Assembly: GCA_039908345.1 (NCBI GenBank)
Contig: JAMOBD010000036.1
Location: 1 to 32,170 of the forward strand
Source of the DNA: Magnetospirillum sp. WYHS-4
Lineage (GTDB): Bacteria > Pseudomonadota > Alphaproteobacteria > Rhodospirillales > GLO-3
Length of the DNA: 32,170 nucleotides
Reading direction: 5' to 3'
This document shows positions 1-32,170 of this stretch, one piece after another. Position numbers and translations under genes: made by a program. Position 1 is the first letter of the stretch. Each line of letters opens with the position of its first letter. Below the pieces are notes generated by a model, which had not been told where the DNA came from, did not search any database, and saw only the letters and a program-made list of their open reading frames with translations.

Positions 1-1
1 G

Positions 2-157
2 GCGGTCCGGCCCGACAAGTATCACGGCCGGGTGGTGGCCGAGGTGGTCCTTGGCGACGGCACCGACCTCGCCGCCCGCCTGCTCGCCGAAGGCCACGCG
101 GTGCCGGCCGGGCGGGGGAGGCGCGCCAATGTCAGATCATCGCCATGCCGCCGTTGA
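2..157 (+). CDS. Staphylococcal-nuclease-like (SNase/thermonuclease) protein, C-terminal fragment
   Basis: This is the 3' end of a gene that begins before the window. The visible 51 residues contain DKYHGRVVAEV, then LGDGTDLAARLLAEGHAVP and a short basic tail ending in SPCRR. The pattern of a K-Y-G-R turn, then D-G-x-D-L-A, then L-L-x-x-G-x-A-x-P is what the last strand and helix of SNase-fold nucleases look like in proteobacterial thermonuclease homologues. The active-site residues lie upstream and cannot be checked. The stop codon (TGA 155-157) lies inside the 3' end of the convergent fabG gene, a 26-bp tail-to-tail overlap. Whether the nuclease is active or exported cannot be told from this fragment. 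Confidence 0.65.
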   Translation, partial: AVRPDKYHGRVVAEVVLGDGTDLAARLLAEGHAVPAGRGRRANVRSSPCRR

Positions 158-869
158 TATGCAGGGTCTGGCCGGTGACGTAGGCCGCTTCCTCGCTGGC
201 CAGATAGACGACGCCCGCCGCGATGTCTTCCACCGTGCCCAGGCGCCCGGCGGGAATGCGGGGCATCAGGGCGGCCTTCTGTTCCTCGTTCAGGGCGTCG
301 GTCATGGCGGTGACGATGAAACCGGGCGCGATGCAGTTCACCGTGATGTTGCGCGACGCCACTTCCTGGGCCAGGGACTTGCTCATGCCGATCATGCCCG
401 CCTTGGACGCCGCGTAGTTGGCCTGGCCCGGATTTCCGGTCACCCCGACGATGGACGTGATGTTGACCATCCGCCCCCAGCGCTTCTTCATCATGCCCTT
501 CAGGCAGGCGCGCGACAGGCGGAAGGCCGCGGTCAGGTTGACGTCCAGCACCTTCTGCCAGTCGTCGTCCTTCATCCGCATGGTCAAGGTGTCGCGGGTC
601 AGGCCGGCGTTGTTGACCAGGATGTCCACCGATCCCATGGCGGCTTCGGCATCCTTGACCAACTTTTCCGCCCCCGCCGCGTCGGACAGGTCGCAAGGCA
701 CCACGTGGGCCCGTTCGCCCAATTCCTTGCGCAAGGCCTCCAGGGCCTCGACGCGGGTCCCCGACAGGGCCACCTGGGCGCCCCTGGCATGCAGCGCGCG
801 GGCGATGGCGCCCCCGATTCCCCCCGACGCGCCAGTCACCAGCGCGCCCTTGCCGGACAGATCGAACAT
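132..869 (-). CDS. fabG: 3-oxoacyl-[acyl-carrier-protein] reductase FabG
   Basis: Short-chain dehydrogenase of 245 aa that reduces 3-oxoacyl-ACP with NADPH in cytoplasmic type II fatty acid synthesis. The glycine-rich cofactor motif TGASGGIG is at residues 12-19, NNAG at 86-89, and the catalytic residues Ser139, Tyr152 and Lys156 sit in NITSI and YAASK. The C-terminus TLHINGGMAMI is typical of FabG. The start chosen (ATG at 869) gives the usual N-terminus MFDLSGKGALVTG and is preceded by GAAGGGGG within the end of fabD; longer readings only extend into fabD in another frame. It lies 2 nt after the fabD stop, so the two are co-transcribed and probably translationally coupled. Its 3' end overlaps the convergent nuclease gene. 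Confidence 0.96.
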   Translation of the reverse strand: MFDLSGKGALVTGASGGIGGAIARALHARGAQVALSGTRVEALEALRKELGERAHVVPCDLSDAAGAEKLVKDAEAAMGSVDILVNNAGLTRDTLTMRMKDDDWQKVLDVNLTAAFRLSRACLKGMMKKRWGRMVNITSIVGVTGNPGQANYAASKAGMIGMSKSLAQEVASRNITVNCIAPGFIVTAMTDALNEEQKAALMPRIPAGRLGTVEDIAAGVVYLASEEAAYVTGQTLHINGGMAMI

Positions 870-871
870 GG

Positions 872-1813
872 TCACACCCCCTTCATGAATTCCTCGATGT
901 CGGCCGGGGTGCCGACCGAGACGCCGGTCACCTCGCGGTCGATGCGCTTGGCCAGCCCCGACAGCACCTTGCCCGAGCCCACTTCCACCAGCCGGTCGAC
1001 ACCCGCCGCCTTCATGGCGAGCACGCTTTCGCGCCAGCGCACGGTACCGGTCACCTGTTCCACCAACTGGCGGCGGATGACGGCGGCGTCGGTGGTGGGG
1101 GCGGCGGTGACGTTGGCCACCAGCGGCACCAGCGGATCGCGCATGTCGACCTTGCCCAGGGCTTCGGCCATGGCCTCGGCGGCCGGCTGCATCAGGGCGC
1201 AATGGAAGGGCGCGCTCACCGGCAGCAGGACGCTGCGCTTGGCGCCCTTGGCGGCGGCGATGGCCAAGGCACGCTCGATGGCCGCCTTGTGCCCGGAAAC
1301 CACCACCTGGCCGGGTGCATTGTCGTTGGCGGCCGTGCAGACGTCGCCCTGGGCGGCTTCGGCGGCCACCTCGCGGGCCTGTTCGAAATCCAGGCCCAAC
1401 AGGGCCGCCATGGCCCCCTGCCCCACCGGCACGGCAAGCTGCATGGCCTGGCCGCGGGTCTTCAGCAGGCGGGCGGTGTCGGCCACCGAGAAGGTCCCCG
1501 CCGCCGCCAGGGCCGAATATTCGCCCAGGCTGTGGCCGGCGACGAACTGCGCCGCCTTCGCCAAGTCAAGCCTGCCATCCTGCTTCAGCACCGCCAGCAC
1601 CGCGAGACTGACCGCCATCAGGGCCGGCTGGGCGTTCTCGGTGAGCGTCAACCGGTCTTCCGGCCCCTCGAACATCAGAACCGAAAGCTTCTGCTTCAGC
1701 GCCTCGTCCACTTCCTCGAAGACGCGGCGGGCGGTGGGAAAGGCGGCGGCCAATTCGCGGCCCATGCCCACGGCCTGGGACCCTTGGCCCGGAAACACGA
1801 ATGCGGTCGTCAT
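872..1813 (-). CDS. fabD: Malonyl-CoA:ACP transacylase FabD
   Basis: Transfers malonyl groups from CoA to acyl carrier protein, supplying extender units for fatty acid synthesis. The 313-aa protein has the family N-terminus FVFPGQGSQAVGMG, the nucleophile Ser95 in GHSLGE and the catalytic His205 in SAPFHCALM. The length is normal for the family. The start at ATG 1813 is set by an excellent ribosome binding site (AGGAGG, five bases before ATG) and by the conserved N-terminus; the open frame extends further upstream but without family similarity. It is the first gene of a fabD-fabG operon, with a plausible sigma-70-type promoter at 1841-1869. Confidence 0.96.
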   Translation of the reverse strand: MTTAFVFPGQGSQAVGMGRELAAAFPTARRVFEEVDEALKQKLSVLMFEGPEDRLTLTENAQPALMAVSLAVLAVLKQDGRLDLAKAAQFVAGHSLGEYSALAAAGTFSVADTARLLKTRGQAMQLAVPVGQGAMAALLGLDFEQAREVAAEAAQGDVCTAANDNAPGQVVVSGHKAAIERALAIAAAKGAKRSVLLPVSAPFHCALMQPAAEAMAEALGKVDMRDPLVPLVANVTAAPTTDAAVIRRQLVEQVTGTVRWRESVLAMKAAGVDRLVEVGSGKVLSGLAKRIDREVTGVSVGTPADIEEFMKGV

Positions 1814-1840
1814 GACACCTCCTCGCAGGAACGATGGCCA

Positions 1841-1869
1841 GTCATAGCCGCTGCCCGCGCCCGGTTCAA
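1841..1869 (-). promoter_or_regulatory. Putative sigma-70-type promoter of fabD-fabG
   Basis: On the minus strand TTGAAC (1864-1869) and TATGAC (1841-1846) are separated by 17 bases, each matching four of six consensus positions. The predicted start of transcription is near 1834, leaving a leader of about 20 bases that carries the AGGAGG site of fabD. Seen by eye only. Confidence 0.45.
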
Positions 1870-2086
1870 GGCGATCACCAGGGATGTCCTGCAAGATGCG
1901 GCAAAGCGCTTCAAGGAAATGGTGGCCGCCCCCGAAACCAGCCGCCAGCGTCCGTCGTCAGAACCGGATGTCACCGCATTTTACGACTCCTATATGGTGC
2001 GCGCCATGAGGTAGGCCATCGAGAACCGCCGGACCCGCCTCGAGAACGAAAAGAACTTCAGCCCAACGATCAAGCTCATGGATTAA
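1842..2086 (+). pseudogene. Possible decayed coding remnant with an in-frame stop
   Basis: Between the divergent fabD and the small gene at 2239 lie about 425 bases with no confident gene. One plus-strand frame reads like protein: ITRDVLQDAAKRFKEMVAA, then VTAFYDSYMVRAMR, a TAG stop (2012-2014), and in the same frame AIENRRTRLENEKNFSP to a TAA at 2084-2086. The amphipathic, charged composition on both sides of the stop suggests a C-terminal gene remnant broken by a nonsense mutation. No good start codon or ribosome binding site is visible, and the 5' part overlaps the fabD promoter. It may be chance in GC-rich DNA; I do not recognise a family. From 2087 to 2150 I see nothing. Confidence 0.25.
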
Positions 2087-2150
2087 ACGAGACCAGTATT
2101 TAGACCCATCGATCAACCAGCACTTTGCAGCACGCTACCTTTTCGGGAAC

Positions 2151-2178
2151 TTGATTCCCTCCCCTGGACAGTGATAAC
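2151..2178 (+). promoter_or_regulatory. Putative promoter of the small gene at 2239
   Basis: TTGATT (2151-2156) and GATAAC (2173-2178) are separated by 16 bases, four of six matches in each hexamer, in a stretch visibly richer in A+T than its surroundings. The leader to the ATG at 2239 would be about 55 bases and contains a short inverted repeat GACGC/GCGTC around 2204-2220. Confidence 0.35.
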
Positions 2179-2238
2179 CTGTCAACCCCTTTATGCAGTT
2201 AGCGACGCTTTCGTGGCGTCCTGTTCGGAGGTTAGGCC

Positions 2239-2379
2239 ATGGATGATCGACGGCGCGAGGCCCTGCGTCTTGCCGACGAATACCTCGCCAAACGCTTTCC
2301 TTCGGTCTTCAAGAGGACCACGGGCATGAGAAAGCGTGGCAAGCGGCAACAACCCGCGACCAAAAAGAAAGAGGCATAA
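2239..2379 (+). CDS. Small highly basic protein, 46 aa, function unknown
   Basis: A 46-codon frame starts with ATG at 2239, seven bases after a perfect GGAGG (2227-2231), and ends in TAA. The product begins MDDRRREALRLADEYLAKRF and ends in a lysine/arginine-rich tail (RKRGKRQQ, then TKKKEA). The N-terminal half looks like one amphipathic helix; the tail would be disordered and could bind nucleic acid or acidic partners, which is inference. There is no signal peptide or membrane segment. A promoter-like sequence lies about 60 bases upstream, and the gene is convergent with parC. I do not recognise the family. The strong ribosome binding site and the dedicated promoter are the reasons for calling it a gene. 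Confidence 0.6.
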   Translation: MDDRRREALRLADEYLAKRFPSVFKRTTGMRKRGKRQQPATKKKEA

Positions 2380-2478
2380 AGACATACCTTTCCCAACCCC
2401 GCGCCGCTTGGCGGCAGCGGATACGCAGAACGGGTGGCGCGGCCGAAGATACCGGCTGCGCCATTGGCGTTTTACGGC

Positions 2479-4722
2479 TCAGCCGAACCGGTTGTTGCGC
2501 GGGAATCCCGTGGGGGGCAGTTGGCCGGACTGGGCGCGGTGGCCCAGCCAGCGGCGCAGGTCGGTCTCGGTCCGCTTGCGATCGCCCAAGGCCCAGGTCA
2601 GGCCGTCGGCCATCCTGAACGCCTTGGCGTCGGCGATGCCGCCGTCCTTGTACTTCTGCAGCAACACGCCGCGCCCGCGCGCCATGGTCGGCAGTTCCTC
2701 CAGCGGAAAGACCAGCAGCTTGCGGTTCTCGCCCAGCACCGCCAGGCTGTCGGCGCCTTCCGGCACCGCGACGCAGAGCGCCGCCGTCTCGCCCTCTTCG
2801 ACGTTCAGTACTTGGCGGCCGTTGCGGGTCTGGGCGATGACGTCCTTTTCCTCGATCTGGAAGCCGCGCCCGATGCTGGAGGCGACGACCAGCCGCCTTG
2901 CCGGGTCGTGCACCTGCATGTCGAGCACGTCGTGATCCTGGGGCAGGTCGATCATCAGGCGCAAGGGCTCGCCATGGCCTCGCCCCCCCGGCAGCTTGTC
3001 GCAGGACAGAGTGTAGAAGCGACCGTTGCTGGCGAAGACGACCAGCTTGTCGGTGGTCTGGGCCTGCAGCACGAAGCGCCCGGCGTCGCCTTCCTTGTAC
3101 TTGACCTCGTCGCCCACCGGGGCATGGCCCTTCAGCGCGCGGATCCAGCCCTTTTCCGAACAGAGCACGGTGATCGGCTCCTTCTCGATGAAGGCCTCGA
3201 TGGGCACGACGGCGGCCGACGGCGCCTCGCCGATGGCGGTCCGGCGCTTGCCGAGCGGCGTATGGGGCCCGAAGCGCTTCTTCAGGGCCGCCACCTGGTC
3301 GCGGATGGCTTTCCAGCGCCGGGACTCGTCGCCCAGAAGGATGTCGATGGTCGCCCGTTCGGCCTCCAGGGATTCGTTCTCGCGGCGGATTTCCATCTCC
3401 TCCAGACGGCGCAACTGGCGCAGGCGCATGTTCAGGATGGCTTCCGCCTGCACCTCGGTCAGCTTGAAGGCCTTCATCAGGAAGGACTTGGGTTCGTCTT
3501 CCTCGCGGATGATGCGGATCACCTCGTCCAGGTTCAGGTAGGCGACCAGCAGTCCGCCCAGGATTTCCAGGCGGCGTTCGATCTTGTCGCGACGATGGCG
3601 GCTGATGCGCAGCAGCACCTCGTGGCGATGATCCAGGTAGGCCTGCAGGACTTCCTTCAGGTTCATCACCCGGGGCGCGATGCCGCCGTCCAGGACGTTC
3701 ATGTTGAGCGGGAAGCGGGATTCCAGATCGGTCTGGCGGAACAACTGTTCCATCATCATTGCGGGATCGACGGTGCGGTTGCGGGGCTCCAGCACGACGC
3801 GCACCTCGGCCGCCGATTCATCGCGGATATCGGCCAGCAGCGGCAGCTTCTTGGCGGTCAGCAGTTCCGCCACCTTCTCGATCAGGCGCGACTTCTGGAC
3901 CTGGTAGGGGATTTCGGTGACCACCACCTGGAACAGGCCGTGGCGCATCTGCTCGACTTCCCACTTGGCGCGCACCCTGAAGCCGCCGCGCCCCGTCCGG
4001 TAGGCCTCCAGCACCGCGTCGCGGCCTTCCGCCAGCACGCCGCCCGTGGGGAAGTCGGGGCCGGGCACCAGTTCCACCAGCGTCTCCACCGCGCAATCGG
4101 GATGCTGGATCAAGTGGATGAGCGCGTCGCAGAGTTCCGCCAGATTGTGGGGCGGGATGCTGGTCGCCATGCCCACCGCGATGCCGGCCGAGCCGTTGGC
4201 CAGCAGGTTGGGCAGGCCGGACGGCATGACCACCGGCTCTTCCTCCTCGCCGTCGTAGGTGGGACGGAAGTCGGCGGCGTCCTCGTCCAGGCCGTCCATC
4301 AGCGCGGCCGCCACCTCGGTCAGGCGGGCCTCGGTGTAGCGCATGGCCGCCGCGTTATCGCCGTCGATGTTGCCGAAATTGCCCTGGCCGTCGACCAGCG
4401 GGTAGCGCACCGCGAATTCCTGGGCCAGGCGCACCAAGGCCTCGTAAACCGAAGCATCGCCGTGGGGGTGATACTTGCCGATCACGTCGCCCACCACGCG
4501 GGCGCACTTCTTGAAGCCCTTGTCGGGGTCCAGCTTCAACTGGCGCATGGCGAACAGCAGGCGGCGGTGAACCGGCTTCAGGCCGTCGCGGACGTCGGGC
4601 AGGGAGCGCGACACGATGGTCGACAGCGCATAGGCCAGATAGCGCTCGCCCAGGGCGTCGGCCAAGCGGACGTCACGGACGTCGCCTCCGTTGCCGTTGG
4701 CGGCGGATGCGCTGCGGATCAT
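2479..4722 (-). CDS. parC: DNA topoisomerase IV subunit A (ParC)
   Basis: This is the DNA breakage-reunion subunit of topoisomerase IV, which with ParE decatenates daughter chromosomes. The 747-aa protein has the GyrA/ParC winged-helix start ([20 protein letters not shown] at 31-50), the quinolone-region motif [15 protein letters not shown] (82-96) and the catalytic Tyr129 in [10 protein letters not shown]. The beta-propeller C-terminal part (from about residue 500) is shorter than in GyrA and lacks a good GyrA box, which supports ParC over GyrA. At the usual quinolone-contact serine after HPHGD it has Ala90, with Glu94 kept. The start at 4722 is the first Met and gives a normal N-terminus for alphaproteobacteria. 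It is transcribed alone from a promoter at 4756-4783. Confidence 0.95.
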
Positions 4723-4755
4723 GGACGGCTCGCTCCCCTGTGGAATTGGCGAGAT

Positions 4756-4783
4756 ATAGTAGCCGCTAACGGCGGCACGTCAA
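4756..4783 (-). promoter_or_regulatory. Putative sigma-70-type parC promoter with a palindrome in its spacer
   Basis: On the minus strand TTGACG (4778-4783, five of six) and TACTAT (4756-4761, four of six) are 16 bases apart. The spacer contains the inverted repeat GCCG-TTAG-CGGC, which could be an operator or chance. Transcription would start near 4750, about 27 bases before the parC ATG. Confidence 0.5.
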
Positions 4784-4814
4784 TCGGTTGGGTGGAAAGC
4801 TGTGGCGAATGGGA

Positions 4815-5216
<402 letters not shown>

Positions 5217-5286
5217 GCGACCCGCATAGTCCGGATGAGTAGCTTACACTCCTGAATATGCTATGGAAATACCGGGAAAGTTCGGA

Positions 5287-5559
5287 CTAGAAGAAGGCCT
5301 TGAGAATCAGCGACATCACGCCGGCCAGCAACAGGCCGGTCATCCAGCGGTTGAGTTTCAATTCGCCCATGACCTCGGCCTTCAGGGTGACCATCTCCTG
5401 CCGCATTTCACGGATGTCGCCTTTGGTCGCGAGTTCCTGGGCACCGGAGGACAGCGCCTCCGCCAGAGCCTCGGCTTCCGCCTTGGCCTGGCCGTCCGGA
5501 ACCCCGGCAGCCCGAAGCCGCTCCACGAACTTCAGGGTGTCGAAGGTGATCGTCGTCAT
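5287..5559 (-). CDS. DUF1640-type coiled-coil membrane-anchored protein
   Basis: The 90-aa protein opens with MTTITFDTLKFVERLRAAG, continues with an acidic/alanine-rich helix (QAKAEAEALAEAL), then LATKGDIREMRQEMVTLKAE and a coiled coil, and ends in one membrane helix (WMTGLLLAGVMSLILKAFF, residues 72-90). This order is the hallmark of the DUF1640 (CCDC90-like) family, widespread in alphaproteobacteria; the eukaryotic members are mitochondrial, including the MCU regulator MCUR1. No bacterial role is established. It would be a tail-anchored inner-membrane protein with the coiled coil in the cytoplasm. It lies about 70 bases downstream of a small membrane-protein gene on the same strand, possibly read from recO. 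The ribosome binding site is weak (GGGAG, 12 bases before ATG). Confidence 0.8.
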   Translation of the reverse strand: MTTITFDTLKFVERLRAAGVPDGQAKAEAEALAEALSSGAQELATKGDIREMRQEMVTLKAEVMGELKLNRWMTGLLLAGVMSLILKAFF

Positions 5560-5629
5560 GGCTTCACTATGCTCCCGGCCGCGCGGCGGGTCAACGGCGG
5601 CGGCTAGCCAACTTTGGCAATTTCACGCT

Positions 5630-5920
5630 TCATATCCGCACGGGAAAGAAGATAGCTCCCGTGACAATTCCGCGCCAGAATCTCGCCTCGATCCACTCGG
5701 CCACCAGTGAATGGAGACCGAGGCACAGGCTGAACGGAACGACGAAAGTGATGATCCCCAGCGGCTTGAAGACGGGCCACAACGCCATGGTCAGATACCG
5801 CATGCCCGGCCTGTGAACATAGGGGGGGCGATCTATCGGCGGCAAGGCGCGGTCGCTGGAGACAAGCGCCCATCCGGTCAACAGAAGGGCGAACGTTCCG
5901 GCGTAGACATACTGCTCCAT
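5630..5920 (-). CDS. Small integral membrane protein, 96 aa, function unknown
   Basis: This frame encodes a hydrophobic protein with probable membrane segments at about residues 5-20 (VYAGTFALLLTGWALV), 42-73 (containing PLGIITFVVPFSLCLGL) and 80-94 (WRGIVTGAIFFPV). Short polar loops include PPIDRPPYVHRPG. It starts 35 bases after the recO stop on the same strand and is followed by the DUF1640 gene, so it may belong to a recO operon. The start (ATG 5920) has only GCGGAG directly against it, so the N-terminus is uncertain. I do not recognise a family. The overlapping longer frame on the same strand has an arginine-rich, non-protein-like composition and was preferred against. Confidence 0.55.
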   Translation of the reverse strand: MEQYVYAGTFALLLTGWALVSSDRALPPIDRPPYVHRPGMRYLTMALWPVFKPLGIITFVVPFSLCLGLHSLVAEWIEARFWRGIVTGAIFFPVRI

Positions 5921-5955
5921 CTCCGCTGGGCGCCGAAAGCGGCACCAAGCCCCCC

Positions 5956-6714
5956 CTACCCCACCGTATGCCAGGCCAAGTCAGGGGCGGGAGGGGCGGC
6001 GTGGGCCAGGTTGCGCAGGCGGTCTGCCAGGCGGTCGCGGGCCGGCGGCAGTTCGCCGTGGTAGACGTGGCGTTCCAGGAAAAACCCGGTCAGCCGCAGG
6101 CCGTCGGCCACCTGGGCCGCGTCCCCGGCGCCGCCGCCGCCTAGCAGAAAGCCCGGCAGGGGCAGCATCAATTGCCGGTACGGCTCGCCCGCCGACAAGG
6201 ACACCGCCCGGCCCGACTTGGGCGAGACGTAGGCCAGCCGGTCGTTGGCCCCGGTGGCGGCGCAACGGGAAAGGTCCAGGCCGAAGCCCAGTTCCTTCAG
6301 CACTCCCACCTCCCAGCGCACGTAGATGGAGGGCCACCAGGGCACCCCCATGGCCTCCAGCAGCACGCGCAAGCCCTCGAAGACGGCGGGATGGGACTCG
6401 CGCTCCGGCAGGGCGGTTTCGGCCACCGCGCAAGCGGCGGTCAAACCGGCCAGTTGCATGGGCTTGTCCAGCAGATCGGCGGCGTAAGCCTTGACCGGCT
6501 CCAGGTCATAGCTGCCCAGGTGTTCGGCCAGCCGGCCGCGCCAGCGCGCCTGCACCAGGGTGCCCGGTTGCAGCACCGCCCGCAGCTTCGGTCTCGCCCC
6601 GCCGCGCACCAGGCCGGCATGGCGGCCATGCTCGCGAGTCAGCAGATGGACCACGGCCCCGGACTCGCCGTGCCGCCGCGCCCCCAGGACGATGCCGTCG
6701 TCGCTCCATTCCAT
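5956..6714 (-). CDS. recO: DNA repair protein RecO
   Basis: RecO mediates the loading of RecA onto SSB-coated single-stranded DNA with RecR, and anneals complementary strands, in the RecFOR recombination pathway. The 252-aa product has the diagnostic N-terminal OB-fold beginning MEWSDDGIVLGARRHGES, then VHLLTREHGRHAGLVRGG, and the central helical region with YVRWEVGVLKELGFGLDLSR. Only one cysteine (in RCAATG) remains where many RecO proteins carry a four-cysteine zinc site, so the metal site is probably absent, as in several proteobacteria. Length and start are normal. The upstream region is AT-rich and contains an inverted repeat at 6754-6774; two small genes follow on the same strand. Confidence 0.93.
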   Translation of the reverse strand: MEWSDDGIVLGARRHGESGAVVHLLTREHGRHAGLVRGGARPKLRAVLQPGTLVQARWRGRLAEHLGSYDLEPVKAYAADLLDKPMQLAGLTAACAVAETALPERESHPAVFEGLRVLLEAMGVPWWPSIYVRWEVGVLKELGFGLDLSRCAATGANDRLAYVSPKSGRAVSLSAGEPYRQLMLPLPGFLLGGGGAGDAAQVADGLRLTGFFLERHVYHGELPPARDRLADRLRNLAHAAPPAPDLAWHTVG

Positions 6715-6753
6715 GCCGGAACTCTATGCCGATCCGACTTCGGTCGCCCGAAC

Positions 6754-6774
6754 GATAATATTAATCGAATTATC
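6754..6774. promoter_or_regulatory. AT-rich inverted repeat between recO and the DUF47-pit operon
   Basis: GATAAT (6754-6759) and ATTATC (6769-6774) form a perfect 6-bp inverted repeat with a 9-base spacer in the most A+T-rich stretch of this divergent intergenic region. It is 40 bases upstream of recO and could be part of the recO promoter or an operator. A shorter repeat ATCCG/CGGAT lies at 6817-6832. Confidence 0.25.
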
Positions 6775-6862
6775 ACAGAGGCCTACGTCGCGTCGCTCAC
6801 ATTTTGCTTGATGACGATCCGGCGAATCGGATGAGGGGAAGACGGCGCCTCGCCCATGTGCT

Positions 6863-6891
6863 ATGACATCGGCGTTACAGATTCGTGACAT
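6863..6891 (-). promoter_or_regulatory. Three tandem Pho-box-like half-sites before DUF47-pit
   Basis: Read on the minus strand there are three 7-base units at exact 11-base spacing: ATGTCAC (6885-6891), CTGTAAC (6874-6880) and ATGTCAT (6863-6869), each separated by four bases. The PhoB half-site is CTGTCAT in an 11-base repeat, so the matches are five, five and six of seven. The array ends 20 bases before the DUF47 start. A TATGAC (6862-6867) that could serve as a -10 element overlaps the first unit. In Sinorhizobium meliloti the equivalent orfA-pit operon is repressed by PhoB, and the position here between -10 and gene fits repression; that is inference. Confidence 0.6.
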
Positions 6892-6911
6892 CATCCTGCG
6901 ACGGGGTTTCC

Positions 6912-7556
6912 ATGTTCATGAAATTCATCCGCGCCCTCATGCCGAGGGAAGAGCGGTTCGTCGATCATTTCGCCGCCCATGCCGACCGGCTGGTGGCGGC
7001 GGCCGGCGCCCTTTCCGCCCTGATGGCCGCCCCGGCAGCCGAGCGCCAGGAGCGCTTGCAGAGGGTCTATGCCATCGAGGGCGAGGCCGACGTCATCACC
7101 CGCGAGATGCTGACCGCCCTGCACCGGGCCTTCATCACGCCTTTCGACCGCTCCGACGTACATGCCCTGATTACCGCCCAGGACGACACCGTCGACCTGA
7201 TCGAGGACGTGGCGCAGCATGCCGAACTCTACAAGGTCGCCGAATTCACTCCGCGCATGCGCGAGTTGGCGGCGATGATCGAAAGGGCGGCCAAGCTGGT
7301 CGCCGAGGCCATGCCGTTGCTGCACGACATCACGGGCAACGCGGCCCGCATCAACGGACTGTGCGAGCAGGTCAGCCGGATCGAGAGCGAAGCCGACCAT
7401 CTGCTGCGCCGTTCCCTGTCGGAGTTGATCGAGGAGCGCCCGGAAACCATCGACTTCCTGGGCCGCAAGGAGGTCTACGAACTCCTGGAGGCCGTCACCG
7501 ACCGCTGCGACGACGTGGCGGACGTGATCGAAGGCATCGTCCTGGACCACGTGTAG
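6912..7556 (+). CDS. DUF47 (PhoU-like) phosphate transport regulator
   Basis: The 214-aa all-helical protein has the DUF47 start MKFIRALMPREERFVDHF and the later acidic repeats typical of PhoU-like metal-binding bundles: DDTVDLIEDVAQHAELYKV and the C-terminal LEAVTDRCDDVADVIEGIVL. Members sit next to Pit phosphate transporters (the OrfA of S. meliloti) and are thought to modulate Pit activity. The start at 6912 follows a GGGG ribosome-binding sequence; Met at 6918 is an equally good alternative, and the upstream in-frame ATG at 6885 lies inside the Pho-box array and is unlikely. It is separated from pit by 9 bases, so the two form one operon. Confidence 0.9.
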   Translation: MFMKFIRALMPREERFVDHFAAHADRLVAAAGALSALMAAPAAERQERLQRVYAIEGEADVITREMLTALHRAFITPFDRSDVHALITAQDDTVDLIEDVAQHAELYKVAEFTPRMRELAAMIERAAKLVAEAMPLLHDITGNAARINGLCEQVSRIESEADHLLRRSLSELIEERPETIDFLGRKEVYELLEAVTDRCDDVADVIEGIVLDHV

Positions 7557-7565
7557 GGCCATCCC

Positions 7566-8573
7566 ATGGACGCCGTCCAGCTCAGCCTTCCCGCCTTGGT
7601 GCTCATCATCGCCGTGGCGCTCGCCTTCGACATGATCAACGGAATGCACGATGCGGCGAATTCCATCGCCACCATCGTCTCGACACGGGTCCTGCCGCCC
7701 AAGTGGGCCGTCGTCTGGGCGGCCTTCTTCAATTTCATCGCCTTCCTGTTCTTCGGCCTGCACGTGGCCAAGATGGTGGGCACGGGCATCGTCTCGCCCA
7801 CGGTGGTCGATCCCTATCTGATCCTGGCCGCCTTGATCGGGGCCATCGCCTGGAACCTCATCACCTGGTGGATCGGTTTCCCTTCCTCCAGTTCCCATGC
7901 CTTGATCGGCGGACTGGTGGGCGCGGGGCTGGCCAAGGCGGGACTGGATGCCATCGTCGCCAAGGGTCTCGTCAAGACCACCGTCGCCATCTTCGCCTCG
8001 CCGATGACCGGCATGGTGCTGGCCCTGCTGCTGTTCGTATCGTTCTCCTGGCTGCTGCGCAACTCCCTGCCCTTCCTGGTGGACAGGCGTTTCCGCCAAC
8101 TCCAGTTCGTCTCGGCCTCGCTCTATTCCCTGGGCCATGGGGGCAACGACGCCCAGAAGACCATGGGAATCATCGCCGTGCTGCTGTTCTCCCAGGGCTA
8201 TCTGGGCGGCGAGTTCCACGTGCCGCTCTGGGTGGTTCTTTCGGCCCAGGCCGCGATGGGACTGGGGACGCTGATGGGCGGCTGGCGCATCGTCAGGACC
8301 ATGGGCTCCAAGATCACCGACCTGAAACCCTATCAGGGTTTCTGTGCCGAAACGGCCGGCGCCATGACCCTGTTCGGTGCCACCTGGCTGGGCATTCCGG
8401 TTTCCACCACCCACACCATCACCGGCGCCATCGTCGGCGTCGGCATGGCCCGGCGGTCCTCGGCGGTGCGCTGGGGCCTGGCGGGGCGGATCGTCTGGGC
8501 CTGGGTCTTCACCATACCGGCGGCGGGCGCCATTTCCTTCGCCAGCCTGAAGGTTATCGACCTGATCCGCTGA
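7566..8573 (+). CDS. pit: Low-affinity inorganic phosphate transporter, PiT family
   Basis: The 335-aa multi-spanning inner-membrane protein is a PiT-type carrier, which moves metal-phosphate complexes in symport with protons. Both internal-repeat signatures are visible: DMINGMHDAANSIATIV (22-38) and SLGHGGNDAQKTMGII (188-203). The paired substrate motifs FPSSSSHALIGG (105-116) and GIPVSTTHTITGA in the second half are also present. The protein is short, like S. meliloti Pit rather than E. coli PitA, lacking the long central loop. It follows the DUF47 gene by 9 bases. The Pho-box-like array upstream suggests that the pair responds to phosphate status. Confidence 0.94.
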   Translation: MDAVQLSLPALVLIIAVALAFDMINGMHDAANSIATIVSTRVLPPKWAVVWAAFFNFIAFLFFGLHVAKMVGTGIVSPTVVDPYLILAALIGAIAWNLITWWIGFPSSSSHALIGGLVGAGLAKAGLDAIVAKGLVKTTVAIFASPMTGMVLALLLFVSFSWLLRNSLPFLVDRRFRQLQFVSASLYSLGHGGNDAQKTMGIIAVLLFSQGYLGGEFHVPLWVVLSAQAAMGLGTLMGGWRIVRTMGSKITDLKPYQGFCAETAGAMTLFGATWLGIPVSTTHTITGAIVGVGMARRSSAVRWGLAGRIVWAWVFTIPAAGAISFASLKVIDLIR

Positions 8574-8593
8574 TCCCTGCGCTATAAATGGGC

Positions 8594-10339
8594 ATGGAAC
8601 GCCCCCTGCCCTTGCGCCCCGAGGTCCTGGTCCCCACCGCCGCACTCGCCGCGATGGCCCTGGCCCTGGCATGGCCGACGGATTCCTGGGTGCTGGATAC
8701 GGACGGCTACCAGCGGCTCAACCGGGTGGTCCAGTTGCTGGAAGGCGGCGGGTGGTACGATGCCGTCTTCCACCGCAGCAACCCGCCGGACGGCGAGGTT
8801 CTGCACTGGACGCGCCCCCTTGACGCCCTGCTGGCCCTTTTCGCCCTGCCCTTGCTGCCTTTCGTTTCCGCCAGGGAAGCCTTGCTGTGGTCGTCGCCGG
8901 TTGCCATCCTGGTCCAGGGCTGGATCGGCGTGGCGGCCTTCGTCTGGGCCTTGCGCCCCTTCGTCCCATCGAAAAGCCTGGGTTACGCGGGGTTGCTGTT
9001 CGCCGTCCAGCCGGCCATCTTCGGGCGCGCCTTCATGCCCAACCAGCCGGACCACCACGGCCTCCTGATCCTGCTGTTCGCCTTTCTGCTGGGCGCGGCC
9101 TTGCGCATCGCCGCCGGAAAGGCCATGGACCGGACGGCTTTCCTGGGCGGCCTGGCCGGCGGCCTGTCCCTATGGGTCAGCCCGGAGACTCTCGCCCCCC
9201 TGGCCGTCTTCACCGGGCTCGCCGGCCTGGCCTGGCTGCGGGAAGGACGGCGCGAGCTTGCCCGCGACATGGTCCTGCTCTGGTCCGGACTGACCCTGGC
9301 GGTGGCCGTCTCCCTGCCCTTGGAACGCCCGCCGGCCGACCTGGGAGCGGTGGAATTCGACCGCCTGTCCCTGCCCCATCTCGGGCTGGCGGTGGCGGGT
9401 ACCCTCGGCTGGTTCGCCCTGGCCCGGGCACCGGCGCTCGGGACCCGGGGCCGCATCGCGCTGGCCTTGTCCCTGGGGGGCGCGGCGGGCTTGGTCCTCC
9501 ACCTAGCGTTTCCCGGCGTCCTGCTGGGACCGCTGGCGATGACGGACAAGTGGTTTGCCGCGATCTACAACGCGGCGACCCCGGAGAACCTGCCCCTCGT
9601 CTCCCGAAGCGGCTTCGATGCGGGCCCGGCCGCCTACGCGCTGGGCCTGCCGACGGCCGGACTGGCTATCCTGGCTTGGCGGGCCGTTCGGCAACCGACC
9701 GGGCCGTGGGGCGAGTTCTGGGTCCTTCTGGCCCTGCTTCCCTTCGCCATCATGGGCGCGGCCATGGTCCGCTGGGCCATTTACGCGGAGGTGCTGGCCG
9801 CCGCCGTCGTCCTGGTGGCCCTGGGGGCGCGGCTGACAGACCGTCCGTCCGTCCGCGGCCTCGTCCTTCTGGCGGCCGCGATGGGACCGGTCCTGGCGGG
9901 TGCCGTCCTCGACGGCCTGCGATGGGGGACGCCTCCCGCCAGACCCTTCGGATGCGACGTCGGCCCGGTCCTGCCGATCCTGAACGGCGCCTTCGGCGAG
10001 CGGCAGCGGACCATCCTGGCCGACGGCGAAGGGCCGCGACTCCTGTTCGACAGCCCGCACCGGGTGGTGACCATCGGCTTCCACCGGGACGCCCCGCGGG
10101 TGATGGCGATCTGGCGGGCCCTGGCGGCGCCGGACGACGGCCCTTTGCGAATTCTGGCGCGGGATCGGGGCGCCGAGTTGCTGCTGATCTGCCCCGGACA
10201 GGACAACCCGCTAGCCCCTCCGGCACCGCCCGCCCTCGCCGCCCGGCTTGCCGACGAAACCCCGGCCTGGCTGTGGCGCATCGAGATTCCCGGAGCCGGC
10301 CCCCGCGGCTACCGGCTGTTCGAGGTTCGAAAGCCCTAG
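8594..10339 (+). CDS. STT3/GT-C-like multi-spanning membrane protein, paralogue 1
   Basis: About 581 aa with at least ten hydrophobic segments up to residue ~440 and a hydrophilic C-terminal region. Near the N-terminus VLDTDGYQRL has a D-x-D (Asp35, Asp37) in the first predicted outer loop, followed by NPPDGEVLHWTRPLD. Then comes NQPDHHG (Asp153-His155) and a PENLP (Glu331) before the last helices, with MVRW near the end. The spacing resembles the DxD, DHH and SExxP-type loop residues of STT3/AglB oligosaccharyltransferases, so a lipid-sugar-using GT-C glycosyltransferase is likely; the WWDYG motif is absent. The start at 8594 matches the paralogue's MERPL; ATG 8588 is possible. There is no Shine-Dalgarno sequence, but TATAAA ends 5 bases before the ATG. 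It follows pit by 20 bases. Confidence 0.7.
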   Translation: MERPLPLRPEVLVPTAALAAMALALAWPTDSWVLDTDGYQRLNRVVQLLEGGGWYDAVFHRSNPPDGEVLHWTRPLDALLALFALPLLPFVSAREALLWSSPVAILVQGWIGVAAFVWALRPFVPSKSLGYAGLLFAVQPAIFGRAFMPNQPDHHGLLILLFAFLLGAALRIAAGKAMDRTAFLGGLAGGLSLWVSPETLAPLAVFTGLAGLAWLREGRRELARDMVLLWSGLTLAVAVSLPLERPPADLGAVEFDRLSLPHLGLAVAGTLGWFALARAPALGTRGRIALALSLGGAAGLVLHLAFPGVLLGPLAMTDKWFAAIYNAATPENLPLVSRSGFDAGPAAYALGLPTAGLAILAWRAVRQPTGPWGEFWVLLALLPFAIMGAAMVRWAIYAEVLAAAVVLVALGARLTDRPSVRGLVLLAAAMGPVLAGAVLDGLRWGTPPARPFGCDVGPVLPILNGAFGERQRTILADGEGPRLLFDSPHRVVTIGFHRDAPRVMAIWRALAAPDDGPLRILARDRGAELLLICPGQDNPLAPPAPPALAARLADETPAWLWRIEIPGAGPRGYRLFEVRKP

Positions 10340-10350
10340 TGCCGGGAGGC

Positions 10351-10380
10351 TTTACGCTCCACCCGCTTCTTGCGTATGTT
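10351..10380 (+). promoter_or_regulatory. Putative promoter giving a leaderless transcript of paralogue 2
   Basis: TTTACG (10351-10356) and TATGTT (10375-10380) are separated by 18 bases, four of six matches each. The last base of the -10 is exactly seven positions before the A of the ATG at 10387, so transcription would begin at the start codon. No ribosome binding site is present. The first paralogue has a similar layout, with TATAAA at 8583-8588 before the ATG at 8594. Confidence 0.35.
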
Positions 10381-10386
10381 CCGGCC

Positions 10387-12102
10387 ATGGAACGTCCCTT
10401 GGCCCTGCGCGCCGAAGTCCTGGTCCCGACCGCTCTGGTGGCGTTGGCCGCGGCTCTTGCCGCCTGGACGGTGCCGGGCGTCTCGCCCTTTTCCTGGGTG
10501 CTCGATCTGGACGGCTACGTCCGCCTGAATCGGGTGGTCCAGTTGATCCAGGACCGCGACTGGTACGACGGCGTCATGCACCGGGTGAATCCGCCCATCG
10601 GCGAATCCTCCCACTGGACCCGCCCCGTGGACCTGCTGATCCTGCTGGCGGCGTCGCCCTTCCTTCCTTTCCTGCCGCTCCGCCAGGCGCTTCTGGCTGC
10701 GGCGCCCTTGGCGGCTCTGCTTGCCGTCTGGGGGACGGTCGCCGCCTTTTCCTGGGCGGTCCGCCCCGTCCTTTCGGCCCGCATGCGGCCGCTGGCGGCC
10801 ATGCTGCTGGCGGCTCCGCCGGCGCTCCTGTTGTCCGTCTTCGCGCCCAACACCGCCGACCACCACGGCCCGATGGCCGCGATCTTCGCGCTGGTCATGG
10901 GTAGCGTCCTGCGGATCGCCGCCGGAACGGCCAAGCCCTGCACGGCCGTCTGGGGCGGCGTCGCGGGCGGAATCGGACTGTGGATCGGAATCGAGACCCT
11001 GGCCCCGCTGGCCGTGCTCACCCTGGCGGCGGGCTTGGCCTGGACCCACTCGGGGGATGGCCGGATCGCTCGCGGCATGGGACTGTTCTGGATGGGCGCG
11101 GCGACCGCCGCCAGCCTCGCCTTGCCGGCCGAACGGCCCTTGGCCGCCCTTCTCGCCGTGGAATACGACACCTTGTCCCTGCCTTACGCGGCCCTGTCCT
11201 GGGTGGTGGCGGCCGGATGGGTCGCCTTGAAGCGGACGCCCCCGCCCCGGTGGGAAGGCCGGCTGGTGCGCGCCGTCCTGGTGGCGGGACTGGGTATGGC
11301 CGTCGTCTTGACGGTCTTTCCCGGTTTCCGCCACGGGCCGCTGGCCGGGATGGAGCCGTGGCTGGAACGGGCCATCATGGTGTTGAGCAATCCGGAGAAC
11401 CAGCCGGTCAAGAACGGGGCCGCCTTTTTCGCTGTTCTCGGGCTTCCGGTCCTGGCCTTGGCCGCCCTGGCCGTGGAATGGCGATTGCGGCCCGCCGGGC
11501 GGAAGGCGGAACTCTGGGTGTTCCTGGGCCTCGTTCCGTTCATCGCCATGACCGCCGGCATGATGCGCTGGGCCGGCTACCCGGCGATTTTGGCCTTGCC
11601 GCCCTTGGTCATGCTGGCCGAGCGCCTGCTTGGCCGCCACCGCCTTCTGGGACTGGCGGCCTTGCCTTCGTTCGCCGTCCTGCCCTATCTGGGACCGGCG
11701 CTGTTCGAAGCCGAACCGGTCCCCCCCCAGTGCCTCCACGCCCCGGTCATGGCGGCCCTCGGGATGGCCGACCGGCCGCGGCTGGTCCTGGCCGACGGCC
11801 TGGCGGCGCGCATTCTCTTCGAAACGCCCCATTCGGTGGTCACCACCTGGCTCCATCGGGGCGGCCCGCGGGTCGCCGGGATCTGGCGGGCCCTGGCGGC
11901 GCCGGACGATACGGCCCTTCGCGCCCTGGTGCACAGGCATGGCGCGGAACTCGTCGCCTTCTGTCCCCTCGACCGCAACCCGGCCGCCGGGGGCACGGCC
12001 CGGACCCTGGCCCAGCGCTTGGCCGAGGAGCCGCCGCCGCCCTGGCTGCGGCGGGTTCCCTTGGCGGGTGGGCGCTACCTCCTGTTCGAGGTGGTGGACT
12101 GA
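10387..12102 (+). CDS. STT3/GT-C-like multi-spanning membrane protein, paralogue 2
   Basis: The 571-aa product aligns with paralogue 1 throughout: MERPLALRAEVLVPTA, VLDLDGYVRLNRVVQLI (Asp40, Asp42), VNPPIGESSHWTRPVDLL, APNTADHHGPM (Asp158-His160), NPENQPVKNG and MMRW. The soluble end carries ETPHSVVTTWLHRGGPRV and IWRALAAPDD, nearly identical to DSPHRVVTIGFHRD and IWRALAAPDD in its partner. The conserved acidic loop residues support the same GT-C fold, and the duplication suggests two acceptors, two sugars or a heteromer. PENQP resembles the SEHQP loop of eukaryotic STT3. The gene lies 47 bases after paralogue 1, has no ribosome binding site, and its last 28 bases overlap the convergent RND gene. 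Function unknown. Confidence 0.7.
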   Translation: MERPLALRAEVLVPTALVALAAALAAWTVPGVSPFSWVLDLDGYVRLNRVVQLIQDRDWYDGVMHRVNPPIGESSHWTRPVDLLILLAASPFLPFLPLRQALLAAAPLAALLAVWGTVAAFSWAVRPVLSARMRPLAAMLLAAPPALLLSVFAPNTADHHGPMAAIFALVMGSVLRIAAGTAKPCTAVWGGVAGGIGLWIGIETLAPLAVLTLAAGLAWTHSGDGRIARGMGLFWMGAATAASLALPAERPLAALLAVEYDTLSLPYAALSWVVAAGWVALKRTPPPRWEGRLVRAVLVAGLGMAVVLTVFPGFRHGPLAGMEPWLERAIMVLSNPENQPVKNGAAFFAVLGLPVLALAALAVEWRLRPAGRKAELWVFLGLVPFIAMTAGMMRWAGYPAILALPPLVMLAERLLGRHRLLGLAALPSFAVLPYLGPALFEAEPVPPQCLHAPVMAALGMADRPRLVLADGLAARILFETPHSVVTTWLHRGGPRVAGIWRALAAPDDTALRALVHRHGAELVAFCPLDRNPAAGGTARTLAQRLAEEPPPPWLRRVPLAGGRYLLFEVVD

Positions 12103-15100
12103 AGCCCTGCGCGCCGCCGCGCCCAGGCCAGCCAGAGCCGATCCGCGATCCGCCGCCGCAACCCACCGCCCCGGAACATGAGCGCGCAAGGGGTGACGAT
12201 GAGGGTGAGCACGGTGGCGAATCCCAGCCCGAAGACCATGGCGGTCGCCAGTTGGGTCCACCATTGCATGGCCGGCGCTCCGACGGTGGCTTCGCGCGCC
12301 ACGAAGTCGACGTTCAACTGGAGCATCATGGGCAACAGGCCCAGCACGGCGGTAAAAGCGGTCAGGAACACCGGGCGCACCCGCTGGGCGCCGGTCTTGA
12401 CGACGGCGTCCCTCAGGTTCAGGCCGGTCTCGCGGCGCAGGCGGTCGAAGGTGTCGATCAGCACGATGTTGTTGTTGACGATCACGCCGGCCAAGGCGAT
12501 GACGCCGATGCCGGTCATGACGATGCCGAAGGGCTGGTCCATGACCATCAGGCCGACGAAGACCCCCAGGGTGGACATCACCACCGCCGACAGGATCAGC
12601 AGGGCGGAAAAGAAGCTGTTGAACTGGGCGATCAGGATGACGCCGATCAGCGCCAGAGCGACACCGAAGGCCTTGAGCAGGAAGGCTTCCGCCTTCTTCT
12701 GTTCCTCGTCCTCGCCTTTGAAACGGACCTTGATGCCGGGGTCCAGGCCGGCCTCGCGGGCGATCCAGGCGGCGATCACGGGCACCTTGTCGGCGGGCAG
12801 CACGCCTTCTTCCACGTCGGCCTTGACCGCCATGACGCGCCGGCCATCGGTGCGGTTCACCGTGCCGACCTTCTGGCGCGCCTCGCGGGTGACGAAGCTG
12901 GAAATGGGAACCGCGCCGTCCTGGCCGGCGACGCGCACATGGTCGAGCCGCTCGATGGTCCGGTATTCGGGCGGATAGCGGACGATGATGTCGATCTCGT
13001 CGGTGCTGTCGTCGGGCCGGTAGGCGCCCAGCTTGAAGCCGTTGGTCAGCATCTGCACCGACTGGCCGACGGCGCCGACGCTGGCGCCGAACTTGGCGGC
13101 CTGCGGCCGGTCGACCGCGATCTGCCAGTCGATGCCGGGTAGCGGCCGGCTGTCTTCCACGTTGCGCAGGCCCGGCATGGCCTCCAGGAAGGCCCTCACC
13201 TTGGCGGCGGCGGGCGGCAGCAAGGCCGGCTCGCGTGCCGAAAGTTCGACCTGGATCGGCTTGCCGACCGGGGGGCCGGCCTCCTCCTTGCGGATTTCTA
13301 CCTGGATGCCCGCCAGATCGGCGGTCCGCGCCTTCGCCTCGGCCAGGATTTCGGGGGCCTTGCGGCGCTTCTTCCAATCGACGAATTCGAAGGTCAGGGA
13401 ACCGATCACGTCCTCGGCATCCTCGCTCATCTGCTCGCGGCCGGTGCGGCTATAGACGGAAGCCAGTTCGGGCATGCCGAGGACGCGGGCTTCGACCTCG
13501 CGCATCAGGGCGTCCTTCTCGAAGATCGACAGGTTGCCGCGCGCCTTGACCTGCAGCTTGGCGAACTTGGGTTCCACGTCGGGGAAGAACTCGACGCCCT
13601 TGCCGATGGCGCCATAAAGGAACTGGACCCCGAACAGCAGCGCCACCGAGGCGATCACCACCTTGCCCGGATGGTCGAGCGCCTTGTCCAGGACCTTCAC
13701 GTAAAGCCCGAGGGGTCCGTGCAGACGGCGCAGGTCGTCGACCGGAGCGGCGTCGGCCAGCAGGCGCATGTCTTCCTGCTCGCCGCTGCCCGGCCGGCCG
13801 AACAGGGCGCCCAGGACGGGAACGAACAGTAGGGCCATGGCGATGGAAGCCCCCAGCGTCGCCATCAAGGTCATGGGCAGGTAGCGCATGAACTGGCCCA
13901 CCACGCCCGGCCAGAACATCAGCGGCAGGAAGGCGGCGATGGTTGTCAGGGTGGACGAAACCACGGGGGCGAACATGTGGCGGGTCGACAGGGCGTAGGC
14001 TTCCGTCCTGCTCATGCCTTCCAGCATTTTGCGGTCGGCGTATTCGGTGACCACCACCGCCCCGTCGACCAGCATGCCGACCGCCATTATCAGGCTGAAC
14101 AGCACCACGATGTTGATGGTCATGCCCATCATGCCGACCAGCAGGATGGCGGCCAGGAAGGAACCGGGAATGGCGATCGCCACCAGCGCCGAGGACCGCC
14201 CGCCCAAGGCCCCCACCACGACGATCACCACCAGCAGCGAGGCGGTAATCACGCTGTTGTTCAAGTCGTTCAGCATGGTGCGGATGTCGTCGGACTTGTC
14301 TTGCAGGAAGGACACCCGGACGGCTTGGCGCACCGGCTCGGGCCAGTTCCTGCGCTCGGTCTCGACGGCTTCCTGCACGGCGGCGATGGTCTCGATGATG
14401 TTCTGGCCGGTGCGCTTGACCACCTCCAGGACCAGCGCCGGGCGGCCGTTGACCCGGGCGAAGCTTTCCGGGTCCTTGTAGGTGCGCCTCGCCTCGCCGA
14501 TGTCCCCCAGGTGGACGACGGCGTCGCCGTCCACCTTCACGGGCTGTTGGACGATATCCTGGATGCCCTCGTAAAGGCCCGGCACCTTGACCGCGAAGCG
14601 GCCGTGCCCGGTATCCTGGGAACCGGCGGCCACCAGCTTGTTGCTGGCGCCGACGCTGCGCAGGGCCTCGTCCGGCGTCAGCCCGTAGCTTTCGACCTTG
14701 ATGGGATCGATCAGGATTTCCACCGCTTCCTCGCGGTCGCCCGCGATGCGCACCTCCAGCACCTGGGACAGGCTTTCGACGCTTTCCTTGAGATCGCGGG
14801 CCAGGCGGATCAGGGCCCGTTCCGGGATGTCGCCCGCGAGCGAGACCAGCAGGACGGGAAAGAGGCTGAAGTTGACCTCGTGGACGGTGGGTTCCTCGGT
14901 ATCCTTGGGCAGGTCCGGCTTGGCGAGATCGACCTTTTGGCGGACGTCGTTCATTGCCAAATCGACGTCGAAACCGGCTTCGAATTCCAGGACCACGTTG
15001 GCCCCGCCCTCGAAGGCCGAAGCCCGCATTTCCTTGATGCCCTCGATGGCCCGCAGTTTCTGTTCCATCGGCCGCACCAGCAGCCGTTCGGCATCCTCGG

Positions 15101-15269
15101 GCGAGATGCCTTCGTGGACCATCTTGACGTAGAGGATGGGTATGTTGACGTCCGGGTCCGCCTCCTTGGGGATGGTGGCGAAGGTGACGATTCCGGCCAC
15201 CAGCAGGAAGACCAGGGTGCTGAGGACCAGGCGCGAGCGCTCGAAGGCCCCTTCAATGAAGCCGTGCAT
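12075..15269 (-). CDS. RND-family efflux pump, inner-membrane permease
   Basis: A 1064-aa AcrB-like permease: an N-terminal membrane helix (LVLSTLVFLLVAGIVTFATI), a first large periplasmic loop with DPDVNIPILYVKM and GISPEDAERLLVRPMEQKL, then helices 2-6 and a second loop and helix set. The helix-4 proton-relay position reads MLVDGAVVVTEY, with one aspartate (Asp402) and a glycine where drug pumps of the AcrB type have a D-D pair. Helix 10 reads GVIVNNNIVLID without the relay lysine. It therefore belongs to the HAE-like branch with V-N-N, and the substrate cannot be told. Its ATG overlaps the stop of the fusion-protein gene by one base (TGATG). It is the last gene of the PadR-MFP-RND operon, and no outer-membrane channel gene is encoded nearby. 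Confidence 0.93.
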   Translation of the reverse strand: MHGFIEGAFERSRLVLSTLVFLLVAGIVTFATIPKEADPDVNIPILYVKMVHEGISPEDAERLLVRPMEQKLRAIEGIKEMRASAFEGGANVVLEFEAGFDVDLAMNDVRQKVDLAKPDLPKDTEEPTVHEVNFSLFPVLLVSLAGDIPERALIRLARDLKESVESLSQVLEVRIAGDREEAVEILIDPIKVESYGLTPDEALRSVGASNKLVAAGSQDTGHGRFAVKVPGLYEGIQDIVQQPVKVDGDAVVHLGDIGEARRTYKDPESFARVNGRPALVLEVVKRTGQNIIETIAAVQEAVETERRNWPEPVRQAVRVSFLQDKSDDIRTMLNDLNNSVITASLLVVIVVVGALGGRSSALVAIAIPGSFLAAILLVGMMGMTINIVVLFSLIMAVGMLVDGAVVVTEYADRKMLEGMSRTEAYALSTRHMFAPVVSSTLTTIAAFLPLMFWPGVVGQFMRYLPMTLMATLGASIAMALLFVPVLGALFGRPGSGEQEDMRLLADAAPVDDLRRLHGPLGLYVKVLDKALDHPGKVVIASVALLFGVQFLYGAIGKGVEFFPDVEPKFAKLQVKARGNLSIFEKDALMREVEARVLGMPELASVYSRTGREQMSEDAEDVIGSLTFEFVDWKKRRKAPEILAEAKARTADLAGIQVEIRKEEAGPPVGKPIQVELSAREPALLPPAAAKVRAFLEAMPGLRNVEDSRPLPGIDWQIAVDRPQAAKFGASVGAVGQSVQMLTNGFKLGAYRPDDSTDEIDIIVRYPPEYRTIERLDHVRVAGQDGAVPISSFVTREARQKVGTVNRTDGRRVMAVKADVEEGVLPADKVPVIAAWIAREAGLDPGIKVRFKGEDEEQKKAEAFLLKAFGVALALIGVILIAQFNSFFSALLILSAVVMSTLGVFVGLMVMDQPFGIVMTGIGVIALAGVIVNNNIVLIDTFDRLRRETGLNLRDAVVKTGAQRVRPVFLTAFTAVLGLLPMMLQLNVDFVAREATVGAPAMQWWTQLATAMVFGLGFATVLTLIVTPCALMFRGGGLRRRIADRLWLAWARRRAGLQSTTSNRR

Positions 15270-16351
15270 CAGGGCGTCTCCGGATCGGGAACCGCCGTCA
15301 CCGCCTGGCCGGGCCGGACGAATTCCTGGCCCACGGTTATCAGCATGGCGCGCTCTGGCAGGCCGCCGACCCACAGGCCGTCGGCGGCGTCGGCCACCAG
15401 GTTAACGGCATGGAAGACCACCCTGCCCTCGCCGTCCACCGTCTTCACCCCCAGGACGCCGTTGTCGGCCAGGGTGAGGACGGACCGGGGAATGCGGTGC
15501 GCCTTGGCCCGGCCCGTATCGAGCCGCAGTTCTACGGTCAGGCCTTCGGCGATGGCGCCATCGGGGTTGGGGACCGCCACCTCGACGCGGAAGGTGCGGG
15601 TGGCCTTGGTGCCCGCCTTGGACAGGTAGCGGATGACGCCTTCCACCGGGCGGCCGTCGATCAGCCGGGCATGGGCGATGGCGCCCGGCTGCAACCGGCC
15701 CACGTCCCGTTCCGCCACTTCCGCCGCCACCAGGATCGGATCCAGGTCGATGATGCGGCCGGCCACGCCGCCCACGTCAAGATAATCGCCCACTTCCACC
15801 GGCAGTTCGTCCAACTGTCCGTCGAAGGGGGCGCGGATGGCTGTGCGCTCGATATCCAGGCGGGCGCTTTCCGCCGCCGCCTTGGCGGTTTCCAGCTTGG
15901 CCTTCTCGTCGGCCACCGTGACCTGGGACCGGAAGGACTTTTCGGCCAGTTGCCGTCCCGCGTCGTGGGACATGCGCGCCTGTTCGACCCGCGCCTCGGC
16001 CTCCGCCAAGCGGGCGCGGCGGTCGTCCATGGCCAAGCGGACGATCACATCGCCCTTGGTCACCGGGCCGCCCTTGCGGGCCACCACCTCGGCCACGCGG
16101 CCCGCGGTCTCGGCCTTGACCTCGACCCGACGCTCGGCTTCGGTACGGCCGAACAGCAGCAGTTCGCCCGGCCGTTCCTGGGCCGTCAGGTCGCGTACCC
16201 GGACCGTCGCCAAGGGCCGTTCAGCCGCTTCGGGGCCCGGTTCCGGATGGGTCTTGCCGTTGGCCGGGCTGCCGCCGCCCAGGTGGCCCGAAGCGATCCA
16301 GCCTACCGCCGCCACGGCCATCAGGGCGGCGGTTACGTAGGAACGTTTCAT
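15269..16351 (-). CDS. Periplasmic membrane-fusion (adaptor) protein of an RND efflux pump
   Basis: The 360-aa HlyD/AcrA-type adaptor would bridge the RND permease to an outer-membrane channel. An N-terminal signal or anchor (YVTAALMAVAAVGWIASG, no lipobox cysteine) is followed by the biotinyl-lipoyl half-motif GRVAEVVARKGGPVTKGD (about 83-100). Next come an alpha-hairpin (EAEARVEQARMSHDAGRQLA onward), the second lipoyl half RTAIRAPFDGQLDELPVEVG, a beta-barrel and a membrane-proximal domain. The start ATG 16351 overlaps the PadR stop in an ATGA and follows GAGGAAA; the longer open frame upstream is not homologous. Its own stop overlaps the permease start, so the three genes are translationally coupled. 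Confidence 0.93.
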   Translation of the reverse strand: MKRSYVTAALMAVAAVGWIASGHLGGGSPANGKTHPEPGPEAAERPLATVRVRDLTAQERPGELLLFGRTEAERRVEVKAETAGRVAEVVARKGGPVTKGDVIVRLAMDDRRARLAEAEARVEQARMSHDAGRQLAEKSFRSQVTVADEKAKLETAKAAAESARLDIERTAIRAPFDGQLDELPVEVGDYLDVGGVAGRIIDLDPILVAAEVAERDVGRLQPGAIAHARLIDGRPVEGVIRYLSKAGTKATRTFRVEVAVPNPDGAIAEGLTVELRLDTGRAKAHRIPRSVLTLADNGVLGVKTVDGEGRVVFHAVNLVADAADGLWVGGLPERAMLITVGQEFVRPGQAVTAVPDPETP

Positions 16352-16869
16352 GGATTGGTTTCCTCGTCCAGCAGGTGGCGGTTGTCTTCCATGTAGCGGA
16401 TCAGGGCTTCGTAGGCGGCCAGCCCCAGGCCGTGCACGAAGCGGCGCGCCGGCGGATCGGATTCGGCGCCGCACTGGGCCATATCGGCCATCTGGCGGCG
16501 CAGGTTGCCCAGGTAGGTGGCGAAGACCTCCCGGCGCCGCCCGCCGTCCATCAGGTCGCCGAAGAACAGCATGAACAAGGCGTCCGAACGCACCGTGTCG
16601 CGGGCCGGTTCGGCCCGCAGGGCCTTGGCGAGGGCGTCGCGGCCCTTGGGCGTGACGCTGTAGACCTTCTTGGCGGGCCGGCCTTCCTGGGCCACCTCGC
16701 GGAAGGTCACCAGACCCTCGGCGCTCAGGCGCCCGAGCGCGGGGTAGATGGACCCGAAGCTGGTCTCGTGGAAATGGGAAAAGGGCCCTTCTTCCACGAT
16801 CTTCTTGATCTCGTAGCCGCTGGCGTCGCCCAAGGTCAGAACGCCCAAACAAAGGGTCCTGGCATCCAT
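16348..16869 (-). CDS. PadR-family transcriptional regulator
   Basis: The 173-aa protein has the PadR winged helix at its N-terminus: TLCLGVLTLGDASGYEIKKI, then FHETSFGSIYPALGRLSAEG and the wing with GRPAKKVYSVTPKGRDAL. The C-terminal dimerisation helices (from about residue 90) contain FMLFFGDLMDGGRR and end in RYMEDNRHLLDEE. The start at MDARTLCL is the family norm; more distal Mets lie beyond the operator. PadR proteins are usually ligand-released repressors that control adjacent efflux or detoxification genes. The perfect inverted repeat 23-61 bases upstream, overlapping the promoter, makes autorepression of the regulator-adaptor-permease operon very likely. The inducer is unknown. Confidence 0.92.
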   Translation of the reverse strand: MDARTLCLGVLTLGDASGYEIKKIVEEGPFSHFHETSFGSIYPALGRLSAEGLVTFREVAQEGRPAKKVYSVTPKGRDALAKALRAEPARDTVRSDALFMLFFGDLMDGGRRREVFATYLGNLRRQMADMAQCGAESDPPARRFVHGLGLAAYEALIRYMEDNRHLLDEETNP

Positions 16870-16891
16870 TCGCCGCCCCCGCTTCCATGTG

Positions 16892-16930
16892 TCGATCCGA
16901 TATATTACCGACGGATATATATCGGATCGA
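16892..16930. promoter_or_regulatory. Perfect 14-bp inverted repeat, probable PadR operator
   Basis: The arms TCGATCCGATATAT (16892-16905) and ATATATCGGATCGA (16917-16930) are exact complements around an 11-base spacer. The centres of the arms lie about two and a half helical turns apart. The right arm covers the predicted -10 element of the regulator operon, an arrangement expected for steric repression. It is the longest perfect dyad I noticed in the window. Confidence 0.75.
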
Positions 16931-16945
16931 TACATATAATGGCAA
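16916..16945 (-). promoter_or_regulatory. Putative promoter of the PadR-MFP-RND operon
   Basis: On the minus strand TTGCCA (16940-16945, five of six) and TATATA (16916-16921, four of six) are 18 bases apart. Transcription would start near 16909, inside the operator, about 40 bases before the PadR ATG. Confidence 0.5.
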
Positions 16946-16970
16946 GGGAGCTCTGCGTTGGGCGCAGTGC

Positions 16971-18038
16971 TTATGCCGCAACCCGCCGCAGGGGCTGGGT
17001 AGCGCAACGGATGCCGCCGCCAAAGGCGGCCGGGGCGTCGAAGGGAACGGGGATGGCCCGAATCCCCCTTTCCTCCAGATCCACGGCCAGACGGTTCTGG
17101 CGCGCGTCCAGCAGCACCGTTACCGGATCGACGGCAAGAACGTTGGCCCCCATGTCCTTGCCTTCCGCCTCCCCCACCAAAACGATGTCCCACCCCCTCA
17201 GAAAGTCGGGAGGACCATCGGGCAGGAAGGTCGGGCAAGCAACCGCCAGACCGGGCCGGACCAGGGTCAGGGCCAAGTCGAGATGAAGCACGTCGGGCCG
17301 CAGGCGCACCGGATGGACCCGGAAGGCCGGCCCCAGGAAGCGTTGCAGCCACCGGGCTCCCGCCTCGTTGGACGCGAGGTCGGACAGCCCCACCAGAATA
17401 TCCGGTCCGGCCTGCAGGATGTCGCCACCTTCCAGGAAAGGGTTGTCCTCGTCCCCGTTGTGGGAAAGGGAAGGCGAAGCGGGCGGGACCGCCACCCAGT
17501 GGGCCTCCCCGTGGCGGAAAGCCTCGGAGACGGCGGGGCGGAGAGCGAAACGCTCCTTGCGACGGAATTGCCGTTTGAGACTGAGTTCGAGAACCGTGTC
17601 GCCGATCACCACCATGGGATCGCGCACGAACATCAGGCCGCCGCCGTTCTGATTGCCCTCGGCGAAATCGCCTTCTTCCTCGGTCAGGGGGCGGTTGCGA
17701 CGCACCGCCACCCCCAGATCGGCCAGCAGGCGCACCAAGCCATCCAGTTGCCCGACCAAGCGGGCCTCCAATTCAGGGGCCACATCCGACAAGCGCTTGT
17801 GCTGGTTGCGCCGGAAGAAGACTCGTTCGATCGGCGACAGGTAGGCGGTATAGGCCTCGGACCACGTGGGGACTTCGGAGTCCTCACCCCGCCCGACCAC
17901 CACCTGGGCCAGCCGGTCCCATTCGTTGGTCACCAAAGGCGCGAAAGCCAGCGCCCCGCCCGAAACCAGCATGGCCAGCGGCGACAGGGTGGCCAACCGC
18001 AGAAATTCCCGCCGTCCCGTCCTCGCCCCCCAGGCCAT
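16971..18038 (-). CDS. Tat-exported pentein-fold enzyme (amidinotransferase/deiminase family)
   Basis: The 355-aa product starts with a twin-arginine signal: TGRREFLRLA, a hydrophobic stretch LSPLAMLVSGGALAFA (to about residue 33), and then directly the enzyme domain VTNEWDRLAQVVVGR. Catalytic features of the guanidine-modifying (pentein) superfamily are visible: FVRDPMVV (Asp140), LEGGD (Asp206), VLHLD (His252) and GGGIRCATQPLRR (nucleophile Cys345). Overall order resembles glycine amidinotransferase, but E-G-G-D is the deiminase type, so hydrolysis or transfer on arginine-like guanidines are both possible. Periplasmic location is inferred from the signal. It starts 3 bases after the CBS gene stop and is the last gene of the aroK-aroB operon; a weak stem CTGCG/CGCAG (16953-16967) follows. 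Confidence 0.85.
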   Translation of the reverse strand: MAWGARTGRREFLRLATLSPLAMLVSGGALAFAPLVTNEWDRLAQVVVGRGEDSEVPTWSEAYTAYLSPIERVFFRRNQHKRLSDVAPELEARLVGQLDGLVRLLADLGVAVRRNRPLTEEEGDFAEGNQNGGGLMFVRDPMVVIGDTVLELSLKRQFRRKERFALRPAVSEAFRHGEAHWVAVPPASPSLSHNGDEDNPFLEGGDILQAGPDILVGLSDLASNEAGARWLQRFLGPAFRVHPVRLRPDVLHLDLALTLVRPGLAVACPTFLPDGPPDFLRGWDIVLVGEAEGKDMGANVLAVDPVTVLLDARQNRLAVDLEERGIRAIPVPFDAPAAFGGGIRCATQPLRRVAA

Positions 18039-18041
18039 GGC

Positions 18042-18539
18042 TCAGGTGCCGTAGCGTTCGCCGAAGACGAAGGCCTCGGTCTCGTGGAGTTCGTCCTCCA
18101 GGGTATGCTCGACGGCGGCATGGAGGTCGCGCATGGAGACCATGCCGACCACGTGGCCGTCATCTTGCGTCACCGGGAGGTGACGGATCCCGCGGACGTG
18201 CATCAGTTCCAGGGCGTCGCGGGCCGTGTCGGCGGGCGCCAGGGTGTCGGGATTACGGGTCATGACCTTCGACAGCGGGGTTGCCCTGGCGTCCAGCCCG
18301 GCGGCCACCACCCGGCGGGTCATGTCCCGTTCGGTAACGATGCCCAGCAGCTTGCCATCCGCCCCCGTGACCAGAACGGCGGCGATGTTGTGTTCGAGCA
18401 TGCGCTGGGCCGCCTCGAAGGCGGTAGCGGATTCGGGCAGACTATGGATCACTTGCCCGTCGACGATATCGGGAACGATGCGCGAGTGCATGAGGGCCTC
18501 CACCAAGGATACCTTCGTGAGCATTTCGGATGCCGCCAT
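18042..18539 (-). CDS. Tandem CBS-domain protein
   Basis: The 165-aa cytoplasmic protein is essentially two CBS domains: the first around residues 34-83 (FEAAQRMLEHNIAAVLV, then GIVTERDMTRRV), the second around 92-146 (LELMHVRGIRHLPV, then GMVSMRDLH). CBS pairs bind adenosine nucleotides and usually sense energy status for a partner protein. The short acidic tail ends in FVFGERYGT. It follows the CorC/HlyC gene by 6 bases and precedes the pentein enzyme by 3, so the three are co-expressed; a regulatory link to either neighbour is inference. The ribosome binding site is weak, so a start at residue 6 (Met) is possible. Confidence 0.88.
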   Translation of the reverse strand: MAASEMLTKVSLVEALMHSRIVPDIVDGQVIHSLPESATAFEAAQRMLEHNIAAVLVTGADGKLLGIVTERDMTRRVVAAGLDARATPLSKVMTRNPDTLAPADTARDALELMHVRGIRHLPVTQDDGHVVGMVSMRDLHAAVEHTLEDELHETEAFVFGERYGT

Positions 18540-18545
18540 CGAATT

Positions 18546-19817
18546 TCAAGCCCCATCGTCGCCGGATCGCGGCGGTGTGATGCGCACCAAGGTGATCTGA
18601 TGGCGTTCGCGCCGCATGATCTCGAAGCGGAAGCCATGGAACAGAAAGACCTGCCCCTGTTCGGGGATGCGCCTGGCTTCGTGCATCACCAGGCCGGCGA
18701 CGGTGGAAGCCGGCTCGTCGGGAAGACTCCATTCGAACTTGCGGTTCAGGTCGCGGACCGTGACCGTACCGTGGACCGTGTAGCTACCGTCGGCGGCAGG
18801 ACGAACTCCAGGCACCGCCACGTCATGTTCGTCGGCGATGTCGCCGACGATGTCCTCCAGGATATCCTCCAGGGTCACCAAGCCCAGCAGGCTGCCGTAT
18901 TCGTCAACCACCATCGCGATATGTTCGCGGCGACGACGGAAGGCCTGAAGCTGGTCGAACAGGGTGGTGGCCTCGGGAACGAACCACGGCTTGGCGGCCA
19001 GGGCGTTGATATCCTGGTTGGTGACCATGCCGCCCCGGCTGCGCACCACCCGCAGCAGGTCCTTGGCATGAATCACCCCGACGATTTCGTCCGGCGAGCC
19101 GCGATAGAGGGGAATGCGGGTGAACGGGCAAGCCGCCACCTGGTCGACGATCACATCGGGCGGCGCCTCGGCGTCGATGGCCACCATGTCCTTGCGGTGG
19201 GTCATCACCTCGCTGACCCAGACGTCGCCCAGGTCGAGCACACTCTTCAACATCGCCTTCTCGTGCTTGATTTCCGGGTGCTCGCCCTGATGCAGCTCGA
19301 TGGCGCCACGCAATTCCTCTTCCGACTGGACGAAGGCGGCGTCGGCCTGCACGTCGACCCCGAACAGCCGGAAGACACCACGCACAAAGGCGTCGATGGC
19401 CTTGGTGAACGGCAGAAAGATGGCGACCAGGACCCGGGTGAGCGGCGCCACGACCAGGGCCACCCGGCTGGCATGCCGGAAGGCATAGACCTTGGGCATG
19501 ATGTCGGTGAAGATCAGCACCAGGAAAGTCATGACCAGGGTGGCATAGGCGATACCCGCGTCGCCGAAGGCCATGATTAAGGCGTCGGTGGCCAACGCCG
19601 AGGCGAAGATGTTGATCAGGTTGCTGCCGAACAGGATGGTACTGATCAGGCGGGCGCGCCGGCCGCAGAGCTGGTTGACCATGGTGGCGCGGACATCGCC
19701 ACCTTTCTCCATATGGTGCATCAGCGGTCGCGACGCTGCCGTCAAAGCCGTTTCGGCCGCCGAAAAGAAGGCCGACAGGATCAAACAGACGGCAATGATG
19801 ACGATGGTGGTGATCAT
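18546..19817 (-). CDS. CNNM/CorC (HlyC)-family transporter-like protein: DUF21, CBS pair, CorC_HlyC domain
   Basis: The 423-aa protein has an N-terminal DUF21 membrane domain (TIVIIAVCLILSAFFSAAET, then LISTILFGSNLINIFASALA and VMTFLVLIFTDIMPKVYAF). A CBS pair follows from about residue 195 (VSEVMTHRKDMVAIDA, then GVIHAKDLLRVV; IAMVVDEYGSLLGLVTLEDI), and last a CorC/HlyC-type C-terminal domain (from about 335) with FEWSLPDEPASTVAGLVM. This family is linked to magnesium or cobalt efflux and resistance; annotations as hemolysin are historical. The start at 19817 overlaps the aroB stop (ATGA) and follows GGAGGCGGG. It is the third gene of the aroK operon. Confidence 0.92.
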   Translation of the reverse strand: MITTIVIIAVCLILSAFFSAAETALTAASRPLMHHMEKGGDVRATMVNQLCGRRARLISTILFGSNLINIFASALATDALIMAFGDAGIAYATLVMTFLVLIFTDIMPKVYAFRHASRVALVVAPLTRVLVAIFLPFTKAIDAFVRGVFRLFGVDVQADAAFVQSEEELRGAIELHQGEHPEIKHEKAMLKSVLDLGDVWVSEVMTHRKDMVAIDAEAPPDVIVDQVAACPFTRIPLYRGSPDEIVGVIHAKDLLRVVRSRGGMVTNQDINALAAKPWFVPEATTLFDQLQAFRRRREHIAMVVDEYGSLLGLVTLEDILEDIVGDIADEHDVAVPGVRPAADGSYTVHGTVTVRDLNRKFEWSLPDEPASTVAGLVMHEARRIPEQGQVFLFHGFRFEIMRRERHQITLVRITPPRSGDDGA

Positions 19818-20938
19818 GTCCCGCCTCCAGCAAGATAGTCGGCAAGCAGATCGCGTACCCGAGCCGGGTCCACGTCCTCGGCGATGAAGGACTTGCCGAT
19901 GCCGCGGGCCAGGATGAAGGTCACGCGGCCGTCCTTGACCTTCTTGTCCGACTGCATGTGGGCCATCAGGCGTTCCGCCGTCCAGGACGCGTCCTGCAGT
20001 CCCTTCACGTCGACCGGCAACCCTACCCCGGACAAGTGGCGGCGTACCCGCCCGGCATCTTCCGGCGGGCAGAGACCCAGGCGAGCCGATAGATCGAAGG
20101 CCATGACCATGCCCAGCGCCACCGATTCCCCATGGAGCAGTCTTTCGCCATAGCCCGTCTCCGCCTCCAAGGCATGGCCGAAGGTGTGGCCCAGGTTGAG
20201 CAGGGCACGGACGCCCCCTTCCCGCTCGTCGGCGGCCACCACCTTGGCCTTGGCGGCGCAACTGGTCAGCACCGCCTTGCGGCAGACCGCCTTGTCCCCG
20301 GTGACCAGGGCGCCGACGTTGCCCTCCAGCCAAGCGAAAAAGGAAGGGTCGTCGATCAGGCCGTATTTGGCCACCTCGGCATAGCCGGCCAGCAGCTCGC
20401 GGCGCGGCAGCGTATCCAGCACGTCCATGTCGGCCAGCACAAGGCGCGGCTGGTGAAAGGCTCCGATCAGGTTCTTGCCGTGACGGCTATTGATTCCGGT
20501 CTTGCCCCCCACGGAACTGTCCACCTGGGCCAGCAGGGTAGTGGGCACCTGGACGAAGTCGACGCCCCGTAGCAGGATGGCGGCGGCGAAACCCGTGATG
20601 TCGCCGATCACGCCGCCCCCCAGGGCGATCAGGGTGGTGCGGCGCTCGACCCTGCGCTCCAGCAATCCCTCAACCAAGTAAGACAAGTGATTGAAATCTT
20701 TTGTCCCTTCTCCGGCCGGAAGAACCACGGCCGAATGGCGGACTCCGGCCTCGTCTAGGGACGCCTGCAATCGCTCCAGGTAGAGCGGCGCCACGTTCTC
20801 GTCGGTGACGATGGCCACATCGGGGCGGCGGACGACCGCCTTGATGCGTTCCCCTGCCCCGGCCAGCAGGTTCTCGCCCACCAGGATATCGTAGGCCCGG
20901 TCGCCCAGGGCGACTTGTAGGGTCGAGGCGGCGGTCAT
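19814..20938 (-). CDS. aroB: 3-dehydroquinate synthase AroB
   Basis: AroB converts DAHP to 3-dehydroquinate, the second step of the shikimate pathway, using NAD and a divalent metal. The 374-aa sequence shows the cofactor loop LGGGVIGDITGFAAA (106-120), the phosphate-binding VDSSVGGKTGIN (139-150), metal-binding Glu188 in GYAEVAKYGLI and the histidines of LNLGHTFGHALE and LLHGESVALGM. Length is normal. The ATG overlaps the aroK stop by four bases (ATGA) and its own stop overlaps the CorC start in the same way, so the operon is tightly coupled. Confidence 0.97.
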   Translation of the reverse strand: MTAASTLQVALGDRAYDILVGENLLAGAGERIKAVVRRPDVAIVTDENVAPLYLERLQASLDEAGVRHSAVVLPAGEGTKDFNHLSYLVEGLLERRVERRTTLIALGGGVIGDITGFAAAILLRGVDFVQVPTTLLAQVDSSVGGKTGINSRHGKNLIGAFHQPRLVLADMDVLDTLPRRELLAGYAEVAKYGLIDDPSFFAWLEGNVGALVTGDKAVCRKAVLTSCAAKAKVVAADEREGGVRALLNLGHTFGHALEAETGYGERLLHGESVALGMVMAFDLSARLGLCPPEDAGRVRRHLSGVGLPVDVKGLQDASWTAERLMAHMQSDKKVKDGRVTFILARGIGKSFIAEDVDPARVRDLLADYLAGGGT

Positions 20939-21474
20939 CGGCGGTTCTCCAAAGCGGTCAGGACTCGTTCCGCAGTCGTCTCGGGCGGTTCATCCAGGCT
21001 GTCGACGACAACGTCGGCCTCGGCATAGACTGGGTAGCGGATCTGCATCAGTTTCTCCAGGGTGGCACGGGGATCGCCGTTGTCCAGCAACGGGCGGTCG
21101 CGGCGGCCGTTGCTGGTGCGGTGGAACAGCAGGTCCAGTCCGGCACGCAGCCAGACCGAGATTCCTTGGTCGCGAATCAGGGCGCGCGTCTCGACGTCCA
21201 TGAAGGCCCCGCCGCCGGTGGCCAGGACACAGGGGCCCGATTCGAGTAACCGGGCGATGACCTTGCGCTCGCCGCTACGGAAATCGGGTTCGCCGAAACG
21301 GGCGAAGATCTCGGGAATCGAGCAGCCGGCCGCCGCTACGATTTCCTCGTCGGCATCGATGAAGGGGATATCCAAGGCCTTGGCAAGCCGCCGCCCCACG
21401 CAGGTCTTGCCCGCCCCCATCAGGCCGATCAGCACGATCGGCTTGGCGGGACTGAAGGTGCTCTCCCGCTTCAT
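20935..21474 (-). CDS. aroK: Shikimate kinase AroK
   Basis: AroK phosphorylates shikimate at O-3 with ATP. The 179-aa protein carries the Walker A motif GLMGAGKT (17-24), the shikimate/Mg-binding FIDADEE (38-44), the ATGGGAF loop and the lid arginines in NGRRDRPLL. The start at 21474 gives the usual N-terminus (MKRESTFSPAKPIVLIG). An upstream in-frame ATG at 21543 would add 23 residues without family character, but the ribosome binding site of the chosen start is poor, so the N-terminus is not certain. It is the first gene of aroK-aroB-corC-CBS-pentein, divergent from the small gene at 21605. Confidence 0.95.
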   Translation of the reverse strand: MKRESTFSPAKPIVLIGLMGAGKTCVGRRLAKALDIPFIDADEEIVAAAGCSIPEIFARFGEPDFRSGERKVIARLLESGPCVLATGGGAFMDVETRALIRDQGISVWLRAGLDLLFHRTSNGRRDRPLLDNGDPRATLEKLMQIRYPVYAEADVVVDSLDEPPETTAERVLTALENRR

Positions 21475-21543
21475 GTCCGAGGCAGCCGCCGTTGAAAGCG
21501 TCCCCCGGAGCGAATAGACTGCCCGAAACTTGCCATGGGGCAT

Positions 21544-21556
21544 AACTACCATAGTT
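21544..21556. promoter_or_regulatory. Short dyad in the aroK / 21605 divergent promoter region
   Basis: AACTA-CCA-TAGTT is a perfect 5-bp inverted repeat in the 130-base region between the divergent start codons. A TATGGT on the minus strand inside it could be an aroK -10 element. I could not assign clear -35 elements for either direction. Confidence 0.2.
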
Positions 21557-21604
21557 CGCGCCGGGCAAACCAGACGCTCCGCGATGGCACGACAAGGGGA
21601 AAGC

Positions 21605-21745
21605 ATGAAGAAAAGTTTCGTGTGGACGGTGCTGGTCCTGCTGGTCGCGATTGGCGGCGGCGTGGCTTTCCTGGCGGCCTGGGACATCCCAGCGCCCAAG
21701 ACGACCGTCGAAAGGGTGATCCCCGATGAACGTTTTCCGCGCTAG
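21605..21745 (+). CDS. Small single-span membrane protein, 46 aa
   Basis: The frame begins MKKSFVWTVLVLLVAIGGG, a signal-anchor-like helix (about residues 4-23), and continues AAWDIPAPKTTVERVIPDER to FPR. It starts after AAGGGGAAAGC, a good ribosome binding site; the longer open frame upstream has no support. The periplasmic tail with IPAP and VIPDERFPR reads like a conserved motif, and I recall similar short proteins preceding the xerD region in related alphaproteobacteria, which I cannot verify here. Its last 20 bases overlap the start of the following exported protein, so the two are translationally linked. It is probably an inner-membrane partner of that protein; no function is known. Confidence 0.7.
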   Translation: MKKSFVWTVLVLLVAIGGGVAFLAAWDIPAPKTTVERVIPDERFPR

Positions 21746-23615
21746 CCTCTGCCTTGCCGCCGTGGCGTTCCTTGCCGCCGCGCCCGCCCTCGCCCAGACC
21801 CCGACACCCGTCGAAGCCACGCCTTCGGACGACTGGGCGCCGCGCGCCGTCAACCGTCCCTTCCAGTTGCAGCCGCCCGGTGAGGGCGGCGACCAAGTCC
21901 CGCCGCCGCCCGGCATGGGGGGGATGACGGGCGTGGAGCCCCGTGCCCCCAAGGGATTCCAGGTGGATGAACTCTCGGCGGTCAATCCCGATTCCGGTGG
22001 CGCCCTGTCGGCTGCCCAAGGCGGTTTCGGTCCCACCCTTTGGGAAGGAACCAAGCGTCCCTTCGTCGACGCCTTGTTGCCCGGCTTGCCTCTGCGCACC
22101 GGCTCCCCTGCCCTGCGTGACCCGATGCGCCGCCTGCTGCTATCGACGGCCCGCGCCCCCGAGGGGCAAGCCCTGCCCGGCAGCCTGGTGTCGACGCGCA
22201 TCCGCCTCTTGTCAGAAATGGGTGACCTGGACGGCATGGCTTCCCTGCTCTCCTCCCTGCCCCAGCAAGCCCGATCCGAGCCGTTGCAGCGCATCGAGAG
22301 CGAATCCCTGCTTCTGAGCGGCGAGACGGCCAAGGCCTGCAGCCACGGCGTGGGCCAAGTCCAGCACGGCAATCTTCCTTATTGGCAGAAGTTGCTGATC
22401 TTCTGCCAGACCCTGGCGGGTGAGAAGCCTAAGGCGGCCTTGGGCGCCGAACTGCTGCGTGAAAGCGGCCACGAGGACCCGGGATTCTACCTGCTGCTGG
22501 AAGCCTTTGGCGCCAAAGCCCCGCCGGCCTTTCCCGGCATCCCCAATCCCTCCGCCCTGCATGTCGCCATGGCGCGGGCGGCCAAGGTCGATCTGCCGCC
22601 GGCCTTGGCCAAGATGGCGCCCCCCCTGGTGCTGCGCGCCATCGCCCGCGACAAGGACTTGGCGCTCGACCTCCGGGCTCTGGCCGCCGAACGCGCCGAG
22701 GCCACCGGGTCCCTGCCCGTCCAGGAACTCCGCGACATCTATGCCGCCATCCCCTTCGCCGACGAGGAACTTGCCAATCCCCTGAGCGCCGCCGAGGCCT
22801 ACGCCAAAGCCGCCGAGGCCGAAGCCAAGAAGGTCGCAGAGCCCCCCGCCAAGGGCAAGATTCCGCCCAAGGCCAAGGAACCGGCCATGGACGCCGGCCT
22901 GAAGGCCCGCGCGCTCCTGGTCCGCGCTGCGTTGTCGCAAAAGGTGGCCTCGGCGCGCGCCGAGGCTTTGGTTGCCGCCTTCGCCCGCGCTGAACAGGAT
23001 GGCCGCTTCGCCGCCGCGGCCCGCCTGCTGGAACCGGCGCTGAATGAGATTCCCCCCTCGGCCGAGCCCGCCGCCTTGGCCCCCGACGCGGTGCGCGCCC
23101 TGATGCTTCTGGGCCAGCGCGAGCGAGCCGGCGCCTGGTACCGGCAACTCAAGGGCGGCGCTTCCGGCGCGAAGGCCGCGGCGCGCCTCAAGCCCATGCT
23201 CCGGTTGGCCGGCATGAGCGAGGCTTCCGACTGGAATCCCCACGACATCGATGCCTGGTGGAATACCGCCAAGGACGACCGCAACGTCCGCGACCGTGCA
23301 GCCCTGTTGTTCGGCCTGTTGGAAGGATTCGACAATTTCGTGCCGGATTCCTTCTGGGACCGCTTGGCGTCGGGCCCGGCGACCACCAATGCCGCCATGC
23401 CCCATGCAGCCCTTTGGCAACGCCTGTCGGTCGCCACCCGCTATGGCCGGTTAGGCGAAACCGTTCTGATCTCGCTAATTGCCATTGGCGACGACGGTCC
23501 CGCCCAGGCCCACCCCGTCGTGATGCGCCAAGTCATCGCCGCCTTGCGCGCCGTGCGCCTGGAGGCCGAGGCCCGTGCCCTGGCCGTCGAAGCCATGGCC
23601 GTGGGATGGAAATGA
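21726..23615 (+). CDS. Exported alanine-rich helical-repeat protein upstream of xerD
   Basis: The 629-aa protein has a clear Sec signal peptide (VFRASLCLAAVAFLAAAPALA, cleavage after Ala23), a proline/glycine-rich linker (about 25-75) with PPPPGMGGMTG, and then a long alpha-helical region. That region contains TPR/SEL1-like helix pairs such as LRALAAERAEATGSLPVQEL and AALLFGLLEGFDNFVPDSF. A lysine/alanine-rich low-complexity hinge lies around 360-395. Such proteins preceding xerD in alphaproteobacteria carry uninformative names (for example antifreeze glycopeptide-like). It overlaps the small membrane-protein gene by 20 bases and ends one base before the xerD ATG. A periplasmic scaffold role is inference. 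Confidence 0.8.
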   Translation: MNVFRASLCLAAVAFLAAAPALAQTPTPVEATPSDDWAPRAVNRPFQLQPPGEGGDQVPPPPGMGGMTGVEPRAPKGFQVDELSAVNPDSGGALSAAQGGFGPTLWEGTKRPFVDALLPGLPLRTGSPALRDPMRRLLLSTARAPEGQALPGSLVSTRIRLLSEMGDLDGMASLLSSLPQQARSEPLQRIESESLLLSGETAKACSHGVGQVQHGNLPYWQKLLIFCQTLAGEKPKAALGAELLRESGHEDPGFYLLLEAFGAKAPPAFPGIPNPSALHVAMARAAKVDLPPALAKMAPPLVLRAIARDKDLALDLRALAAERAEATGSLPVQELRDIYAAIPFADEELANPLSAAEAYAKAAEAEAKKVAEPPAKGKIPPKAKEPAMDAGLKARALLVRAALSQKVASARAEALVAAFARAEQDGRFAAAARLLEPALNEIPPSAEPAALAPDAVRALMLLGQRERAGAWYRQLKGGASGAKAAARLKPMLRLAGMSEASDWNPHDIDAWWNTAKDDRNVRDRAALLFGLLEGFDNFVPDSFWDRLASGPATTNAAMPHAALWQRLSVATRYGRLGETVLISLIAIGDDGPAQAHPVVMRQVIAALRAVRLEAEARALAVEAMAVGWK

Positions 23616-23616
23616 G

Positions 23617-24588
23617 ATGAGGCGGCTCGGGCGTCCCGCTCCGGCGGCCGGAGCGGCGGTTCCGCCCTCGCCCCAGGTCGACGCTTTCCTGGAGATGATG
23701 TCGGGGGAACGAGGCGCCGCCGCCAATACGCTGGAGTCCTACCGCCGCGACTTGGAAGACTTCGCCGCCTTCGCCTTCCGCCGCGGCCAATGCCCGGAAA
23801 ATGCCGACGCCGTCCTGATCCGCGCCTATCTGGCGGCCCTGGCCGGGGCCGGCATGGCCCCACGCACCTCGGCGCGCCGGCTGTCGGCGTTGCGCCAGTT
23901 CTTCCGTTTCCTGTTTGGCGAGAAGCTGCGGGGCGACGACCCCTGTTCCCTGATCGACAGCCCGCGCCAGGGCCGTTCCCTGCCCAAGTACCTGAGCGAG
24001 GCCGAAGTGGATCGCCTGTTGGAAACCGCCCACGGCCATTCCGGCCCGGAAGGCCTTCGACTGGCGGCCATGCTGGAGGTCCTCTACGGCTCCGGCCTGC
24101 GGGTTTCCGAATTGGTGGGCCTGCCGCTGTCCGCATTGTCCCGCGACGGCCGGTTCCTGATCGTACGCGGCAAGGGCAGCAAGGAGCGCATGGTTCCCCT
24201 GGGCGAGCCGGCCACCGAAGCCGTCAAAGCCTACCTGGAGACGCGCGAGAATTTCCTCCCCAAGCGGCGGGCCAAGGCCGTCTCCTCTCCCTTCCTGTTC
24301 CCCTCGCGAGCCGCCGAAGGCCACCTGACCCGCGCCCGCTTCGCCCAGATGCTGAAGGACTTGGCCGTCGAGGCGGGGATCGATCCGCGCCACATCTCGC
24401 CCCACGTGCTGCGCCATTCCTTCGCCAGCCACCTGCTGGCCCACGGCGCCGACCTGCGGTCCCTGCAGCAGATGCTGGGCCATGCCGACATCGCCACCAC
24501 CCAAATCTATACCCATGTGCTGGACGAGCGCCTCAAGGCTCTCGTCCAGCAGGCCCATCCCCTGGCGGGACCGTCCCGCAAGACCTGA
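23617..24588 (+). CDS. xerD: Tyrosine site-specific recombinase XerD
   Basis: XerD with XerC resolves chromosome dimers at dif during division. The 323-aa protein has the N-terminal core-binding domain (SYRRDLEDFAAFAFRRG, then ARRLSALRQFFRFLF) and all catalytic residues: Arg162 (GSGLRVSEL), Lys186 (GKGSKERMVP), His263 and Arg266 (HVLRHSFASHLL), His289 (MLGHADIATTQ) and Tyr298 (IYTHV). The start at 23617 is the first Met after the preceding stop (one base gap), with translation likely coupled; the proline/alanine-rich first 18 residues are longer than in E. coli XerD. XerD rather than XerC is favoured by sequence character and neighbourhood, not proven. Confidence 0.92.
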   Translation: MRRLGRPAPAAGAAVPPSPQVDAFLEMMSGERGAAANTLESYRRDLEDFAAFAFRRGQCPENADAVLIRAYLAALAGAGMAPRTSARRLSALRQFFRFLFGEKLRGDDPCSLIDSPRQGRSLPKYLSEAEVDRLLETAHGHSGPEGLRLAAMLEVLYGSGLRVSELVGLPLSALSRDGRFLIVRGKGSKERMVPLGEPATEAVKAYLETRENFLPKRRAKAVSSPFLFPSRAAEGHLTRARFAQMLKDLAVEAGIDPRHISPHVLRHSFASHLLAHGADLRSLQQMLGHADIATTQIYTHVLDERLKALVQQAHPLAGPSRKT

Positions 24589-24596
24589 GGCATCCC

Positions 24597-25079
24597 ATGC
24601 GCAAGACTTTCAAGGACTTCGTCGCCGAGGCGGCATCCCGCATCAAGGAGATATATCCCTGGGACCTGGAGGAGGACTTGCGGGCCGGCCAGGACATCCT
24701 GCTGCTCGATGTGCGCTGTCCGTCCGAATTCGACCGCATGCGCATCGAAGGATCGGTCAACGTGCCGCGCGGTATCCTGGAGACCGCCTGCGATTACGGC
24801 TACGAGGAAACCGAACCGGTCCTGGTGGAGGCGCGCCGACGGCCCATCGTCGTCATCTGCCGGTCGGGAAACCGCAGCGTTCTCGCCGCCTGGACGCTTC
24901 GGGAGATGGGGTTCGAGGATGTCGCCTCCCTCAAGCTGGGCCTGCGCGGCTGGAACGACGACGAGATGCCGCTATGGGACGCGGCCGGCAACCGCGTTTC
25001 CCCGGATATCGCGGAGAAGTATTTCCAGCCCGTCCTGCGTCCGGAACAACAGGGCCCCGCCGGAGCGAAAATCCGATGA
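24597..25079 (+). CDS. Rhodanese-like domain protein
   Basis: The 160-aa cytoplasmic single-domain rhodanese has the helix-rich start KTFKDFVAEAASRIKEIYPW, the conserved LLLDVRCPSEFDRMRIEGSV, and the active loop ICRSGNRS with Cys88. The family moves sulfane sulfur to acceptors or acts as a persulfide carrier; which substrate is used here is unknown. It lies 8 bases after xerD and its stop overlaps the start of the CoA-lyase gene (ATGA), so the two are translationally coupled. No zinc or second rhodanese domain is present. Confidence 0.9.
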   Translation: MRKTFKDFVAEAASRIKEIYPWDLEEDLRAGQDILLLDVRCPSEFDRMRIEGSVNVPRGILETACDYGYEETEPVLVEARRRPIVVICRSGNRSVLAAWTLREMGFEDVASLKLGLRGWNDDEMPLWDAAGNRVSPDIAEKYFQPVLRPEQQGPAGAKIR

Positions 25080-26041
25080 CCCGTCTCATGCGATCCCTCC
25101 TGGTGCTGCCCGCCCACAACCGCCGCTTCCTGGAGAAGGCGGCGGGGAGCGGGGCCGACGCGGTGCTGCTCGACCTGGAGGATTCGGTCCCGGCGGCCGA
25201 CAAGGACTCGGCCCGCCGGACCCTGGTCGAGGCTTTGAACGAACTGGACTGGGGCCGCAAGACGGTGATGGTGCGGGCCAACGGCCTGGAAAGCCCCTGG
25301 ACTTACCAAGATGTCATCGCCGTCCTGGGGGGCGCGGGCGGCCGGTTCGATCTGTTCATGCTGCCCAAGGTGGAACGTCCCGGGGACATCGTGACGGTGG
25401 CGACCCTGATCGACCAAGTGGAACGCTCCTTGGGCCTCGCCAAGCCGGCGGGGCTGGACGCGCTGATCGAGACGGCCGGTGGCCTGCGCCACGCCGAGGC
25501 CATCGCCGAGGCTCATCCGCGCCTGGAGGGCCTGCATTTCGGTCCTGCCGACTATGCGGCGTCCATGGGTATCCGCACCACCGCCATGGGCGGCGCCAAT
25601 CCCGATTACCAGATGCTCACCCATCCGGACGCGGCGGGACGGCGCGACAGCCACTGGGGCGACGCCTCCCACTATCCCCTGGCCCGCATGGCGGTGGCGG
25701 CGCGGGCCGCGGGACTCCGGCCCATAGACGGCGCCTATGCCGATTTCCCCGATATCGAGGGCTTCAGGGCCCAGGCGCGGCGGGCCCGCGCCCTGGGTTG
25801 CGAAGGCAAGTGGTGCATCCATCCCAGCCAGGTGGCCGCCGCCAACGAACTGTTCTCCCCGTCACCGGAAGAAGTGGCTCTGGCCCGGCGCATCCTGTCG
25901 GCGATGGCCGATGCCGCCCATGCCGGCCGCGCCGCTTTGGTCTTGGACGGCCGCATGATCGACATCGCCACGGTCAGGCAGGCCCAGGCACTGGTCGCCA
26001 AGGCGGAAACCATCGGGACGGCCTACCCGGATCGACTCTAA
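25076..26041 (+). CDS. HpcH/HpaI-family CoA-ester lyase (CitE / malyl-CoA lyase-like)
   Basis: The 321-aa TIM-barrel enzyme begins RSLLVLPAHNRRFLEKA, has the acidic LLDLEDSVPAAD (31-42), Arg68 in MVRANG, metal-binding Glu132 (LIETAGGL) and Asp159 (FGPADYAASMG), and the C-terminal GPADY-linked helices with CEGKWCIHPSQV. These are the marks of the citrate lyase beta/malyl-CoA lyase/(3S)-malyl-CoA thioesterase group, which cleaves or hydrolyses beta-hydroxyacyl-CoA esters. The exact substrate cannot be read off. No CitD/CitF genes are adjacent, so it is not part of a citrate lyase complex. Its stop shares bases 26039-26040 with the convergent cyclase stop. Confidence 0.9.
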   Translation: MTRLMRSLLVLPAHNRRFLEKAAGSGADAVLLDLEDSVPAADKDSARRTLVEALNELDWGRKTVMVRANGLESPWTYQDVIAVLGGAGGRFDLFMLPKVERPGDIVTVATLIDQVERSLGLAKPAGLDALIETAGGLRHAEAIAEAHPRLEGLHFGPADYAASMGIRTTAMGGANPDYQMLTHPDAAGRRDSHWGDASHYPLARMAVAARAAGLRPIDGAYADFPDIEGFRAQARRARALGCEGKWCIHPSQVAAANELFSPSPEEVALARRILSAMADAAHAGRAALVLDGRMIDIATVRQAQALVAKAETIGTAYPDRL

Positions 26042-28095
26042 GCCGGCGGACGAGGGGTGGGGGAAGGTTGGGCGGGGGTCGGAGCAGGTTGAACCGGAGT
26101 AACGGGCTGCGCCGGAGCCGGATCAGCGGGCGGTTCGGCTTGTAGCCGCATCACCTGGGCGATGGCCTGTTGCTGGGCGGCGTCCTGCACGGGGGAAGGC
26201 GGCTGGGCTGGGGGCTGCACCTGGGCCACCTGGGCCGCGGGAGGCGGCGGGACATCTCCCTCGCCCTTCTTCTTTTCCTCGGCTTCCTTGTCCGGAGCGG
26301 GAGGCACGACCAGACCGTCGATCACCACTTGGTAGACGGTCTGGGGATCGGCGAACCCCTTCAACCCGAACTGGCCCCGATTGATGAAGCGGAAATCCTT
26401 GCCGGCGCAAACGCCATGCGCAGTTTCGGAGACGAAGACCTCGCCCGCTCCCGCCTTGTCGACGATGCGGGCGGCCAACTGGACGTGGGTGCCGAACAAA
26501 TCGTCGTCCTCGGCGATGGCTTGGCCGGAATGCAGACCCACCTTCAGGCGCAAAGGCAAGTTAGGGTTGGCCTTATTGTGTTCGGCCGTCTGCTTCTGGA
26601 TGTCGATGGCCGCGCCGATACCGTCGGTGGCCGTGCCGAACGACGCCATGATGCCGTCGCCCGTATGCTTGATCTCTTTGCCGCGGAAGCGCCCCAACGC
26701 GGTGCGGACGATGGCGTTGTGGACCCGCACCACCTTCTGGGCGCCCGCGTCGCCGAGACTTTGCGTGAGGGCGGTGGAACCGACCATGTCGGTGAACATG
26801 ACGGTGACCACGGATTGTTTCTCGCCCGCATCCTTGGGCCGCCCCCAATCGTCGAGGGCCCGATCCATCAGCTTGGCCGCGTTCTTGTCGCCCGCCAGAT
26901 GGGCTGCCATGGCTGCACGGCCGGACTCGAACATAGCCATGTAGCGGGAATCCGCCAGCAGGTAGTCCTGGTATTTGTCGGCGAAAGACTGGGCCTGGGT
27001 CTTCTTGAAGCCGATCGTCTGGACGGTTTCGCCCAGGATGCGCGACGTGGTCAGGACGTCAAGCTGCTTCTCGGACCCCAACGCTTCGCAGGCCCCGGCC
27101 AGAAAGAGATTGACGCCAAACTTGTTATAGTTGTCCATCCTTCGCGAAGATGCCACCTGAGCCAGGGAATCGCCCAGGTATTTCATCATGAGCGCCTTCT
27201 GCCGTTCGCCGTGGGGACTCATCGGCGGCGGTTCCTTCGGCGCCGAGGGCATTTCGAACCTCGGCTTGGCCTGAGGCCCCTCCCCGTCGTCGGAGCGCGC
27301 ATTCCCCGCCACCACATCGGCGACCCTCTTTTCGGCTTCCTTGCGGTCGCCGACCGACAAGTTGGCATTGGCCTTGGTGGTAGCCTTGACCGCTTCCGCG
27401 GTGGCCGCCGTCGCCTGGGGCTCGGCCGAAACACGCCGCCGAGGCAGGCCGAAATCGAAGTTGAGATTTTCGCGCGACAACGAATAGAGCGCCATCGGCA
27501 CCGCCGAAAGCAGGAACGACACGATGAAGGTGGCCAACACGATGGCTTCGGCCGTTTGCTTGGATGCCATGACGCCGAAAGCTGTGGAATTCTTCAGGCC
27601 CATGGTCACCAGGGTGCTGGCACCCGCGGCAAAGGCCGCGGCAAGAAGGGTGATGACCAGCAGCTTGAGCACCACGCCGGCCAAGGAGGCGCGCGGCTTT
27701 TCTTCCTGGGGCTCGGGTTCCGACGCGGGCGGGCTCCCCTTGGATGGACCCGCAGCCTTCTTCGGCGCCTCCTTCTTGGTTTCCTTCCTGGGAGCGGGTG
27801 GCGCCGGCTTGGCCTCGGGCTTGCGGTCTGGCTTTTTGTCCTTGCCCGACTGCGGCGAGTCCACCTTGGTTCCGCCGCTCTTGTAGACCAGCGCTTCGGA
27901 ACTGCTGTTGGACGCGTAGTTATAGACCTCCTTCACCACCTTGACGTTGGCGGTGCTCTTGTTGCGCTCCAGATCCTGGGCCACCTCGATGGCGGAATCC
28001 TTGGCATCGAACGGGAACCGGGAATAGATCTCCCACCGTCCGTTGACATAGATCTGGACTTCGTAGGTGAGGACGCGTTCCTTTTCCTCGGCCAT
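26038..28095 (-). CDS. Membrane class III adenylate/guanylate cyclase
   Basis: The 685-aa protein has an N-terminal globular segment (about 9-60, YEVQIYVNGRWEIYSRFPFD), a Lys/Pro-rich linker, and two membrane helices (about 138-165 and 184-205). A helical region with YLGDSLAQVASSRRM and FADKYQDYLLADSRYMAMFE follows, then a cyclase domain (about 428-570) and a Pro/Gln-rich tail (about 597-685). Metal-binding Asp436 (MFTDMVGST) and Asp480 (KHTGDGIMASF), Lys476 and Arg543 are present. Gln539 replaces the usual Asn (HVQLAAR), as in some other bacterial cyclases; Lys476 and Thr536 point to ATP. The start at 28095 follows GGGAGG. It is divergent from the chemoreceptor gene at 28345 and tail-to-tail with the CoA-lyase gene. 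Confidence 0.9.
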   Translation of the reverse strand: MAEEKERVLTYEVQIYVNGRWEIYSRFPFDAKDSAIEVAQDLERNKSTANVKVVKEVYNYASNSSSEALVYKSGGTKVDSPQSGKDKKPDRKPEAKPAPPAPRKETKKEAPKKAAGPSKGSPPASEPEPQEEKPRASLAGVVLKLLVITLLAAAFAAGASTLVTMGLKNSTAFGVMASKQTAEAIVLATFIVSFLLSAVPMALYSLSRENLNFDFGLPRRRVSAEPQATAATAEAVKATTKANANLSVGDRKEAEKRVADVVAGNARSDDGEGPQAKPRFEMPSAPKEPPPMSPHGERQKALMMKYLGDSLAQVASSRRMDNYNKFGVNLFLAGACEALGSEKQLDVLTTSRILGETVQTIGFKKTQAQSFADKYQDYLLADSRYMAMFESGRAAMAAHLAGDKNAAKLMDRALDDWGRPKDAGEKQSVVTVMFTDMVGSTALTQSLGDAGAQKVVRVHNAIVRTALGRFRGKEIKHTGDGIMASFGTATDGIGAAIDIQKQTAEHNKANPNLPLRLKVGLHSGQAIAEDDDLFGTHVQLAARIVDKAGAGEVFVSETAHGVCAGKDFRFINRGQFGLKGFADPQTVYQVVIDGLVVPPAPDKEAEEKKKGEGDVPPPPAAQVAQVQPPAQPPSPVQDAAQQQAIAQVMRLQAEPPADPAPAQPVTPVQPAPTPAQPSPTPRPPA

Positions 28096-28233
28096 CCAGC
28101 CTCCCACCGGCCGCCACGGCACACGGGGCCATGCGGCGTTCGCCATCCCTCGCACGTGCCGCGCGGGCAGGCACGATCCCCTTGCGATCTTATATCGCGC
28201 AAGCCGGCAAGACAATTGGTCCCATACATTTTG

Positions 28234-28263
28234 TTGCCCGGACAGTTGGATACGGGCTATTGT
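28234..28263 (+). promoter_or_regulatory. Putative promoter of the NIT chemoreceptor-STAS operon
   Basis: TTGCCC (28234-28239) and TATTGT (28258-28263) are 18 bases apart, four of six matches each, about 80 bases before the chemoreceptor ATG. In the same 250-base divergent region the minus strand shows TATAAG near 28187-28192, which may be the cyclase -10, but its -35 is not convincing. Confidence 0.35.
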
Positions 28264-28344
28264 ACAAGCGATCCGGAACGCCGCGCGCGAGGGGCCCGCC
28301 AAGGCACAACATTTCCGGCACAACGGCGCGAGCGGGGATGAGAA

Positions 28345-30411
28345 ATGTCGTTTCTTGCAAATCTGCGGATCGGGACCAAGGTATCCTTGGCCTTGGTCCT
28401 GCCCATTGTCGGGCTCTTGGTGTTTTCCGGAAACACCGTGCTGGACAAGCGAAAAATTGCCGGAGAAATGGACCTTCTGGAAGATCTGGCCGGTTTCGCG
28501 CCGACCATCAGCGGACTGGTCCATGAACTCCAGAAGGAACGCGGCACTTCCGCCGGCTATACCGGCGCCAAGGGCGCGAAATTCGCGGACCGCCTACCGG
28601 TCCAGCGCAAGCTGACCGACGAGAAACTGGCCGCCTACGACGCCGCGCTAGGGCGCCTTGACGTGGCGACCTTCGGCGCCGGATTCACCGGCAAGTTGGA
28701 CAACGCCAAGGAGGCTCTGGCCAAGTTGTCGGCCATGCGCACCGACATCACCGCTCTCAAGCTGACCGTCCCCCAGGTGGCCGGCTATTATACCCCGACC
28801 ATCGCCAAGCTGCTGAGCTTGGTCGAGGAAATGGCGATCATTAGCTCGGATGCCCAGGTGACCAAGGCGATCACAGCCTACACCAGCTATTTGCAATCCA
28901 AGGAATTCTCCGGAATCGAACGCGCCTCGGGCTCCGGCGGCTTCAGCGCCGGTAAGTTCGACGGTCCCGTCCATCGGCTCTATACCCAAGTGATCGCCAA
29001 GCAAGACGTCTACATGGCGGTCTTCAACATCTACGCCACCCAGGAGCAGCGTGACTTCCACAAGAACACGGTCGCCGGCAAGGAGGTGACGGAAGTCGAA
29101 CGCCTGCGCAAAATCGCCCTCGACAGCCCCTTCGCCGGCACGACGGAAGGCATCGAGGGCCCCTACTGGTTCGACACCATCACCACCAAGATCAACCTGC
29201 TGAAGACGGTCGAGGACAAGATCGCCGGCGACCTGCAGGCCCTGGCCGGGCGGATTCACGGTTCGGCCTATGCCGCTTACAACACCTACCTGTTCGTTAC
29301 CCTGGCGTTGCTGGCGGTGACGTTCTTCCTGGTGTTCCTGATCGTGCGCGGCATCACGCGGCCCATCGCCGGAATGACCAGCGCCATGACCCATCTGGCC
29401 AGCGGCGACGTCTCGGTCGAGATCGAGGGTTCCGACCGCGGCGACGAGATCGGCTCCATGGCCCGGGCGGTCCAGGTGTTCAAGACCAACCGCATGGATA
29501 TGGAGCGCCTGCAACGCGAGCAAGTGGAGGCCGAGCACCGGGCGGCCAAGGAGCGCCAGCAACATCTGCTGGAACTGGCGAATGACCTCGACCGCCGGGT
29601 CAATACCAACGTGGCCGCGGTGCTGAGCAACGCGGAACATATCAGCGCCACCGCCCAGGCCATGGGGACGCGTATCGATACCGGCTCCTCGCGGTCTCTG
29701 ACCGTGGCCGCCGCCGCCAACCGCACTGCGGAGAACGTGCAGACGGTGGCCGCCGCGGCCTCGGAGCTAAGCAGCTCGATCGCCGAGATCAGCCGTCGGG
29801 TCGCCCAGTCCAGCCGTATCGCCTCCGAGGCGGTGGAGGAGGCCGAACGCACCAACGCCAAGGTACAGGGATTGGCCGACGCGGCTTCGAAAATCGGCGA
29901 GGTCGTGGCTCTGATCACCGACATCGCCGACCAGACCAATCTTCTGGCTCTGAACGCCACCATCGAGGCAGCCAGGGCCGGAGAAGCCGGCAAGGGATTC
30001 GCCGTGGTGGCTTCCGAGGTCAAGAATCTCGCCAATCAGACCGCCAAGGCGACCGAGGAGATCGGAGCCCAGATCGGCGCCATCCAGGGCGCGACCGCCG
30101 AAGCGGTATCGGCGATTCGTGCGATCACGGGCACGATCAACAAGGTCAGCGAAATCGCCGCGGCCATTGCGGCGGCGGTGGAACAGCAAGGTGCGGCCAC
30201 CCAGGAGATCGCCCGCAACGTGAAGGACGTGACGAGCGATGCCATGATGGTGCAGGATAGCATCGTCGACGTCACCCGGACCTCGGCATCGTCCTATGGA
30301 TCGGCCATCGAGGTTCTGTGGGCGGCCGACGATCTGGGGCCGCCGGCCCACGCCTTGAAGACCGAGGTCGAAGACTTCCTGGGCAGCATTCGTGCAGGTG
30401 GCGCGGGATAA
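28345..30411 (+). CDS. Methyl-accepting chemotaxis protein with NIT (nitrate/nitrite-sensing) domain
   Basis: The 688-aa chemoreceptor has an N-terminal membrane helix (12-30, [17 protein letters not shown]) and a periplasmic NIT domain (about 50-305) with the signature [15 protein letters not shown] (60-74). Then come a second helix ([20 protein letters not shown], 315-334), a HAMP domain ([20 protein letters not shown]) and a signalling hairpin whose tip (about 525-563) carries [20 protein letters not shown] and [16 protein letters not shown] domains are associated with nitrate/nitrite sensing, so this would steer motility or another CheA output to oxidised nitrogen; ligand binding is inferred. 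The start follows GGGGATGAGAA. The C-terminus lacks an NWETF tether. A STAS gene follows after 22 bases. Confidence 0.93.
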
Positions 30412-30433
30412 AAAGACGAGGGAGGAAAATAGG

Positions 30434-30739
30434 ATGGACTTCAACGTCAAGGATGTCGGCACGGACCGCGAGGTCTATCTGTCCGGCAAGCTGAGCTTCG
30501 CCGACCACAAGAAGTTCCGCGAAGTGGTACAGGGATTGAAGGCGGGAAACCTGCGGCACTGCACCCTCGACATGACCCGGCTGGAGTCCATCGATTCCGC
30601 CGGCCTGGGGTTGCTGATCCTGGTCAAGGACACGGCGAAGGACAAGAACCTCTCCCTCTGCATCCGGGGTCCGAAGGGGCAAGTGCGGAAGATGCTGGAG
30701 ATTTCCCGTTTCGGGGACATCATCTCGATAACCGAGTAA
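30434..30739 (+). CDS. STAS-domain protein (anti-sigma factor antagonist-like)
   Basis: The 101-aa single STAS domain begins MDFNVKDVGTDREVYLSGKL and has the conserved switch loop LESIDSAGLGLLILVKD with Ser55 as the residue phosphorylated in SpoIIAA-like proteins, then SLCIRGPKGQVRKMLEISRF. The start at 30434 is fixed by GGAGG eight bases upstream. Such proteins bind a kinase/anti-sigma partner in partner-switching circuits. None of the usual partners is adjacent, and the gene follows the NIT chemoreceptor by 22 bases, so it may act in that signalling output; this is inference. It is convergent with the 63-aa gene downstream. Confidence 0.92.
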   Translation: MDFNVKDVGTDREVYLSGKLSFADHKKFREVVQGLKAGNLRHCTLDMTRLESIDSAGLGLLILVKDTAKDKNLSLCIRGPKGQVRKMLEISRFGDIISITE

Positions 30740-30754
30740 GGCGGGCGATCCCTT

Positions 30755-30946
30755 CTAACGGCCGCCGCAGGCCAAGCGCGGACGCTGGGTGAAGGGAAAG
30801 GCCTTGAACCACATTTCCTCCTCGCGCCAGGCGGTGTCCTTGGCCTGTTCGAGGTCCTGGTTCGTGGCGATTACACGGCCGGGGGCCAGCCGATCCACCA
30901 CGGCCCACGCCTTTTCGCGGTGGTCATAGACGACGGAATAGCGCAT
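30755..30946 (-). CDS. Small hypothetical protein, 63 aa
   Basis: The 63-aa product reads MRYSVVYDHREKAWAVVDRL, then PGRVIATNQDLEQAKDTAWR, EEEMWFKAF and a short basic tail. It looks like a compact beta-beta-alpha fold with a typical soluble composition and has GGGAG about nine bases before the ATG. It lies between the convergent STAS gene and accA on the same strand as accA, whose stop is 90 bases upstream, so it could be read through from accA. I do not recognise the family. The Y-x-V/W-x-V start pattern resembles small uncharacterised alphaproteobacterial proteins, but nothing can be said about function. Confidence 0.7.
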   Translation of the reverse strand: MRYSVVYDHREKAWAVVDRLAPGRVIATNQDLEQAKDTAWREEEMWFKAFPFTQRPRLACGGR

Positions 30947-30993
30947 CGCGGATCACTCCCAGCCGTAATCGAGTCCGATTCCGGATTGTCGCC

Positions 30994-31004
30994 GGGAACT
31001 TCCC
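30994..31004. promoter_or_regulatory. Perfect 11-base palindrome between accA and the 63-aa gene
   Basis: GGGAA-C-TTCCC is a perfect dyad followed on the plus strand by AATAAAAG. On the minus strand it lies after a CTTTTATT and 48 bases before the 63-aa gene, so it is not a rho-independent terminator of accA. It may be an operator or chance. Confidence 0.2.
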
Positions 31005-31036
31005 AATAAAAGATTAACACGAAGACACGGCGAAGC

Positions 31037-31993
31037 TCAGTCGAGGCCAGTCTTGCCGACTTCGAGGAACTTCTCGCGCCGGATGGCCTTGAGCCGCCCG
31101 CCGTCCAGATGGACCAGCTTCTGCATCGCCTCCCAGATGGCGTCTCCGACCGCCTGCACGGCGGCCTCCCGGTTGCGGTGGGCGCCGCCCATGGGCTCAG
31201 GCACGATGCCGTCGATCACCCCCAGGCTGAACAAATCCTGGGCGGTCAGCTTGAGAGCCTCCGCGGCGGTCTTGTTCTCCGCACCGTCGCGCCACAAGAT
31301 CGAGGCGCAGCCCTCGGGCGAGATCACCGAATAGATGGAATGTTCCAGCATAAGCACACTGTTCGCAGTGGCCAAGGCGATGGCTCCGCCGGAGCCACCT
31401 TCGCCGATCACCACGCTGACGATGGGCACGCGGACCGTGAGACAGACCTCGATGGAGCGGGCAATGGCCTCGGCCTGACCGCGTGCTTCCGCGTCGACGC
31501 CCGGATAGGCACCGGCGGTATCCACCAGGGTGATGATTGGTAGGCGAAACCGATCCGCCAGCTTCATCAAGCGCTGGGCTTTACGGTAGCCCTCCGGCCG
31601 GGCCATGCCGAAATTATGGCGCACGCGGGTTTCGGTATCCGATCCCTTCTCCGTGCCGATCACCACGACGGAACGGCCACGGAAGCGCCCCAGACCGCCG
31701 ACGATGGCACGATCCTCGGCGAAAGCGCGATCGCCCGCCAGCGGGGTGAATTCCTCGATCAGCGCCTTGACGTAGTCGAGCGCGTGGGGACGATCGGGAT
31801 GGCGGGCCACCTGGGCCTTCTGCCAGGGGCTGAGCTTGGCATAGGTCTGGCGCAGCAGCTTGTCGGCCTTGGCCTGGAGCTTGGCAACCTCGTCCGCGAT
31901 GTTGATTTCCGCGGAATCGGTAAGGTGCCGCAGCTCCTCGATCTTGCCCTCAAGCTCGGCGATCGGCTTTTCGAAATCGAGGAAATTATGCAT
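31037..31993 (-). CDS. accA: Acetyl-CoA carboxylase carboxyltransferase subunit alpha (AccA)
   Basis: AccA with AccD transfers the carboxyl group from biotin-BCCP to acetyl-CoA, making malonyl-CoA for fatty acid synthesis. The 318-aa protein has the diagnostic N-terminus [19 protein letters not shown]. It also has the crotonase-like core with [40 protein letters not shown], the oxyanion-hole region [14 protein letters not shown], and [16 protein letters not shown]. Length and start are normal. A TATGAT promoter-like element just upstream would give a leader of only about eight bases with no clear ribosome binding site. Downstream lies the 63-aa gene on the same strand. Confidence 0.97.
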
Positions 31994-32007
31994 GGCGCCG
32001 AATGTCT

Positions 32008-32037
32008 ATCATAGGCCCGACGGAGAGGCGAAGCCAA
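32008..32037 (-). promoter_or_regulatory. Putative accA promoter
   Basis: On the minus strand TTGGCT (32032-32037, four of six) and TATGAT (32008-32013, five of six) are 18 bases apart. Transcription would start near 32001, about eight bases before the accA ATG, giving a near-leaderless message. Confidence 0.4.
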
Positions 32038-32052
32038 AAAGCACTTTGAAGC

Positions 32053-32170
32053 CTACGCGCTACGGACGTCGTGCAGGAACTTCTGGACGATGCCCTTGAG
32101 GCCTTCGGCCTGGCGGGCGAGTTCGCGGCTGGCTTCCAGCACCTGGCCCGAGGCCGAACCGGTTTCCGAG
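32053..32170 (-). CDS. Methyl-accepting chemotaxis protein, C-terminal fragment
   Basis: The last 38 residues of a gene that starts beyond the window are visible. They read ETGSASGQVLEASRELARQA, then EGLKGIVQKFLHDVRSA and TAG (32053-32055). The pattern of a helical S-x-x-V-L-x-A-S-x-E-L-A followed by L-x-x-x-V-x-x-F-L is the usual end of alphaproteobacterial chemoreceptors, and resembles the end of the NIT receptor in this window ([13 protein letters not shown]). Its sensory domain is not visible. It lies upstream of accA on the same strand with about 60 bases between. Confidence 0.75.
   Translation of the reverse strand, partial: SETGSASGQVLEASRELARQAEGLKGIVQKFLHDVRSA

Follow-up and report, generated by a model that had tools for sequence, protein, structure and literature searches.

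Background

The closest described systems are the amidinotransferases human AGAT (1jdw), StrB1 (1bwd), HsvA (5wpi) and SxtG (6u1r). The pentein studied here is encoded at 16971..18038 on the minus strand of the window, by which we mean the whole 32,170-nucleotide stretch of DNA that was analyzed. It resembles these enzymes in fold over its whole length (Z 35.9-38.6) and has the same active-site order, RD...HxD...GGxxC. It differs from them in carrying a Glu within LEGGD where they carry an Asp within FDAAD or FDAAN, in its sequence (26-28% identity) and in its predicted Tat signal. Arginine deiminase and DDAH, known as cytoplasmic enzymes, share with it a match to Pfam family PF02274, and arginine deiminase also has the LEGGD Glu; their structural likeness is lower (Z 27-31), and the protein scores far under the curated cut-offs for these enzymes. 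The 2-nitroimidazole nitrohydrolase NnhA (9azg) has the pentein fold in common with it (Z 29.8, 15% identity), and the name of that enzyme indicates that penteins can act on non-guanidine substrates.

A Tat-exported guanidine-modifying enzyme, Agu2A', presumably belongs to PF04371, whereas the window pentein matches PF02274 only. Excerpts of PMC6085387 list Agu2A' of P. aeruginosa PA14, annotated as a peptidyl-arginine deiminase, as a Tat substrate identified by experiment, which means that export of a pentein is not in itself new. Excerpts of PMC4211729 link the agu2ABCA' operon to environmental agmatine. Among the matches listed, titles and abstract openings contained no description of exported AGAT-like penteins; subscription papers were outside the scope of this search.

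The pentein gene and its locus

The ORF runs from 18038 to 16971 and consists of 355 codons and a stop; it was assigned to the AGAT-like fold and the LEGGD branch from the ORF list, PF02274, PDB matches and a structural model. The initial annotation had these coordinates exactly and left the strand, minus, unstated. Directly upstream lies the gene for a CBS-domain protein (18042..18539, minus strand, from sequence and Pfam), whose TGA stands one codon before the pentein ATG in the same frame (TGA GCC ATG). No Shine-Dalgarno-like site was found before this ATG or before the alternative starts tested. Because the CBS stop is one codon away and in frame, the pentein may be read by translational coupling to the CBS gene. 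Read-through of the CBS stop (18036-18044) would yield a CBS-pentein fusion.

The gene neighbors are CBS, CorC, PadR and RND efflux genes, and no catabolic partner gene lies beside the pentein. An inverted repeat with 24-nt arms (88% complementary, 1 nt spacing) is located at 16887-16935, directly upstream of the PadR-family regulator gene, which is followed by the RND efflux genes. It is likely the operator of that regulator gene.

Fold and active-site residues

The protein matches PF02274 with 38.4 bits (cut-off 22.8) and no other Pfam family at E up to 1, PF04371 (agmatine/peptidylarginine deiminase) included. Across the whole genome, PF02274 matches this gene only. The NCBIfam cut-offs for arginine deiminase and DDAH were missed by a wide margin (41.1 bits against 340 for NF045660, 37.5 against 414 for NF002381, 31.2 against 489.1 for arcA and 25.4 against 300 for NF045659). 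In a phmmer search of the PDB the best match was StrB1 (1bwd, E 2.3e-30), followed by HsvA, SxtG and human AGAT. An AlphaFold2 model built on an alignment of 49 sequences had a mean pLDDT of 89.4, and comparison with Foldseek and VIA-align 2 again placed amidinotransferases on top (HsvA 38.6, AGAT 37.7-37.8, SxtG 37.2, StrB1 35.9), above the arginine deiminases (Z 31.3-27.5), NnhA, and ArgZ/AgrE and DDAH (28.5-27.2). The PF02274 score over cut-off, the alpha/beta propeller fold and the Cys, His and guanidine-binding acids place the protein in the pentein superfamily.

The predicted active-site residues were located by profile alignment to human AGAT, whose triad we take to be D254, H303 and C407. 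Asp140 (17619..17621) aligns to the guanidine-binding Asp170, Glu203 of LEGGD (17430..17432) to the triad acid Asp254, His252 (17283..17285) to His303, Asp254 (17277..17279) to Asp305 and Cys345 (17004..17006), the predicted nucleophile, to Cys407; all five codons are on the minus strand and all five residues are kept. The initial annotation had named Asp140, Asp206, His252 and Cys345 as catalytic. Three of these hold up; Asp206 falls on AGAT Asp257 and Glu203 on Asp254, so Asp206 is not the triad acid. Asp254, the second guanidine-site acid, had been missed. The Asp in FDAAD or FDAAN that marks AGAT-like enzymes is absent at the triad position, where Glu203 is found instead.

The LEGGD branch

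Residue counts were taken from 98 aligned rows, comprising the window protein, 91 LEGGD-type relatives and six AGAT-like rows. The triad position is Glu in all 92 LEGGD rows and Asp in 6/6 AGAT-like rows, as it is in the four solved amidinotransferases aligned (StrB1, HsvA, SxtG and AGAT); a solved arginine deiminase carries LEGGD with Glu. Some genes entered through two collections (L008/L093, L102/L125 and L005/L041, and in the tree L013 = L033), so the row counts slightly overstate the number of independent genes. The relatives set retained 80 of 156 relatives.

The GATM-like build combined with a deiminase-type EGGD, to which the initial annotation had drawn attention, is thus real and not peculiar to this protein, since 92/92 LEGGD rows share it: it marks a whole branch of AGAT-like penteins, split from the AGAT-like outgroup at 100/100 in the tree. 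Apparently this is a sizeable, uncharacterized branch of amidinotransferase-like enzymes. A PDB search with one relative (L030) returned no match.

Some relatives have lost active-site residues. The catalytic Cys is replaced by Ser in 7 of the 52 Reyranella-clade rows (L039, L074, L075, L077, L081, L088 and L006), and judged by their residues these penteins are perhaps non-enzymatic or altered in chemistry. The Asp140 equivalent is Gly in two rows (L074 and L110), and the Asp254 equivalent is replaced throughout the deacylase sub-clade (14/14 rows).

Gene neighborhoods of the relatives and the reaction type

In the Reyranella clade a distance rule puts the pentein gene just after ManC, a polysaccharide precursor gene, in 37 of 53 loci, a count that rises to 39 when L038 and L067, whose matches overlap, are added; six of the 14 remaining loci end at a contig edge. 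This setting is neutral, or hints at sugar modification or biosynthetic transfer.

In the deacylase sub-clade an ArgE/DapE-family deacylase follows the pentein in 9 of 12 distinct loci (10 of 13 rows, L102 and L145 being the same record), at a distance of 0.75 kb in L117 and otherwise no more than 130 nt. A pentein lacking the second guanidine-site Asp and then a deacylase form a conserved two-gene unit in L092, L093, L094, L098, L102, L105, L109, L116 and L117. In the L009/L031 sub-clade, nitrogen-catabolic genes were found within approximately 6 kb in five of six loci: a carbamoylase-type amidase in L031, L140 and L142, a creatininase in L143, and arginase-family and isochorismatase-fold genes in L144. 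Inspection by eye recognized no catabolic gene of such types in the sixth, L141. The carbamoylase query matched one (L082) of the other 83 loci searched, a background frequency for the carbamoylase neighbors alone. Judged from gene content, these settings would suit the breakdown of guanidino and ureido compounds. In Halodesulfovibrio, the gene directly upstream of the Tat-type pentein (L104 4763-5842) resembles choloylglycine hydrolase distantly (46 bits against a cut-off of 350), and its product has a signal-like N-terminus.

The carbamoylase, creatininase, arginase-family and ArgE/DapE neighbors of some cytoplasmic sub-clades favor hydrolysis, and we regard hydrolysis as the likelier reaction over amidino transfer. 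Counting against it, the nearest fold neighbors are amidinotransferases (Z 36-39) and not hydrolases (Z 27-31), and the window pentein has no catabolic gene beside it. An exported amidinotransferase, which would transfer the amidino group of arginine or of some other donor to a periplasmic amine acceptor such as a cell-surface or secreted amine, is the strongest competing explanation. HsvA, AGAT, SxtG and StrB1 are the best sequence, profile and fold matches, and ManC before the Reyranella-clade gene in 39/53 loci hints at sugar modification. Nevertheless, the triad acid is Glu, unlike that of the aligned amidinotransferases, some relatives lie near nitrogen-catabolic genes, and an arginine-like donor would be needed outside the cell; we consider this explanation unlikely, though a serious one.

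Probable export signal and translation start

The N-terminus carries T-G-R-R-E-F-L at residues 7-13, a hydrophobic core and A29-L30-A31. The predicted Tat signal peptide (residues 1-31, 17946..18038, minus strand) was assigned from the sequence, TIGR01409 and the filter described below, with cleavage presumed after ALA 29-31; its twin-arginine motif, RREFL, read from the sequence, occupies residues 9-13 (18000..18014, minus strand). The signal-like part covers the first 31-33 residues, and the enzyme domain begins at about residue 36. The twin-arginine sequence and hydrophobic stretch noted earlier ahead of the enzyme domain are therefore present, together with an ALA cleavage-like site, so that the twin-arginine motif, hydrophobic region and cleavage site of a Tat substrate are all found. 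In the AlphaFold2 model residues 1-19 and 21-27 have pLDDT <50 and lie outside the folded domain. TatC is encoded in the same genome.

Profile models gave scores near threshold. The NCBIfam Tat model TIGR01409 scored 14.5 bits (E 0.035) on the first 40 residues, just missing its cut-off of 16.7, and PF10399, the sole Tat-type Pfam match, was also under its cut-off (E 0.041). Of the 1,760 open 34-codon start sites that the window has on its two strands, the pentein start was the only one to match a home-made filter, written with the sequence already seen (RRx[FLMIV][LMIV], a 13-residue hydrophobic stretch and AxA). The filter matched 52 of 124,479 open composition-preserving base-shuffles and 3 of 560 ORFs in 80 genome-contig loci, one of the three being a family member. 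Taken by itself, the RR motif turned up in 1.1% of amino-acid shuffles. Our analyses indicate that a Tat signal is probable, given the motif layout and the uniqueness of the filter match with TIGR01409 below cut-off, and from its sequence the pentein is probably exported by Tat.

Alternatively, the enzyme could be cytoplasmic, with its real start at Leu35 or Val36 and the Tat-like stretch untranslated or non-functional. The proteins of highest identity, from the Reyranella clade, begin at the equivalent of Leu35/Val36, the upstream ATG has no ribosome-binding site, and TIGR01409 scores under its cut-off. However, the downstream starts equally lack a ribosome-binding site, and the 34 codons, open from one codon past the CBS stop, spell out a complete Tat-type signal such as only one of the window's 1,760 comparable sites has; a cytoplasmic location is rather improbable.

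Putative export signals across the relatives

The majority of the relatives begin at the enzyme domain without a signal, including the Reyranella clade, which has the highest identity (38-43%). Tat-like N-termini were found in L091 (Mariniblastus), L099 (planctomycete CA13), L100 (Thiotrichaceae) and L104 (Halodesulfovibrio). TIGR01409 was reported for all four, above cut-off in L100 alone and weakly in L091 (E 1.2). By eye, L085 is Tat-like, less clearly so and with no Tat model match, and Sec-like N-termini occur in L087, L089 (Desulfocarbo), L127, L148 and L149, and perhaps in L032 (Persicobacter). L127, L148 and L149 form a clade with a Sec-like N-terminus in 3/3.

The top-scoring relative is L089 (239 bits, 38% identity), which has a Sec-like N-terminus and is also nearest by tree path, narrowly (1.95 against 1.97 for the Reyranella-clade rows). 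A signal not conserved in orthologs had been named beforehand as grounds against export, and on this the evidence is divided: the Reyranella clade speaks against export by its lack of a signal, and L089 has a Sec-like N-terminus of its own.

The first tree excludes four truncated sequences (L066, L078, L096 and L097). The second tree had 47 rows, consisting of 42 hand-picked from the first together with the window protein, L125, L127, L148 and L149; the export label was also given to L085 and L032, neither of which any Tat model matched. A single exported clade was rejected, as the 47-row tree requires 8 changes of the export label (7-8 over the bootstrap trees). Starred branches force at least five of these changes, and one-change trees made up 0% of 200 bootstrap trees. 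With at least five label changes on the tree, export was gained or lost repeatedly; the label is still somewhat clustered, an equally low number of changes having come up in 11 of 500 shuffles. In the first tree the window row, which forms a long branch, joined the AGAT-like outgroup, and both trees drew a warning of long-branch joins, so the place of this row is unsure.

The expectation in the initial annotation that a periplasmic activity would be unusual is borne out as far as rarity goes, yet Agu2A' provides a precedent, as excerpted from PMC6085387, and Tat- or Sec-type signals recur in the branch.

Distribution and origin

Neither a search of 317 genomes of the order nor a single-sequence scan of genome contigs yielded a true ortholog of the window pentein. 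With the own genome counted, pentein matches occurred in 4 among 60 order relatives, 3 of 317 order genomes (E <= 1e-20), 23 of 385 genomes of the class (E <= 1e-10) and 5 of 398 of the phylum (E <= 1e-30). Around other members, the center genome included, the counts were 2/198 for the class of the L099 genome, 2/199 for the class of the L104 genome and 7/395 for the phylum of the L089 genome. L125 and L126, the two other matches within the order (34% identity), can be assigned to the deacylase type, the former by its placement with L102 in the tree and the latter by a deacylase adjoining it.

Of eight relatives having aroB, the region was examined in four (L136-L139), and all four have the order aroK-aroB-CorC-CBS, with an extra ORF before CBS in L136; no pentein was found in this stretch at E <= 1e-4. 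The shared gene order without a pentein, together with matches in only 3/317 order genomes, suggests that the pentein was gained locally, behind CBS, with loss elsewhere as the alternative. Plasmid and phage origins were set aside, the best matches among those listed having 35.2% and 33.5% identity, respectively. Two Enterococcus phage records that lack annotation contain a homolog (PQ520363.1 3104-4054 and OR846605.1 4316-5266; 33.5% identity), possibly host carry-over in assembly.

Proposed function

Computation established the fold, the catalytic residues, the Tat-type signal, the presence of TatC in this genome and the sporadic distribution. The reading we prefer, with a probability of roughly 0.5, is that of a patchily distributed hydrolase of guanidino compounds in the periplasm, in which export, hydrolysis, substrate and physiological role are what we infer. 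The folded pentein would cross the membrane via Tat and, once cleaved near residue 31, be released to the periplasm. Asp140 and Asp254 would hold a small guanidino compound while Cys345 attacks the guanidinium (or amidine-like) carbon to give a covalent adduct; His252 and Glu203 would act as its acid/base partners. The adduct is proposed by analogy with characterized penteins, for which excerpts of PMC6447857 describe a covalent Cys intermediate; S-alkylthiouronium appears in the titles of PDB entries for arginine deiminase. Water would then resolve the covalent intermediate to a ureido product and ammonia, or by a urea-type split, a course favored by Glu203 and the catabolic settings of relatives. 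Nitrogen scavenging or detoxification in the periplasm may be the role.

That the protein is instead a degenerate or repurposed pentein acting as a binding protein without catalysis is very improbable, since it retains all five residues predicted for the active site, even if relatives have lost theirs (Cys to Ser in 7/52, the Asp254 equivalent in 14/14) and RESC5, a trypanosome RNA-editing factor whose role is presumably non-enzymatic, has the same fold.

More broadly, and tentatively, the LEGGD branch could be an unrecognized family of enzymes hydrolyzing guanidino compounds, relocated to the periplasm on several independent occasions. This possibility, which falls somewhat short of even odds, takes in the routes as well: Tat here and in planctomycete, Halodesulfovibrio and Thiotrichaceae genomes, and Sec in other sulfate-reducer-type genomes. 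If true, it would mean periplasmic guanidine-nitrogen scavenging or detoxification, undescribed so far for the LEGGD branch. Two questions become testable, namely whether one Asp-to-Glu change accompanies hydrolysis instead of transfer, and for what reason a guanidine-processing enzyme repeatedly leaves the cytoplasm. For the breakdown of arginine, creatinine and guanidine, an extracytoplasmic step is suggested.
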